DNA of 64,000 nt, taken from positions 1 through 64,000 of the forward strand of contig JAHCBA010000016.1 in NCBI GenBank assembly GCA_019634625.1, in the 5' to 3' direction. The notes beneath the pieces are model-generated. The model saw only the letters and a program-made list of their open reading frames with translations, did no database searches and was not told the DNA's origin. The position numbers and the translations under genes are program-made. Each line of letters starts with the position of its first letter. The stretch's first letter is position 1. This document shows positions 1-64,000 of this stretch, piece by piece. The stretch is from Verrucomicrobiia bacterium. Lineage in GTDB: Bacteria > Verrucomicrobiota > Verrucomicrobiia > Limisphaerales > CAIMTB01.

Positions 1-199
1 CCCCTGGCGGGGTCGGGAGGTGGGAGGGCATTCATTCCGGGGGTCGAACCCGCGAGGCCGGGTTCGACCCCCGGCTAATCGCTGGAAACCCTGCGGGTTT
101 CTGAGGTGGCTGGGTGAGGGATTGTGGCGCCCTGGACCGAGGAATGGCGTTGCTTCAGGGGTTGGCGGCGTTCGGCGAGGGTGGAAGGGGAGTGGGGCG
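1..199. repeat. 199-bp direct repeat, copy A (stem-loop modules)
   Basis: Aligns without gaps to 1010-1208 (offset 1009) with about 8 mismatches in 199. It contains nested perfect inverted repeats: arms 39-52 and 59-72 (14 bp, 6-nt loop) and arms 85-91 and 95-101 (7 bp, 3-nt loop). The left end may continue outside the window. No gene is seen in it. The two copies bracket the toxin-antitoxin pair. Confidence 0.9.
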
Positions 200-224
200 A
201 CGGAGTGGGTCTGTCGCGGGAACG

Positions 225-253
225 TTGACGGTGGACTGGCTGTCACATATTGT
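225..253 (+). promoter_or_regulatory. Candidate sigma-70-like promoter of the toxin-antitoxin pair
   Basis: TTGACG at 225-230, a 17-bp spacer, then TATTGT at 248-253. A start site about 7 nt downstream of the -10 would fall almost on the ATG at 262, so the message may be leaderless. No purine-rich ribosome-binding site precedes that ATG, which agrees. Confidence 0.5.
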
Positions 254-261
254 CTTACACC

Positions 262-480
262 ATGAGGGACACGCTCACCATCAGTCTTCCCGCGGAATTG
301 CGCCAGCAGGTGGCCCGGGCCTGCAAACGCCGGAAGCTGACCCAGAGCGAGTTCATTCGCCGCGCGGTGCAGGAGATGCTGTGGGAGGAAGCGATCGAGG
401 CATCGCGTCGCAAGCTCGCTCCCATGGCCCGCGCCCAGGGCCTGTACACGGATGAGGATGTCTTCCGGGTGATCTCGTGA
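262..480 (+). CDS. Ribbon-helix-helix (CopG/VapB-like) antitoxin
   Basis: 72 residues from the ATG at 262; a TTG at 250 would add four residues but lies in the likely -10 box. The N-terminus, MRDTLTISLPAELRQQV followed by RRKLTQSEFIRRAV, is the strand plus two helices of a ribbon-helix-helix DNA-binding fold. The C-terminal half is charged and would be the toxin-binding tail. The gene overlaps the PIN toxin by 4 nt (GTGA), the usual translational coupling of such pairs. By family analogy the protein neutralises the toxin and represses its own promoter. The partner class is inferred from the neighbour, not from a named match. Confidence 0.8.
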   Translation: MRDTLTISLPAELRQQVARACKRRKLTQSEFIRRAVQEMLWEEAIEASRRKLAPMARAQGLYTDEDVFRVIS

Positions 481-878
481 AGGTGGTCCTCGACACGAAT
501 GTCCTGCTGGCGGCCGTGCTCGCCGACGGGTTGTGCCGCGATCTGGTCAGCAAGCGCATCCGGGCCCATGAACTCCTGACTTCCGATGTTCTGCTGGATG
601 AACTCGCCGGACAGTTCCGCAAGAGGTTCGATGTCAATCCGGATGAGATTCCGTTCCTGACCGCGTATCGAGAGCGCGCGACCCTGGTTTCGCCGCTTCC
701 CCTGCCGGCGCCCGTCTGCCGGGATTCCGACGATGACTGGGTGCTCGCCACGGCGGTTGCCGGTCGAGCGGATGTCGTTGTCACGGGTGATCAGGATCTG
801 CTGGTACTGGGCCAGTACGCCGGCGTTCGTATCCTTTCGCCGCGCCAGTTTCTGGAGATGCTGGACCGGGAGATCTGA
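477..878 (+). CDS. PIN-domain toxin (putative endoribonuclease)
   Basis: 133 residues from a GTG start that overlaps the antitoxin stop. The PIN acidic residues are visible: Asp in VVLDTNVLL near residue 6, an acidic pair near residue 41 (LLDELAGQ), Asp in DSDDDWVLATA near residue 85 and Asp in VVTGDQDLL near residue 103. These would hold the metal ions of a single-stranded RNA nuclease. It resembles the COG1569-type PIN toxins rather than the shortest VapC group. The module lies between two 199-bp direct repeats, so it may have been duplicated or mobilised as a unit. RNA target is unknown. Confidence 0.8.
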   Translation: MKVVLDTNVLLAAVLADGLCRDLVSKRIRAHELLTSDVLLDELAGQFRKRFDVNPDEIPFLTAYRERATLVSPLPLPAPVCRDSDDDWVLATAVAGRADVVVTGDQDLLVLGQYAGVRILSPRQFLEMLDREI

Positions 879-1009
879 GCCGCAGCCATGCAATAGGGTC
901 GGGCGCGCTGGCTTGATCTTTGCGGGCACGAGCTTCGTCGTTCGCTCCTTATGTGTAGGCGTTCCGGGACGCGTCTCGCCCGCTCCTCGTGTTGCGCCAA
1001 GATCTGCGA

Positions 1010-1208
1010 CCCCCGGCGGGGTCGGGAGGTGGGAGGGGAATCATTCCGGGGGTCGAACCCGCGAAGCCGGGTTCGACCCCCGGCTAATCGCTGGAAACCC
1101 TGCGGGTTTCTGAGGCGGCTGGGTGAGGGATTGTGGCGCCCTGGATCGAGGAATGGCGTTGCTTCAGGGGTTCGCGGAGTTCGGCGAGGGTGGAAGGGGA
1201 GTGGGGCG
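1010..1208. repeat. 199-bp direct repeat, copy B
   Basis: Copy of 1-199 at about 96% identity, with the same 14-bp inverted repeat (1048-1061 and 1068-1081) and the GAAACCC/GGGTTTC stem. Differences preserve the hairpins almost entirely. The 130 nt before it (880-1009) hold no recognisable gene. Confidence 0.9.
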
Positions 1209-1466
1209 GACTCGCAGAGCTCGTCCCTCCGGAAGGTGAAGCGAGGGGTGCAATCGGAGGGCCGAGTTCCACGAGGCCGCAGGGGGGTGGAGCGATGGAT
1301 TGGGGACTCGCGGAGCTCGTCCCTCCGGAGGGTGAAGCGAGGGGTGCAATCGGAGGGCCGAGTTCCACGAGGCTGCAGGGGGGTGGGGCGATGGATTGGG
1401 GACTCGCGGAGCTCGTCCCTCCGAAGGGTGAATCGGAGGGCCGAGTTCTACGAGGCCGCGAGGGGA
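1208..1466. repeat. Array of palindromic MITE-like inner units
   Basis: Two full units and two half units. Each full unit pairs a left arm of the form CGGAGGGCCGAGTTCCACGA with a right arm GGACTCGCGGAGCTCGTCCC ending CTCCG, separated by 25-30 nt; the arms are imperfect inverted repeats of each other. Full units lie at about 1255-1330 and 1348-1422, with a lone right arm at 1208-1231 and a lone left arm at 1434-1460. Related units recur through the window. Confidence 0.85.
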
Positions 1467-1499
1467 GTGGGGCGTTGGGCGCATCTCAGTTCTCTTGCA

Positions 1500-1740
1500 G
1501 CAGGCCTCGTACTCGTACTCGTACTCGTAATCGCCCTCCCCCGTTTCCACGCGGAATGGGAGGTCCGGGCAGGATCGAACCCATCGGGCTGGCGAGGGGG
1601 CGATGATCGAGGGGGTGTGTCTGCGGGATCGATGACGCGTACGAGTACCGCCCTTCGGGCTGAGTACGAGATCCGAGTAAGGGGGAAAGGGTGTGGGGCG
1701 ACGGATTGGGGACTCGCGGAGCTCGTCCCTCCGGAGGGAA
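1500..1740. repeat. Composite intergenic repeat with hexanucleotide tract
   Basis: Starts with about four GTACTC/GTAATC hexamers at 1506-1534, runs through a spacer shared with the blocks near 22.5, 23.2, 27.7 and 28.5 kb (including a GAGTACCGCCCTTCGGGCTG segment near 1640), and ends in the GGACTCGCGGAGCTCGTCCC arm. No coding sequence is credible here. Confidence 0.85.
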
Positions 1741-1780
1741 GCAGGGGGGTGCCATCGGAGGGCGGATTGTCCGGGGCGTG

Positions 1781-3544
1781 TCAGTAGATGTCGCGGCGGT
1801 AACGGGATTGGGATTGGAGGTGGCGGAGGTATTCGGCGGCCTGGTCGGGGGTGCGGCCGCCGGCTTCCTGGATGACGCGATGGAGGGCGGTCTCGACGTC
1901 GCGGGCCATGCGGGTGGCGTCGCCGCAGACGTAGAGGGCGGCGCCGCGTTCGAGCCAGTCCCAGAGCTCGCGGGCGGCTTCGAGGAGGCGATGCTGGACG
2001 TAGATTTTTTCCGATTGGTCGCGGGACCAGGCGAGGTCGAGGCGGGTGAGGAGTCCGTCGCGGGCGAAGGTTTCGAGTTCGTCGCGATAGAGGTAGTCGG
2101 TGGCGGCGCGCTGGTCGCCGAAGAAGAGCCAGTTGGGACCGGGGGCGCCGAGGGCGCGGCGTTCCTCGAGGAAGGCGCGGAAGGGGGCGATGCCGGTGCC
2201 GGGTCCGATCATGATGAGGGGGACGTCGGGCGCGGGCGGGCGGAAGGAGGGGTTGGCGTGGACGAAGACGGGGACGGTGGCGGGCGGGGCGGCGCGGTCG
2301 GCGAGGAAGCAGGAGGCGACGCCGCGACGGTCGCGCTGGAGGGCATGGTAGCGGACCGCGCTGACGGTGAGGTGGACTTCGCCGGGATGGGCCTTGGGGC
2401 TGGAGGAGATGGAGTAGAGACGGGGCTGGAGTTTGCGGAGAAGTCCGACGAAGGCGGCGGGGTCGGGTCGGACCTGGGGGTGGTCGAGGAGCAGGTCGAG
2501 GAGGTCGCGACCGCGGGTGTAGGCCTGGAGTTCGCCGTTGGCGTCGGGGGCGGTGATGCGCTGGAGGACGGGGTCGCCGGTGTGCCGGGCGAAGTGGGCA
2601 AGGAGGGAGGGGGTGAGGCGGCCGAGTTCGTAGTGATTGAGGAGGGCGAGGCGGAGCGGGACGGTGTCGTCGTCGCGACCGGGGACGGCTTCTTCGCCGT
2701 CGCAGCCGAGGGCGTCGAGGATGGCGCGGACGAGTTCGGGACATTGGGTGGGCCAGACGCCGAGGGCGTCGCCGGCTTCGTAGGTGAGGCCGGAGCCGGC
2801 AAGATCGAGTTCGAAGTGGCGGACATCCTTGGCGGAGCCGGGGGCGCCGAGGGGGCGGTTGGTCTTGAGGAGGGAGGGGTAGGGGTTGGAGCGGGTGAAG
2901 GTGGGGGGTGGAGGGGGGGGAAGGGACGGAAGGGACGGAAGGGACGGAAGGGACGCAGGGGGCGTGAGGGACGTGAGGGCGGCTTCGAGCCAGGATTGGA
3001 ACTCGCGTTCGAAGTCGGCGTCGCAGTCCTGGCGGGGGACGAGGCGGGATGCGCCGAGGGATTCGAGGCGGGCGTCGAGGTCGCGACCGAACTGGCAGAA
3101 GCGGGGGTAGTTGGAGTCGCCGAGGGCGCAGATGGCGACGCGGGTGCGTTCGCAGCGCGGGGCGTTTTCGGCGGCGAGGGATTGCCAGAAGGCGCGGGCG
3201 TTGTCAGGCGGTTCGCCGTCGCCGTAGGTGCTGACGACCAGGAGGACGGCGGGATCAGCGGCGAGCTGGGCGGGGGAATAGCTGGCGAGGTCGTGGACGG
3301 TGGGGGCGAAGCCGCGCTGGCCGGCGAGTTTGGCGATGCGCCTGGCAAGGCGCTCGGCATTGCCGGTCTGGGAGCCGAAGGCGACGGTCAGCGGCGCGAG
3401 GGCGGGAGTGGGCGCAGGCGTCGGGGTGCCGGGACCTGGGATGGGTGTGTGGGAGAAGAGTCCGGCGAGGAAGCCGTTGAGGTAGGCGCGCTGTTCGGCG
3501 GTGAAGGGGGCGTCGGCGGGGAGGACGGGGACGTACCGGGTCAT
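1781..3544 (-). CDS. cysJ: CysJ-like NADPH flavoprotein, probable nitrite-reductase partner
   Basis: 587 residues. Order: a short N-terminal segment with EQRAYLNGFLAGL; a flavodoxin-like FMN domain (FGSQTGNAERLARRIA, about 58-200); a Pro-rich linker built on a 9-nt DNA repeat (LPSLPSLPS); an FAD domain (RLYSISSSP, then GVASCFL); and an NADPH domain (IGPGTGIAPFRAFLEERR) ending in YRRDIY as CysJ does. The family passes electrons from NADPH via FAD and FMN to a siroheme reductase. It is last in the nitrate cluster, 62 nt after nirA, so nitrite rather than sulfite reduction is the likely job (inference). The ATG at 3544 puts the N-terminal motif at residues 15-30. Confidence 0.85.
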   Translation of the reverse strand: MTRYVPVLPADAPFTAEQRAYLNGFLAGLFSHTPIPGPGTPTPAPTPALAPLTVAFGSQTGNAERLARRIAKLAGQRGFAPTVHDLASYSPAQLAADPAVLLVVSTYGDGEPPDNARAFWQSLAAENAPRCERTRVAICALGDSNYPRFCQFGRDLDARLESLGASRLVPRQDCDADFEREFQSWLEAALTSLTPPASLPSLPSLPSLPPPPPPTFTRSNPYPSLLKTNRPLGAPGSAKDVRHFELDLAGSGLTYEAGDALGVWPTQCPELVRAILDALGCDGEEAVPGRDDDTVPLRLALLNHYELGRLTPSLLAHFARHTGDPVLQRITAPDANGELQAYTRGRDLLDLLLDHPQVRPDPAAFVGLLRKLQPRLYSISSSPKAHPGEVHLTVSAVRYHALQRDRRGVASCFLADRAAPPATVPVFVHANPSFRPPAPDVPLIMIGPGTGIAPFRAFLEERRALGAPGPNWLFFGDQRAATDYLYRDELETFARDGLLTRLDLAWSRDQSEKIYVQHRLLEAARELWDWLERGAALYVCGDATRMARDVETALHRVIQEAGGRTPDQAAEYLRHLQSQSRYRRDIY

Positions 3545-3606
3545 GGCGGCGCGGGGTTGGGGTTTGGGTATGGGGGGAGGTGGGGAGGGTCGGAGACGGC
3601 GCGGGA

Positions 3607-5400
3607 TCAGGAAGCCATTTGCTGGAGGGCGTCGAGGTCGTGGCGCCGGGTGAACTCGATGAACGATTCGCCGGGGTGGCGCCGGTCCTGGTAGTGGAGG
3701 AGGAGCCGTTCGAGGAGCGGGGGGATCTGTTCGAAGGGAAGGGCGGTGAAGACCTGGCGGCCGATGCCGCTTTCGGCGCCGGTGCCGCCGCCGAGGACGA
3801 CGTGGTAGCCTTCGGCGGTGGCGCTGCCGGACGGGACCTTGACGCCCTGGAGGCCGATGTCGCCGACGTAGTGTTGGGCGCAGGAATTGGGGCAGCCGGT
3901 GAGGTGGATGTTGATGGGGCGGTCGAGGGCGACGCGGGGTTCGAGGTGCCGGGCGAGGGCGAGGGCATGGGCCTTGGTGGCGGTGGCGGCCCATTGGCAG
4001 CCGGCGTTGCCGGTGCAGGCGACCAGTCCGCCGGTGACGCTTTCGGCGCGGTGATGGAGTCCGATGCGGACGAGCTGGCGCTGGACGGTGGGGACGAAGG
4101 CGTCGGGGAGATCGGGGATGAGGACGTTCTGCCAGGGGGTGAGGCGGAGATGTCCGCTGCCGTAGTTGGCGGCGAGGTCGGCGAGGCGGCGCATCTGGCG
4201 GGAGGTGAGGATGCCGACGGGCACGACGACGCCGAGGTAGTTGAGGCCGGGCTGGCGCTGGCGATAGGTGCCGAGGTGACCGTGTTTGATGGCGGGGGAA
4301 CGGGGCTGGCAGCGATCGAGGGGGACGCGAAGAAGGGGGAAGGCGAGCTTCTTCTGGGTCTCCTCGAGGAATTTCGGGATGCCCCAGCGGTCCACGAGGT
4401 ACTTGAGGCGGGCCTTCTTGCGGTCGGTGCGGTCGCCATGGGCGATGAAGACGCGGATCATGGCGGCGGCGACGGCGACGGCCTGGGAGGGCGGGATGGC
4501 GAGGCCGGAGTCGGTGGCGAGCTGGCGATGGCCGGTGATGCCGCAGAGTTCGAGACGGAAGTGGACGCCGGGTTCGAGGGGGATGGGGGCGGGGTCGGAG
4601 AGGGGGGTGCCGGTGGTGTCCGGAGGGACGGTGACGGCCATGAAGCCGATGTCGTTGGTGTCGGCGACGGTGTCGATGGATCCGCCGCCCTCGAAGGCGA
4701 CGTTGAACTTGCGGGGAAGGTCGTAGAGGTCGCGGTGATTGAGGATGTAGTGGTGGAGGGCGTGGGCGTAGGGGCGGGTGTCGAGGAGTTCCTGGGGGTC
4801 GAAGCCGGCGGTGGGGGAGGCGGTGATGTTGCGGACGTTGTCCACGCCGGAGCCGCGGGAGGTGAGGCCGAGGGATTGGAGGCGGGTGACGACCTGGACG
4901 AGATGGCGCGGGGCGATGCCGCGGATCTGGAGATTGGAACGGGTGGTGACGGCGGCCTTGCCGTCGCCGAAGTCGTCGCTGAGTGCGGCCAGCCCGGTGA
5001 GTTGGGCGGCGGTGAGTTCGCCGGCAGGGATGCGGCAGCGGAGCATGAAGCTGTTCTGGGCGGGGGCGACGTAAAAGAGACCGTGGTACCGGAAGCGGAA
5101 GGTGTCGGCGGCGTCGGGGAAGCGGTTCTGTTCGGCGTGTTCAAGGAGGCGATCCCAGGCGTCGAGTCCGTGGAGTTCACGCTTCCAGAGTTCCTGGCGG
5201 GTGAGGTCGGAGATCGGGGTGCCATGGACGGTTTCCTCGGCGGGCGCAGCGAGGTTGGGTCCGCCGAGGTTGGAGTTGTCCGTCAGGGTGCCGGTATCGG
5301 GCAGTGCACCGACGTAGGGATAGAGCTGGCGCTGCGCGATGCCGGCGAGGAAGCCGGTGAGGTATTCTTTTTGTTCGGGGTTGAAGGTGGAGAGGGGCAT
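3607..5400 (-). CDS. nirA: NirA-type siroheme nitrite reductase
   Basis: 597 residues. Two nitrite/sulfite reductase half-domain pairs are seen. The siroheme/[4Fe-4S] ligands are the cysteines of CTGNAGC and, about 37 residues later, of TGCPNSCAQHYVGDIG. It catalyses six-electron reduction of nitrite to ammonium in the cytoplasm. The N-terminus EQKEYLTGFLAGIA resembles that of the neighbouring flavoprotein (EQRAYLNGFLAGL), which suggests the two assemble together. Classical NirA takes electrons from ferredoxin; the adjacent NADPH flavoprotein suggests another donor here. A sulfite reductase role is possible but less likely beside narB and nrtABCD. Confidence 0.88.
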   Translation of the reverse strand: MPLSTFNPEQKEYLTGFLAGIAQRQLYPYVGALPDTGTLTDNSNLGGPNLAAPAEETVHGTPISDLTRQELWKRELHGLDAWDRLLEHAEQNRFPDAADTFRFRYHGLFYVAPAQNSFMLRCRIPAGELTAAQLTGLAALSDDFGDGKAAVTTRSNLQIRGIAPRHLVQVVTRLQSLGLTSRGSGVDNVRNITASPTAGFDPQELLDTRPYAHALHHYILNHRDLYDLPRKFNVAFEGGGSIDTVADTNDIGFMAVTVPPDTTGTPLSDPAPIPLEPGVHFRLELCGITGHRQLATDSGLAIPPSQAVAVAAAMIRVFIAHGDRTDRKKARLKYLVDRWGIPKFLEETQKKLAFPLLRVPLDRCQPRSPAIKHGHLGTYRQRQPGLNYLGVVVPVGILTSRQMRRLADLAANYGSGHLRLTPWQNVLIPDLPDAFVPTVQRQLVRIGLHHRAESVTGGLVACTGNAGCQWAATATKAHALALARHLEPRVALDRPINIHLTGCPNSCAQHYVGDIGLQGVKVPSGSATAEGYHVVLGGGTGAESGIGRQVFTALPFEQIPPLLERLLLHYQDRRHPGESFIEFTRRHDLDALQQMAS

Positions 5401-5446
5401 GGGAGGGGGATCTGAAGGCTGAAACCTGAAGGCTGAAACCTGAAGA

Positions 5447-5520
5447 CGGAGGGTGGAGGGTGGAGGGTGGAGGGTGGAGGGTGGAGGGTGGAGGGTGGAG
5501 GGTGGAGGGTGGAGGGTGGA
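5447..5520. repeat. Heptanucleotide tandem repeat in the narB-nirA spacer
   Basis: About ten copies of GGAGGGT, preceded by a duplicated CTGAAGGCTGAAACC-like 15-mer at 5411-5446. It fills half of the 166-nt spacer between narB and nirA, so it is transcribed within the operon. Copy number is likely to vary between strains. Confidence 0.9.
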
Positions 5521-5566
5521 GATTGACGAAGGGGGGGGGACTTCGGGGGGGGAGCAAATGTCAAAT

Positions 5567-7852
5567 TCAGAGATGTGACCCCGATGAGGGGGGGAGGGGG
5601 GTGACGGTGACGGCGCAGTGTTTGTAGGCGGGTTGGCGGGAGTGGGGATCGTAGGCGGGGAGGGTGAGCCGGTTGACTTCGGGGTAGTGCATGGGGAGGA
5701 AGACCTGGCCGGGTTGAACGGTGGCGACGATGAAGGCGGTGGCGGTGAGGGATCCGCGGCGGGAGGATACGGTGACTTCGGCGTTGGGGGTGACGCCGAG
5801 CTGGGCGGCGTCGTCGGGATGGATTTCGAGGTAGCAGCGCCGGGGGTGGAGCTGGCGGAGGATGGCGGATTTGCCGGTGCGGGTCTGGGTGTGCCATTGG
5901 GCGGAGGTGCCGCGGCCGGTGAGGAGGATGAGCGGGTAGTTGCGGTCGGGGGATTCGGGGGCGGGTCGTGGCGCCTCGAAGAGGAGGCGGGCGCGGCCGT
6001 CGGGTGTGAAGAAGCGGCCGTTGGCGAAGAGGCGCCGTTCGCTGGAGGGGGACGCGGGTTGGGAGGGGTCGGGAGGCGGGGCGCCTTCGGGTTGGGGAAA
6101 GGGCCATTGGATGCCGCCGGAGTCGGCGAGGTGGTCGTAGTCGCGGATGCCGGTGAAGTCGCAGGGTTGGCCGGCGGAGAGGCGTTGCAGGATGCGAAAC
6201 ACCGCGGCGGGGGAGGTCCATTCGGCGAATTGCGGTCCGCAACCCCAGCGGTCGGCGACGAGGCGGAAGATGGCGAAATCGGAGAGGGCCTGTCCCGGGG
6301 CGCGGGCGACTTTGCGGACGATGCCGAGGCGGCGTTCGGAGTTGATGAAGGTGCCGTCCTTTTCTCCCCAGCCGGCGGCGGGGAGGACGAGATGCGCGAG
6401 TTGGGCGGTGTCGGTGGACGGGTAGAGATCCTGGACGGCGAGGAAGTCGAGGCGTTCGAGGGCGCGGCGGAAGGCGGCGCGGTCGATCCAGGAATGGGCG
6501 CCGTTGGTGGCGATGATCCAGAGGGCGCGGATCTGGCCGGCGGCGACGCGGTCGAGGATCTGGTCGTAGGCGAGGGACGGCTGGGACGGGATGGAGGACT
6601 CGGGGAAGCCGAGGAGGCGGGCGACGTCGGCGCGGTGGGCAGGTTGATCGAAGCGGCGACCGCCGAGGAGGCTGGTGGTGTTGCTGAAGAGGCGGGAGCC
6701 CATGGCATTGCACTGGCCGGTGATGGAGTTGGGACCGGTTCCGGGGCGGCCGATGTTGCCGGTGATGAGGGCGAGATTGATGACGGCCTGGGCGGTGCGG
6801 ACGGCCTCGTGGCCCTGGTTGACCCCCATGGTCCACCAGAAGCTCACGGCGCGGCCGCGTCCGATGGTCTCCGCGGCGCGGAAGAGCGTGCCCACCGTCA
6901 GGCCGGTCTCGGCGGCCACGCGGTCCGGGGTGAACTCGCGGACGAACTCGCGGAACCCGGCGAAGCCGGTGGTGTGGGCTTCGATGAAGGCGGGTTGGTG
7001 CCAGCCCGAGGCGATGATGAGATGGGCAAGGCCGTAGAGGAGGACGAGATCGGACTTGGGGCGGAGGGCGAGATGCTGGGTGGCGGCGCTGGCGGTTTCG
7101 GTGCGGCGCGGATCGATGACGAGGAGGGCGGGGCGATGGGGGTTGCGCTGGACGCGCTGCCAGAGGATGGGATGGGCGATGGCGAGATTGGAGCCGAGGA
7201 AGACGAGGACATCGGACGCCTCGAAATCGGCGTAGGTGTAGGGGGGGGCGTCGAAGCCGAAGCTTTCCTTGTAGGCGACGTGGGAGGTGGCCATGCACTG
7301 GCGGGTGTTGGAATCGCCGTGGAGTCCGCCCATGCCGAATTTGAAGAGCGCGCCGAGGAGGGCCATTTCCTCGGTGCAGATTTGTCCGGTGCCGAGGAAG
7401 GCGATGCTTTCCGGGCCGTGGCGTTCGAGGGTGTCGCGGAAGCGGTGGACGAAGGTGTCGATGGCGACGTCCCAGGACACGGGGCGCTGGGTGCCGGTGG
7501 CGTCGCGGAGGAGCGGGGTGACGGCGCGATCCGGGGCGGCCAGCGGGGTGAGGGCTTCCCAGCCTTTGGGGCAGGCCATGCCGAGATTCACCGGGTAGTC
7601 GGGGGTTGGGGAGAGGTTCACGGCGTGGCCATCGCGGAGGTGGACGCGGAGGCTGCAACCGGTGGCGCAGAAGCCGCAGATCAGATCGGTGGTTGCCTGG
7701 GGGGCGAGGCGTTCGGGGAGCTGGCCGAGTCCGCCGGTGGGCGCGGTGCGGGCGAGTTCGCGGGTCATCGAGCCGTCCCAGCGGCGGAGGAGCGCGAGCG
7801 GGCCGGTCGGGCGGGGCGGTGAGGTCGGGGGCTGGGTTGGGGAGAGGTTCAC
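5567..7852 (-). CDS. narB: Assimilatory-type nitrate reductase, molybdopterin catalytic subunit
   Basis: 761 residues from a GTG that overlaps the stop of the upstream FeS-anchor gene (GTGA); an internal ATG 28 codons on is an alternative. The N-terminal [4Fe-4S] motif is CGFCATGC with the fourth Cys in [17 protein letters not shown] supplies the probable molybdenum-ligand cysteine. The C-terminal molydopterin-binding domain is present ([15 protein letters not shown], then [21 protein letters not shown]). It reduces nitrate to nitrite using bis-MGD. No Tat signal is seen, so a cytoplasmic site is expected, as for NarB/NasA. Coupling to the FeS-membrane gene suggests that gene supplies its electrons. 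Confidence 0.9.
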
Positions 7853-9666
7853 GAAGCGATTCCTCCGGGCATGCGGTCGGGGGCGACGGCGACAAAGAAC
7901 AGGTGACGTTCGAGGACGATTCCGAGGGCGAGGGCGAGGAGGATCGGCCACGCGACGAGGGGCGTGGCGCCGGCGAGAACGGTGGCAAGGCCGGTGGTGG
8001 CGAGGCCGGCGGCGATCCCGCGGGCGGTCCAGAGTCCGAGGAAAGGGGCGCGAAGGAGGGCGGCGCTGCGGGCGAGTTCGGGGTCGGACGGAGGGCGACG
8101 CCGGAACGGGATCCATTCCGCGGCGGCCCCGAGGGCGATGCCGGCCAGGGCGAGGGAGGCGAGGATCCGGGTGAGCGGTGATTCGGCGGGGGACCCGGCG
8201 AGGACCGCGGTGGCGCCGAGGGCGAGCGTGGCGCCGAGGAATCGGCCGGCAACGGAAGGGAGGTTCCAGAAGCGGCGACGGGTGGCGGCGTAGATCATGG
8301 CGGAGCTGACCACGCCGGCGAGGCCGCAGGCGGCGGTGGCGGCGGTGAGCCCAGGTGTCCATGGGGCCAAGGCGGGGAAGTACGAGGCGAACGCGGTGGC
8401 GGTGAGGAGTCCGGCATAGGCGCCAAAGGCGATGACTTCGCGGCTGAACCAGGAGGTGCGCCAGCCGAGGAAGGCGCGCCAGGCGCGGAGGGGTTGGCCG
8501 AGGTGCAGGGTGGCGAGGGCGAGGGCGACGAGTTGGAGGAGGAGGATGGGCAGGATCGGGCCGGGGGAGACGGGGACCGCGGCAGGGGATGGGAGGAGGG
8601 AGAGCAGGGCGTGGAGGGTCAGCCATCCGACGGAGAGCTGGCTCAGGGTGAGGAAGGCGACGAGGGAGGGGTGGGCGGGGGCGGGTTGAACGAGGTGGGC
8701 GTCGGCGGCGCGGGCGTGGTCAAGGCGATGGCGTCGCGAGAGGTAGCGGGTGGTGGGGAGGGTGAGTGTGGGGGAGGGGGATGCGGGGAGGAAGGGGTTG
8801 GGAGGCGTTGCGGAGGGAAGCGGAGGGGGTGCGATCGGAGGGCTGGGTTTTGCGAGGCCGCAGGGGGTTGGAGCGATGGAGTGAGGACTCGCGGAGCTCG
8901 TCCCTCCGGAAGTCCCTCCGGAAGGGAGAGGGGCAGGTAGGAGCCAGGAGGCGGCGAGCTGGGTGCGGTCCACGAGGCGGACGCGGATGGCTTCGGTGGG
9001 GCAGGCCTGGACGCAGGCGGGGGCTTCGGCGTCGGCGAGGCGGCCTTGGCACAGGTCGCACTTGCGGACGATGCCGAGGCGGGGCGAGTACTGCGGCACC
9101 TCGTAGGGGCACATCATCACGCAGTACGAGCAGCCGATGCACTGGTCGTCGAGGTGGCGGACGATGCCGGTGACGGGGTCCTTGTCGTAGGCGAGGACGG
9201 GGCAGCCGTGGAGACAGGCGGGTTCGAGGCAGTGATGGCAGGCGGCGGTGACGTGCTGGAGGAGCGGGGCGGACGGGGTGGGGGAACCGGGCTGGACGGA
9301 GTGGGCGGATTGGCGGGGGTGGGCGGGTTGCGCGATTGGGGGAGGGACGGAAGGGGGGCCTACGAGAAGGCCGACGCGGCGCCAGCTTTCGGAATCGTCG
9401 AGGCCGTTGAGGGCGTGGCAGGCGGTGACGCAGGCCTTGCAGCCGGAGCAGGCGTCGAGATCGACTTCGAAGCCGTACTGTTCGCCGGGGCGGGGGCGGG
9501 TGAGGGGGATGAGGGCGCGGTAGTGGCGGGCGAGGTCGGGTTCGGCCGGGGCGCGTTCGTGCCAGCGGGCGAAGCGGGCCACGGCCGAGAGGTCCCCCTG
9601 GTCCCGGAGCAGGTCGTCGAGGAGCGTCCGCGGGGCGGTGCTGGGGCTGGAGGGCGCGGGCGTCAA
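7849..9666 (-). CDS. DmsB-like four-cluster ferredoxin fused to a DmsC-like membrane anchor
   Basis: 605 residues from a TTG start. Residues about 70-250 carry four cysteine clusters of DmsB type ([42 protein letters not shown] with CVQACP). Residues about 320-605 hold roughly eight hydrophobic helices like DmsC, which oxidises menaquinol. The joining segment (about residues 245-305) is low-complexity and is encoded by a copy of the dispersed palindromic repeat, giving GGTSSASP-type sequence. Placed directly before narB, it probably feeds quinol electrons to nitrate reductase. A fusion created or lengthened by repeat insertion is inferred. The TTG start is uncertain; no clear ribosome-binding site is seen. 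Confidence 0.8.
8820..8935. repeat. MITE-like repeat unit inside a coding sequence
   Basis: Left arm GGAGGGCTGGGTTTTGCGAG near 8838 and right arm GGACTCGCGGAGCTCGTCCC near 8885, ending CTCCGGAAGTCCCTCCGGAA, match the intergenic palindromic family. It is read in frame by the FeS-anchor gene on the minus strand, with no stop codon. Confidence 0.85.
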
Positions 9667-9688
9667 GGGGAGGGGGACACCGGACGGC

Positions 9689-11089
9689 TCAGAAGGTGAA
9701 GTTCATCTCCACCCAGAACCGTTCGGTGTTGGCGTAGGGCCCTTCGTCGGCGACGTAGTGGGCGTATTTGGCGAGGGCGAGCCAGTGTTTGCCGAAGCGT
9801 TTGGTGGCGAGGACGCCGTATTCCTGGCCGTAGTTGGCGCCGCCGGTTTCGGAGTGGAACTGGTGGAAGACGAAGCGGATCGGGAGGTCGGGGAGGACGC
9901 TCACCTGGGCGAAGGCGTAGAAGTCGCGGAGCCCGTTGCCGGGGGTGTTGAGGAAGACGTCGGCCCAGCCATTGAAGGCATGGAGGGTGGCGAGGGGTGT
10001 TTTGAAGCCCTGACCGTTGTCGGAACCGAGCACCTCGTAGCCGACGCCGAGAGCGACCGGCTTGACGGTCACGCCGGCCTCGACGTTGTAGTACTCGGTC
10101 CCGTAGTCGAGCGGGCTGTCGCCGTAGTCGGATTGCCAGGCGAACTCGGCGCGGTAGCCGAGGGTGACGGTGTCGGAGAGCGGGGCATGACCGGCGAAGG
10201 AGGCGCCGTAGGTGGCGGTGGAGAGGTTGCGGGACGCGGGGGCGTCGTTTTCGAGGTCGAGGAGGTAGGAATAGCCGGTGAGGCGGCCGTACTTCCATCC
10301 GGACCAGGAGGCGTTGACGACATGGGAATCGGAGTCGAGGTCGCGATTGGCGGCGGGGAGACCCGAGACATCGCCGAAGACGCGGTGGATGTCCCAGAGG
10401 TAGGCGTAGTAGAGGGTGAGATCGGGGAGGGATTTGTTTTCGAGACCGACGGCATCGAAGGTCTGCATGTTCTGGCGCCAGGCGACGTCCCCGATGAAGC
10501 GATGGTTGTCGAGGGCGAGGCGCTGACGACCGGCCTTGAGGGTGGTGTCCCAGCGCCGGTAACTCACCCAGGCCTGGTTGAGTTCGGTGGTGGTGGGGTC
10601 GGCGATGACGGTGCGGTCGGGCTGCCCGTTGGAGCCGGCGGCGTTGTAATTGTGACTGGGTCCGAGGGCGGTGATGTTTTCGCCCTCGATCATGGCCTGG
10701 AGGCCGTGGAAGGAGCCGGTGGTCAGGCCGAAGCGGGTGCGGAGCGTGGTGGCGTTCGAGTGACGCGGGCCCGGCCCGCCGCCGACGGCGTCCTGATCGG
10801 CGTATTCCCAGCGGAGCCGGGCATCGAGGGAAAGGCGGCTGTTGCCGAGGGCCTCGGGGAGGTCGGTGTTGAAGAGGCGGTTGAGGGTGCCGGGGGCGGG
10901 GGCGGGAGCGGGTGGGGTGTCGGGGGTGGATGGGGCGGAAGGGACGGATGGGACGGATGGGACGGATGGGACCGGGAGGGCGGTGCCGGGCATGGCGTAG
11001 GGGCGGGCCTGGGCGAAGACGCCGGAGACGCCGACGGCGGTCAGGGCCAGGGTGAGGGAGGCGGTGGAGATGCGGGTATGGGTTTTCAT
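9689..11089 (-). CDS. Outer-membrane beta-barrel porin (alginate-export-like), nitrate cluster
   Basis: 466 residues. A signal peptide (about 1-26, cleavage after GVFAQA) is followed by a Pro-rich linker made of VPS repeats (about 38-65). Then comes a long alternating-residue barrel with aromatic girdles, ending in phenylalanine (FWVEMNFTF), the usual outer-membrane assembly signal. Segments such as [10 protein letters not shown] and [17 protein letters not shown] are typical of alginate-export-type porins. It lies between nrtD and the FeS-anchor gene in the same operon, so it probably admits nitrate through the outer membrane; substrate is inferred only from context. Confidence 0.78.
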
Positions 11090-11105
11090 GGTGGATTGAA
11101 GGACC

Positions 11106-12056
11106 TCAACCAGCCTGGGGGTGCGGCTTGGAAGGCGCGTTGAGGTGCGTCAAGGGTCCGACGGGCATGGGGCGGGCCGCAAGAGGGACGTGCGGGGGTG
11201 GGGAGGGGGTCCGGGTCGGGGTTGCCGGGTCAGGGGGAGAGGGATTGGGGATCTCCGGGGTGGGCGGGGCGGAGGGGCGGTGGTGAGCGCGTTCGTTGAG
11301 GAAGACGATGAGGTGTTCGCGGAGGCGGTAGTAGTCGGGGTGTTCGAGGACGGCGCGGCGATGGCGGGGCCGGGGGAACGGGATCTCGAGGATGTCACCA
11401 ACTTCGGCGGCGGGGCCATTGGTCATCATCACCACGCGATCGGCGAGGAAGAGGGCCTCATCGACGTCGTGGGTGACCATGAGGGCGGTGAGGGGATTGC
11501 GGGATTCGAGGTCGAGGAGGACCTGCTGGAGTTCCATGCGGGTGAGGGCGTCGAGCATGCCGAACGGTTCATCGAGGAGGAGCATGCGCGGGCGGAGGGC
11601 GAAGGCGCGGGCGATACCGACCCGCTGGCGCATGCCCTGGGACAATTCGCGCGGGCGCCGGTGCATGGCATCGGCCAGTCCGACGAGGGTGAGGTAGTAT
11701 TCGGCGATCTGGCGGCGTTCGGCGCGGCTGGCGGTGTAGAAGACCTGGTTGATGCCGAGCATCACGTTGTCGAAGGCGCTGAGCCAGGGGAGGAGGCAGG
11801 GCGACTGGAAGACCACGCCCCGATCCGGCCCGGGTCCGGTGAGTTCGCGTCCGGCCAGGACAATGCCGCCGGAGGTGGGCGGGTTGAGGCCGGCGAGCAT
11901 GGAGAGGACGGTGGACTTGCCGCAGCCGGAGTGACCGATGAGGCAGACGAACTCGCCGCGGGCGATGTGGAGATTGAAATTGCGGACGATGACCGCGGGG
12001 CCGCGGGGGGACGGGTAGGACTTGGTGAGGTTGAACAGTTCGACGTGGGCGCTCAT
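11106..12056 (-). CDS. nrtD: Nitrate ABC transporter ATP-binding protein, NrtD-like
   Basis: 316 residues. Walker A is GHSGCGKST, the signature is [17 protein letters not shown], Walker B is [12 protein letters not shown] and the switch histidine is in MVTHDVDEA. It belongs to the nitrate/sulfonate/taurine ABC ATPase group. The last 50 residues are a Pro-rich tail without clear function. The start overlaps the stop of nrtC (ATGA). With the neighbouring ATPase it would form the heterodimer that powers NrtB. Confidence 0.85.
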
Positions 12057-12967
12057 TGGACCTCCACGGTTTCGCGGTGTTCCTCGCTTCGGCGGCGCGG
12101 GCCGCGGCCGGGGCCGAAGATGGGGCGGGGACGGTTGAGATCCTCGGGTTCGATGTCGGGGAGGACGACGCGGCGGGTGACGGCGGAGCGGGTGCGACCG
12201 CCGGAATCGAGGAGGAACTCGATCACCTGTTTGCGGACGGACTTGAAGTGCGGGTCGTGATTGAGGGCGCGCCGGTCGCGGGGGTGGGGGAGATCGATGG
12301 TGATGGACGGGCCGAGGGTGGCGGCGGGGCCGGCGGTGAGGGGGATGATGCGGTCGGCGAGGTAGATGCCTTCGTCGGGATCGTTGGTGATGAGGACGAC
12401 GGTCTTGCCCTGCCGGCGGCCGAGGCGGGCGATTTCGTCCTGGAGCGTGGCGCGGGTGAGGGCGTCAAGGGCGCCGAGGGGTTCGTCGAGGAGAAGGATG
12501 CCGGGATCGGTGGCGAGGGCGCGGGCGAGGCTGACACGCTGGCGCATGCCGCCGGACAGTTCGTGGGGGCGTTTGTCGCGGGCGGCGGTGAGGTGAACGA
12601 GGTCGATGTGGCGGTCGATCTGTTCCTGCCGGCGGGCGGCGGGCCAGTGGGGGAAGACGCGATGGACGGCGAGGGCGATGTTGCCGGCGACGGTGAGCCA
12701 GGGGAGGAGGGAGTAGTTTTGGAAGACCACGGCGCGGTCGGGTCCGGGTCCGGGATTGGGGATGCCCTTGAGGAGGACGGAGCCGGCGTCGGGGCGGGAG
12801 AGTCCGGCCATGAGATTGAGGAGGGTGGTTTTGCCGGAACCGGAGTAGCCGACGATGGCGACGAACTCGCCTTCGGTCACGGAGAGGCGGATGTCGCGAA
12901 GGACGGGCGCGGTGCGATCGGCGGGGCCGAAGCCTTTGCGGACATCGCGGAGTTCGAGGAGGGCCAT
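12053..12967 (-). CDS. nrtC: Nitrate ABC transporter ATP-binding protein, NrtC-like without sensor domain
   Basis: 304 residues. Walker A is GYSGSGKTT, the signature is [16 protein letters not shown], Walker B is [16 protein letters not shown]; the switch position reads ITNDPDEG, so the usual histidine is Asn. Cyanobacterial NrtC carries a C-terminal NrtA-like regulatory domain. Here the protein stops after a basic tail, and a free-standing NrtA-like protein lies upstream (15350-16456), as if the regulatory part were separate. The changed switch residue suggests that one ATP site of the heterodimer is weak or inactive. Confidence 0.82.
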
Positions 12968-12969
12968 GG

Positions 12970-13938
12970 TCAGCGGGGGGTGGCGCCGAAGCTGACGGCG
13001 CGTTGGAGGGAGAGCATGAGGCGGTCGAGACCGAAGCCGATGAGGCCGATGGTGAAGACGGCGACCATGATCTGGGCGAGGGTCTGGCTGCTGCCGTTCT
13101 GGAACATGTCCCAGACGAATTTTCCGAGGCCGGGGTTCTGGGCGAGCATTTCGGCGGCGATGAGGACCATCCAGCCGACGCCGAGGGAGAGGCGGAGACC
13201 GGTGAAGATCATGGGGAGGGCAGCGGGCAGGACGATGCGGGTGATGGTCTGGAACCAGCCGAGTTTGAGGACGCGGGCGACGTTGAGGTAATCCTGCTCG
13301 ATGGAGGCGACGCCGACGGAGGTGTTGATGAGCGTGGGCCAGAGGGAGCAGAGGGCGACGGTGAAGGCGGAACTGAGGAAGGCCTTTTCGAAGAGGGGCT
13401 GGGAGGGGTTGTAGAGGGCGCTGACCAGGATCATGACGATGGGCAGCCAGGCCAGGGGCGAGACCGGCTTGAAGATCTGGATGAGCGGGTTGAGGGCGAG
13501 GTGGCAGGGGCGGCTGAGTCCGCAGACGATGCCGAGCGGCACGGCGATGAGGGAGGCCACCAGGAACCCGGCGAAGACGGTTTTGAGACTGGTAAGGATC
13601 TGGTCGAGGTAGGTGGGTTTGCCGGCGTACTTGCGGTCGGTCCAGGGGGCGTCGGGATTGTCGGCGAGGAGGCGGGCCTTGCGTTCCTCCTGGCGTTTCT
13701 GGAAGGCGACGGCCTTTTCGCGTTCGCCCTGGTGGTCCTCCCAGAGATTGCCGACCTCCGTGAGGACGGCGCGGGGGCCGGGGAGCTTGCCGAAGCCGAC
13801 CTCGATGCGGGCGGCGACCCAGGACCAGGCGCCGAGGAAGAGGACGAAGGCGAGGAGGGGCAGTCCGACGGTGAAGAACGCCTTCCGGGCCCAGCGTTCA
13901 AGGGTGAGGACGGCGGGATGGGGATCGGTGGGCGACAT
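12970..13938 (-). CDS. nrtB: Nitrate ABC transporter permease
   Basis: 322 residues with about six transmembrane segments. The first is at 20-45, then there is a charged loop of about 75 residues (KRQEERKARLLADNP), then the binding-protein-dependent permease core. The EAA-type loop reads about LPAALPMIFTGLRLSLGVGW. It is the NrtB/CmpB/TauC type that forms the inner-membrane channel. It precedes nrtC by 2 nt. Two basic residues after the last helix mark a short cytoplasmic end. Confidence 0.87.
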   Translation of the reverse strand: MSPTDPHPAVLTLERWARKAFFTVGLPLLAFVLFLGAWSWVAARIEVGFGKLPGPRAVLTEVGNLWEDHQGEREKAVAFQKRQEERKARLLADNPDAPWTDRKYAGKPTYLDQILTSLKTVFAGFLVASLIAVPLGIVCGLSRPCHLALNPLIQIFKPVSPLAWLPIVMILVSALYNPSQPLFEKAFLSSAFTVALCSLWPTLINTSVGVASIEQDYLNVARVLKLGWFQTITRIVLPAALPMIFTGLRLSLGVGWMVLIAAEMLAQNPGLGKFVWDMFQNGSSQTLAQIMVAVFTIGLIGFGLDRLMLSLQRAVSFGATPR

Positions 13939-13987
13939 GGGGGGCGCGTTGAGGAGGCGGGGAGGGGTGCGGGATGCGGGAGGGGGT

Positions 13988-15325
13988 TCAGCGGGCGGCG
14001 ACCGTGGTGTCCTTGAGGCCGATGGGGAAACGGGCGAGGTAGGCGTTGGGATGGCGTCCGTCGTAGGTCACGCCGTCGATGAAGGCGTCGGTGGGGGGCT
14101 TGTAGCCGTCGGTGTCGGGGAGGTCGGCCCGGGTGAGGACGCCTTCGGCGAGGAGTTCGGCGGCGGCGGCGCGATAGATGTCGGGGCGGTACACGCTGCG
14201 GGCGGTTTCGTGGTACCAGGCGTCGGGCTGGGGTTCGGCGATCTGGCCCCAGCGGCGCATCTGGGTGAGGTACCAGACCGCGTCGGAGTAGAAGGGGTAG
14301 GTGGCGTGGTGCCGGAAGAAGACGTTGAAATCGGGGAGATCGCGTTTGTCGTCCTTCGAATACTGCCAGGTGCCGGTCATGGAATTGGCGATGACCGCGA
14401 CGTCGGCGCCGACGTATTCGGAGCGGGCGAGGAGGCGGGCGGCTTCACGGCGGTTGGCGGGGGAGGCGTCGAGCCATTGTCCGGCGCGGATGAGGGCCTT
14501 GACCGCGGCGATGTGGGTGCGGGGATTTTTGGCGGCCCAATCGGCGGTGACGCCGAAGACCTTTTCGGGGTTGTTGCGCCAGATTTCGTAGTCGGTGATG
14601 ACCGAGACGCCGATGTCGCGGAGGACGGCCTGCTGGTTCCAGGGTTCGCCGACGCAGTAGCCGTGGATGGTGCCCTGGGCGAGGGTGGCGGGCATCTGGG
14701 GCGGGGGTGTGACCGAGATGAGGACATCGGCATCGAGGGTGCCGGTGGTGTCGGTGGGGGTGTAGTAGCCGGGATGAATGCCGCCGGCGGCGAGCCAGTA
14801 GCGGAGTTCGTAATTGTGGGTGGAGACGGGGAAGACCATGCCGAGGCGGAGGGCCTGACTGGACGCCTTGAATTCCTGGACCACGGGACGAAGGGCCTCG
14901 GCGCGAATGGGGCGGGGCGGACGCGGGGAACGCAGGGCGGGATTGGCGGCCTGCATGCGGGCCCAGACGTCCTTCGACACGGTGATGGCGTTGCCGTTGA
15001 GGTCCATGCTGAAGGCGGTCACGACGTGGGCGCGGGTGCCGTACCCGATGGTGGCGGCGAGGGGTTGGCCGGCGAGCATGTGGGCGCCGTCGAGTTCGCC
15101 GGAGATGACGCGGTCGAGGAGGATCTTCCAGTTCGCCTGGGCCTCGAGGGTCACGTAGAGATCCTCGTCTTCGAAGAAGCCCTTCTCCTTGGCGATGACG
15201 AGCGGGGCGCAATCGGTGAGTTTGATGAAGCCGAACTTGAGGTCGGGCTTTTCGGGAAGCGGCGCGGCCGGCGAGACGGTGGAGACAAGGGCCAGCAGGG
15301 CGAGGGTGATGAGGGAACGGATCAT
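13988..15325 (-). CDS. nrtA: Nitrate-binding protein, NrtA/CmpA family
   Basis: 445 residues with an N-terminal signal (about 1-20, [15 protein letters not shown]). The mature part starts [20 protein letters not shown], the family's first binding segment, followed by [31 protein letters not shown] and [14 protein letters not shown], which line the oxyanion site. It captures nitrate (perhaps nitrite) in the periplasm and delivers it to NrtB. There is no lipobox cysteine, so it is soluble, unlike the lipoprotein of cyanobacteria. Bicarbonate (CmpA) is an alternative ligand but the operon argues for nitrate. Confidence 0.87.
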
Positions 15326-15349
15326 AGGGTCTGGGGTGTGGGGAGGGGG

Positions 15350-16456
15350 TTAAGGGTGGGCGACCGTCACGGGGCCGGCTCCGACCGCGGCTTCGGGGCC
15401 GGGTTCGGAATCGGGGACCGGGACCGGGCTCGAGCCCGCGATGGCAGCGTCGTGGAGGTCGGTTCGGTAGAGGCGGCTGAGGAGATCGGGATCGACGGGG
15501 AGATCCAATTGGCGGGCGAGCCAGGCGGCGTCTTCGAGGGTGGGCCGGTTGACCTTGGGGCCGTGGAAGGTCAGGACGTCGGGACGATGGGCCGAGCGGC
15601 CGGCCCCGAGGTTCAGGAGACCGGTCAGTGCGGGGCGGAGGACTTCGGGGGGCAGGGCGAGGCCATTCCGGCTGGCGAGCAGGCTGACGGCTTCCTCGTG
15701 ATGGGCGGGATGGGCGCACCAGGCGCAGGCGTCCAACAGGGCCCGGATAAGTTGTTGGTGCTCCTCCGGGCGTTGCTCGGCCCGGTCGCGACGGACGAGG
15801 AGCACTTTCTCGGCATGGCCGGGTGCGAGGTCGGCCGAGAGCGCCGCGATGAAGCCGGCACCGGACCGGGCGGCCATCGAACCCCAGGGTTCGCCGACGC
15901 AGAATCCGTCGATGTGGCCCGCCTTGAGGTGGCTGACCACCTGCGGGGGCGGGACGACCACCAGGCGGTAATCGCGGTCCGGCATGAGACCCGCTTGCCG
16001 GAGCCATGCGCGCAAGAGGAAGGACTGCGTCGAGTGCGGATAGACGACGGCGAAGGTGTAGGGTTCCTCGCCGGACCGCTCCGGGAGTTGCGGGCAGCCG
16101 GGGGTGGCGGCGTCGGGAACGGGAAGGCGTCGGGAAAGGACGACGGTGTTGCCATGGCGATTGAGGACGAGGGCGGTGAGGCAATCGACGCGGGCGGAAT
16201 TGAGGCCGTGCGTCATGGCGAGGGGCATGGGGGCCAGCGCCTGGGCGGCGTCGAGTTCGCCGCTGAGGAGTTTTTCCCGGATGGTGGCCCAGCCGATCTC
16301 GCGGCAGAGGCGGACGCGGAGTCCGTGGCGGGCGAAGAGACCGAGGTGTTGCGCGGCGAGCAGCGGGGCGGCGTGGGTGAGCGGGACATAGCCGAGCGTC
16401 CATTCGCCGGCGGGGCGGCGGGGCGGGGGACTGGGTTGACGGCTCGGGCTGCTCAT
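15350..16456 (-). CDS. Cytoplasmic NrtA-like protein, probable NasS-type nitrate sensor
   Basis: 368 residues from the ATG at 16456; a TTG at 16489 would add 11 residues. The fold is that of Nrt[38 protein letters not shown] and [15 protein letters not shown] are conserved. No signal peptide is present, so it stays in the cytoplasm. Such proteins are either the sensor NasS, which releases the antiterminator NasT when nitrate binds, or a detached NrtC regulatory domain. No nasT is in the window. It is first in the operon and divergent from the LysR gene, which suits a regulatory role. Ligand and partner are inferred. Confidence 0.7.
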
Positions 16457-16500
16457 CTTTGGCCAACGTGCGTCGGCGCCATGAGACAAGCGGTCGTCAT

Positions 16501-16520
16501 GCCAGCGGCAGCCGGCTGGC
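16501..16520. promoter_or_regulatory. Palindrome between the divergent LysR gene and the nitrate operon
   Basis: GCCAGC (16501-16506) and GCTGGC (16515-16520) form an inverted repeat in the 67-nt intergenic gap, immediately before the LysR start at 16524. LysR proteins usually bind such dyads beside their own gene. That this is the operator is inference. Confidence 0.35.
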
Positions 16521-16523
16521 TCA

Positions 16524-17519
16524 ATGAATGCTCAGCATGTTTTTGTGATGAACGATGAATTGCGTGCATGGACCCGGTCGCCGCTCGACAGCCGGCAGCT
16601 TCGGGCGTTTGCGACCTTGGCGCGGACGGGGAGTTTCACGACGACGGGGCGGGAGCTGTTTTTGTCGCAGTCGGCGATCAGCCACTCGATGCGGGCGCTG
16701 GAAGAGGACGTCGGGTGTCGGCTTTTCGACAGGGTGGGCAAAAAAGTGAGCCTGACGCTGGCGGGGGAACAATTGCTGCACCACGCGGAGAAGATTCTCG
16801 CTGAGATGAATCAGGCGCGGGAATCGCTGGGGCGGCTGGGGAAGTGGGGACGGGGCCGGTTGCGGCTGGCGGCGAGCACGACGGCGTGCACGTACATCCT
16901 CCCGACGGTGTTGCGGGAGTTCAAGGAGGGGTTCGCCCAGTACGCGATCACCATTGTGCCGGCCGACACGGCGCAGATGCTGGATCTGTTGCACGCGGGG
17001 CGGGTGGATCTGGCACTGACGCTGGAGCCGAAGCCGGAGGAGAAGCTGGTGTTCGATCCGCTGTTTACCGACGAGCTGATGTTCCTGACCAGTCCGCGTC
17101 ATGCGTGGGCGCAGGCGGGGGCGGTGGACCGCCGGGACGTGCCGACGCAGAACTACATTCTGTACGGGAAGAACAGCTACACGTTCCGGCTGGTGGACGA
17201 GTATTTCCGGAAGGAACGGCTGGTCCTCAATACCTTCATCGAGCTGGGGAGCATGGAGGCGATCAAGGAACTGGTGAAACTGAACCTGGGGATCAGCATC
17301 CTGGCACCGTGGATCGCCCGGGACGAACTGCGGGCGGGGACGCTGGTGGCGTTGTCGCTGGGGCGACGGAAACTGCGGCGCCAGTGGGGGATCGTGCGGT
17401 GGCGGTCGCGGTCGCTGAACCTGGCGGAGGAGACGTTTGTGAACCTGTGCCGGGAGGTGACGGTGCAGCTCGGGCAACCGGTGGGGAGTGGCGGGGGCGA
17501 GGAGGCGGGGATCGAGTAG
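16524..17519 (+). CDS. LysR-family transcriptional regulator of the nitrate operon
   Basis: 331 residues from ATG 16524; the ATG at 16548 would remove eight. The winged helix-turn-helix is at about 22-80 (RQLRAFATLARTGSFTTTG, then LSQSAISHSMRALEEDVG), followed by the long linker helix and a periplasmic-binding-like effector domain (about 105-310). It is divergent from the nitrate operon with only 67 nt between, the usual arrangement for a regulator of the opposite genes. Nitrogen limitation or nitrate as the effector is inferred from context. Confidence 0.85.
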   Translation: MNAQHVFVMNDELRAWTRSPLDSRQLRAFATLARTGSFTTTGRELFLSQSAISHSMRALEEDVGCRLFDRVGKKVSLTLAGEQLLHHAEKILAEMNQARESLGRLGKWGRGRLRLAASTTACTYILPTVLREFKEGFAQYAITIVPADTAQMLDLLHAGRVDLALTLEPKPEEKLVFDPLFTDELMFLTSPRHAWAQAGAVDRRDVPTQNYILYGKNSYTFRLVDEYFRKERLVLNTFIELGSMEAIKELVKLNLGISILAPWIARDELRAGTLVALSLGRRKLRRQWGIVRWRSRSLNLAEETFVNLCREVTVQLGQPVGSGGGEEAGIE

Positions 17520-17544
17520 GGGTCAGAGGGGGGTGAGTTGAAGG

Positions 17545-17595
17545 GGAGGATGGCGCGGATGGGGCGGATGGGGCGGATGGGACGGATCGGGATGG
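17545..17595. repeat. 9-10 nt GGGGCGGAT/GGGACGGAT minisatellite
   Basis: Four to five short units downstream of the LysR gene. Closely similar 9-nt units occur inside the CysJ-like gene (2925-2965) and the porin gene (10930-10970). The remaining 17596-17750 contains only a CACGCTGAAGCGTG palindrome-type module (about 17657) and no gene. Confidence 0.8.
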
Positions 17596-17750
17596 AGCTG
17601 GCGGATCGAGGGTGGGGTTTGGGGGGTGGGCTTTAGCGGGATGAGTGTGTGCCGGGCACGCTGAAGCGTGGACACCGAACGGGGTGGCGATCCGGCCCTG
17701 CGGGTGCGGGATGGAGGGGAGCGGTCAGCCGGATGCCGCTACCGAACCCA

Positions 17751-17785
17751 AGAAAAAGGCCCTGAATGCGGGGGCATTCAGGGCC
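17751..17785 (-). terminator. Rho-independent terminator of the PEP-CTERM gene
   Basis: A perfect 12-bp stem (17758-17769 with 17774-17785) and 4-nt loop, followed on the minus strand by TTTTTCTT. It lies 50 nt after the stop of the PEP-CTERM gene. Confidence 0.85.
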
Positions 17786-17835
17786 TTGAGCTGAAGAACT
17801 GGATCGAAGCGTGACGGACGTTCTATCGAACGGAA

Positions 17836-18495
17836 TCAGGCCTTCTTGCCGAAGCGGGAGCGCAACCCGAACAGCAAGGGCAGCAAGGCCAAGCCGCCGG
17901 CGATGTAGGTGGAGGGTTCGGGGACCACCGTCATATATGAGTCAGACTTACCACCAGGCAACGCTTGAATGTGCAAGCCAACGCGGAATTGCCCGCTGTT
18001 CAATGCGGCGATAACATCATCTACCGTAGTTGGCGCGGCTAACACAAAACTCAATGTTAACCACTCGGAAGCTGAATTCACGCCGTTTTGCGGAGGCGGC
18101 GCGGATGAATCAGCGGAAGAAGAGGCAACAAAATTGAACGCCCCCCCCCCAGGAAGATCGGGCGGAGCCGCGCCCACGGTGAAGTTTACACCCGCGCTGC
18201 TAGTAAAAGTTGGGCCGGACGTAAAGTACGGTGAAGGCGAAGTTCCCCCCCCAGGCGGAGGAGCATCAATGTAGATATCAGTTATTGACGACGCGATGCC
18301 CACATTATTCTTGAACGTCAATGTGAGAGCGCTGCCACTTCCGCCAACCTCCATGGAAAGTTGTGATGCGATGTCCGTACCATTGCCTGTTATGTTCTGC
18401 CAGTACCATGCTGCATTCGCACTCATGCTCACTCCGGCCAAAAGGCCTACAGCTGCAAGGAGCCCGACTGTTTTGGGGATTAAGTATTTCTTCAT
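17836..18495 (-). CDS. PEP-CTERM sorting-signal exported protein
   Basis: 219 residues from ATG 18495 (MKKYLIPKTVG). A signal peptide at about 1-32 ends ANA. The body is a Gly/Ser/Pro-rich beta-type domain with no recognised family. The C-terminus has the full PEP-CTERM motif: VPEPST, a hydrophobic helix GGLALLPLLFGL and the basic end RSRFGKKA. Such tails are processed by exosortase, and the proteins usually belong to exopolysaccharide or biofilm matrices. No exosortase gene lies in the window. Its base composition is lower in GC than the neighbouring nitrate operon. Confidence 0.82.
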   Translation of the reverse strand: MKKYLIPKTVGLLAAVGLLAGVSMSANAAWYWQNITGNGTDIASQLSMEVGGSGSALTLTFKNNVGIASSITDIYIDAPPPGGGTSPSPYFTSGPTFTSSAGVNFTVGAAPPDLPGGGAFNFVASSSADSSAPPPQNGVNSASEWLTLSFVLAAPTTVDDVIAALNSGQFRVGLHIQALPGGKSDSYMTVVPEPSTYIAGGLALLPLLFGLRSRFGKKA

Positions 18496-18631
18496 ACTAC
18501 TTTCATAGTGTTTGCTGATTGTTTTGCTTACAGTCGGTTCGGTCGCCATCGTGCCTACGACGAACAACTATACCGGTTTCCTCGTCGATTCTCCTACGCC
18601 GGTGCCCCTTGTCGATTCTCTTTGGTACCCT

Positions 18632-18711
18632 TTATCGGTCAAACGTTGGCGCTTTTGGGACATCGCCATCCCCCAAAAATACGCCGAAACCGGCTACGAA
18701 TAACGTTATCG
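18632..18711 (-). repeat. 80-bp gene-start module, copy 1
   Basis: Aligns without gaps to 21351-21430 at 60 of 80 identical positions. On the minus strand it contains a conserved leader (CGATAACGTTATTC, then TTTTTGGGGGAT) followed by ATG at 18663 and about ten similar codons (MSQKRQRLTD). The frame here continues to 31 codons. The rest of 18712-19112 shows no gene. Confidence 0.75.
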
Positions 18712-19112
18712 ACCGGTGCGCCCAGAGCCCATTGCACCGGCAATCCCCTCTCCCAGCCTTCACTCCACCCCTCCCAAAACTACTAAGTATCTCTAGTCAA
18801 ATGCGTTACGCAAACTGCCCCCGTCAGGTTTTGGACTGCGCCAGTCCCATGGCGCTCTTGTGCGTGCCATCGAGCCCACCGCCGCTCATCCACCTGCCCC
18901 CCCCAATCCCCCTCACTTCCCACCTCGAAGGTACGCTGGGCACGATGAGGAAGGCAGTGGCGACCCTGCCACGGCCTGTCCAACTCAACCGAACATCCAC
19001 CATCCCAACGCCTTCTGCTCCCTTCTTTGTGCGCTTCGTGCGCTCGTGGTGACCCAATGAAAGGACGCCCGTCTCGCTCCCCGGCATGACCCCACTGCCC
19101 CCCATCCCCCTA

Positions 19113-20783
19113 CTACAATCCCAACACCCTCCGCTCCTCCGGCAGGAACTTCCCCTCCGCCGCCAACTCGCGGTATCGCCTCGCTTGCTCGTCCCTCCCA
19201 TTCGCCCGCAGGATCAAGGCGAAGTACGCCGCGATCGAGGGTTGCTCCAGTTGTTCGGGCGCCAATTGCTCCATCACCCGCAACGCCTCCGCCGACTGCT
19301 CCCGGACATGCAACGAATACGCGAACGTCGAGGCGAAAGAGGCATTCGTCGGCGCCGCCTCGTACACCTGACGCGCCATTTCATGCGGTCGCAGCTCATT
19401 GGCCTCCAGCAGCATTGCTGTCATCGCCAGGTTGTTCTTGATCGACAGATCGTTCGGGTTCGCGCTTAGCTGGGTCCCGAACAACGACATCAAGGACCGC
19501 GTCCGCCCCTCGTTGAACAGATTCTGCGTCAGCAGACTGGCCGCCCATTTTTCCCCCGGATACCGGTTCACCAACGCCGTTAGGATCTCCCGAATCTCGT
19601 CCACCCACCGCCAGCGCGCCACCGCCTGGAGGAGCATGTTCAGTGCCCCCCGATCCGAGCCCGTTGCCCGCATGGTCAACCCCCACTCGATCTCCGCCGC
19701 CCCGGTCAGGCCCAGGTTCCGCATGGCCAACGTCCGAAACGCGTGCCGCAGGAACTCCATTTCCCCCCAGGTCTGGGCCTCCAACGACGTGTTCAACCCC
19801 TCCCAATCCTGCACCGCCACCTGGAGGTCCGCCGTCATCAGGGCCACCCCGGCGTTGGTCCGATACTCCGCGGGCAGCGACCCGACCCACTCCAGCGTCG
19901 GCCGCGGCGGCACCCTGGTCATCTGCCAGATGATCATCTGATTCACCGTCCCCACCGAGTTCGTCGCCAGGGCGCGCGTGCTCATGAGTTCCTCGACGAG
20001 ATTCGTGCTCCGGTTCATCCCCAGCACGTCCAGGCGTAACAACCGGTCACCGAACGCCACCTCGGGCTCCGCCAACAGGCGGTCCGTGAGCGCGATGGCG
20101 TTGTTCGTCTGCCCAATCCGCATCGCGTGCCCCACCAACTCCCGGTACGCCCGACACCGCAACGCCGAGTTCGTGGACGTCGCGGTGATCCCCTCCAACG
20201 CCTGACGCGCCTCCGCGAGGGCCTGCGTGTTGGTCCCCTGCAACCGCACCACCGCCAAGTTCAGGAGCATGACTGGGTTCTCAGGTTCCAGCCGCGACGC
20301 ATCGAGGAAGTACCGTTCCGCCTCCTCCAATTGCCCCAGCACCGACGCCACCCCGCCAGCCACGTTCTGGAACTCCACCGTCTTGCGCCCCGCGTCGTTT
20401 ACCCCGGCCAATGCGTTCGTCGCCGAGGCGGTATCGCGAAACGAGATCGCCGTCTGGGCCAGCGCCAGCCGGTCAGTCAACGAATCTGGCTCCAAATCGA
20501 CCACCCGCTGACGCCATACCACCGCCGCTGGTGACCGATCCTTCTCCGCCATCGTCGCCAGCAGGCGAATCGCCTCGACATCCGTCGGCTTGGCGCGCAC
20601 CGCCCGTTGCAGACTGATCATCGCCTTCCGCTCCTGTCCCTCCTCGAGAAATTCCTTCGCCTGCTTCACGAACCGATGTTGGCGCCACGACTTGTACCCC
20701 CGGTACGCCCCGTACCCCGTGCCCGCGAGGACGACGCATCCCACCATGAGATAGACCAAGACACGAACCCACTTCGATTTCAT
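19113..20783 (-). CDS. Membrane-anchored TPR protein
   Basis: 556 residues. A single transmembrane segment (about 9-27, VLVYLMVGCVVLAGTGYGAY) follows a basic start, so most of the chain would face the periplasm. The body is helical tetratricopeptide-like repeats (AKEFLEEGQERKAMISLQRAV; AERYFLDASRLEPENPVMLL; ARQVYEAAPTNASFASTFAY). The function is not recognised. TPR proteins of this shape occur with exopolysaccharide/PEP-CTERM systems, and the PEP-CTERM gene is the next gene, but the link is only positional. The gene is lower in GC than most of the window. Confidence 0.7.
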   Translation of the reverse strand: MKSKWVRVLVYLMVGCVVLAGTGYGAYRGYKSWRQHRFVKQAKEFLEEGQERKAMISLQRAVRAKPTDVEAIRLLATMAEKDRSPAAVVWRQRVVDLEPDSLTDRLALAQTAISFRDTASATNALAGVNDAGRKTVEFQNVAGGVASVLGQLEEAERYFLDASRLEPENPVMLLNLAVVRLQGTNTQALAEARQALEGITATSTNSALRCRAYRELVGHAMRIGQTNNAIALTDRLLAEPEVAFGDRLLRLDVLGMNRSTNLVEELMSTRALATNSVGTVNQMIIWQMTRVPPRPTLEWVGSLPAEYRTNAGVALMTADLQVAVQDWEGLNTSLEAQTWGEMEFLRHAFRTLAMRNLGLTGAAEIEWGLTMRATGSDRGALNMLLQAVARWRWVDEIREILTALVNRYPGEKWAASLLTQNLFNEGRTRSLMSLFGTQLSANPNDLSIKNNLAMTAMLLEANELRPHEMARQVYEAAPTNASFASTFAYSLHVREQSAEALRVMEQLAPEQLEQPSIAAYFALILRANGRDEQARRYRELAAEGKFLPEERRVLGL

Positions 20784-21157
20784 AGATGGTACGTTTTCGT
20801 CACGCTATCGAACCACTCTCCCCAAGCCAATCCCTCTCGTCTCCCCCTCCGCGCCTCGCGCAACCAGAATTCGGCCACCTTCCGCACCGCAATCCACGCC
20901 GACGATTCAGACGAAAGACGGTTCCTCGCACGGAGGCGCGGAGGCACAGAGAGAAAACCCCGCAATACTCGAATCCCACAAACCTCGCCTTGCCCTTTCC
21001 CTCCAGAAGGCCGTGCTCCCGCGACACCACCCAATGGCACCCGTTCCTCTTCCCCGCGTCTTTGCGTGGGCAAACACGGCCTCCCTGAGCAGCGCATTGC
21101 ACGCCAACGATTCACAGAAATCCAGTTCCTCGCACGGAGCCGCTCTAGGAATTTTAC
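20784..21157. other. Gene-free region with duplicated motif
   Basis: No credible gene. Two short segments share a CGATTCA...GTTCCTCGCACGGAG motif (about 20900-20935 and 21108-21140). The surrounding text resembles decayed repeat sequence. Confidence 0.5.
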
Positions 21158-21382
21158 TTAGGGCCACAGCGACTTCAGCTCCCAAGTTGAACTAAATCCG
21201 GCTCGCGCCGGGTAGCCCGTCGGAAACGGACCACTTGCAATGCTGCCAATGCGGTCGTACTTCCGAGAATTTATTGGCGGCGGGGTCGGGCCAAGAAGAC
21301 TAATCGGTCCGGCGCCCTGAGCCAATGTAATCAGGTTGTTAATGTTCTGCTATTCGGTCAACTGCTGGCGCCTTTCGGACAT
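21158..21382 (-). pseudogene. 75-codon reading frame with an in-frame amber codon
   Basis: Begins in the second copy of the gene-start module (ATG 21382, MSERRQQLTE), meets TAG at codon 11, then stays open in the same frame to TAA at 21158. The downstream part looks protein-like (NNLITLAQGAGPISLLGPTP, ending STWELKSLWP) but matches no family I recognise. It could be a broken small gene or a chance reading. It sits in a lower-GC island. Confidence 0.35.
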
Positions 21383-21430
21383 GGAGATCCCCCAAAAATG
21401 CGACAAAAAATGGGTTGAATAACGTTATCG
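21351..21430 (-). repeat. 80-bp gene-start module, copy 2
   Basis: Second copy of 18632-18711 (75% identity, no gaps). The AATAACGTTATCG end is identical in both, and the ATG and its following codons are conserved. The 2.7-kb interval between copies holds the TPR gene. Confidence 0.75.
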
Positions 21431-21629
21431 GCGGGCTTGGGTTTCGGGGAGTCGGAGGGGAGGGCGGGGGTGGCGGTTTTGATGGGTGCGGGGGGGTGGT
21501 GGTGGTAGACTGCTCTACGACAGTTCCTTATGCGAACTGGGTTGGCCGGATTCGGGGCTCCTGGGGGGGGTGGTGAGGGGTGGTTGGGGTTCGGCCGTGG
21601 CGTTGGGGATGCCGACGGAGGCGGGTGTG

Positions 21630-21875
21630 CGGGTGGGGGCTCGCGAAGATCGTTCCTCCGAATCGCTGGATCGTCACCGACAACGTGGGGATGGACCGGG
21701 CGAGAAGGCGATGCTTGATGCGGTGGGTCTGCGGGATCGAGGACGAGGACGAGTACCGCCCTTCGGGCTGAGTACGAGTATGGAGGAGGGGGGAATGGTG
21801 GGGTGAAATGGGTGGTGGACTCGCGGAGCTCGTCCCTCCGAATCGCTGCGTCCTCACCCATAATTCGGGGATGCG
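21630..21875. repeat. Composite intergenic repeat
   Basis: Two right-arm segments of the palindromic family (about 21640-21690 and 21815-21870), each ending in a degenerate GGGGATGC-type terminus, separated by the GAGTACCGCCCTTCGGGCTG spacer segment. No gene is seen from 21431 to 21997. Confidence 0.8.
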
Positions 21876-21997
21876 GGGGCGGGGGCGGTCGGGGCAAGTT
21901 CCGGATTGGCAAGGCGGGCGGGGGCGTGAAACGGTGGCGGGGCGTTCGCGGCGGGGTCCGCGGCGGCGGTTTGGATGTGGATGGAACGGAATTTCTT

Positions 21998-22465
21998 ATG
22001 AACGCGACCCGGATACTGCCCGATCTTCAATGCTCCCTGCTGTGCGACGAGGTGCGGCAGGAAATCAGCGGCAATTTCATTTTGCTGGGGATCATCGCGT
22101 ACGTGCGGGTGCCGCAGTTGCCGATCACGGCGTTGAAGTTGTGCGTGTTCAACCGGTGGACGGCGGGGGTGGGCCAGTTCACAGAGACGGTGTGCCTGCG
22201 GGCGCCGGACGAGACGGCGATGCGGCAGAGCCAGGTCCGGTTTGCGCTGCAGGAGGCGACGCACAATGCGACCAACGTCACGCTGTTCACGCAGGTCGAG
22301 TTCAAGACGGCGGGGACCTACTACATCGAGGTGCTGGTGGATGATGTGATGAAGCTGCGGGTGCCGCTGCCGGTGATCCATGTGCCGACGCCGCCAGGAC
22401 AGCAGCGGGGCGGCCCGGCGCCGGCTCCGAAGCCGCCCGAGGCGCCGCCGGCGGATCCAGTGTAA
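21998..22465 (+). CDS. DUF6941-like small conserved protein
   Basis: 155 residues from ATG 21998. The sequence LQCSLLCDEVRQEISGNFILLGII near the start, followed by a beta-rich domain (FTQVEFKTAGTYYIEVLVDD), is typical of the DUF6941 group as I recall it: small proteins of unknown function in Planctomycetota and Verrucomicrobiota. The last 30 residues are Pro/Ala-rich. Longer upstream reading in the same frame translates repeat DNA and is rejected. It stands alone between repeat blocks. Confidence 0.7.
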   Translation: MNATRILPDLQCSLLCDEVRQEISGNFILLGIIAYVRVPQLPITALKLCVFNRWTAGVGQFTETVCLRAPDETAMRQSQVRFALQEATHNATNVTLFTQVEFKTAGTYYIEVLVDDVMKLRVPLPVIHVPTPPGQQRGGPAPAPKPPEAPPADPV

Positions 22466-22499
22466 GCGTTGGCAGGTTTTGTTGGGGCGCATTTGAGTT

Positions 22500-23470
22500 T
22501 TTTGCAGCAGGCCTCGTAATCGTAATCGTAATCGCCCAGCCCAGTTCGCATGCGGAATGGGAGGTTCGAACATGATCGAGCCCGTCGGGCCAGGGAGAAG
22601 GCGAGGATCGAGGCGGTGTGCTTGGGGGACCGAGGACGAGGACGAGTACCGCCCTTCGGGCTGAGTACGAGTACGGAGGAGGGGGGAAATGGTGGGGTGC
22701 AAGGGGTTGTGGACTCGCGGAGCTCGTCCCTCCGAATCGCTGGATCGTCACCGACAATTTGGGGATGCGCCGGGTGAGAAGGGGACGATTGAAGCGGTGT
22801 GCCTAGGGGATTGAGGGATGGGATCTGCGACCCCTGGCGGGGTCGTGGGTGGTTTGGGAGGCTCACGCTGAAGCGTGTACACCCAACCATTCTGGTGGGG
22901 TGGGAAGCGGGGGGCACAGGGTTGGCCGTCTTTTGTTGGGTGTGCACCCCCTGGCGGGGTCGTGAGCGGGGGTGGGACTTTTGACCGGGGGTCGGACCCG
23001 CGGAGCCGGGCACGACCCCCGGCTAATTTCTGGAAACCCTGCGGGTTTCTCGGACCCGATCGAGGGTGAAGCTCCCGGAATTTGTGTGATCGCTGGGAGG
23101 TCCGCGGTGATCCGCCTTGGTGCGCTCCATCAGACCTCCTTCGAGAGGGTGCGCCTCGGGTCCTTGCAGCGGGTCTCGGTCTCGTACTCGTAATCGTACT
23201 CGTAATCGTAATCGCCCAGCCCAGTTCGCATGCGGAATGGGAGGTTCGAACATGATCGAGCCCATCGGGCCGGGGAGAAGGCGAGGATCGAGGCGGTGTG
23301 CTTGGGGGACCGAGGACGAGGACGAGTACCGCCCTTCGGGCTGAGTACGAGTACGGAGGAGGGGGGAAATGGTGGGGTGAAATGGGTTGTGGACTCGCGG
23401 AGCTCGTCCCTCCGAATCGATGGTTTGTCACCGACAATTTGGGGATGAGCCGGGTGCGAAGGGGACGATC
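22500..23470. repeat. Composite repeat block upstream of purB
   Basis: Two copies of a hexamer-plus-spacer-plus-right-arm unit (about 22510-22770 and 23185-23445) flank modules with CACGCTGAAGCGTG, CCCCTGGCGGGG, a 14-bp-arm hairpin near 22987 and GAAACCCTGCGGGTTTC. The same module order recurs at 27660-28735. Nothing coding is credible. Confidence 0.9.
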
Positions 23471-23541
23471 CAGGCGGGGTGTCTGGGGGGGGCAGGGAGT
23501 TCCCGCTTCCCGGCGGGAGTGGCGGGTTTCAGACTGGCGGC

Positions 23542-24882
23542 GTGATCAATCGTTATTCACGGCCCGCGATGCGGGGGATCTGGACGGACGAGAACCGGCT
23601 GGGGATCTGGCTGCGGATCGAGTTGAGGGTGAGCGAGGCGCTGGTGGGGGAGGGGATTGTGCCGGTGCCGGACTGGGAACGGCTGAAGGCGGGGGCGGAG
23701 GAGTGGTTGACGGATCTTCCGGGGCTGGTGGCGCGTCAGCGGGAACTGGAGCGGACGCTGCACCATGACGTGATTGCGTTCACCACGGCGGTGACGGAGC
23801 GGATACGGCATCCGGCGAGCCGCTGGCTGCATTTCGGGCTGACCTCGAGCGATGTGGTGGACACGGCGTTCGCGGTGCAGCTGGTGCAGAGCGCGGATCT
23901 GCTGCTGGAGGGGGTGAAGGCGTTGCGGTCGGTGGTGGGACGCCGGGCCCGGGAGCACGCGCATACGGTGTGCATCGGGCGGAGCCACGGGATCCATGCG
24001 GAGCCGACGTCGTTCGGGTGGAAGCTGGGATTGATGTACGACGAGCTGGGCCGGGCGGAGGACCGGTTGCGGCGGGCGCGTGAGGTGGCGGGGGTGGGGA
24101 AGCTGAGCGGGGCGGTGGGGACGAGCGCGCATTTGTCGCCGGCGGTGGAGGAGGCGGTGTGCCGGGATCTGGGGTTGCGGGCGGCGCCGATTGCGACGCA
24201 GGTGGTGCCGCGGGACATCCACGCGGAGTACATGGGGGCGCTGGCGCTGGTGGGGGCGGGGATCGAGCGGTGGGCGGTGGAGTTCCGGCATCTTCAGCGG
24301 ACGGAGGTGCTGGAGGTGGAGGAGCCGTTCGCGAAGGGCCAGAAGGGGAGCAGCGCGATGCCGCACAAGCGGAACCCGATCAACTGGGAGCGGCTGACGG
24401 GTCTGGCGCGGGTGCTGCGGGGGAACGCGGTGGCGGCGTGGGAGAATGTGGCGCTCTGGCACGAACGGGACATCAGCCACAGTTCGGTGGAGCGGATCAT
24501 CTTCCCGGATTCATGCACGCTGCTGGATTACATGCTGGAGCTGACCCGGCGGCTGGTGGAGGGGTTGCAGGTGTACCCGGAGAACATGCGGAAGAACCTG
24601 GGGGCGAGCCTGGGAATGTGGAACAGCCAGACGGTGCTGCTGGCGTTGATCCGGAAGGGACTGACCCGGGAGGAGGCCTACGAGGTGGTGCAGCGCCAGG
24701 CGATGCGGACCTGGGAGGTGAAGCACGCGGGGCGGGACGACGCGGATTTCCTGGGGCAGTTGCGCGAGGATCCGGAGGTGGCGGGGCGGTTCGGGCCCGG
24801 GGAACTGGAGGCGCTGTGTTCGGTCGAGTTCCACCTCAAGGAGGTGGACCGGCGCCTGGACGGGCTGGGGATTCCGGCGTGA
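23542..24882 (+). CDS. purB: Adenylosuccinate lyase
   Basis: 446 residues from GTG 23542 (VINRYSRPAMRGIW, the usual family start). The fumarase/aspartase signature is GSSAMPHKRNPINWE at about residues 271-285. Catalytic residues fall in the HFGLTSSDVVDTA and GRSHGIHAEPT segments. It removes fumarate from SAICAR and from adenylosuccinate in purine synthesis. No other pur gene is adjacent. The 3' end overlaps the convergent HD-domain gene by 47 nt. The upstream region is almost entirely repeats. Confidence 0.93.
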   Translation: MINRYSRPAMRGIWTDENRLGIWLRIELRVSEALVGEGIVPVPDWERLKAGAEEWLTDLPGLVARQRELERTLHHDVIAFTTAVTERIRHPASRWLHFGLTSSDVVDTAFAVQLVQSADLLLEGVKALRSVVGRRAREHAHTVCIGRSHGIHAEPTSFGWKLGLMYDELGRAEDRLRRAREVAGVGKLSGAVGTSAHLSPAVEEAVCRDLGLRAAPIATQVVPRDIHAEYMGALALVGAGIERWAVEFRHLQRTEVLEVEEPFAKGQKGSSAMPHKRNPINWERLTGLARVLRGNAVAAWENVALWHERDISHSSVERIIFPDSCTLLDYMLELTRRLVEGLQVYPENMRKNLGASLGMWNSQTVLLALIRKGLTREEAYEVVQRQAMRTWEVKHAGRDDADFLGQLREDPEVAGRFGPGELEALCSVEFHLKEVDRRLDGLGIPA

Positions 24883-25504
24883 CCGGGCGGGCGTCGGCAG
24901 GGGTGTCCGGGGCGGCCTCATGACGGAAGGCGAGGTTGCGTTCGAAGACCAGGCGGGCGAGGTCGCCCTTCTTCCCGGCGCCGGCGATTTCCCGCAGGGG
25001 CGGGGCGGTGGCGACGAGGGTGAATTCGAGGAAGTCCGGGAGGATGCGGACGTGGACGTCGCGGACGGCCTGGAGGTGGCTGCGGTCGCAGGCATCGGCG
25101 ATGCGGAGGATGGCGGCGAGTTTGCAGACTTCGTCGCGGTCGGTCGCGGGGAGGGCCTGGAATTCGCGGTGCTCGAGGGATGGCAGGGCCTTGCGGTGGT
25201 AGCGGGCGACGAGGGCGAGGCGGGCGACGTCGGGTGCGGAAAGGTGGGACCAGGATTGTTCGCGGATGAGGCGGGCGGAGTGTTTGTGGTGATCGGAGCC
25301 GTCCTCGCTGACGGTCCAGCCCAGGTCGTGGAGCCAGCCGGCGCCTTCGAGAAGGACGCGGTGGTCGGGGCCGAGACCGTGGAGGGGGGCGAGTTGGTCG
25401 AAGAGCCGGACGGCGAGGGCGGCAACGTGGCGGGTGTGTTCGGGCTCGGGTTCGAGCCGGTCCATGACGGCACGGAGTTCGGCAAGGGCGGCGGGGTGGT
25501 TCAT
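24836..25504 (-). CDS. HD-domain protein, Ppx/GppA C-terminal type
   Basis: 222 residues. The HD motif HDLGW is near residue 59, with metal-binding histidines before it (EHTRHVAALAVRLFDQL) and after it (SDHHKHSARLI). In exopolyphosphatases this domain is the C-terminal half; here it is a separate gene whose start overlaps the stop of the Ppx N-terminal gene (ATGA). The pair thus looks like a split Ppx/GppA. The C-terminal 25 residues are low-complexity. The gene ends inside the convergent purB. Confidence 0.75.
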   Translation of the reverse strand: MNHPAALAELRAVMDRLEPEPEHTRHVAALAVRLFDQLAPLHGLGPDHRVLLEGAGWLHDLGWTVSEDGSDHHKHSARLIREQSWSHLSAPDVARLALVARYHRKALPSLEHREFQALPATDRDEVCKLAAILRIADACDRSHLQAVRDVHVRILPDFLEFTLVATAPPLREIAGAGKKGDLARLVFERNLAFRHEAAPDTPADARPVTPESPARPGAGPPP

Positions 25505-26478
25505 GGCGGATCGAGAAGGGCGGCGAAGCGGAGTCCGCGGGTGCTGGGCTGGAGCGCGGGCAGGCGGAGGGCCCGGAAGGCGGCCTCGTAGAGGGCGGCG
25601 CCGGTGAGGATGATGTCGGCGCGTTCCGGCGGGAGTCCGGGGAGACGGCGGCGATCGGCGACCGGCATGGCCCAGAGGCGTTCGGTCAGGGAACGAAGCG
25701 TGGCGGGATCGAGGCGGACGGATTCGATGCGGTCGCGGTCGAAGGTGTCCAGGGCAAGGTGGAGACGGGCGAGGATGACCGCGGTGCCGCCGACAGCGAC
25801 CCAGCGGAGCGGCGAGGGCCGGGAGAGCGGGGAGGACGGTGTGTCGGCCGACAGGAACGGGGCGAGGGCCGGGATGACCCGGGAGGCGAAGAGGGCATCG
25901 AGCGTCTGGCGGCAGGCATCGAGGTCGTCGGGGTTGGGCGGATCCGGGAGGGAAAGGGATTCGAGGAGTCGGACGGCGCCGATGGGGAAGCTTTGCCGGA
26001 ACGACACGTTGCGGCGATGGCCGACGATGAATTCGGTGCTGCCGCCGCCGGCGTCGGAGACGAGGAGCGGAAGTTCGGCGAGTTCGGGATGGGTGGTGAC
26101 ACCGCGGAAGGCGAGTTCGGCTTCGGTGGCGCCGTCGATGATCTCGGGGGTGGCGTCACAGGCGGACTGGAGGGCGGCGATGAGGTCTTCGGGATTAAGG
26201 GCTTCGCGGGCGGCGGCGGTGGCGAGGAGGCGGAGGCGTTCGGGTCGGTGGGTCCGGGCCTCCGCAGCGAGGGTTCGGACGGCGTCGGCGGTGCGGGCGA
26301 TGGCGTCGGGGAGGAGGCGGCGACTGGCGAAGAGGCCGGCGCCGAGTCGGGTTTGGATGCCGCGTTCGTGGAGGGGGGTGACGGCAGTGCCGGCGACGCG
26401 GCCGACGAGGAGTTTGACCGAATTGGTGCCGACATCGAGGACCGCGCGGCAGGGAGCGGCGGGGTTCGGGGATGCCAC
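25501..26478 (-). CDS. ppx: Exopolyphosphatase / pppGpp phosphohydrolase catalytic domain
   Basis: 325 residues. ASKHA phosphatase motifs: VLDVGTNSVKLLVG near residue 14 (phosphate loop), then SDAGGGSTEFIVG near 143, and VAVGGTAVILARL near 228. The glutamate in the conserved GATEAELAF segment is the expected catalytic base. It hydrolyses polyphosphate or (p)ppGpp. It is shorter than E. coli Ppx because the HD part is encoded by the next gene. A ROK kinase gene lies just upstream, 44 nt away, perhaps in the same transcript. Confidence 0.85.
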   Translation of the reverse strand: MASPNPAAPCRAVLDVGTNSVKLLVGRVAGTAVTPLHERGIQTRLGAGLFASRRLLPDAIARTADAVRTLAAEARTHRPERLRLLATAAAREALNPEDLIAALQSACDATPEIIDGATEAELAFRGVTTHPELAELPLLVSDAGGGSTEFIVGHRRNVSFRQSFPIGAVRLLESLSLPDPPNPDDLDACRQTLDALFASRVIPALAPFLSADTPSSPLSRPSPLRWVAVGGTAVILARLHLALDTFDRDRIESVRLDPATLRSLTERLWAMPVADRRRLPGLPPERADIILTGAALYEAAFRALRLPALQPSTRGLRFAALLDPP

Positions 26479-26522
26479 GGGAGGAGGGGCCTGGGCGGGC
26501 GGGGGATGGGGGCTCAGCGGGC

Positions 26523-27509
26523 TCAGGGTTTGGGGCGGTCGCGGGCGAGGACAGCGGCCCCGGTGATGCCGGCGTGGTCGCCGAGTTTGCTGGCGACGAT
26601 CTCGACGCCCTTGGCGGTGCCGGTCATGGCGTAGTCCTGGGCGGTTTCCACGATGATGGCCATCATCTCGTCCTCCAGGGCGTCGATGATGCCGCCGCCG
26701 AGGACGACCACCTGGGGGCCGATGAGATTGATGATATTGCCGACGGCGATTCCGGTGTACTCGGCGGCGTCCTCGATGACTTTTTCGACCAGTTTGTCGC
26801 CTTTTTTGAGGGCTTTGCGGAGGTCGCCGCTGCGGAGGTCGGACAGGTCACCGCCCAGCATGTCGGTGAGGATGGTTTTCTGGCCGTCCTTGATGGCGGC
26901 GAGGATGCGGCGGGTGATGGCGGAGCGGCTGGCGAGGGCTTCGAAGCAGCCGCGATTGCCGCAGCCGCACTTGGGTCCGCCGACTTCGAGGACCATGTGG
27001 CCGATCTCGCCGGCGGTGCAGTTGAATCCGCTGTGGAGACGGCCATTGAGGATGATGCCGGCGCCGATGCCGGTGCCGAGGAAGATGCCGACCAGGTGTC
27101 TGGGTTTGCCGCCGAGTTCCGCAGCGTGGACGCCGAGGGTGCAGACGTTGCAGTCGTTGTCCACCTCGACCGGCAGGCCGAGCGCCTTTTCGAGTTCGCG
27201 TTTCAGGGGGATATCCGACCAGCCGGGGAGGTTGGGGGAGAAGAGGATTTTGCCCTCGGCGGACTGGACCGAGCCCGGGGCGCCGATGCCGACGCCCGCG
27301 ATCGCCTTGATATCGAGGTCGGCCTCGTCCACGGCGTCGCGGATGGTGCGGACCACGCGGTCGATGACGGCTTTGGGGCCGCGATCGGCCTTGGTGCTCG
27401 ATTTCGAGGTGGCGATGAGTTTGAGGCCGGGCTGGAAGATGCCGGCCAGGATCTTGGTGCCTCCGAGATCGACACCGACGTAGAACGGTTTGGGGTTGGC
27501 CTCGGCCAT
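26523..27509 (-). CDS. ROK-family sugar kinase (glucokinase-like)
   Basis: 328 residues from ATG 27509. Phosphate loop VGVDLGGTKILAGIF near residue 10, catalytic segment VEVDNDCNVCTLG near 113, and the ROK zinc motif GHMVLEVGGPKCGCGNRGCFEALAS (given in parts: GH, CGCGNRGC) near 165-185. The adenosine segment reads VVLGGGII. The family phosphorylates glucose, N-acetylmannosamine or related sugars with ATP; no helix-turn-helix is present, so this is a kinase rather than a repressor. Glucose is the likely substrate but is not proven by the sequence. Confidence 0.85.
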   Translation of the reverse strand: MAEANPKPFYVGVDLGGTKILAGIFQPGLKLIATSKSSTKADRGPKAVIDRVVRTIRDAVDEADLDIKAIAGVGIGAPGSVQSAEGKILFSPNLPGWSDIPLKRELEKALGLPVEVDNDCNVCTLGVHAAELGGKPRHLVGIFLGTGIGAGIILNGRLHSGFNCTAGEIGHMVLEVGGPKCGCGNRGCFEALASRSAITRRILAAIKDGQKTILTDMLGGDLSDLRSGDLRKALKKGDKLVEKVIEDAAEYTGIAVGNIINLIGPQVVVLGGGIIDALEDEMMAIIVETAQDYAMTGTAKGVEIVASKLGDHAGITGAAVLARDRPKP

Positions 27510-27659
27510 CGGTTTTTGGGTTCGGTGCCGCGGGAGATCGTGGGCGGGGGTTAAGCCGTCGTGGCGCTCCAGCGGCGCGCCCATACAACAGAAAGGCAGG
27601 ATGGGGTCAAACCCGGAGATCGACGGGATTCTGGAGGGGGCACCTCGGGATCGTGCCGC

Positions 27660-28735
27660 GGGCCTCCTACTCGTAATCGTACTCGTAATCGTACTCGCCC
27701 AGCGGGGTTCGCACGCGGAATGGAAAGTCCGAACACGATCGAACCTATCGGGCCAGCGAGAGGGCGATGATCGAAAGGGTGTGTTTGGGGGTTCGAGGAC
27801 GAGGACGAGGACGAGTACCGCCCTTCGGGCTGAGTACGAGGACCGAGGACGGGGGAAATGGTGTGGAGCGATGGGTTGTGGACTCGCGGAGCTCGTCCCT
27901 CCGATTCGCTGGATCGTTATCAACAGTTTGGGGATGGACCGGGCGGGAAGGGGACGATTGAAGCGGTGTGCCTGGGGGATTGAGGGATGGGATCTGCGAC
28001 CCCTGGCGGGGTCGTGGGTGGTTTGGGAGGCTCACGCTGAAGCGTGTACACCCAACCATCCTGGCGGGACGGGAAGCGGGGGGCACGGGGTTGGCCGCCT
28101 TTCGTTGGGTGTGCACGCTTTGGCGTGTCGGGGTGGTTTGGGAGGCTCACGCTGAAGCGTGTACACCCCAACCATTCTGGTGGGGTGGGAAGCGGGGGGC
28201 ACAGGGTTGGCCATCTTTTGTTGGGTGTGCACCCCCTGGCGGGGTCGTGAGCGGGATGGGATTTCTGACCGGGGGTCGAACCCGCGGAGCCGGGCTCGAC
28301 CCCCGGCTAATCTCTGGAAACCCTGCGGGTTTCTCGGACCCGATCGAGGGTGAAGCTCGGAGGATCCCCGGGATCACGGGGAGTTCTGCGGTGATCCGCG
28401 TTGGTGCGCTCCATCAGACCCCCTTCGAGAGGGTGCACCTCGGGTTCCTGCAGCAGGCCTCGGCCTCGTAATCGTACTCGTACTCGTAATCGTAATCGTA
28501 ATCGTAATCGTAATCGTAATCGCCCAGCCGGGTTCGCACGCGGAATGGAAGGTTCGAACACGATCGAACCCATCGGGCCAGCGAGAGGGCGATGCTTGAA
28601 GCGGTGTGCCTGGGGGATCGAGGACGAGGACGAGGACGAGTACCGCCCTTCGGGCTGAGTACGAGGAATGGGGAGGGGGGAAATGGTGGGGAGCGATGGG
28701 TTGTGGACTCGCGGAGTTCGTCCCTCCGATATTAG
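27660..28735. repeat. Composite repeat block, homologous to the purB-upstream block
   Basis: Hexamer tracts at about 27670-27702 and 28467-28525, GAGTACCGCCCTTCGGGCTG segments, right arms near 27890 and 28705, two CACGCTGAAGCGTG modules (about 28031 and 28151), CCCCTGGCGGGG modules and a 14-bp-arm hairpin near 28271. Long stretches match 22820-23220 closely. No gene is seen from 27510 to 28818. Confidence 0.9.
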
Positions 28736-28818
28736 GTTCGAGGGAGGAATTCGAAGAAATCTGTTTTCTAATGTTCTCCCGTCGCGGTAGCCTGCCGTTG
28801 TAATCCCAAAAGGAAGCC

Positions 28819-31512
28819 ATGGAGACCAGAACTGCAGCCGGAGGACCCGACGTGATGTGCAGCATTCAATGCCGTTTTGGGGGTCCGCCGGTTCGGAGGA
28901 CGGGCGGGGGATGGAAGGCGTGGGCGCTGGGATGGCTTTGCGCGGTTGGGACGGGGGCTGCGGCGTCGGCGGCGAACATTGCACTGGAGGGGACGGGGAT
29001 ACTGGGGGTGAACAGCGCGGTGAATTCGGAGCCTGGGACGCTTCGGTTCAACGGGGGCGTGCGGGCGAACATCAATGACGGGAACGATCTGACCCGGGTG
29101 GACAACTGGTTCGGCAATGCCGGGACGGACATGGGGCAGGCGTTCAGCTTCGTGGGGATTGTGTGGAACGGAATGCGTTATGACACCATCACGACCCTGA
29201 CCTTGCACATGGCGACGTTTGGGGACGGGGGATGGTTCGGGGCGCAGAACAACGGGCCGGGGGCGGGCGGGCTGTTGACCGCGGCGGACCTGATCGAGCC
29301 GACGGTGCAGATTTCGACGGATCGCGGGCAGACCTGGAGCACGGTTGCGCACACCTCGGACTACCTGGCGTTGATGGACGGGCACACGATTGGCGGCGGG
29401 GGCAATCCGAACCCGACGTGGAATGTGCTGACCTTTCACCTGAACACACCGGCCACGCGGGTGAATGGAATCCGGTTGATCGGGGAGAACGGTGGCACGG
29501 CGGATGGCAACGGGTTCATCGGGGTGTTCGAATTCGAGGTGGAGGCGACGCCGGCGGTGGACACGGACGGGGATGGCATGCCGGACGCATGGGAGGTGGA
29601 GCACAGCCTGAATGTCGGCGTGAACGATGCGGGGGAGGATCCGGACGGAGACGGGTTGACCAACCTCGAGGAGTTCCAGCGGGGAACGGATCCGCGCAAT
29701 CCGGACACCGACGGGGACGGGTTCAACGACGGGTTTGAAGTGGCGATGGGGAGTGATCCGCTGGATCCGTCGAGCATCCCGGACAACTGGGCGCTGCAGG
29801 GGACGGGGATCATGGGCACCAAGGAGGCGATTGATGACGGACCCGAACTCGAGACGCCGCATTTCCAGGCGGGGGTTTTGGCGAACATCAACGACGACGA
29901 CAACACCACGCGGGTGGATACCTGGAACGGCACGCAGCCGGGGACGGTGAGTTTTGTCGGGATCGTGTGGGATGAACCCCTGGATGCCGGACGGCCGGTG
30001 GGCCGGTTGGAACTGACGCTGGCGACCTTTCTCGATGGCGGCTGGTTCGGGGTGAACGGGGTTGGACCGGGCGCAGGGAATGCTCTCACCGAGGCCATGC
30101 TGGTGGATCCCCGGGTGGAAATCTCACGGGATCACGGGGCGACCTGGACCGTGGTGCCGCACACCTCGGACTATATCGAACGGCTCACCGGACATCGCAT
30201 CGGCGGCGGTACGGTGCCCAATCCGAGTTCGGTCACCGCAACCTTCACGCTGGCGACGGTGGCGGAGGGGGTCTCGGGGGTGCGACTGGTCGGGACGGAG
30301 GGTGGCACGGCCAGCGGCGGGTTCATCGGGGTGTTTGAGTTGCGGGTCAAGGCCTTCGCTTCGGACTCGGACAACGACGGGATGAACGACGACTGGGAGC
30401 GGCAGCATGGGCTGATCGTGGGCATCGACGACAGCGGCGAGGATCCGGACAACGATGGATTGACCAACCTGGAAGAGTTCCTGGCCGGGACCAATCCCCG
30501 CGTTGCGGACACCGATGGCGACGGTCTCAGCGACGGTGCGGAGGTGAAGCAGTACCTCACCGATCCGCTGCGGGCGGACACGGACGGGGACGGGCTCTCG
30601 GACGGGGACGAGGTGCTGATCCATGGGACCAATCCGCTGGTGGCGGACACGGATGGCGACGGCTTCAGCGACGGTCTGGAGGTGGCCCTTGGGACCGATC
30701 CGAAGGATCCCGCGAGTTTCCCGGCCAACCAGGCGCCGCTGGGACGGGGCATTCTGGGGACCAAGGAGGCCATTGATGGTGAGCCGGGGACCCCGGTGTT
30801 CAATGCGGGAGGCGCGAGTTCGATCAACGACGGCAATCTCACCACCCGGGTGGACACGTTCAATGGCGGCAATCCTGGGACGGTCAGCTTTGTCGGCATC
30901 GTCTGGGACACGCCAATGACGCGGCCCATCGAGCGGCTGGAGCTGACGCACGCGACCTTCTTCGACGGCGGCTGGTTTGGTCCCAACGGCAGCGGTCTGG
31001 GGGCGGGGACCACGCTGGACGAGGCCGACCTGATTGCCCCGACGGTGCAGATCACCACGGATGGCGGGGCGTCGTGGACCGAGGTGCCCCATACGACGGA
31101 TTACGTGGAGGCGCTGACCGGGCATGCCCTTCCGGAGGTGGCGTTCGGGGCTCCGACGACGGTGACGGCGCGGTTCCAACTGACGCCTCCGGTGACGGGG
31201 ATCGACGGGATCCGGATTCTTGGAACGGAAGGCGGCACGGCCAGCGGCGGGTTCATCGGGGTATTCCAGCTCGCGACGATCGCGGTGCTGCCCGCATCGG
31301 GGGTCCGGTTGCTGAACGTGGGAATCGAGGGCGGGCAGATTCGTTTCGAGTTCGACTCGACGACCGGCGTCTCGCACGGGGTCCAGTACAAGGAGGCGCT
31401 GTCCGATGCCGCCTGGCAGTCGCACTCGACGGTGGCCGGGGATGGCACCCGCAAGACCGTGACCGACGCGATCGGCGCGACCCAACGCTATTACCGCGTG
31501 GTGAATCCGTAG
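28819..31512 (+). CDS. Large secreted protein: three tandem domains with calcium-loop spacers
   Basis: 897 residues; the ATG at 28819 has AAAGGAAG just before it, and a hydrophobic signal segment lies at about 30-55 ([17 protein letters not shown]). A roughly 185-residue domain occurs three times (about 55-245, 325-510, 640-825), each with TRVD..., FVGIVW, DGGWFG and [13 protein letters not shown] motifs. Between them are thrombospondin-3-like loops [28 protein letters not shown] final segment of about 70 residues resembles the C-terminal domains of verrucomicrobial secreted proteins. It is probably a cell-surface or matrix protein; the repeated domain is not one I can name. Confidence 0.75.
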
Positions 31513-31554
31513 TCAGGCGGACCCGTACGGGACCGGCGCCGAAGGGGCAACTCA

Positions 31555-31584
31555 GGACGCCGCGGATGGAAGTCCGCGGCGTCC
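31555..31584. terminator. Hairpin between convergent genes (first)
   Basis: Perfect 12-bp stem, arms 31555-31566 and 31573-31584, 6-nt loop, 43 nt after the stop of the + gene. There is no long T-run, so it may be Rho-aided or a processing hairpin. Confidence 0.55.
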
Positions 31585-31634
31585 GAACTTTCTGGGCCGG
31601 CACGGTTGACCGGCGTCGGGTCGCTGATCGAGAC

Positions 31635-31664
31635 GCAAACTCCGTGCATAGGCACGGAGTTTGC
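31635..31664. terminator. Hairpin between convergent genes (second)
   Basis: Perfect 13-bp stem, GCAAACTCCGTGC (31635-31647) with GCACGGAGTTTGC (31652-31664), loop ATAG. It lies 63 nt from the stop of the minus-strand symporter gene and probably ends both transcripts. Confidence 0.55.
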
Positions 31665-31726
31665 GGCCATTCCCGGGAAGCAATCGTCGGGAACCGGGAC
31701 CGGATTGTCCCGACTGCGTTGGGGGC

Positions 31727-33556
31727 TCAGTGGGCGGCTTCGTGGTCGCGGATGTATTCCTGCTTGAGTCCGAGGGTTTCCGGGGCGTGGAGGACGAGCA
31801 TTTTCATGCGGACGTCGGACGGGACTTCGCGGCGGGTGGCGCGGGAGACCACGATCATCAGGAGGATCGCTCCGGGCACGGCCCAGATGGCGGGCTGCTC
31901 GCAGAGGATGCGGAGAAGGGGATGGGCGGCCCAGAAGCCCTGCATGGGGATCCAGCCGAGATCGCTGAAGTTGGTGAGCGACACGGCGAGGACCGCGGAG
32001 ATGCCTCCGGCCAGCATGCCGGTGGCGGCACCGCGCATGGTCATGCCACGCCACCAGACGCTCATGAAGAGGAGCGGGAAATAGCTGGCGGCGGCGATGG
32101 CAAAGGCCTGGCCGACCATGAAGTTGATCTGCAACGGCTCGACGAAACAGCCGAGCAGCGTCGCCACGCCGCCGATGAGCCAGGCGAAGACCTTGAACAT
32201 GCGCATCCGTTCGGAGGGGGTGCTGGAGGGGCGCAGGATGCGGCCATAGACGTCGTGGGCCAGGGCGCCGGTCATCGAGACAAGGAGGCCTGAGAAGGTG
32301 GACATGAATGCGGCGAAGGCGCCGGCGCAGGTGATGCCGCTGAGCACCGAGCCCCAGGGGAACGAAGAGCGGCGTGGAGCTCCGGCAGGAGGCTCCGTCA
32401 GCAGGGTGGCGGAGGCGTCGGGCCCGGCCACGGCCGAGGGCACGGTGGGGCGGTCGAGAATCTTGGGGAGTTCGAGGACGACCTTGTCGGTGCCTTTGGC
32501 GCCGGTGCCGGTGTAGAGTTCGGGGAGCTGGTTGCGTCCGAGCACGCCGAACACGGGCGGGAAGACGTAGAACACGCCGATGAGGATCATCACCCACATC
32601 GTGGTGCGTTTGGCGGCGACGCCATCGGGGTTGGTGTAGAACCGGACCAGGATGTGGGGCAGGCCGGCGGTGCCGCAGACGAGGGCAATGATGAGGGAGT
32701 AGGTGTAGAGGAGGGCGAGAGGCCGGGCTTGCTCGGGAGAAAGGCCGGCGGTTCGGGCGGCGCGGGTGGTGAGGGGTCCGAAGGGCTGGAGCCAGGTGTC
32801 GTCGGGAGGGGCCACCTGGGGCAGCGGCAGACGGGTGGCGGCGGACGGGTCGGCGCTGCCGAGGGTGGCGACTTCGGCCGTCGGGGTTGCCAGGGGGGCG
32901 AGGGCTCCGTCGGCGCCTTGCACGGCGAGCTGGCGTCCGTAGTGCCCGTACACGGCGAGGAGGACGAAGATGGGCACGGCGATGGCAAACATCTTGAGCC
33001 AGTACTGGAAGGCCTGGACGAGGGTGATGCCCTTCATGCCGCCCAGTGCGACGTTGAGGGTGATGACCGCTCCGACGAGGACGACGCCGGCCCAGTAGGG
33101 CATGCCGGGAAAGATGTAGGCGAGGGTGGTTCCGGCGCCCTTCATCTGGGGCATGGTGTAGAAGAAGCCGATGAAGAGCACGAAGACCACGGCGATCTTG
33201 CGGAACAGGGGCGAGTCGTAGCGGCCTTCGGCGAAGTCGGGGATGGTGTAGGCTCCGAAGCGGCGGAGGGGTCCGGCGATGAAGAGGAGCAGGAACAGGT
33301 AGCCGCAGGCGTAGCACACCGGGTACCAGAGGGCGTCATAACCGCTGGACATGACCATGCCGGCGATGCCCATGAAGCTGGCGGCGCTGAGGTATTCGCC
33401 GGAGATGGCCGAGGCGTTCCAGCCCACCGAGACGCCGCGGCCGGCGACGAAGAAGTCGGAGGCGGTACGGGCCTTGCGGGCGGCCCAGAAGCCCATCCAG
33501 ATGGTGACCACGACGGTCACCGCACTGAAGCCCAGGATCCAGGGATCGAAAGTCAT
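31727..33556 (-). CDS. actP: Sodium:solute symporter, ActP-like
   Basis: 609 residues with about 13 transmembrane segments. The start MTFDPWILGFSAVTVVVTIW, the segment DFFVAGRGVSVGWNASAISGEYLSAASFMG and GLPHILVRFYTNPD are typical of the SSS acetate/cation symporter group. A Pro/Ala-rich extramembrane insert lies at about 195-265. It would import acetate, pyruvate or a similar monocarboxylate with sodium. The paired DUF485 gene 27 nt upstream matches the yjcH-actP arrangement. Exact substrate is not determined by sequence. Confidence 0.85.
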   Translation of the reverse strand: MTFDPWILGFSAVTVVVTIWMGFWAARKARTASDFFVAGRGVSVGWNASAISGEYLSAASFMGIAGMVMSSGYDALWYPVCYACGYLFLLLFIAGPLRRFGAYTIPDFAEGRYDSPLFRKIAVVFVLFIGFFYTMPQMKGAGTTLAYIFPGMPYWAGVVLVGAVITLNVALGGMKGITLVQAFQYWLKMFAIAVPIFVLLAVYGHYGRQLAVQGADGALAPLATPTAEVATLGSADPSAATRLPLPQVAPPDDTWLQPFGPLTTRAARTAGLSPEQARPLALLYTYSLIIALVCGTAGLPHILVRFYTNPDGVAAKRTTMWVMILIGVFYVFPPVFGVLGRNQLPELYTGTGAKGTDKVVLELPKILDRPTVPSAVAGPDASATLLTEPPAGAPRRSSFPWGSVLSGITCAGAFAAFMSTFSGLLVSMTGALAHDVYGRILRPSSTPSERMRMFKVFAWLIGGVATLLGCFVEPLQINFMVGQAFAIAAASYFPLLFMSVWWRGMTMRGAATGMLAGGISAVLAVSLTNFSDLGWIPMQGFWAAHPLLRILCEQPAIWAVPGAILLMIVVSRATRREVPSDVRMKMLVLHAPETLGLKQEYIRDHEAAH

Positions 33557-33583
33557 GTCGGTGAAAGGCGAAAGGGGGCTGGG

Positions 33584-33952
33584 TCAATTCGGGCGACCGG
33601 AAGCGGGACGGTCGGGTGCGCCGGCCCGGGTGACCTCGGCGACTTCCGTTTCCTCGAGGGCGATGGAGCGGCGGATGAAGATCCAGGCGATGAGCCAGAC
33701 GGCCGGAAAGATCCCGAGGCCGAGCAGGAACCAGGAGAGGGTGTACCCGCCGAAGACGCGCCGGGCCATCAGGTCGGGCAGGAAGTAGTTGGCGAGGGGC
33801 AGTCCGAGGAGAATCACCATGAAGGCGAGGGCGCAGGCGATGGAGAGTTGGAGCTGCCGTCGCATGAGGGATCGGAGGAAGGCCTCCGAATGCATGGGAT
33901 CGTCCGGGGGCGGGGAGTGGGGTTGCACGCGGGCGGCTGTATCAGACCGCAT
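33584..33952 (-). CDS. DUF485 small membrane protein, symporter partner
   Basis: 122 residues from ATG 33952; an ATG at 33895 would give 103 residues and neither has a clear ribosome-binding site. Two transmembrane segments are seen (about 45-70 ACALAFMVILLGLPLANYF and 80-105 LSWFLLGLGIFPAVWLIAW) with a basic segment before the first. This is the YjcH/DUF485 type usually found directly upstream of ActP-like symporters. Its role in the transporter is unknown. Confidence 0.75.
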   Translation of the reverse strand: MRSDTAARVQPHSPPPDDPMHSEAFLRSLMRRQLQLSIACALAFMVILLGLPLANYFLPDLMARRVFGGYTLSWFLLGLGIFPAVWLIAWIFIRRSIALEETEVAEVTRAGAPDRPASGRPN

Positions 33953-34054
33953 GATCCAGAGCAATCCGGGGATGGACCCGGGCATCAACGGGTCGGCTTA
34001 TTTTCAGATCCGGACCGCCAATGCCGCAGGGGGACTGGGGAGGGGGATGGGATT

Positions 34055-34190
34055 GAGACTAAGATCAAGATTAAGATTAAGATTAAGATCAAGACCGAGG
34101 GGATTGGGGCGATGGTGCGGGTGAGGGCGGCTGGAAGGGGGTGGTGCGATGGGATGGGGACTCGCGGAGTTCGTCCCTCCCAAAGGGGGA
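34055..34190. repeat. AAGATT hexamer tract and right-arm fragment
   Basis: About six AAGATT/AAGATC units at 34060-34101, a second, AT-rich hexamer family distinct from GTAATC, followed by one GGACTCGCGGAGTTCGTCCC right arm at about 34158-34182 of the palindromic family. Confidence 0.8.
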
Positions 34191-34227
34191 GAGGCACGGG
34201 AGCGGTGGCGTTGACAACCATTTTGGT

Positions 34228-34247
34228 ACCGTTCAGGTTGCAACGGT
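34228..34247. promoter_or_regulatory. Inverted repeat at the second antitoxin start
   Basis: ACCGTT (34228-34233) and AACGGT (34242-34247) form a 6-bp dyad touching the GTG at 34246. A TTGACA lies at 34211-34216, but no good -10 follows at the right distance. An autoregulatory operator is plausible and unproven. Confidence 0.35.
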
Positions 34248-34488
34248 GAACGTGAGTTTCACCATCAAGGAATGCCCCCGGGAAGTGAAGTCCGCGCTGG
34301 AGCTGTCTGCACGACTGAACCGCCGCAGCCAGAACGCGGAAGCCATCGTCTGGCTGGAGGAACGTGCCCGCACGTTTCGCTCGCAGCTCCAGGAATCGGA
34401 GCTGCTGCGCCGCATCGAGTCGGTGGACTGGCAAACCCAACTGGAACCTGGGGAACAGGAAGCGCTGCGCCAGGGCGGTCGGCCATGA
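34246..34488 (+). CDS. FitA/VapB-like Arc-type antitoxin
   Basis: 80 residues from GTG 34246 (a GTG at 34252 would drop two). VSFTIKECPREVKSALELSA followed by RRSQNAEAIVWLEERA is the Arc/FitA ribbon-helix-helix pattern. A C-terminal acidic tail would bind the toxin. The stop overlaps the toxin start (ATGA). It is unrelated in sequence to the first antitoxin at 262. Longer upstream reading is repeat DNA. Confidence 0.78.
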   Translation: MNVSFTIKECPREVKSALELSARLNRRSQNAEAIVWLEERARTFRSQLQESELLRRIESVDWQTQLEPGEQEALRQGGRP

Positions 34489-34892
34489 TCGTCGTGGATG
34501 TCAGCGTGCTCTTCGGGCTGGTCGTGAAGAGGGACGCCTACCACGCGTTGGCGATGGGGGCACGCAGACGGGATCCGGACTGGCAGGCGACCCGGTTGTT
34601 CCGCAGCGAATTCCGCAGCATTGCCGCCGGCCATCTGCGCCGCGGGGAACCGCTCCAGAATGTCATGGCAGCCGCGGCGAACGCGCAACTGGCGGTCACG
34701 ACCCATGAATTGACCGACCAGGAGGTCTTTGCCGTGATTCAGGAGAGTTCCCTCTCCGCCTACGACGCGGAATACGTGGCGCTGGCACGGCGACTGGGCG
34801 TCGTCCTGGTAACCACGGATCGGGAGATTCTGGGTCATTATCCCAACCTGGCGGTGCGTTTGCAGGACTACGCAAGGACGAAGATCCGATGA
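34485..34892 (+). CDS. VapC-type PIN toxin
   Basis: 135 residues. PIN residues: Asp5 in MIVVDVSVLFGL, the acidic residue in LFRSEFRSIAAGHL near 43, Asp in LSAYDAEYVALA near 93 and Asp in VLVTTDREIL near 111. It is predicted to be a metal-dependent endoribonuclease inhibited by the preceding antitoxin. Downstream lies a three-unit palindromic array, as the first PIN module is also edged by repeats. Confidence 0.8.
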   Translation: MIVVDVSVLFGLVVKRDAYHALAMGARRRDPDWQATRLFRSEFRSIAAGHLRRGEPLQNVMAAAANAQLAVTTHELTDQEVFAVIQESSLSAYDAEYVALARRLGVVLVTTDREILGHYPNLAVRLQDYARTKIR

Positions 34893-34915
34893 AGGAACTG
34901 GAGCGAGGGGGTGCA

Positions 34916-35191
34916 TCCGGAGGGCCGAGTTCCACGAGGCTGCAAGGGGTTGGTGCAATGGATTGAGGACTCGCGGAGCTCGTCCCTCCGAAAGGGGGAG
35001 TTGAAGCGAGGGGGTGCAATCGGAGGGCCGAGCTCTGCGAGGCTGGCAAGGGAATGGTGCGATGGGGTGAGGACTCACGGAGCTCGTCCCTCCGAAAGGT
35101 GGAGCGAGGGGGTGCATTCGGAGGGCCGAGTTCCACGAGGCTGCAAGGGAGTGGTGCCATGGATTGGGGACTCGCGGAGCTCGTCCCTCCG
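34916..35191. repeat. Three-unit palindromic array
   Basis: Three tandem units, spaced about 100 nt, each with a CGGAGGGCCGAG left arm and a GGACTCGCGGAGCTCGTCCC-type right arm. The array starts 24 nt after the toxin stop and ends 67 nt before the radical SAM start. Confidence 0.9.
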
Positions 35192-35257
35192 ACATCATTC
35201 CGGAGGGCTTGAGTCGGGGGGCTGGCTCGCGCGAGGGTGCGGGTCGCGGCACGGGGC

Positions 35258-36253
35258 ATGAGATCCTTCGAGCAGATGGTTGGCCGACACGGCGGGATGC
35301 CGCCGCGTGCGGAGTTGGTCACGCTTCAGTTGAACCTGGGGCGGGTCTGCAACCAGGCGTGCCGGCATTGCCATGTGGATGCGGCGCCGTGGCGCACGGA
35401 GACGATGAGCCGGGAGGTGGCGGGGCGGGTGATCGACTGGATCCGGGAACATCGGCCGGCGGTGGTGGATCTGACCGGAGGGGCGCCGGAGTTGTGCGCG
35501 TCGTTCCGGGACCTGGTCGAAGCGGCCCGGGGCGCGGGATGCCACGTCATCGACCGGAACAACCTGACCATCCTCGAGACGGCGTCGTTCGGATGGCTGC
35601 CCGGGTATCTGGCGGCGCACGGCGTGGAAGTGATCGCCTCGCTGCCGTGTTACCTGGGGGAGAACGTCGATGCGCAACGGGGGGACGGGGTGTTCGAGAA
35701 GAGCATCCGGGCGCTGCGGAGGTTGAATGCGGTCGGGTACGGGACGCGGCTGCCGCTGGCGCTGGTGTTCAATCCGCTGGGGCCGACGCTGCCGCCCCCG
35801 CAGGCGGAGCTGGAGGAGGAGTACCGGGTGGAATTGCGCGCCCGGCATGGGATTGAGTTCACCCGGTTGCTGACGCTGACCAACCAGCCGATTGCCCGGT
35901 TCGCCGAGGAGCTGAAGGGGTCCGGACGGTGGGAGATGTATCTCGATCTGCTGCGGGACCGGTTCAACCCGGCGACGCTGGAGGGCCTGATGTGCCGGAC
36001 AACGCTCAGCGTGGGATGGCGGGGCGAGGTGTACGACTGCGACTTCAACCAGATGCTCGGGCTCGGCCTGGGGGCGGGGGAAGGCGGCTACCTGTGGGAC
36101 TGGACGCCGGAGCGGTTGCGGGGCGGTCGGATCCGGACGGGCATTCACTGTCTGGCCTGCACGGCGGGGTGCGGGAGCGGTTGCACGGGGGCCCTGACGG
36201 CGGAGGTGCCGGCGGGGCAGGAGCGTGCGGGGGATCAGGTTGCCGTGGCGTGA
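35258..36253 (+). CDS. arsS: Radical SAM protein, arsenosugar biosynthesis ArsS-like
   Basis: 331 residues from ATG 35258; a GTG at 35237 would add seven. The radical SAM motif is CNQACRHC near residue 37. Then come DLTGGAPEL and RNNLTIL, and the C-terminal DUF3641-like part has CRTTLSV, YDCDFNQMLGL and the cysteine cluster CLACTAGCGSGC. This is the layout of ArsS, which joins arsenic to an adenosyl group in arsenosugar formation. No arsM or other arsenic gene is in the window, so the activity is inferred by family only. Repeats flank the gene upstream. Confidence 0.75.
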   Translation: MRSFEQMVGRHGGMPPRAELVTLQLNLGRVCNQACRHCHVDAAPWRTETMSREVAGRVIDWIREHRPAVVDLTGGAPELCASFRDLVEAARGAGCHVIDRNNLTILETASFGWLPGYLAAHGVEVIASLPCYLGENVDAQRGDGVFEKSIRALRRLNAVGYGTRLPLALVFNPLGPTLPPPQAELEEEYRVELRARHGIEFTRLLTLTNQPIARFAEELKGSGRWEMYLDLLRDRFNPATLEGLMCRTTLSVGWRGEVYDCDFNQMLGLGLGAGEGGYLWDWTPERLRGGRIRTGIHCLACTAGCGSGCTGALTAEVPAGQERAGDQVAVA

Positions 36254-36298
36254 CCTGGGGCGCGAAGGGCGGGCGGGACGAACCGTGCGGGGGGCGAT

Positions 36299-37111
36299 TC
36301 AGACTTCCGGGGGTTGCCCGACGGGTGCTTCGTCCGGGCCGGGGACGGCTGGGGTCGCTGTGGCCGGGGCTGCCGCCGGGTCGAGGGTGAGCCGGTAGCC
36401 GGCGCCGTGAACGGTGACGATCCAGATGGGCTGGGCGGGATCCTCCTCGAGTTTGCGGCGGAGCGAGACGATGTGCTTGTCCACGGTGCGGGTGGTGGGG
36501 AAGAGGGTGAAGCCCCAGGCGCGATCGAGGAATTCGTCACGGGAAACCACCTGACCGGCGCGTTCGACGAGGAGGCGGAGGACATCGAATTCGCGGGCGG
36601 CGAGGGGGACTTCGGTGTCGTGGCGCCAGACGCGGCGGGCCGCGAGGTCGATGCGAACGGGGCCGAAGCGGATCCGGGTGGGGGCGGTGATGGCGGCGCG
36701 ACGGCGCAGGAGGGCGCGGACGCGGGCAAGGAGTTCCTCGCGGCTGAAGGGTTTGACCAGGTAATCGTCGGCGCCGAGGTCGAGGCCGCGGACGCGATCC
36801 TGGACGCTGCTTCGGGCGGTGAGGACGAGGATGGGGCTGTTGAAGCCGAGTCGCCGCAGGTGACGGCAGAGGGCGAAGCCGTCGAGGCGGGGGAGCATGA
36901 GATCGAGAAGGATCAGGTCGGGCTTGCCGTCGGTGGCGAGGGTGAGGCCTCGCTCGCCGTCGGAGGCGGTGAAGACGCGGTAGCCGTGCCGGGCGAGGCA
37001 GTCGTGGAGCACGGTGCGCATGGAAGGTTCGTCCTCGATGACGAGGATGCGTTCCCGCGGGCCGTGGGGGTCGCTGTGGGCGGGAGCGGGTGAAGCAGGG
37101 TCGCCGGTCAT
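36299..37111 (-). CDS. OmpR/PhoB-family response regulator
   Basis: 270 residues. Receiver domain at about 20-135: acidic pair in VIEDEPSM, phosphoacceptor Asp in DLILLDLMLPRLDG, Thr/Lys in LTARS and DYLVKPFS. The winged-helix DNA-binding domain is at about 150-245 (AAREFDVLRLLVERAGQVVS, then VDKHIVSLRRKLE). A Pro/Ala tail closes it. The start overlaps the stop of the histidine kinase gene (ATGA), so the two are co-translated. Target genes are unknown. Confidence 0.88.
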   Translation of the reverse strand: MTGDPASPAPAHSDPHGPRERILVIEDEPSMRTVLHDCLARHGYRVFTASDGERGLTLATDGKPDLILLDLMLPRLDGFALCRHLRRLGFNSPILVLTARSSVQDRVRGLDLGADDYLVKPFSREELLARVRALLRRRAAITAPTRIRFGPVRIDLAARRVWRHDTEVPLAAREFDVLRLLVERAGQVVSRDEFLDRAWGFTLFPTTRTVDKHIVSLRRKLEEDPAQPIWIVTVHGAGYRLTLDPAAAPATATPAVPGPDEAPVGQPPEV

Positions 37112-39129
37112 GGGAGATTCGGGACGGATCCGGGAGGGGTGGGGAGTTCGACGGTGAAGCGCGTGCCGGCCGCGGGGGGGCATTCAATGACGACCCGGCC
37201 GCCATGGGCGGTGGCGAGCCGGTGCACGATGGCGAGGCCGAGCCCGATGCCCGGGGTTTCCCGGCGGAGTTCGGAGCCGCGCCGGAAAAAGGCCTCGAAC
37301 ACGCGATCGCGGTCTTCATGCGGGATGCCCGGACCGCAATCGGCGACCCAGAGCCGGGTGTGGCGAGGGTTCGAGTTCACGGGGGAGTCTGCGGTGGGTG
37401 GATCCACGCCGACGGTGACGACGGATTGGGGCGGGCTGTGCTTGAGGGCGTTGTCGATGAGATTGACGAGGATCTGGCGCATCGCGGAGGGATCGGCGGA
37501 GACGATGACGGCATGGTCGGGGAGTTGTGTGTCGAACCGGATGGAGCGGTCGGCGGCGGAGGGAGCGAGGGCTTCGACGGTGGTACGGACGAGTTCGGGG
37601 AGATCGAGGGGTTCGAGCGCCAGGGGTTGGGGGTCGCGTTCGAGGCGGGCGTGGCGGAGGACGTTTTCGATGAGGAGGCCGAGGCGCCGGGTCTCGCGCA
37701 GGATCAGGCGGGGATAACCGGACTGCCGGGAGGAGGGGCCGGCGGGGAGATCCACGAGTTCCTCGGCCATGAGTTGGACGGCGGCCATGGGCGCCCGGAG
37801 TTCGTGGGAGACGCTGGCGACGAAGTCGGCCTGCAAGGCGGCGAGCTGACGCTGGCGTTCGCAGGCGCGCCAGAGGCTGAGGGACCCCAGCGAGACGGCG
37901 AGCAGGGCGGTGCTGACCAGTCCGAAGTGGGTGAGGGATCGCAGGCGATGGCCGGTCAGCAGGACCTGTGGGTTGGCGAGGTGGAGGGTGACCTCGACGG
38001 ATCCGGAGGTGGCGGACGCGAGGGCTTCGGACGCGGGCGGCACCGGCACCAGGTCGCGTCCGGCAATCCGGATGTCCGCTGCGAGGTGAGCCGGGAGGAG
38101 TTGATCCGCGAGGACCTGGCGGACGCGGGCGAGAACGGCGTCGAGGGGGCGTTGCACCACCCAATGGCCGTCCACGACCTCGTGCCGGGTGACGAGATGG
38201 ATCGTTTCGGGGCCGGAAGCGAGCCATTGAGGATCAGGGGATGCGGGTTGGGGCGGGTCGTCGGCGGGAAGGTCGGGGAGATGCGAGCGGACGCTGGCGT
38301 GCAGGGCGGCGACATGGCGCCAGCGCGCGAGCCGGTGCGGATCGAGGGATTCCCATTCGTCGAGGGTCGCGTCGGGCCATTGACGATCGATCAGGGCCCG
38401 ATAACAGAGCGCATCGAGCCAGTTGGTTTGAAGGGGACGGGCCGAGGAATCGATGGCGGCGATCTGGAGGAGGGCGCGGAGGGCGAGGAGGTGGAGGGGC
38501 AGCCCGGTTTCGCCGGGCTGGTGTGGAGACTGTTGGAGGATCCATTCGAGGTGGTTGCGGGCCTCGGGGGTGCGGCCGAGCTGGAGAAGCTGGCGCGCCA
38601 GGCGGAAGCGAACGGGCGCCTCCCACTCGGAATCCGCGGCGTGCGGCAGGAGCTGAAGCCAGAGGCTGGGTTCGGGGGACGGCGCCCCGGATGCAGGGTC
38701 GTGGGCGTCGGCGGCGAACCAGAGTTCGCGGGCCGGGTTGGGAAGGCGCGCGGGATCGAACCGCGCGGGGGTTGGGGGATGGGCGGCGGGATAGGTGCCA
38801 TGGGGCAGGACCAGGATGCCGAGGCTGTCGGGGTGCAGGGCCGCCACGCGGGTCAGCGGTTCCCGTTCGGGAGGCCCCGGCGACTGATGGAACTGCTGGA
38901 CATCGGCCGCGCTGGGGAGCGGCAGATCGAGGAGGTCGGATTCAAGGGCCCTGGCGAGGAGGGGCGCCTGACGTCGGGCGAGTTCGTGCATCTCGTGAAG
39001 GGCAACGATCCGATGCTGGCGGAGCGAATGGAATCCGAGTGCGGCGAGGATGATGGCGGGAATCAGGATGACAATGGCGAGTGCGGCGACGGCCCGTGGC
39101 GACAGCGGTTCGGGGAACGGATGCTTCAT
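37108..39129 (-). CDS. Membrane histidine kinase with large extracytoplasmic domain
   Basis: 673 residues from ATG 39129. Transmembrane helix 1 lies at about 12-32 and helix 2 at about 385-405, bracketing a 350-residue periplasmic part that includes a helical segment with TPR-like spacing (about 155-215). The H-box is FVASVSHELRAPMAAVQ near 425, with the N-box LVNLIDNALKHSP, G1 DCGPGIP and G2 GIGLGLAIV. It phosphorylates the regulator encoded next. The signal is unknown; the long sensor suggests a soluble or envelope ligand. The upstream gap holds hexamer repeats and a full palindromic element. Confidence 0.85.
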   Translation of the reverse strand: MKHPFPEPLSPRAVAALAIVILIPAIILAALGFHSLRQHRIVALHEMHELARRQAPLLARALESDLLDLPLPSAADVQQFHQSPGPPEREPLTRVAALHPDSLGILVLPHGTYPAAHPPTPARFDPARLPNPARELWFAADAHDPASGAPSPEPSLWLQLLPHAADSEWEAPVRFRLARQLLQLGRTPEARNHLEWILQQSPHQPGETGLPLHLLALRALLQIAAIDSSARPLQTNWLDALCYRALIDRQWPDATLDEWESLDPHRLARWRHVAALHASVRSHLPDLPADDPPQPASPDPQWLASGPETIHLVTRHEVVDGHWVVQRPLDAVLARVRQVLADQLLPAHLAADIRIAGRDLVPVPPASEALASATSGSVEVTLHLANPQVLLTGHRLRSLTHFGLVSTALLAVSLGSLSLWRACERQRQLAALQADFVASVSHELRAPMAAVQLMAEELVDLPAGPSSRQSGYPRLILRETRRLGLLIENVLRHARLERDPQPLALEPLDLPELVRTTVEALAPSAADRSIRFDTQLPDHAVIVSADPSAMRQILVNLIDNALKHSPPQSVVTVGVDPPTADSPVNSNPRHTRLWVADCGPGIPHEDRDRVFEAFFRRGSELRRETPGIGLGLAIVHRLATAHGGRVVIECPPAAGTRFTVELPTPPGSVPNLP

Positions 39130-39186
39130 GTCGTAGGGGGGGGGTGATTCGCCGCATCCGCCATCCAGATACCAAATGTCCTCATC

Positions 39187-39236
39187 CTCGTAATCGTAAT
39201 CGTAATCGTAATCGTAATCGTAATCGTAATCGTGCT
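39187..39236. repeat. GTAATC hexanucleotide tract
   Basis: Seven consecutive GTAATC units plus a degenerate one, about 60 nt upstream of the histidine kinase start. Confidence 0.92.
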
Positions 39237-39261
39237 CGCCGAATCCATGCGGTGTCGGTGC

Positions 39262-39421
39262 GATGCATCCTGGAGTTGTGGGTCGAGGCGCGAACTTCGC
39301 GACGCGTTGCTTCGGAGGGCCGAGTTCCACGAGGCCGCAAGGGAAGTGGAGCGTTGGATTGAGGCCTCGCAGAGCTCGTCCCTCCGATTCGCTGCCACCT
39401 CACCGCAACGCCGGGATCCAC
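39262..39421. repeat. Full-length MITE-like palindromic element
   Basis: Termini GATGCATCCTGGAGTTGTGG and CACCGCAACGCCGGGATCCAC are imperfect inverted repeats. The inner arms are CGGAGGGCCGAGTTCCACGA (about 39317) and GCCTCGCAGAGCTCGTCCCT (about 39364). Confidence 0.8.
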
Positions 39422-39471
39422 GGGGTGTCGGTGCCGCCGCGGCGATTCGGAGGGGCGAGGCGCCGGCGCGG

Positions 39472-40515
39472 CTACGGGCTTGTGGCGTCGGGCGCTTCGA
39501 GCGACTGGAGTTTATGCCGTTCAAGCTCGCGCCAATCGATCTCACTCTTCAGCCGGGCGAGTTCGGCCGACAGCAGTTCCTGCGTTCTCAGGAGGCGGGG
39601 GAGATAGATGTTCTTGAAGTACTCCTCCAGGCGCGCTGTCAGGCGATCCATGGCCCGGCTGGAGCCGGGTGCGTCCAAAGGGGCAGCGGCCCGCTGATCC
39701 CGGAGTCGTTCGAGGTTGGCCATGGCTTCGAGGAGTTGCGGGTCCTGGACGAAGCGGGTGGGCAGTTGGTCGAGGCCGGAATCGGCGGCGCGCAGTTCGA
39801 GTTGCACCTGACGGAGCTGGGTGGCGAGGGTGCGGGATTCCTGGCGGAGCGCCTCGATTTCGTGGGCCAGTCCGCTGACAGCGGGATCGGTGGTCCGGGG
39901 TGCGGGGGGCTGGACCGGGGCGAGGCCGTAGCGGGCGCGAAGGATGGGGTCCATGCCGCCCGGTCCGTAGCGGGTGCGGAATTCGGCGGAAGGCTGGGCG
40001 GTGCCGGGGTTGGAAGCGGCCTGGGCTTCTAGGGCATTGAGGTGTTGCAGTGCGATCGCGGCGGGTTCGGTGGCGTCGGTGAACTCCCGAAGGATCCGGG
40101 CGTAGGCGACGCGGGCGTTCTCGATCCGGCCCAGTTTACGACTGACCTCGGCGAGGCGGAGAAGGGATTCGGCGGCGACGGGGCGTAGGCGGTCGAAATC
40201 GGCGAGGATGGCGCGGTATTCGGCGAGGGCCCCTTCGAGGTCGCCATCGCCCTCCTCGGTGAACTGGGCGGCGACCAGTCGGGCGCGGAGATCCTCGGTG
40301 GGGGCGGGGGTTGGGGAGGGTATCGGGTCAGGTTCAGAGGAGGGGAGGAGGCCGTAGCGCCTCATGAGTTCGGGCGACATGGGCATGGCGGCCGGGTCGG
40401 GCGCGGAAGGGGTGGCGGGAGCGGGCTGCTGGGCGGCCACGGGCGGGCTGAGGAGCAGGGTGGCGACCAGGGCGATGCCGAGGAAAGGGAGGAGACGTGG
40501 CGGGGAAGTGTTCAT
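39472..40515 (-). CDS. Secreted TPR / coiled-coil protein
   Basis: 347 residues with a signal peptide (about 1-28, ending VAAQ). A Pro/Ala-rich region leads to two or three TPR-like helical hairpins (LEGALAEYRAILADFDRLRP, then ARVAYARILREFTD), and then a long coiled coil at about 225-340 (LAHEIEALRQESRTLATQLR; TQELLSAELARLKSEIDWRE). It resembles CpoB/YbgF-like periplasmic proteins in layout, without their trimer region. Function is unknown. It stands alone. Confidence 0.65.
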   Translation of the reverse strand: MNTSPPRLLPFLGIALVATLLLSPPVAAQQPAPATPSAPDPAAMPMSPELMRRYGLLPSSEPDPIPSPTPAPTEDLRARLVAAQFTEEGDGDLEGALAEYRAILADFDRLRPVAAESLLRLAEVSRKLGRIENARVAYARILREFTDATEPAAIALQHLNALEAQAASNPGTAQPSAEFRTRYGPGGMDPILRARYGLAPVQPPAPRTTDPAVSGLAHEIEALRQESRTLATQLRQVQLELRAADSGLDQLPTRFVQDPQLLEAMANLERLRDQRAAAPLDAPGSSRAMDRLTARLEEYFKNIYLPRLLRTQELLSAELARLKSEIDWRELERHKLQSLEAPDATSP

Positions 40516-40611
40516 GGCGGTGGCGAGGATGAGGCAGGCGGGAGGCCGAGTTGTTCCGGTTCGGTAACCTTTTCCAGCGTGGCTAATGGATTACGTGCGA
40601 AAATCTGCGCT

Positions 40612-40626
40612 TTGACAACCGGTTGT
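40612..40626. promoter_or_regulatory. Palindrome and -35-like site before the broken PQQ gene
   Basis: A perfect 12-bp palindrome ACAACCGGTTGT (40615-40626) overlaps TTGACA (40612-40617), 25 nt before the ATG at 40652. It may be a binding site; no factor is identified. Confidence 0.3.
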
Positions 40627-40651
40627 TGGAAGGCAACGTCGCCGGTGCGTC

Positions 40652-40932
40652 ATGAGGTTGTTCCTGTTGTTTTGCAATCGGCTGGGGTGCTTTGTGGTCC
40701 TGGGGCTCGGACTGAAGGTTTGGGGGCTCGAACGGGAGGCGGGGAGCGGGCTGGCATTTCCGCGGGTTCCGCCCCAGTTCGGGTACACGACGGTGCCGGC
40801 GTTTGAAGGGTTGGAGTTTGTGGATCCGGTGGCGATTGCGAGCCCGCCGGGCGAGACGAACCGGCTGTTTGTGGTGGAGCAGTTGGGGCGGGTCCAGGTG
40901 ATTCCGGACCTGACGACGCCGCGGGTGGAGAC
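40652..40932 (+). pseudogene. N-terminal fragment of a PQQ-dehydrogenase/cytochrome protein
   Basis: Starts with a signal peptide (about 1-25) and continues FEGLEFVDPVAIASPPGETN, then RLFVVEQLGRVQVIPDLTTP, which matches the N-terminus of the intact relative at 45894-50552 (PVAVAAPPGETNRIFVVERT). Homology ends at VET near 40932; the frame runs on through unrelated sequence to a stop at 41041. The C-terminal part of the same protein resumes at 44700. About 450 codons of the middle are absent. It is unlikely to be functional. Confidence 0.85.
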
Positions 40933-41406
40933 GAAAAGTTCGTCCTGCCGTTATTGGGGGCGCTGTCCGAGTGGTATGTTGCGCCACTTATGCTGCGGAT
41001 TAGTGCGCCGACCTGACAAGGCAAAGAGCGGCATTTCTTAACGGGCTGCTAACAGTGAATAGCCGAGCTAGGGGACATAACTCGATCGGGCAAAGGTGCT
41101 GGGCTTGCTGGCCACACGTACCTTGCAGTTGTTCTCTCCGTATCTCTTGCCGCTTGACAGAGTCGGGTGCGATCCTCGAAAGGAATTCTTGCCTTACAGT
41201 GGGATGGATCTAAGTCGAGGACGTCTGGCTCTACAGGAACCCTTGATCATCCGGCCATGGACCTAATCGCGAGTCGCTTCCAACTCGGCCCCGGTCCATG
41301 GCCAGATGGTATAGTGATATCTCTCTGATTCCGAACCAATGCAAACAAACCGACGAGGCGCCCTTTTCCGACACAATCGAGACGCCTCGACGGTCTAAGG
41401 CAGTAC
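40933..41406. other. Left flank of the inserted DNA, no gene
   Basis: Sequence of lower GC than its surroundings. No start-to-stop frame looks like a known protein. Several GACGAGGC/GCCTCGTC-type half-sites occur from about 41350 on, leading into the large hairpin. It begins at a 7-bp TGGAGAC (40926-40932), repeated at the right breakpoint (44700-44706). Confidence 0.6.
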
Positions 41407-41493
41407 CTAACGAGGCGCTGCCTCAGACCGACGAGGCATGTGGGTTGTTCTGACGTCAGGGGGCCTCGTCGGCCTGAGGCAGCGCCTCGTTAG
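41407..41493. repeat. Large hairpin upstream of the 534-aa gene
   Basis: Arms 41407-41437 and 41463-41493 are 31 bp each with a single mismatch; the outer 20 bp (CTAACGAGGCGCTGCCTCAG) are perfect. The loop is 25 nt. A weaker inverted pair (about 41499-41512 with 41551-41565) follows. It could be a mobile-element end, a protein-binding structure or an attenuator. Confidence 0.9.
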
Positions 41494-41631
41494 GAGATAA
41501 CCTTCGGTTCGCTGGAGCAGGGGGGGACTCCGCCGGCAGAGCCTAGGTCGAACCCGAAGGTTCGTGTTGTATTGACCGCGTGCGGCCGGTGGGCCATCGA
41601 ATTGGCCCGTTGTCCACCAACGGAGTCCGTC

Positions 41632-43236
41632 ATGGCCATACCACGCTCCGCCGCCGATGTCCTCAAGAATCACGTCACCTTCCAGATCGAGGGCATCGAC
41701 CGCATGTACCTCAACCTCTACGTCCCCTTGCTCCAGACCCCGGAAGGCGTCGCCCGCTTCTGGCGCTTCCATCGAGGTCATCGCTTCGCCTCCTCCGCTC
41801 TCATGGACCCCATGACCAAGGATTTCATCCACCGCCTCGAGCGCTTCGCGGCCCACCTCGCCATACCCCTCATCTCCTTCGAGAAGGGCCAGCGCAAGGA
41901 CGACGTCGCCAAGGCCTTCTTCGACGCCGCCTCTTTCGAGGAGGGCGTCGTCTTCATCGGCAAAGCCCAGGAGAAGTCCCGCGTCTTCCGCACCGAGCGT
42001 CGCCGCTCCCCCCATGGCCCCACCTACCCCTGGATCGTTCCTTCCTCCGCCATGGTCAACCAATGGTACATCTACATCCTCGATCGCGACTTCGGCCCCT
42101 TCTTCATCAAGTTCAGCAGCTACTTCCCCTACAACGCCAAGCTTTGTCTTAACGGTCACGAGTTCCTCAAGTGTCAGTTGCGCAACGCGGGCATCCCCTT
42201 CAAGCCCCTCGATAACGGGCTGGCCTCCTGCACCGATCCTCAAGCCGCCCAGGCTTTCGCCGATGGGCTCAGCGCCGAAAAGATTGACGCGCTGGTCCGC
42301 AAGTGGTTTGCGCGTCTGCCCCATCCCTTCACCCGCAAGGATCGCGCCGCCGGCTTTCGCTATCAGCTCTCCATCCTCCAGGCCGAATTCTCCCTCACCC
42401 AGGTCCTCGATCAACCCCTCCATGGCCGCGTCTTCTTCGAGGAGGTCATCCGCGAAAACCTCGACCTTGGCCGTCCCGATCAGGTCCAGCTCATTTTCGG
42501 TCGCTCCGTCAACCGACGCACCCCGGGTCGATTCCGCACCCGGGTGCTCACCCACGGCGTGATCCCGTCCCTGCACGTGGACTACAAGAAAAGCCGCATC
42601 AAACAATACCACAAGGAAGGTCAGGCTCTGCGGACCGAAACCACGATCAATGACACGCGTGACTTTGGCGTGGGCAAGAGCCTCAGGAACCTGCCGGCCC
42701 TCCGGCAGATCGGCTTCCAAGCCAACCGACGTCTTCTGGACGTCCAAAAAATCACGCAAGACTGCGCGCAGGGGGAGGCGGAACTGCGCCAGGTGACTGA
42801 GCCGGTCCAGGTCGAGGACCAGCGCGCCGCGGGGCTGCGCTTCGGACAGCAGCGGGTCCAGGCATTGCTGACGGCAATTCTCTGCTTCGCCCTCCAGGTC
42901 TGCGGGTTCACCAGTCGCGAGCTCCGGCAGCGTCTGGCCCCCCTGCTGGGCCTGGGCCTCGATCAACTCACCCAGGGCCGCATGACCTACGAGTTGCGCC
43001 GGCTCCGCCTCCACGGCCTCATCGAACGCATACCCAAGTCCCATCGCTATCGTCTCACCCGGCGGGGCATCGGCACAGCGTTGTTCTTCACGCGCACCTA
43101 CGCCCGGGTGCTCAGACCGGGTATGGCCCAGCTCATCCCTTCGCAGTGGGAGGGAGGCACTCCTTTGCGCCGTTCGTTCGATCGTCTCATGACAGAAATC
43201 GACCACCTTGTCTCTGATGCACATCTCAGCTCCTAA
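41632..43236 (+). CDS. Uncharacterised 534-aa protein of a probable mobile element
   Basis: 534 residues from ATG 41632. Start MAIPRSAADVLKNHVTFQIE; conserved-looking blocks are EGVVFIGKAQEKSRVFRTER (about 103), DFGPFFIKFSSYFPYNAKLC (about 151), CLNGHEFLKCQLRNAGIPF (about 170), FFEEVIRENLDLGRPDQVQL (about 268) and IKQYHKEGQALRTETTINDT (about 324). The last 130 residues look like a winged helix-turn-helix (GRMTYELRRLRLHGLIERIP). No signal or transmembrane segment. I recall similar unnamed proteins in repeated copies in other bacteria, but I cannot assign a family. A transposase or nuclease role is inference from the insertion context; catalytic residues are not identified. Confidence 0.7.
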   Translation: MAIPRSAADVLKNHVTFQIEGIDRMYLNLYVPLLQTPEGVARFWRFHRGHRFASSALMDPMTKDFIHRLERFAAHLAIPLISFEKGQRKDDVAKAFFDAASFEEGVVFIGKAQEKSRVFRTERRRSPHGPTYPWIVPSSAMVNQWYIYILDRDFGPFFIKFSSYFPYNAKLCLNGHEFLKCQLRNAGIPFKPLDNGLASCTDPQAAQAFADGLSAEKIDALVRKWFARLPHPFTRKDRAAGFRYQLSILQAEFSLTQVLDQPLHGRVFFEEVIRENLDLGRPDQVQLIFGRSVNRRTPGRFRTRVLTHGVIPSLHVDYKKSRIKQYHKEGQALRTETTINDTRDFGVGKSLRNLPALRQIGFQANRRLLDVQKITQDCAQGEAELRQVTEPVQVEDQRAAGLRFGQQRVQALLTAILCFALQVCGFTSRELRQRLAPLLGLGLDQLTQGRMTYELRRLRLHGLIERIPKSHRYRLTRRGIGTALFFTRTYARVLRPGMAQLIPSQWEGGTPLRRSFDRLMTEIDHLVSDAHLSS

Positions 43237-43280
43237 AACTTGACTCAAATCAGTCACATTTCAGAGGACAAGAAATCTAG

Positions 43281-44549
43281 TCAGTTGGGGAACCCAATTG
43301 CAGTTCCCGTAATGGTCCCTGTGGAGTCAATTTTCTTATTGTCATCAAAAGTATAGCTTCCGCTAACGTTGACGATATTAGTAAGGCCCTCGCTGATTCG
43401 ATTGGATTCAAAATTGAGATTGGATGGAACCCCTGATACGTTTTGCACAAGCACACCATATGGCTGGTTCGTTCCGCCTATAAAGCTCCGGATGGTATTA
43501 CCTACGACATTCCAGTCGCTTGCCAGATTGCCGTGCCAATGTAGCCCAGCAGAAGACGCAACATACAAATTGATCTCGTTGCCTTCAATTTCGCCGAAAC
43601 TGTTAGCGGAAAGAAACACCCCAGCTGCCGGTTGGGAATCACTCAAGTGAAACTGGTTGAATCCTACCGACAATGTGCCGCCAGCAGTTCCTGTATCGTG
43701 ATTGACTGCCCGATCGGCACCCCATACTTGATTCCAGTAGATATAGGTCTCACCGTGTGCGGCAACACCGAATGCAAACTCCCCCTCCTTTCCGTTCAGA
43801 TACACGCTATTGCCGAGGATAAATGCGGTAGGGTGGTACGTCGCAGTGCCGCTTACGTGAATTGCGGTGGTGTGGCCATATGTTGTTGGGTTGTAAAAGT
43901 CAGAGAATGTGCTGCTAGAAACCTCAACATGTGCGGACTTGGTTCTGCATCCGACCAAGATACCCCAGACTTCATCAGTTGCGCAGCCGGCGGCTGTACG
44001 TTCCGAAGCTGCGTTAATGACTTCCACGTTGTTGATGTAGGTGCCGTCCCCAAGCAATCTTATACCGCCTACTGTCAGGTAGGAAGTGCCGATGTTTGAC
44101 ATCACCTGCACAGCATTACAGTTAACAGTAAAATGCTGGAGTGTAACATTGTCTACATCGGGATCGCCACAATGCCCAGGGGCGCTCGCTAATACGTAGT
44201 TGAACCCAGTGGTTGAGGTGGAGCAGGAACTCAACGGAGCATCGACTAAGCGAATCTCCGTACCCCCTCCACCTGATCCAGTTCCGATGATGGTAAGTCC
44301 CTCCTTAAGCAAGAATCCGTCGTTTGGGGAGCATGCACCATTCCAAGCTCCCCTGGTTTCGAAGACTCCGGCCCCGAGAATCACAGTGTCATAGGCTGCG
44401 ACATTGGTGCGCATATACCCATCAAATGCGTAGGCACTTGGGAAGTTTGTGGAGTACAAGTAGTGTGTGGCACCATGGATTGGTGATATTGAGGCCAATG
44501 AGACGAAGGCAGCCACCATTGGGACGAGTTTGGCATGATTTCTGTGCAT
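43281..44549 (-). CDS. Secreted right-handed beta-helix protein (lower-GC, within inserted DNA)
   Basis: 422 residues; GGGAG lies about 10 nt before the ATG. Signal peptide at about 1-27 (AFVSLASISPIHGA). The body shows parallel beta-helix rungs (VGGIRLLGDGTYINNVEVIN; SSSTFSDF; NSVYLNGKEGEFAFGVAAHG; ANSFGEIEGNEINLYV). AVILGAGVFETRG-type sequence near 55 matches the native paralog at 55146-56390 (VITLLPGVFETYG). The fold is that of pectate lyases and phage tail spikes, but no catalytic set is clear. It has more Ser/Thr/Asn and much lower GC than its neighbours, which suggests transfer. It ends 44 nt from the convergent 534-aa gene. Confidence 0.72.
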   Translation of the reverse strand: MHRNHAKLVPMVAAFVSLASISPIHGATHYLYSTNFPSAYAFDGYMRTNVAAYDTVILGAGVFETRGAWNGACSPNDGFLLKEGLTIIGTGSGGGGTEIRLVDAPLSSCSTSTTGFNYVLASAPGHCGDPDVDNVTLQHFTVNCNAVQVMSNIGTSYLTVGGIRLLGDGTYINNVEVINAASERTAAGCATDEVWGILVGCRTKSAHVEVSSSTFSDFYNPTTYGHTTAIHVSGTATYHPTAFILGNSVYLNGKEGEFAFGVAAHGETYIYWNQVWGADRAVNHDTGTAGGTLSVGFNQFHLSDSQPAAGVFLSANSFGEIEGNEINLYVASSAGLHWHGNLASDWNVVGNTIRSFIGGTNQPYGVLVQNVSGVPSNLNFESNRISEGLTNIVNVSGSYTFDDNKKIDSTGTITGTAIGFPN

Positions 44550-44699
44550 TGCGTTATATCTCCCTATCGAGGTATGGACTTCGATGCCCGAGGTTCAGGT
44601 TGTGGTCTTCCTTGGCTTAGACTATTAAGCTGAGTGCTCCTCTGGCACGATTCCTGGGTAGTTTGCAGATGTTATACACATAGCGTCAACTGAAATTGT

Positions 44700-45805
44700 T
44701 GGAGACCGTGCGGGGCGACCCGGCGACGCGGCGGCGGCTGGAGACGCGGTTCGTGATCCAGCAGGAGGGCGGGGCGTACGGCTTGACGTACCGGTGGACG
44801 GACCCGCCGACCAACGCGGTGCTGGTGGCGGAGGAGGGATGGATCGAGGAGATCGCGATCCGGGATGGCGACGAGGAGATCCGGCAGGTGTGGGAGTATC
44901 CGAGCCGGGCGGATTGCCTGCGGTGCCACACCCCGGCGGCTGGTTGGGCCCTCGGATTCGGCACGCGGCAGCTCCAGCTCGACCTGTACACGGAGATCGG
45001 GATGACCAACCAGATCGCGCGATTGGCGGCCGCCGGGTATCTGGAGGAGGCGCCGGCGTCGTATGCCGGTTTGCCGGCCCTGGCGCGGATCGACGACGAG
45101 GAGGCCGGCGTGGAATGGCGGGCGCGGTCGTGGCTCGACGCGAACTGTTCGCAATGTCACCGGCCGGGAGGTCCGGCCATCGGCAACTGGGATGCACGGG
45201 CGGTGAATCCCCTGTTCGACACCGGGATCATCCGGGGTTTCCTGCACAACTTCGAGGAGGATGCCAGTGCCCGGGTGGTGCTGCCTGGATCGACGGAGCA
45301 TTCGATGATGCTGCGGCGGGTCGGGTTGCTGGGGGAACGCCGGATGCCGCCGCTGGCGAGCCGGGTGGTGGACGAGGCGGCGGTGGCGCTGTTGAGCCGA
45401 TGGATCGCCGAGGATCTGCCGTCGCGACAGAGTTACGCCGAGTGGAAGGTCACCCATTTTGGATCGACTCAGGTGCCCGAGGCGGCAGACGACGCGGACG
45501 GCGACGGGGACGGGGCGGTGAATCGTTTGGAGTTCCTGACCTACACCGATCCGAAGGATGCCGGCGAGGCCTGGCGGATGGCCGTGGTACGGAGCGCCGG
45601 CGGCGTGCGGTTGCAGTATCCGCATCTGCCGCACCGGGCGTTCCTAGTGGAGTGGACGCGGGATCCGTCGGACCCGTCGTCGTGGCTGCCGGTGGAGTCC
45701 CCGGCGAACCGCCATCGGATCGTGGATGCGCCTTTCCTGGCGGATTTCGAGCCTCCCTTTCCCGAGGGGTCGGTGTTCTACCGGGTCCGGGTGGAGGAAC
45801 GGTAG
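44700..45805 (+). pseudogene. C-terminal fragment of the same PQQ/cytochrome protein
   Basis: Homology to the intact relative resumes exactly here (ETVRGDPATRRRLETRFVIQ against GRRLETRLLVRTESGAYGVT). Two haem-binding CxxCH motifs remain (CLRCH and CSQCH), then a calcium-loop-like DADGDGDGAVNRLEF and a C-terminal beta domain. There is no signal peptide or start of its own; TTG at 44696 opens the frame but translation is doubtful. Together with 40652-40932 it forms one gene cut by deletion and insertion. Confidence 0.85.
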
Positions 45806-45893
45806 CCCGGCTTGGCGGATTCGGGCGGCAAAGAAGCAATCCCCTTTCTTCATCGACGGGTTCGTCCCTTCGGAACGGGGCGGCCCGACCGGA

Positions 45894-48800
45894 TCAAGGC
45901 GAAGGATCGGAGAGTTGTTCCAGGCTGAGGAAGCGTGAGGGAGGGACGCCGTCGTCGGGGATTGGATCGAGTGTCTGGAAGGCGTCTGAGACGGAGGAGG
46001 CCACGATGGGCAGGGGGGTCCAGGGGGTGGCCCAGTCGGGGCGGGTGATGAGGCGATACAGGGCGCCCGGGGTTCCGGTCCAGGAAAGGCTCAGTCCTTC
46101 TTCGACCAGGAGTGGGGGATGGAGGATTGGGGAATGGGGTGTGGCGGCGGCGCGGTCGGCGAAGAATCCGGTGACCGTGGCATTGATGAACTCCGGGGAG
46201 ACCCGGATGCGGATCGAGCCACGGACGTGGAAGACGAAATGGACGCCGTTGAAGAAGCGCTCGGCGGGGATCGCGAGAAGGGGCGCCCCCGTGGCGCGAT
46301 CGAGGAATTCGAGGACCTGCCGGCGCTGGTCGGATTCCCAGTCGAGGAGGTACATGGAGAGGATGGCGGGCAGGCCATCGAGGAAGTCGAAGTCGAATTC
46401 GATCGGTTCTCCCCCGACCCAGCAGGCGGCCCGCCGGAAGGTGCTGTTGATGGGAACGGCAGCGCGTGGATCCGGGGATTGCGCGTGCCAGACGTACTCC
46501 CTGGGCTGGTTCACGGGCTGGAACGCCACGGCGTCCGGCCAGTGAGAGGGGCCTGTCGCAAGTGCGTATCCGAGGGAACCGAGGCGCCCTTCCCAGGTGC
46601 CGCGCGCGGCGGATTCGTACCCGAGGAAGGCGGCCTCCGCGGGCGGGAGAATCACCGCAACCTGGACGGCGGGGGAGACGGACCATCGTCCGAGCCGGTC
46701 CGAAGCCCGGGCCTGGAGGTGGTGCGTCCCGGCCGGGACACGGTTCCAGGCAAGCGTATGGGGCGGTTCGGAAACAGTGCCGAGCGAGCGACCATCGGCC
46801 AGGAACTCGACGGGAGGGGGCGGACTGGCGTCATGACGCACCTCGGCGGTGAGGGTGAGATCGACGGGGGCCGTCAGGGTGATGCCGGATTCCGGGGTGG
46901 TGAGGTGGACCGTGAAGGCGGGTTCCGGGGCGTCGTCGAGGAGGACACCGCTGAGAACGGTGGTTTCCGTCGGCCGACCCTCGATCCGGACCCGCACGGA
47001 GCCGATCATATCGAAGACGAGATGGGCTCCGGCTGTGAACGACTCGATGCGATGGTGTCCGAGGACTTCGCCGTTGGCCGGATTGAGGAAGGTGACCTCC
47101 TGGGCGCGCCGATTGTCGGTGTCCCAGTCGAGGAAATAGAGTGCCACGCTGCGCGGATTTCCGTCCGGCATCGCGATGTCGATATCGAGCGGCCCAAACG
47201 CGTACCAGGTGAAGGCGGAGCGTGTGGAGGCACCGGGAACGAGGATGGCGGAGGGATCGGTGGAGGGCTCGCCCCAGACGTGGAACGCGCCTTGTCGCGG
47301 GTGGACGGTGACGGGCGACGGGAGGGATGAGCCGCGATCCCAGTACTGGTATCCCGCGAGTCCGTAGCGGCCCTCGGGATCGCCCAGGGTGGTGCGGTCC
47401 TCGCGGATCCGATCGACGATCGGATCGGGTTCGATGACGACGGGTTCGCGGACGTGGACGATCCGGGCGGACGCGTTGAAGGAATCGCCGGCGAGGGTGG
47501 TGATTCTGGCGGCGATCCGGTAGGTGCCAGGCCGGGTTGGAGTCCAGTCGCGGGTCACCTGGGATCCCACGACGGATTCGAGGGGTTGGTCGTCCAGCAG
47601 GAGGTCGATCTGGCGGATGGCGACGCCCTGTTGTTCCAGCCGGAGGCGGATCGGGACGGGGTCGTGGGGGGCGACGATGGACTCCAGGGCAGGGGACTCC
47701 CAGTCGGTCTGGACCCAGGCGATCTGGTCAAACCAGGCGTGCGCCTCGCGTCCCTCCACGCCGGACGCGACGGTGAGGCCGGGGACGGGGGCGACAGGAA
47801 GGGCGGCGGGATCGAGGGACTGTTCCCAGGAATGGGTCCCGTCCGAAATGGTGGCGGACCAGTTGCGACCTTCGCGGGTGACGCGAAGGCGGACGGGGCC
47901 AAGGAAGGGCGGCGAGGGGACGACGGATGCTTCGCCGGGGGCGTCGGGATTCCAGTGGAAGTGCCAGGGGCCATCAAGGGTGCCGAGCCAGGCGGCGGCG
48001 GAAACGGAGCCGGACAGCTCCGTGAGCACGATTCCTGCGCGCGCTCCGGGTTCGGTGGATTCCAGGCGGTTCAGCCGGGCCTCGAGAAACCCGTCGCCCT
48101 GGAGGGGACGGACCAAGGCATGGCCGGAGCGGTTGGCGGTGGACCATGGACCGGCGCGACTGGACAACGTGACGGTCGATCCCTCGACGGAGGATTCGCC
48201 CCGGAACGTCTGGGAACCGAAATCCATGGCGAGCCACGGGGCGCGGGGAATGGACGAGGCCCATTGGGCGACGAGGTCGTAACCGAGCGGATCACGGACG
48301 CTGCTTCCGAGGGGGGGCATGCGGAGGGAGGGGGAGGTTCGCCCGAGGATGCGCACCAATTCGGAATCGGCGGGCGCTCCGGGGATGATGAGCCGGCCGT
48401 TGAGCAGTCCCATGGCGGCGAGGGACGGAGTGTGCTGGGCGTTCCAGGTGGCGGTGGTGTCCGGGAGGGATCCGGGGCGATGGCATCCGGAACAATTGCT
48501 GTCGAGATAGGATCGGGCGCGGCGATGGAGGGGGCGGCTGGGATCGGCGGGATCGACCAGGGCGGGGAGGGCGTCCGGCTTGGGAAAGTCGTGGGGCAGG
48601 ATTCCGGCATCGCGAAGCAACTCGATCTGAGACCGTTCGTGGCCGTCGTGAAGGACGGTCCGGTTCAACTGTTCGGTCCGGAAGCCCAGGGCGTAGCCGG
48701 CCGGGCGGGTGTGGCAGCGCATGCATTCTCCCCAACCCGGGTAGCGCCACGATTGATGGCGGGTGGTGCCCTCGTGGGCGGTGTAGATGGGTTCGTCCAT

Positions 48801-50552
48801 GCCACTTCCCGGAACGAGAACGGCGTTGGTCCCGGTGGGGTCCCAGCGATAGGTGACGCCATAGGCACCGGATTCGGTCCGGACGAGGAGCCGGGTTTCC
48901 AGCCGGCGTCCGGGGGGGGGATGGCCGACGGCGCCCTCCATTTCGAAGTGCTTCACCCAGATGGTGCCTGTGGGGAATGAAAACGATCCGTCTTCCTGGG
49001 TCCCGAGGGTGGGTTGGGACGACGGGAGGGCGAACCAGCGCTTCTTGGCCGCCCGATCGGACCAGAACGGGGCGTTGAGGGCATACGGCAGGAGTCCGGG
49101 GGACGGGGTGAGGTTCGCGAGGTCGGCGAAGAGGCCGGTGTCGGCGAGCGTGGGTGGGATGCGGTTCGACGGGACGGGCGGCCGGTCGATGAGTTTGCGG
49201 AGGCGACCGCTCGGGTAATGGACCGCGAGGATCTCGCCGTCGCGGGGATCCCGTCCGAACGAGACGAGACCGGGTTCCATGGCCAGCCACTCGGGTTCGG
49301 GCGCGGGCCCTCCCGGATCGCGTCGGATGGCCCAAGTGTGTCCGCTGCGGGAATCGGCATACAGATAGGCTCCCTGGAGGCGGGGGATGGCGGCGCCGTG
49401 ATAGAAGAGCCCGCCGATGACGGCGTTGCCGTGGTAGGGGCCGCTGCCGCGACCATAGGCCACCAGGGGGGGATCTGACTCGAAGCCGGGCGGGGCGAGG
49501 AACCAGTGGAGGCCGTTGGTGCGGCCTTCGAGGTAGGGCCAGCCATAGTTGCCGCCGGGGCGTACCACGTTGATCTCCTCGAAGGCTCCGTCACCGACAT
49601 CGCCGACCCACAGCTCGCCGCTGGGTTCGTGGAACGACATTCTCCAGGGATTGCGAAAGCCGATGGCGAAGAACTCGGTGCGGACACGGTCAGGCCTGTA
49701 CGTTCTGCCGAAGTATTCGGTGAGCCCGACGAACGGATTGTCGGCAGGAATGCGGTAGCCTCCGTGAACGCTGGGATGCGGGTTGGGGGGCAGGTTTTCG
49801 GGATGCTCGTCCACGTCGATGCGCAGGATGGCGCCGAAGAATCCTCCATCGATCGGCTGGCGACTGCCGTCGTGCTGGTCCGGGGGGGGCGACATGTCCC
49901 CCAGAGAGACATGGAGGAAGCCGTCCGGACCGAACTGGAGATCGCCCGCGTTGTGCTCGGGCGAGGCATCTTCCTGGACGATCAACCGGAACTCCGAGTC
50001 CGGGTCGGCCCGGTTCGGATCGTCCGCGAACGCCTCGTAGCGGGCGAGCACGTTGTACATGGCAAACCCGCCGTCCGGTCGGGTGCCGCGGGTTGTGCGG
50101 AAAACGAAGAACCGGCGATTGCGCGCGTAGTCAGGATGAAAGGCGAGACCGAGGACGCCCGTCTCGAGGTATTCCGATGCCAGCTCCGGGGTGAGGTCGA
50201 GGAAGTCGGCCGGCTCCGGGCGGGTGAGATCAGGGACCACCCTGATGCGCCCGGTCCGCTCGACCACAAAGATCCGGTTGGTCTCGCCGGGGGGTGCGGC
50301 CACGGCGACCGGATTCTCGAACGTCATAGATCCGAAGGCATCGATCCAGACGAGGCCGGGCTCGGCCAGGTCGAGGGGAATGCGGTCCTCCCATGGATGC
50401 GGGGCGGCGGCCGCATGGGGCGAGGTTGCGATGGCCAGCGCGAACCCCGCGAGACGACTGCCTGAGCGGGCACCCGCCCATAGACGTTTCCACACCGGTC
50501 TGCCACGTCCCAATCCTGGAAAGCACATCATGATCCGTTGACCCGAACCCAT
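45894..50552 (-). CDS. Giant secreted PQQ-dehydrogenase / cytochrome c / beta-domain protein
   Basis: 1552 residues from ATG 50552 (ATG 50531 possible). A signal peptide lies at about 20-48. Residues about 60-470 form a soluble glucose/sorbosone-dehydrogenase-like propeller (PVAVAAPPGETNRIFVVERT; AFHPDYARNRRFFVF; EINVVRPGGNYGWPYLEG). Then comes a region with CMRCH and CSGCH haem motifs (about 610-690), then several galactose-binding-like beta modules (two related copies near 1110-1230 and 1360-1480) and an Ig-like end. It probably oxidises sugars or other alcohols outside the cytoplasm and passes electrons to its own haems. The broken gene at 40652-45805 is a shorter relative. Confidence 0.8.
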   Translation of the reverse strand: MGSGQRIMMCFPGLGRGRPVWKRLWAGARSGSRLAGFALAIATSPHAAAAPHPWEDRIPLDLAEPGLVWIDAFGSMTFENPVAVAAPPGETNRIFVVERTGRIRVVPDLTRPEPADFLDLTPELASEYLETGVLGLAFHPDYARNRRFFVFRTTRGTRPDGGFAMYNVLARYEAFADDPNRADPDSEFRLIVQEDASPEHNAGDLQFGPDGFLHVSLGDMSPPPDQHDGSRQPIDGGFFGAILRIDVDEHPENLPPNPHPSVHGGYRIPADNPFVGLTEYFGRTYRPDRVRTEFFAIGFRNPWRMSFHEPSGELWVGDVGDGAFEEINVVRPGGNYGWPYLEGRTNGLHWFLAPPGFESDPPLVAYGRGSGPYHGNAVIGGLFYHGAAIPRLQGAYLYADSRSGHTWAIRRDPGGPAPEPEWLAMEPGLVSFGRDPRDGEILAVHYPSGRLRKLIDRPPVPSNRIPPTLADTGLFADLANLTPSPGLLPYALNAPFWSDRAAKKRWFALPSSQPTLGTQEDGSFSFPTGTIWVKHFEMEGAVGHPPPGRRLETRLLVRTESGAYGVTYRWDPTGTNAVLVPGSGMDEPIYTAHEGTTRHQSWRYPGWGECMRCHTRPAGYALGFRTEQLNRTVLHDGHERSQIELLRDAGILPHDFPKPDALPALVDPADPSRPLHRRARSYLDSNCSGCHRPGSLPDTTATWNAQHTPSLAAMGLLNGRLIIPGAPADSELVRILGRTSPSLRMPPLGSSVRDPLGYDLVAQWASSIPRAPWLAMDFGSQTFRGESSVEGSTVTLSSRAGPWSTANRSGHALVRPLQGDGFLEARLNRLESTEPGARAGIVLTELSGSVSAAAWLGTLDGPWHFHWNPDAPGEASVVPSPPFLGPVRLRVTREGRNWSATISDGTHSWEQSLDPAALPVAPVPGLTVASGVEGREAHAWFDQIAWVQTDWESPALESIVAPHDPVPIRLRLEQQGVAIRQIDLLLDDQPLESVVGSQVTRDWTPTRPGTYRIAARITTLAGDSFNASARIVHVREPVVIEPDPIVDRIREDRTTLGDPEGRYGLAGYQYWDRGSSLPSPVTVHPRQGAFHVWGEPSTDPSAILVPGASTRSAFTWYAFGPLDIDIAMPDGNPRSVALYFLDWDTDNRRAQEVTFLNPANGEVLGHHRIESFTAGAHLVFDMIGSVRVRIEGRPTETTVLSGVLLDDAPEPAFTVHLTTPESGITLTAPVDLTLTAEVRHDASPPPPVEFLADGRSLGTVSEPPHTLAWNRVPAGTHHLQARASDRLGRWSVSPAVQVAVILPPAEAAFLGYESAARGTWEGRLGSLGYALATGPSHWPDAVAFQPVNQPREYVWHAQSPDPRAAVPINSTFRRAACWVGGEPIEFDFDFLDGLPAILSMYLLDWESDQRRQVLEFLDRATGAPLLAIPAERFFNGVHFVFHVRGSIRIRVSPEFINATVTGFFADRAAATPHSPILHPPLLVEEGLSLSWTGTPGALYRLITRPDWATPWTPLPIVASSVSDAFQTLDPIPDDGVPPSRFLSLEQLSDPSP

Positions 50553-50634
50553 TCCACTGCTGGCGGGGAGCGCGCAAGCGGTTTGTTGGGATTACAGCGG
50601 TGGTGCCCGGATCGACGGAGGGGCATCTTGAACC

Positions 50635-50813
50635 GTGCATCCCGAAGTTGTGGGGAGGGGTGCGAACATCCCGAAGGATCGCTTCGGAGGGCCGAGTTCC
50701 ACGAGGCCGCACGAGGCCGCACGAGGCCGCAACGGTGTGGAGCGCTGGGTTCAGGACTCGCAGAGATCGTCCCTCCGGTTTGCGGCCTCCTCCCCCACCA
50801 CTCCGGGAGGCAC
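50635..50813. repeat. Full-length MITE-like element with triplicated 11-mer
   Basis: Terminal GTGCATCCCGAAGTTGTGGG and its imperfect inverse at 50792-50813. The left inner arm is near 50684, with CACGAGGCCG repeated three times (about 50700-50731), and the right inner arm GGACTCGCAGAGATCGTCCC is near 50754. The rest of 50553-50877 holds no gene. Confidence 0.85.
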
Positions 50814-50877
50814 CGCATCTTGAACCGGGTTTTTGCTGTCGGCGTACCGGGAGGGTGGCCTAGCGTCCCGCCTCGAC

Positions 50878-51702
50878 GTGACGAACCAGCGCATCGGCAG
50901 TCGTGGGGAGTTTGAGGGTTTCTTCGAGGCATTCTTCGGGGAGGCCGGGGTGGGGGCGGAATCACGCGGGTATTTCCGGCAGTCGTCGGACCGGCTGTGG
51001 GACACGGCGACGGCGTTTGGATTGTGGGAGGCCCGATACGGGAGCGTGCTGGAGATCGGGCCGGGGTTTGCGTACCTGCCATTTCTTTGGAAGCGGGTGC
51101 TGTCGGATGAGGTGGCGATCCTGGACGGGGAGAGCGAGGAATTGATCGCCTTCGGGGAGACCTACCGGCGGTACGGGATCGAGCCGGTGTATGCGGACCT
51201 GTTCCGGCTGTTCGGGGAACGGGACCCGGGGAAGAACCGGCTGCCGTTCGAGACGGGTCGGTTCGAGGCGGTGATCTGCTGGGAGACGATGGAGCACTTC
51301 AATTTCAACCCGATTCCCTTTTTGAAGGAGTTGAGGCGGGTGACGCGACCGGGGGGGCAGGTGCTGTTGACGGTGCCGAACCAGGCGAAGCTGGACATGC
51401 GGTTGGCGCTGCTGCGGGGTCGGAGTGTTCGGACGCCGGTGGGGGATTACGTGCTGCAGATGGACGACGCGAACCGGATGAAGTACGCGCCGCACTGGCG
51501 GGAGTACACGCTGACGGAGTTTCGTGAGTTGATCGAAGGGGTGGGATTCCGGATCGGGATGGCGCGTCACCTGCAGACGTACATGAACCGCGAAGGGATG
51601 GGATTGGGGCGCCGGATCAAGCGGGGCGTTGGGAACGTGCTGACGCGCCTGGTGCCGTCGCTGGGCGCGTTGTGTGTGGTACGGGCAACGGTGGAACCCT
51701 GA
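50878..51702 (+). CDS. Class I SAM-dependent methyltransferase
   Basis: 274 residues from GTG 50878; a TTG at 50833 would add 15. SAM-binding motif I is VLEIGPGFAYLPF near residue 58, motif II is the acidic end of VAILDGESEEL near 80, then ICWETMEHFNFNPIPFLKEL, and LRRVTRPGGQVLLTVPN, as in the Methyltransf_11/UbiE-like group. The substrate is unknown. No neighbouring gene suggests one. A basic, amphipathic C-terminal end (GLGRRIKRGVGNVLTRLVP) could contact a membrane. Confidence 0.8.
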   Translation: MTNQRIGSRGEFEGFFEAFFGEAGVGAESRGYFRQSSDRLWDTATAFGLWEARYGSVLEIGPGFAYLPFLWKRVLSDEVAILDGESEELIAFGETYRRYGIEPVYADLFRLFGERDPGKNRLPFETGRFEAVICWETMEHFNFNPIPFLKELRRVTRPGGQVLLTVPNQAKLDMRLALLRGRSVRTPVGDYVLQMDDANRMKYAPHWREYTLTEFRELIEGVGFRIGMARHLQTYMNREGMGLGRRIKRGVGNVLTRLVPSLGALCVVRATVEP

Positions 51703-51845
51703 TCCAGGGCCGGCGTCCGTGGCCAAGGGGAGGGTGATTTTGCCGAATGCTGCGAAAGGGTGGAGATCCTTGCGCAAAACAGATGGGTCCATGGTCGGCG
51801 TACTTGCCCGGAAGCGGGCGGCCCGACAGGGTTGACCCCTGATCC

Positions 51846-54794
51846 ATGAGCACCTCCAAGCATTCGCATTCGGTCCCGGCGTGGGAACCGTCCCTTGGCG
51901 TCGCATCGACAAACCTCCAGGGCGTGGCACGGGCGCTCATGGGGGCGGTTGTCGTGGGGGCGGTGGTATGGCTGGCGGCAGCGGCCCAGGGGCAGAGCGT
52001 GGTGAACGGCGGCTTCGAGGCCGACACGTTCAACGTCGCGCCCGGGTACGCGAGTGACAACGCGCCGATCACCGGATGGACTGCCGCGGGGGCGGACGGG
52101 GTGGGGTTGAATCCGGCGGGCGGGGAGAGCCCGTTCGCCAACAACGGCGCGATTCCGGAGGGCAGCCAGGTGGCGTTCATCTGGCCGTTCGGTTACTCGC
52201 TCGCCACGACGGTCGGTGGACTGACTTCGGGAGAGCGGTACCGGGTCCAGCTCAGGGCCAATGTCAGCGAGGTGGAGGGCTTTTCCGCGACGGCGGTATT
52301 GCGCGCCGCCATCGACGGAACGGACGCAATCGCGGTCAACGTGTATCCGGTGGGCGGAACGGCACCCTACGCGACGCTGGCCTTCGAGTTCACTGCGGGC
52401 GCGGCGTCGCAGACGCTGGAACTATTCAACGATGCGCCCGACGAAGGCACCCTGCTGATCGACGATGTCCGGGTCGTGGCATCCTCGGGTCGGTGGAGCA
52501 TCGAGCCGTGGACGAACGACGATGATTCGGGGGTGAACGCGCAGTACGTGTACACGCACGCCTACAATTTCGGCAGCGCGGCCGGCACCAGCATCAACGG
52601 GGTGGCGTTCACCGGGGTGGCGGGTGGCAACCCGGCGGTGTCGGGGCGGTTCAGTTCCACTTACCTGGGAAGTGTCTTCAACAACGACGGCAACAACGTC
52701 ACGGGCGGGAGCAGGACCCTGGCGAACGACTTTGTCTATGGCGGGACCGTCCCGGCGGGCGAGTTCCAGAGCGTGCGACTCGAGGGTCTGACGCCCGGGG
52801 TCGAGTATGTGTTTGCGGTGTACACCGTGGGGTGGGAGGCCCCCTCGCCGTCGATTCGCTGGCTGACCGGGAGCATCGATGGCACGGAGGCCCTGACGTT
52901 CAACCAGGACCAGTTCGGCAACGACAACGGCATGGTCATCTCGCACCGGTACACGGCCGATGCGTCGGGCGTGGCCACGCTGCGCTTCGCGCCGGTGAAC
53001 CCGGCCAACGTCAGCATGCACTTCTACGGGTTCAGCAATCGCGAGGCCGTAAGCCGGAACGTGGCGCCCTCGATCACCCTGGAGCCCTCCAGCCAGATCG
53101 TCTCGCAGGGACTTCCTGTGACCTTCCGTGTGGCCGCGGCAGGGTTTCCGGCGCCGACCTACCAGTGGCAGTTCCAGGGCGCCGACCTGTCGGGCGAGAC
53201 GGCTGCGACGCTGGAGATCCCGGCCGCAGGCAGCGCCAACGTGGGGGACTACCGGGTCATCGTCCGCAACACCCTGGGGTCCGTCACCAGCCAGACCGCG
53301 CGGCTCACGGTGGGCCTCGCGATGGAGAATCCGAGCTTCGAGGCCGACGCCTTCCCGTACTGGCCGGGATACAGCGGCGACAACCCGGGGGGCGCCGGAA
53401 CGGATCCGGGTTTCAACGGGCCGATCACGGGATGGATCCAGGACAACGAGGCGGGCACCGGCATCAACCCCATCGCGAATGGCGCCTCGCCGTTTGCCAA
53501 CAGCGGCACGATTCCCCACGGGGAGCGCGTGGCGTTCCTCCAGGCGGACAGCACCCTGTCCCAGACCGTTTCGGGGCTGACCGTCGGCGCCGACTATTAT
53601 GTTCACTACCTGGAGAATGCCCGGGCGGGCGGCACGCCGGCGCTCGAACTTCTCCGGGACGGCGAGGTCGCGGTTCCCGTCCACACCATTCCACCGGGTG
53701 AATACCGCAGCGTTTATACCGAGGTCTTTCAGGCGATCGCCACCTCGGCGACCCTGACCTTCGTCAAGTCGAACCCGCTTGGCGGCGACACCACGGCCCT
53801 GCTGGACAACGTGGCCGTGGTGCCCGTGCCCGCCGGCACGGCTCCGTTCCTTACCCGCGAGCCGCGGGCGGTTCTCGCGAACCCGGGCGAAACGGTGACC
53901 TTCTCGGCCCAGGCGCTGGGCAGTCTGCCTCTGGGTTACCTGTGGCGGAAGGGGGGCGAGGCCGTGGCCGGTGCCACCGGCACGACGCTGACGTTGAGTG
54001 ATGTCGGGGCGGCGGACGAAGGCCTCTACTCCCTGGTGGTCTCCAACACCGCCGGCGTCGTGACGACCGAGGCCGTGCGATTGACGGTCGGTCTGCCCGG
54101 CATCTACGGGACGGGCGTTGGAGAGGATGGCGGGTTGCTCGAAGGCGGGGTTGAAGATCCCCACTATCGCCTGGTGAGCAGCGCCGACGAAGGGGCGCCC
54201 GGCCCCGAGGCCTGGGTGCTGAACGACGGCTGGCCCATCCAGGCAGGTGTCTGGATGCTCAACGGCCCGTCCTCGAAGTGGATCGGGCCGCAGGCGGACC
54301 AGAGCGTTGGGAATGCCGAGGGCGAATACGTGTACGAGACCCGGTTCCATCTCACCGGCGTTGACGTCACGCGCGTCCGCCTGATGGGTGGCTGGGCGAC
54401 CGACAACACGGGTCTGGACATCCTCGTCAACGGTCAGAGCACGGGCATCACCGCCTCAGGGTTCGGGTCGCTGACGCCGTTCGAGATCGCCTCCGGCCTG
54501 GTCGAGGGCGAGAACGTCCTCCAGTTCCGCATGAGCAACCTGCCGGTTACGCCGAACCCCACCGGGTTGCGGGTGGACCTGATGGCGGTTGTGCATCCGC
54601 AGGACACGGCACCGACATTGCAGATCGTGCGGGACGCAGGGGGGCTGACCCTCTCCTGGAGTCCGGCATCCGCCGGGCAGACGCTGCAATCGGCACCGGC
54701 CATCACCGGTCCGTGGACGGATGTCGCGGGTGCCACGAGTCCGTACAGCACGACGGCGACGGACGGCGAGCGGTACTACCGGGTGGCTCAATAA
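51846..54794 (+). CDS. Large secreted DUF642-like / immunoglobulin-like protein
   Basis: 982 residues. A hydrophobic signal segment lies at about 28-50 (ALMGAVVVGAVVWLAAAAQG). Two lectin-like modules begin VVNGGFEADTF (about 52) and MENPSFEADAFPYW (about 495) and share GINP/GLNP and SPFANNGAIP/SPFANSGTIP motifs, as in DUF642-type carbohydrate-binding domains. Two Ig-like domains follow modules (about 405-490, PSSQIVSQGLPVTFRV; about 675-755, REPRAVLANPGETVTFSAQA). The C-terminal 70 residues are a beta domain with LSWSPASAGQTLQSAP. It is a probable surface or matrix protein binding polysaccharide. Confidence 0.75.
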   Translation: MSTSKHSHSVPAWEPSLGVASTNLQGVARALMGAVVVGAVVWLAAAAQGQSVVNGGFEADTFNVAPGYASDNAPITGWTAAGADGVGLNPAGGESPFANNGAIPEGSQVAFIWPFGYSLATTVGGLTSGERYRVQLRANVSEVEGFSATAVLRAAIDGTDAIAVNVYPVGGTAPYATLAFEFTAGAASQTLELFNDAPDEGTLLIDDVRVVASSGRWSIEPWTNDDDSGVNAQYVYTHAYNFGSAAGTSINGVAFTGVAGGNPAVSGRFSSTYLGSVFNNDGNNVTGGSRTLANDFVYGGTVPAGEFQSVRLEGLTPGVEYVFAVYTVGWEAPSPSIRWLTGSIDGTEALTFNQDQFGNDNGMVISHRYTADASGVATLRFAPVNPANVSMHFYGFSNREAVSRNVAPSITLEPSSQIVSQGLPVTFRVAAAGFPAPTYQWQFQGADLSGETAATLEIPAAGSANVGDYRVIVRNTLGSVTSQTARLTVGLAMENPSFEADAFPYWPGYSGDNPGGAGTDPGFNGPITGWIQDNEAGTGINPIANGASPFANSGTIPHGERVAFLQADSTLSQTVSGLTVGADYYVHYLENARAGGTPALELLRDGEVAVPVHTIPPGEYRSVYTEVFQAIATSATLTFVKSNPLGGDTTALLDNVAVVPVPAGTAPFLTREPRAVLANPGETVTFSAQALGSLPLGYLWRKGGEAVAGATGTTLTLSDVGAADEGLYSLVVSNTAGVVTTEAVRLTVGLPGIYGTGVGEDGGLLEGGVEDPHYRLVSSADEGAPGPEAWVLNDGWPIQAGVWMLNGPSSKWIGPQADQSVGNAEGEYVYETRFHLTGVDVTRVRLMGGWATDNTGLDILVNGQSTGITASGFGSLTPFEIASGLVEGENVLQFRMSNLPVTPNPTGLRVDLMAVVHPQDTAPTLQIVRDAGGLTLSWSPASAGQTLQSAPAITGPWTDVAGATSPYSTTATDGERYYRVAQ

Positions 54795-54841
54795 CACTCC
54801 ACGAACCCTCCCCCCGGCGTCCTGCCGAAGGGTTGGGAGCG

Positions 54842-55000
54842 GTGCATCCCCAAGTTGTCGGTACCGAGCCAGCGAACCGGAGGGACGGGCTCCGCGAGTC
54901 CTCAACCCAACGCTCCACACCGTTGCGGCCTTGTGGAACTCGGCCCTCCGAAGCGCCGCTTGGCGGAGTTCGCACCTCTACCGACAACTCCGGGATGCAC
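54842..55000. repeat. Full-length MITE-like element with 22-bp terminal inverted repeats
   Basis: Termini 54842-54863 and 54979-55000 are inverted repeats (20 of 22 match). Inner arms 54878-54901 and 54927-54950 match at 18 of 24. This is the clearest example of the family, 159 bp, lying between convergent genes. Confidence 0.9.
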
Positions 55001-55077
55001 TGGGTTGGGAGGCGGAAGTCCGGAGTCGCCCCTTGCGAAGTCCACGCATCAGGGATGCGCAGCCCTCGGCTTCGGGG

Positions 55078-55108
55078 CCCCGCCCTGCGATTCCTGCGCA
55101 GGGCGGGG
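55078..55108. terminator. Strong GC hairpin between convergent genes
   Basis: Perfect 12-bp stem CCCCGCCCTGCG (55078-55089) with CGCAGGGCGGGG (55097-55108) and 7-nt loop, 37 nt from the stop of the minus-strand beta-helix gene. No T-run. Confidence 0.5.
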
Positions 55109-55145
55109 AGGCTGGCGTCGGTCAGGCGGCCGTGGGCGGGGGGTG

Positions 55146-56390
55146 TTATCGGGGGGCTTGGACCGGTCGATTGCGGAGATCGACGTTGGCCCGCCAGGTG
55201 TCGAATTTTGCGGCGCTGGGGTCGTGGCGGAGGCGGGGATCGATCCGGTTGCCGACAAACTGACAGCCCGGCACCGGGACGCCGCGGAAGAAGCGGACGA
55301 CCATGGGAGTGCCGGACCGGGCGCGGAAGGTGTTGTTGCGGATGATCCAGGCGCCGGCCCCGGGGAAGATCTCGTTGCGGGCGCTGATCTGGACGCCGAG
55401 GGCGTTGGGGCCGGCGAGTTCGATCACATTGTCCTCGACGATCGAATCTCCGCCGCCCCCGAGGGTCAGGGCCCAGCCGGTGCATTGCAGGAACTGATTG
55501 TTGCGGATGGTCAGGTCCCGTCCGGGGGCTGCGGTGTCCCAGTTGAAGGCGCGGGCCGCTTGACGGGTGACATTGTGCTCGATGACGAACCCGCCGGCCC
55601 CGTAGGCGCTGAAGCCGAATTCCCCGCCGGTGCCGCCGAGGACAACCCGATTGCGACGCAAGGCGCCCGTGGCGCCGTTGCGGCCGCCGGTCCCGAGGAG
55701 GGCGATGGCGGTGACGCTTCCGCCGGCGAAGGAGGATACTTCGCAGTCCTCGACGAAGTAGCCGGTGGCGTCGGTGGAGTCGTCCCGCGGGCTCAGCGCG
55801 ATGACGAAGCATTCGGGATTGCCGCCGGGCAGGGTGCGTCGGCCGAGGGCGTTGATGGCCTTGATCCGTTCGACCCGGTGTTCGCGGCCCATGAGGAAGA
55901 CGGCGGACAGGGTGAGGTCATCGGCCTTCATGCGGGCGCGGACGCCCCGTTCATTGCAGTCCACGGTAAGATCGCGGAGCACGACGCGTTCAACGCCGGG
56001 TCCCCAACCGGAGAAGAAGACCCGGCCCACGCCGGATCCCGGGTGCTGGTCCAGGATGCAACCGACGAGGCGGACGGTGGTGCGATGGATGCCGGCGCCC
56101 TGGACGGTCCAACCATTCTTCACGAAGAAGCCGGGCTGGCCGGGGGCGCCGGATCCGTAGGTTTCGAAGACACCGGGGAGGAGGGTGATGACGGAGTTGG
56201 TGGGGATGGCACGGAGCCGGGCGTCGAAATCTTCGGGCTGGGAGACGATCCACGGGTCGGATTGGGAACCGGAACCGCCGGGTGTGCGTCCGGGCTGAAG
56301 CCAGAAGGCATTGGTGCCTGCGAAGGAGCTGCTGGAGGAGAGGAGGAGGGCCAGGGCGGCCAGGGCGTGGAGAGGGAAGGCGGGGTGCAT
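55146..56390 (-). CDS. Secreted right-handed beta-helix protein
   Basis: 414 residues from ATG 56390; earlier in-frame codons only translate the 12-nt tandem repeat. Signal peptide at about 1-25 (ALAALALLLSSSSSFAG). Beta-helix rungs are clear (VERVVLRDLTVDCNERGVRA; YFVEDCEVSSFAGG; FVIEHNVTRQAARAFNWDTA; SIVEDNVIELAGPNALGVQI). It is a paralog of the protein at 43281-44549. The fold is common in polysaccharide lyases and surface adhesins; no catalytic residues can be assigned. Its GC content matches the genome, unlike its paralog. Confidence 0.75.
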   Translation of the reverse strand: MHPAFPLHALAALALLLSSSSSFAGTNAFWLQPGRTPGGSGSQSDPWIVSQPEDFDARLRAIPTNSVITLLPGVFETYGSGAPGQPGFFVKNGWTVQGAGIHRTTVRLVGCILDQHPGSGVGRVFFSGWGPGVERVVLRDLTVDCNERGVRARMKADDLTLSAVFLMGREHRVERIKAINALGRRTLPGGNPECFVIALSPRDDSTDATGYFVEDCEVSSFAGGSVTAIALLGTGGRNGATGALRRNRVVLGGTGGEFGFSAYGAGGFVIEHNVTRQAARAFNWDTAAPGRDLTIRNNQFLQCTGWALTLGGGGDSIVEDNVIELAGPNALGVQISARNEIFPGAGAWIIRNNTFRARSGTPMVVRFFRGVPVPGCQFVGNRIDPRLRHDPSAAKFDTWRANVDLRNRPVQAPR

Positions 56391-56418
56391 GGTTGGAGGA
56401 GAGGATGAGGGCACCCAT

Positions 56419-56516
56419 GGTGGTGGCAAGGGTGGTGGCAAGGGTGGTGGCAAGGGTGGTGGCAAGGGTGGTGGCAAGGGTGGTGGCAAGGGTGGTGGCA
56501 AGGGTGGTGGCAAGTA
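56419..56516. repeat. 12-nt tandem repeat
   Basis: About eight copies of AAGGGTGGTGGC directly upstream of the beta-helix gene's start. Being a multiple of three it stays open in frame, but it lies outside the chosen start. Confidence 0.92.
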
Positions 56517-56626
56517 AAAGGGACAGGCTCACACTCTGAGTCCGAGAGGCTTCCGGGGAGGGAGTAAAGTAAAAGCTCAGTCAGTTAATTACTGTTCGCT
56601 GGGGACGACCTGATCGTGGACTGTCA

Positions 56627-56736
56627 ATGTCAACAACCATATGACGGGCTTCTTATTTGCGAGCTGGTCAACAGTAATATGCCGGTCTCATTGCTTTCCT
56701 TGGTCAACAGTACTGTGTCGGTCCCATTATTTTATC
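56627..56736. repeat. Three approximately 36-38 bp direct repeats upstream of mreB
   Basis: Units start near 56627, 56665 and 56701, sharing GTCAACA, an A-rich ATATG/CTGTG core and CGGGC/CGGTC. The second and third are the closest. This stretch is AT-richer than the rest of the gap (56517-56902), which otherwise holds no gene. They may be binding sites. Confidence 0.6.
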
Positions 56737-56852
56737 GATCCGTTCCAGACCGAGCTGTTGCCTTCCTGTTACGTCGCCAAAGGCGGCAATTTTGCTGAAA
56801 GTCGCCCCCAGACGGGGATGATCGTTGAAGGAGGGGGGAGGGCGTTAACCGC

Positions 56853-56882
56853 TTGACCCTTGTTTCGGGCGGCCCGTAGCCT
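56853..56882 (+). promoter_or_regulatory. Possible mreB promoter
   Basis: TTGACC (56853-56858), 18-nt spacer, TAGCCT (56877-56882). The -10 matches poorly, so this is tentative. The ATG of mreB is 20 nt downstream. Confidence 0.3.
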
Positions 56883-56902
56883 GACGGGCGTAGGCTGACT
56901 TC

Positions 56903-57931
56903 ATGTTTGCGCAGCTTAAAGGCCTCTTTTCCAACGACATTGGAATCGATCTGGGGACCGCGAACTCGCTCGTGTACGTGCGGGATCGGGGGATCGTGCT
57001 TCGGGAGCCTTCGGTGGTGGCGATCCAGGCGGGGACGACCAACGTGCTGGCGGTGGGGGAGGAGGCAAAGCGGATGCTGGGTCGGACGCCGGGGAACATC
57101 GTGGCGATCCGGCCGATGAAGGACGGGGTGATCGCGGACTTCGAGGTGACCGAGTCGATGCTCCGGCATTTCATCCAGAAGGTGCATCATCGGAAGCTGA
57201 TTGCGCCGCGGGTGGTTGTGGCGGTGCCGTCGGGGATCACGGAGGTGGAGAAGCGGGCGGTGAAGGATTCGGCGACGCATGCGGGGGCGCGGGAGGTGTA
57301 TCTGATCGAGCAGCCGATGGCTTCGGCGATCGGGGTGGGGTTGCCGGTGCATGAGCCGGCGGGGAACATGATCGTGGACATCGGGGGCGGCACCTGCGAG
57401 ATCGCGATCATCTCGCTGGCAGGGATCGTGTTCAGCCGTTCGCTGCGGGTGGGCGGCGACGAGTTCGACGAGACGATCATCGCGCACATGAAGCGGGCCT
57501 ACAATTTGATGATTGGCGAACGGACGGCGGAGGAGATCAAGATGAGGATCGGCTCCGCCTTTCCGCTGGAGCAGGAACTGACCATGGAGGTCAAGGGGCG
57601 CGACTTGGGGAGTGGACTGCCCAAGACTTTGACCATCCGGTCGGAGGAGATTCGCGACGCCCTCAAGGAACCGCTCTCGAGCATCCTGGAGAACATTCGG
57701 CTTACCCTCGAACGGTGTCCGCCCGAGCTGGCGGCGGACCTGGTGGATCGCGGCATTGTGATGGCGGGCGGCGGGGCGCTGGTGCGCTGCATCGACCGTC
57801 TGGTGGCGCAGGAGACCGGATTGCCGGTCCACATTGCCGGCGACCCGCTGAGTGCCGTGGCCGAGGGGACGGGACGGGTGCTGCAAGAACTTTCCTTCCT
57901 CAAGAGAGTCGCCTCCTCCAGCACCGCCTGA
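56903..57931 (+). CDS. mreB: Rod-shape actin MreB
   Basis: 342 residues. Actin phosphate-1 motif [14 protein letters not shown] near 13, phosphate-2 [15 protein letters not shown] near 155 and adenosine motif [15 protein letters not shown] near 287. An amphipathic N-terminus ([10 protein letters not shown]) would hold the filament at the membrane. It organises lateral wall synthesis. First gene of the mre/mrd operon, 9 nt before mreC. Confidence 0.95.
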
Positions 57932-57940
57932 GGGGCTGGA

Positions 57941-58747
57941 ATGCCGCGAAAACCGCACCTGATCCTTCTCGTGGTGGTCGGGCTGGGCGCCCTGGCGATC
58001 CTGGCCCTGCCGGACCATACCCGGTCGCGTGTCCGCATGGCGTTTCACGGACTTTTCCTGCCGCTCTTCGGGCTGGCCGGATCCGCCCAATCCGTTCTGG
58101 AACGGGTCGCCTCCGTGTTCACGGCCAAGGCGACCTGGACCGAGCGGCTCGAGGCGCTGGAGCGGGAGAACGAGCGGCTTCGTCTGGCCCTGACCGAGGC
58201 GGAGGCGAGTCACCGGGAGAACGACCGGCTGCGGCAGATGCTGGGGTACGCCCAACGGTCGCGCTGGGAACTCCGGCCGGCGCGGGTGATCGGACGGGAT
58301 CCCTCGCATTGGTGGCGAAGTGTCCACCTCGATGTGGGGTTGCGGCATGGGGTGACTCCGAACCTGACGGTGCTGACCCCGGAAGGCCTGGTGGGCCGGG
58401 TGGCGGAGGCGGGGCCCTGGACCTCGCGGGTGGTGCTGCTGGGGGATCCGAACTGCCCGGTGGCGGTGGCCCTGGTCGAAACCGGCGAGGCGGGAATCGT
58501 GCGGGGGGCCTCCGGCGGGGACCTGGAAGGGGCGATGGTGGAGGTGTCGTATCTCTCCCGGAACGCCGTGGTGCGGCCGGGTCAGAGGGTGGTGACCAGC
58601 GGGCAGGGGGGCGTTTTTCCGCGAGGCATTCCGGTGGGCGAGGTGGTGGATACGCGGACGGTGGGGGACGGCATCTACCTGGAGGCGCGGGCGCGCCTTT
58701 CGGTCAACCTTGGCGCGCTCGACGTGGTGTGGGTCATGCTGCCATGA
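57941..58747 (+). CDS. mreC: Rod-shape protein MreC
   Basis: 268 residues. One transmembrane segment (about 7-24), a periplasmic coiled coil (ERLEALERENERLRLALTEA, about 68-105) and the beta-barrel MreC domain (VIGRDPSHWWRSVHLDVGLR, then RVVTSGQGGVFPRGIPVGEV). It links MreB to PBP2 and RodA. The stop overlaps mreD (ATGA). Confidence 0.93.
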   Translation: MPRKPHLILLVVVGLGALAILALPDHTRSRVRMAFHGLFLPLFGLAGSAQSVLERVASVFTAKATWTERLEALERENERLRLALTEAEASHRENDRLRQMLGYAQRSRWELRPARVIGRDPSHWWRSVHLDVGLRHGVTPNLTVLTPEGLVGRVAEAGPWTSRVVLLGDPNCPVAVALVETGEAGIVRGASGGDLEGAMVEVSYLSRNAVVRPGQRVVTSGQGGVFPRGIPVGEVVDTRTVGDGIYLEARARLSVNLGALDVVWVMLP

Positions 58748-59358
58748 ACTGGGTGCATCCAACCTCCCTGATGTTCTCCCCGGTGCTGCTCGCTTTCGCG
58801 CAGTGGCGGTGGGACGCGGTGCGCGGGGTGCTGTCGGCGCAGCCCGACCTGATGCCGGCGCTGGTGGTGTACGCGGCATTGAGCAGCGGCCTCGGGGTGA
58901 CCGTGGCGACCGCGATGGTGGCGGGGCTGGCCGCGGACACGGTGTCGTCGGGCCCGTTCGGGTTGAGCGTGCTGCCGCTGGCGACCGTCGGGTTGGTTCT
59001 GCACCTGCGGCGGGACCTGCTGCTGCGGGATTCGGTCTGGGCGCAGGCCCTGCTGGGGGGGGCGGGAAGCCTGGTTGCGACGGCACTGACGTTGGCGCTG
59101 TTGTTCCTGTTGTGGCCGCTGGTGTCGCATCCGGGGCCGGGGATGGGGCATTGGCCGGAGCGGCAGCCGGGGCTGACGGAACTTCCGACGCTGGGGATGC
59201 GGTCCATCTGGCAGGTGTTGGTGGTGACGGCGGCCGGGACGGTGGCGACTCCGGTCATCTTTCGGCTGTTTCGCTGGATCGACGGTGCGTTTCAATACCG
59301 GCGGATTCCCGACGGGGTGTACCGGGCCAACCGGGAGATCAAGCGGGGACGTTTTTGA
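58744..59358 (+). CDS. mreD: Rod-shape protein MreD
   Basis: 204 residues with about five hydrophobic helices (LMPALVVYAALSSGLGVTVA; LVATALTLALLFLLW; VLVVTAAGTVATPVIF). MreD proteins vary in sequence, so position between mreC and mrdA is the main evidence. The FGLSVLPLATVGLV segment fits the family. Its start overlaps mreC and its stop is 3 nt before mrdA. Confidence 0.85.
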   Translation: MNWVHPTSLMFSPVLLAFAQWRWDAVRGVLSAQPDLMPALVVYAALSSGLGVTVATAMVAGLAADTVSSGPFGLSVLPLATVGLVLHLRRDLLLRDSVWAQALLGGAGSLVATALTLALLFLLWPLVSHPGPGMGHWPERQPGLTELPTLGMRSIWQVLVVTAAGTVATPVIFRLFRWIDGAFQYRRIPDGVYRANREIKRGRF

Positions 59359-59361
59359 GCC

Positions 59362-61380
59362 ATGCTGATCCTGGAGCAGTTGCAGAGGCACGACGGGCGC
59401 CTGCGGGCGCTGGCGGCGGTCGTGCTGGTCGGGATGGTGCTGCTGCTGGCGGGATTGTGGCGGCTGCAGGTGCTGGCCGCGCAGCGGTACGCCCGGAGCG
59501 AGGAGGCGCAATCGGTGCGGCTGGTGCGGGTTCCGGCGGTGCGGGGCAAGATCCTGGACCGGAACGGGAGCGCCCTGGCGGAGAACCGGCCGAGCTACGA
59601 CGTGAACCTGTATCTGGAGGAATTGCGGCCGTCCTTCACCTTCGAGTACACGAACCGGCTGCTTCCCGACTTTCGGCGGGCGCATGGCGGGTCGCGTCCG
59701 CGTGGGGAAGCCAGCCGGAAGCTGCAGGAGCAGGCGCGCCTCACGGTGTACAGCAACACGGTGGCCGTGGTGGCGCAGGCACTGGGGAATACGCTCCCGG
59801 TCAGTTCCGAACGGTTTGTGCGGCATTACGTCCAGGCCCTGGCCCTGCCGCTGCCGGTGGCGGAGGCTCTCACTCCGGGGCAGATGGCGCAGTTTTTCGA
59901 ACGTTGCCTGGGGACGCCGGGCGTGGACCTCGAGGTGCAGGCGGTGCGGAACTATCCTTACGGGCGTCTGGCGGGCCATGTGCTTGGGCATCTGCGCCGC
60001 TCGGACGAGGCGGACAACGATCCCGAGCCGCTGGTATTCCGGTACCGGCTGCGGGACTTCGAGGGGGTGGCCGGGGTGGAAGGACGCTTCGACCATGTGT
60101 TGCGGGGCCGGGCCGGGGTGAAGGCGCTGCGGGTGAACAGTTTTGGCTATCGCCATGAGGAGACCGTCCTGCGGCCGACCGAGCCCGGTCGAAACCTGCG
60201 CCTGACCCTCGACGTGCCCATCCAACTGGCGGCGGAACGGGCGCTGGCGCGGGTGGCGGGGCCGACGACGCGCGGGGCCGCCGTGGTGATGGACGTCCGC
60301 AACGGGGACCTGCTGGCGCTGGTGTCGGCGCCGGCCTTCGATCCGAACGAGTTCGTGTCCGGGATGTCCCATGAGGCCTACGCCCGCCTGAACGACGAAA
60401 CGTTGCGACCGCAGATGAACCGGGCGGTGTCGGGGGCGTACGCCCCGGGTTCCATCTTCAAGATCGTCGTCGGCCTGGCCGCCCTCGAGGCGGGGGTGCT
60501 CGATCCCCAGGCGCGACACACGTATCCCGGGTACTGGCCGGTGGGCGACCGGCGGATCAACGACACGGCACCGGCGGGCGAGTACGATTTTCGAAGGGCC
60601 TTCATCCGGTCGAGCAACGCCTATTTCATCGACCACGGACTGAAGACCAGCCGGGCGCGGATCGTGGCCATGTCCGAGCGGTTCGGGTTGGGAACGCCCA
60701 CCGGGGTGTCGCTGGGGGCGGAGTCGCGGGGGTTTCTGCCCGACGAAGCGTTTGTGGCGCGGCGCCGGGCGCAGCGGAATCCGTGGACGGAGGGGGACAC
60801 CTGCCACCTGAGCATCGGGCAGGGGCCGATCACGGTCACGCCGTTGCAGATGGCGGTGATGACGGCGGCGGTGGCGAACGGGGGCCGGGTTCTCGAACCG
60901 CGCCTGGTGCGGGGGATCGAGACGGCGGAAGGGCGGTTGCTCTCGCAGGAACCGGTGCGGGTTCGGGGCGAACTGGGCGTCTCCGCCAGGCACCTGGCGC
61001 TGGTGCGGGCGGCCATGGTGGCGGATGTGGAGGAGCGGGAGGGCACGGGTCGGGAGGCGGCGGTCGAGGGATTCCGGGTGGCGGGCAAGACCGGGACGGC
61101 GGAGGTCACGCGGGGACGGGTGCTGGTGGACAAGATCACCTGGTTCGTGGCCTTCGGGCCGTACGAATCTCCCCGGTACGCCGTGGCGGTGATGGTGGAG
61201 AGCGGGGGTTCCGGGGGGCGGACCTCGGCGCCGGTGGCGCGTCAGATTTTCCAGGCGCTGCGGCAGCGGGAGGAGGCGGGGGGGTGGGATGCCGGGGCGA
61301 TGGGAACGGTGGTGGGACGGCCGGGCGGGGCGGGGGTGTCGGAGGGTGGGCTGCCGGCCGCCGGAAGGGGGGGGGCATGA
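59362..61380 (+). CDS. mrdA: Penicillin-binding protein 2 (elongasome transpeptidase)
   Basis: 672 residues. One transmembrane segment (about 17-38), a dimerisation domain with VRGKILDRNGSALAENRPSY, and the transpeptidase domain: active-site serine in APGSIFK near 369, SSN near 415 and KTGTAE near 575. It cross-links peptidoglycan in side-wall growth and pairs with RodA. The C-terminal 40 residues are Gly-rich and variable. Stop overlaps the rodA start (ATGA). Confidence 0.93.
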   Translation: MLILEQLQRHDGRLRALAAVVLVGMVLLLAGLWRLQVLAAQRYARSEEAQSVRLVRVPAVRGKILDRNGSALAENRPSYDVNLYLEELRPSFTFEYTNRLLPDFRRAHGGSRPRGEASRKLQEQARLTVYSNTVAVVAQALGNTLPVSSERFVRHYVQALALPLPVAEALTPGQMAQFFERCLGTPGVDLEVQAVRNYPYGRLAGHVLGHLRRSDEADNDPEPLVFRYRLRDFEGVAGVEGRFDHVLRGRAGVKALRVNSFGYRHEETVLRPTEPGRNLRLTLDVPIQLAAERALARVAGPTTRGAAVVMDVRNGDLLALVSAPAFDPNEFVSGMSHEAYARLNDETLRPQMNRAVSGAYAPGSIFKIVVGLAALEAGVLDPQARHTYPGYWPVGDRRINDTAPAGEYDFRRAFIRSSNAYFIDHGLKTSRARIVAMSERFGLGTPTGVSLGAESRGFLPDEAFVARRRAQRNPWTEGDTCHLSIGQGPITVTPLQMAVMTAAVANGGRVLEPRLVRGIETAEGRLLSQEPVRVRGELGVSARHLALVRAAMVADVEEREGTGREAAVEGFRVAGKTGTAEVTRGRVLVDKITWFVAFGPYESPRYAVAVMVESGGSGGRTSAPVARQIFQALRQREEAGGWDAGAMGTVVGRPGGAGVSEGGLPAAGRGGA

Positions 61381-62561
61381 CCAGGGCGGCGCGGGAACTG
61401 ATCCAGCGGCCGGCGCGGGTGGCATGGCCGTTGTGGGTGGCGGTGGCGGGGCTGATGCTGATCGGGCTGGCGTTCGTTCACAGCTCGACCCTGGGGGATT
61501 CGGCGACCACGACGAAGCAGGCGATCTGGTTCGGGGCGGGACTGGTGGGCGTGGCGGTGTTGTGTCTGGTGGACTACCACGTGCTGGCCCGGTGGGCATG
61601 GGTCGGGTACTGGCTGGCGATCGCGCTCCTGGTGGGGGTGTTGTTTTTCGGGGCCTACCGGCATGGCGCCCGACGCTGGATCGATCTGGGGCCGTTCCAG
61701 TTCCAGCCATCGGAATTTGCGAAGATTGCCGTGCTGCTGGCCTTGGCGCAGTTCCTGAGCCGGCCGCTGGAGGAGTTGCGGATGACCAATGTGGTGGTGA
61801 AGACGCTGGCCCTGGTGGCGCTGCCTTTCGGGCTGATCCTGCTGGAACCGGATCTCGGCTCGGCGCTGGTGCTGATCCCGATGGCGCTGGCGATGATGTA
61901 CGTGGCCGGGGTGCCCAGGCGGGTTCTGGGCCGGATGGTGGGGGCGGGGGCGGTGGTGGGCGGCCTGCTGGTGGTGGACGTGTTGTTCATGCCCGAAGGC
62001 TGGCAGGTTCTGAAATTGAAGGAGTACCAGCGACACCGGCTGATGGTGTATTTCGGGCGGGACTTCGCGCCGGCCGACGCCACCCCGGAGCAGCGGGCGT
62101 ACTTTCGGGATTTGCAGCGGCAGAAGGGATGGAACGTGCAGCAGGCGCTGATCTCGGTCGGATCGGGGGGACTCACCGGGAAGGGCTGGCGCCAGGGCAC
62201 CCAGAACGCGCTCGGCTATCTGCCGAGGCTGGGCGCGCACAACGATTTCATTTTTTCCGTCATCGCGGAGGAGAGCGGCTTTGTGGGCAGCGTGGTGGTG
62301 ATCGGGCTGTACACTGTCGTGCTCTTCACGGGCATCCGGGTGGCGGGCGATGCACGCGACCGTCTGGGACGGTTGCTGGCGACCGGGGTGGTTGCCCTAT
62401 GGTTTTCCCACGTCTTCGTCAACGTCGGCATGAATATCGGTTTGGTGCCTGTGACCGGCATCCCGCTGCCGCTGCTGAGCTATGGAGGTTCGGCGGCGGT
62501 AAGCGCGTTGCTGGCCGTGGGCTTGCTTCAGAATGTTCACCTTTATCGCAGAGCTTACTGA
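61377..62561 (+). CDS. rodA: RodA peptidoglycan glycosyltransferase (SEDS)
   Basis: 394 residues with about ten transmembrane segments. SEDS motifs: GARRWIDLGPFQFQPSEFAK near 102, LEPDLGSALVLIP near 161 (catalytic Asp), LGYLPRLGAHNDFIFSVIAE near 281 and TGIPLPLLSYGGSA near 360. It polymerises lipid II with PBP2 in elongation. It overlaps mrdA by 4 nt and is followed at 5 nt by the RNase gene. Confidence 0.94.
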   Translation: MTRAARELIQRPARVAWPLWVAVAGLMLIGLAFVHSSTLGDSATTTKQAIWFGAGLVGVAVLCLVDYHVLARWAWVGYWLAIALLVGVLFFGAYRHGARRWIDLGPFQFQPSEFAKIAVLLALAQFLSRPLEELRMTNVVVKTLALVALPFGLILLEPDLGSALVLIPMALAMMYVAGVPRRVLGRMVGAGAVVGGLLVVDVLFMPEGWQVLKLKEYQRHRLMVYFGRDFAPADATPEQRAYFRDLQRQKGWNVQQALISVGSGGLTGKGWRQGTQNALGYLPRLGAHNDFIFSVIAEESGFVGSVVVIGLYTVVLFTGIRVAGDARDRLGRLLATGVVALWFSHVFVNVGMNIGLVPVTGIPLPLLSYGGSAAVSALLAVGLLQNVHLYRRAY

Positions 62562-62566
62562 CCCCT

Positions 62567-64000
<1,434 letters not shown>

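Follow-up and report, generated by a model that had tools for sequence, protein, structure and literature searches.

We have identified, within a dehydrogenase gene whose middle was replaced, an insertion element of an undescribed family, and we consider it likely that the protein encoded by this element is a single-strand nickase of the TBP-like/Rep_trans type. The complete element is 1,870 bp long, occupies positions 41410-43279 on the + strand of the window (by which we mean the whole stretch of 64,000 nucleotides that was analysed) and lies between CTA^ and CTA^G, both of its ends being common to copies in at least five phyla. With somewhat less confidence, we lean towards the broader reading that the element represents a new transposase class, in which a non-HUH, TBP-like/Rep_trans tyrosine nickase would carry out the single-strand transposition of CTAG-targeting, hairpin-ended elements that occur in many phyla and have a translation-gating leader.

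The interrupted dehydrogenase gene

The source genome of the window is a 6.7-Mb draft in 88 contigs (completeness 97%, contamination 0.42%), and in it a PQQ/GSDH-diheme-cytochrome gene is split into two pieces lying 3,767 bp apart. The 5' fragment of this dehydrogenase-cytochrome fusion gene is located at 40652-40932 and the 3' fragment, which is the TIGR03806 part (E 7e-40), at 44700-45805, both on the + strand. In tblastn comparisons both fragments map onto one intact ORF in each of two relatives, a paralogue in the source genome (L037) and a gene in a genome of the same genus (L038), with 51-52% identity for the 5' fragment (over residues 4-90) and 53-56% for the 3' fragment (56% to L037). 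Given that two intact relatives keep both pieces in one reading frame, the missing middle of the gene is real and the fragments are, judging from these alignments, halves of one gene that has lost its central codons. This agrees with an earlier note on this DNA, which held that the gene had lost its middle through replacement. The estimate of about 450 missing codons given there was close, but the intact relatives have 419 (L038, where the N part stops at nt 2721 and the C part starts from 3979) and 426 (L037) codons between the pieces. We also looked for an intact orthologous allele of the host gene; intact relatives were found, but the neighbourhoods of L037 and L038 differ and neither is an orthologous locus.

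The 5' fragment ends with TGGAGAC (40926-40932, + strand) and the 3' fragment begins with a second copy at 44700; these positions had been given correctly before, and the two junction copies agree in reading phase (V-E-T and L-E-T). One of the two accompanying interpretations, recombination at this 7-bp homology, is possible. The 7-mer is certainly present, but the + strand of the window contains it 12 times (including at 44739) and there is no orthologous intact locus for comparison. Moreover, since a common 7-mer occurs in 3% of random pairs of 20-nt zones drawn from the two parts of the gene, the microhomology is no proof of an exchange at TGGAGAC and is suggestive only.

The block between the gene fragments is composite; it contains approximately 1.9 kb of low-GC DNA and the nested 1,870-bp element, which makes up only half of the 3.8 kb. 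The GC content is 65-69% in the gene parts, 54.7% in the left part of the replacement segment (40933-41409), 62.3% in the element and 50.1% in the right, beta-helix part (43280-44699). The left part includes, at about 41346-41408, an end palindrome of the element in decayed form. The right part holds an orphan beta-helix-like gene, P0002 (43281-44549, - strand, 50% GC), whose product is probably secreted and whose stop codon abuts the element; the relatives of P0002 are only about 32% identical and one of them lies 11 kb off within the window. A large hairpin reported previously is real (41406-41437 with 41463-41494, 32-nt arms, 97%), but this hairpin and an 'uncharacterised protein', which had been treated as separate items, both belong to one mobile element with defined ends.

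A complete element (41410-43279) sits within DNA that is otherwise low in GC, so the locus must have been shaped by at least two events, and the earlier argument that a plain insertion would be insufficient stands. A plausible history is that roughly 420 codons were lost when the low-GC segment of about 1.9 kb, with its orphan beta-helix gene, replaced the middle of the dehydrogenase gene and that, in an independent event, the 1,870-bp element jumped into a CTAG directly behind the beta-helix gene. The nesting indicates that the element entered the beta-helix segment and not the dehydrogenase gene, and the presence of the element's own CTAG site directly behind the beta-helix stop codon argues that it did not make the TGGAGAC junctions. 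It is conceivable, if unlikely, that the element itself caused the gene replacement by one-ended or imprecise transposition that carried beta-helix DNA with it; rolling-circle elements are known to drag adjacent DNA along (PMC5714925) and the beta-helix DNA directly adjoins the right end of the element. However, the outer junctions have TGGAGAC and neither CTAG nor element ends, there is foreign DNA on both sides of the element and both element ends are intact.

We think it very unlikely that metagenome misassembly or contamination placed the 3.8-kb block in an intact gene. An overlap of 7 bp is too short for an assembler join to be expected, the block would still have to replace 1.26 kb and contamination of the genome is at the low level given above. 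The genome is admittedly a draft in 88 contigs and the element is a repeat with a further copy at a contig end, but the left end of the element is present several times in the source genome, decayed forms included, and it is the near-identical left-end copies elsewhere in this genome that make misassembly less likely.

Ends, target site and distribution of the element

When the sequences upstream of homologous ORFs were compared, the copies were found to have an abrupt common left end, CTAACGAGGCnnnGCCTCAGACCGACGAG; they likewise have a common right end, AAACTTGACTC...(hairpin)...CTAG, and the sequence outside is different in all of them. The left end was seen in 18 copies and the right end in more than 20, with unrelated flanks, which is the pattern of defined ends that characterizes an insertion sequence. 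All of the boundaries obey one rule, a cut after CTA at the left end, at the right end and in the target, and it is this rule that sets the span of the element in the window. The features of the window copy, all on the + strand, are: (i) the left CTA of the CTAG insertion site at 41407-41409, a boundary that is common to the 18 copies and is also backed by empty sites; (ii) the left-end palindrome at 41406-41494, with 32-nt arms and the core CTAACGAGGCnnnGCCTCAGACCGACGAG, near-identical copies of which are present at a contig end (G000:C25) and on contig C10; and (iii) the right end at 43239-43280, made up of a CTTGACTC...GAGGACAAG hairpin followed by AAATCTAG.

The layout of the ends is CTA^A-CG-hairpin on the left and hairpin-nnnn-CTA^G on the right, and the first base after CTA is variable (A, C or G). 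There are no terminal inverted repeats; the two ends are not inverted copies of each other and have only CTA(G) in common. Pairing in the left hairpin is kept in Rhodococcus and in L101 through a two-sided change from GAGGC/GCCTC to GGGGC/GCCCC. In the source genome contig C25 terminates in a second, near-identical left end, and solo or decayed left-end palindromes occur on C10, on C31 and beside the window copy. We had considered an independent RNA gene as an explanation for the hairpin but abandoned this when the copies revealed a transposon end; an Rfam search with the hairpin gave chance microRNA models only.

A tblastn search of GTDB contigs located the protein at 24 loci, with 53-78% identity in the best segment; many of these loci are broken at contig ends, as is typical of repeats. 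These loci are from Acidobacteriota, Beta-, Alpha- and Gammaproteobacteria, Planctomycetota, Actinomycetota and a Capsulimonadaceae MAG. The consensus of both ends is kept at 53-66% protein identity in Acidobacteriota, Pseudomonadota, Actinomycetota, Planctomycetota, the Armatimonadota-type MAG (Capsulimonadaceae) and the source genome. The protein is also encoded on plasmids of Rhodococcus, Mycobacterium, Caballeronia and Paraburkholderia, where it is either listed as a 'hypothetical protein' or unannotated, and no copies of the element were found in viral contigs and phages. Multiple copies per genome are evident in Caballeronia arationis (4 right-end and 3-4 left-end contigs in one genome, which has at least three to four copies) and in Paraburkholderia elongata (several copies). 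The source of the beta-helix gene, for which we also searched, was not found.

We used the joined flanks of one copy (L039) to search 146 Paraburkholderia genomes, of which 25 matched, many of them uninterrupted across the site. CTAG was present exactly at the site in 9 of the 14 loci inspected (for example, GAACA-CTAG-CGCGG) and the other five had the variants CCAG, CGAG or TCAG. The filled L039 site reads CCA^GCGAGG...CTA^G, with CCAG in place of CTA on the left flank. The CCAG empty sites fit the possibility that the right CTA could originate from the element, although mutation is an alternative. A second empty site, ATTATGT-CTAG-ATGTATT, was found in a Caballeronia genome (G747) with a right flank identical over 100 bp; when the flanks of the P. 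aromaticivorans copy were joined and searched for in plasmids, no empty site was found. Empty target sites, a hallmark of insertion sequences, are thus available from 14 Paraburkholderia loci and one Caballeronia site, and their existence in relatives supports the conclusion that the element is mobile.

A structured RNA leader

Between the left end and the ORF there is a structured leader RNA (41526-41627, + strand) consisting of a closing stem and three hairpins, with the stem over a GGAG ribosome-binding site. All 12 of the sequences that we folded have a like architecture, with a closing stem and usually three hairpins, and a free energy 2.5 to 6.1 SD below that of dinucleotide shuffles (z -2.5 to -6.1); the primary sequence of the leader is almost wholly different between lineages. 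In 11/12 sequences the closing stem has GGAG in its 3' strand, 10-14 nt upstream of the start codon. The arrangement is not uniform, as the start codon may fall within the leader in the L040/L055 lineage. Covering of the ribosome-binding site would be the simplest function for the leader, and by hiding this site the folded RNA would keep the level of transposase low.

The conservation in all lineages of an RNA with several hairpins, located between the left end and the ORF, also brings to mind RNA-guided elements such as IS110 or IscB/TnpB, in which case the leader would be a guide that pairs with target DNA. This seems to us highly improbable, given that the flanks of copies in one genome have nothing in common beyond CTAG and that the RNA reaches no further than the Shine-Dalgarno sequence, which lies in the position described above and is covered by it. 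In addition, P0001, the element's protein, had no Pfam family match at E 1 to DEDD/Tnp20, RuvC or HNH.

The element protein

P0001 (534 aa; 41632-43236, + strand) is a transposase-like protein for which models, alignments and conservation point to a TBP/Rep_trans-like nickase domain (residues 1-372) followed by a winged helix (378-514). The dN/dS ratio of 0.12-0.15 in close pairs of the element protein means that the gene is selected as a protein. P0001 had no match in Pfam, NCBIfam (above cut-off), PHROGs or PADLOC; the Pfam model of Rep_trans, PF02486, did not hit P0001 at E 1 or 17 members of the family at E 10; searches of PDB sequences with element-protein profiles gave no relative and hhalign profile comparison with RepC and three Rep_trans sequences gave no similarity. 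Rep_trans was also absent from 58 relatives and, therefore, is not a resident family.

A full-length model matched winged-helix proteins only, at 378-514, because that domain filled the match list. For residues 1-372 alone, an AF2 model based on a shallow alignment (21 rows) had a pLDDT of 79.5 and a pTM of 0.82. The first 24 VIA-align rows for this model were 21 TBPs (Z 6.1-7.8) and the Rep_trans structures 4cwc, 4cij and 4cwe (Z 6.5-6.6), although Z values of 6.5-7.8 are also within reach of unrelated models and a Z below 8 could mislead if taken alone. These 24 matches cover 162-178 residues (170-178 for the Rep_trans structures) and the next row is at Z 5.8. Foldseek gave no hit at E 0.001 for the same model in either structure library, including BFVD. 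The search of BFVD, a viral library, ranks TBPs high at Foldseek E values that are not significant, and among them is A0A2N9QVX7, one of the entries that exposed an archaeal relative of Rep_trans (PMC13107129). By these model comparisons the predicted N-terminal fold of P0001 looks like that of TBP and the pT181-type Rep_trans nickases.

Residue conservation in the right strands is a test separate from the structure scores, and it raises our confidence in this likeness. The Rep_trans active site has an Asp on strand 1, RxD on strand 6, the RxYxK nucleophile motif on strand 10 and RxE on strand 11 (PMC4797284, PMC5714925). In the element family, QxE252, K324-x-Y326-x-K328 and L333-R334-x-E336 are invariant in 15/15 members, down to 23-25% identity, and D23 on strand 1 is kept in 13/15, both exceptions being damaged copies. 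In the model, the second half opens with the strand that bears E252 and closes with two strands that bear KxY326xK and LRxE336. Hence the D..D..E metal ligands, RxYxK and RxE of Rep_trans are matched in the same strand order by D23, E252, KxY326xK and RxE336, with conservative changes (K for R, E for D), and the invariant residues of P0001 appear to fit a Rep_trans active site. Motif II of Rep_trans (T/SxY/ExG) is absent, the strand at 313-318 being SLHVDY and variable in distant members. As this motif is absent and PF02486 does not match, we do not file P0001 as a member of Rep_trans but propose only that it works like one. There is no invariant His among the 15 members and no HUH family hit.

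The three conserved acids, together with the CTA on both sides of the element, could alternatively mean that this is a true insertion sequence whose transposase, of the DDE or another type, acts on dsDNA and has a fold that the model gets wrong; D23/E252/E336 (or D151) would then be the triad and CTA a 3-bp target duplication. We consider this quite unlikely because the element has hairpins at both ends instead of terminal inverted repeats, there is no DDE family match in Pfam or NCBIfam, the predicted topology is TBP-like and not RNase H, and the invariant KxYxK would be left unexplained.

Proposed mechanism and significance

We favor the possibility that P0001 acts on single strands. Tyr326 would be the nucleophile that attacks behind CTA, while Asp23, Glu252 and Glu336 would coordinate a metal and Lys324, Lys328 and Arg334 would assist. 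One strand would be cut at the CTA^ of either end and at the CTA^G of the target, and would be joined into the target by either a rolling-circle or an excise-and-insert pathway, similar to HUH transposition in IS200/IS605, IS91 and Helitrons but using a different enzyme. The hairpins may mark the element ends and the winged helix may bind these ends.

The known transposase chemistries are DDE, HUH, serine, tyrosine and DEDD, and the Rep_trans fold serves in plasmid replication, filamentous phages and conjugation. Archaeal viruses have been added to these roles since 2026 (PMC13107129). In the libraries and literature searched we found no family model, annotation or paper for such a transposon, nor any report of a transposon using the Rep_trans fold or of a Rep_trans-like nickase acting as a transposase. 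If our reading is correct, transposition would be added to the roles of the Rep_trans enzyme superfamily, a 'hypothetical' protein of many soil bacteria and plasmids would be explained and annotators would have the ends and target site by which to recognize the element.

Comparison with known systems

Rep_trans proteins (PF02486; pT181-type initiators, RepDE/RepSTK1 and MOB_T relaxases) resemble P0001 in having, by model comparison, a TBP-like fold, with an Asp on strand 1, an acid on the strand that opens the second half and, on the two closing strands, (R/K)xYxK followed by RxE. They also act on hairpin substrates and, in the staphylococcal members, have an HTH-type DNA-binding domain behind the catalytic part. 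P0001 differs in that it has no detectable sequence similarity to Rep_trans, lacks motif II (TxYxG), has Q for R in motif I and resides in a transposable element, whereas Rep_trans proteins reside in a replicon or ICE. There is precedent for assigning a protein on the same kind of evidence in Rep-Arvir (PF25227, DUF7845), the archaeal rolling-circle initiators recognized in 2026, which have a TBP-like part and then a winged helix (PMC13107129). As in P0001, the catalytic part of Rep-Arvir (about 300 aa) precedes the winged helix, kinship with Rep_trans is visible in structure only and there is a DNA hairpin next to the gene. However, Rep-Arvir functions in archaeal virus and plasmid replication, not as a transposase, and PF25227 did not match P0001 in the Pfam scan.

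Among transposons, IS200/IS605 (HUH Y1) and REP/TnpA-REP share with the element the lack of inverted repeats, subterminal hairpins, palindromic solo copies and a short target sequence repeated at the far end, but the element's transposase is 534 aa long, has another predicted fold, has no HUH motif and uses a CTA^G site. IS91 and the Helitrons (HUH Y2) also have no inverted repeats and have a hairpin near the 3' end and a short fixed target, and the CTRR at the 3' end of Helitrons is akin to the CTAG of the element. Unlike these, the element has neither HUH nor a helicase and has a single invariant Tyr in a YxK context. Finally, IS110 likewise has a structured RNA between the left end and the ORF and no inverted repeats, but the element has no DEDD/Tnp20 domain and no extended target specificity, and its leader covers the ribosome-binding site.

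The transposase-like gene and its neighbors in the window

An open frame of 616 aa (41407-43257, minus strand) lies antisense to the transposase gene; since it is the plus-strand frame that is supported by dN/dS, the antisense frame most probably arises just from the GC-rich codons of that gene. Elsewhere in the window there is a second beta-helix protein gene (55146-56513), of normal GC content, the product of which is 32% identical to P0002, the protein of the low-GC beta-helix gene, and 60% identical to a relative from the same genus (L166). A short simple repeat at approximately 39190-39260, at the beginning of a histidine kinase-like ORF, is translated as DYDYDY or RNRNRN.

Relatives of the transposase and of the element ends

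Two distant members of the transposase family (L087:4760-6421 and L088:2941-4455) retain the same predicted catalytic residues; they could belong to additional families of elements. One of the two adjoins a closer family member on a Mycobacterium riyadhense plasmid, and one carries the annotation ArsR regulator. On plasmid pRB98 of Rhodococcus oxybenzonivorans (L082:5583-8259), a left end and a right end both face inverted copies of the same sequence, TTGCAGTACTA, which suggests that there is a preferred or repeated target in Rhodococcus.

Element ends elsewhere in the genome

Contig C25 of the draft genome that contains the window stops inside a second left end that is 98% identical (L034, C25:102176-102294); therefore, at least one additional copy of the element is probably present and has broken the assembly. 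Directly adjoining the intact element is a decayed, inverted copy of its left-end palindrome (41346-41408). Together with the copies on contigs C10 and C31, this suggests that solo palindromes have spread through the genome in the manner of MITEs or REP sequences.
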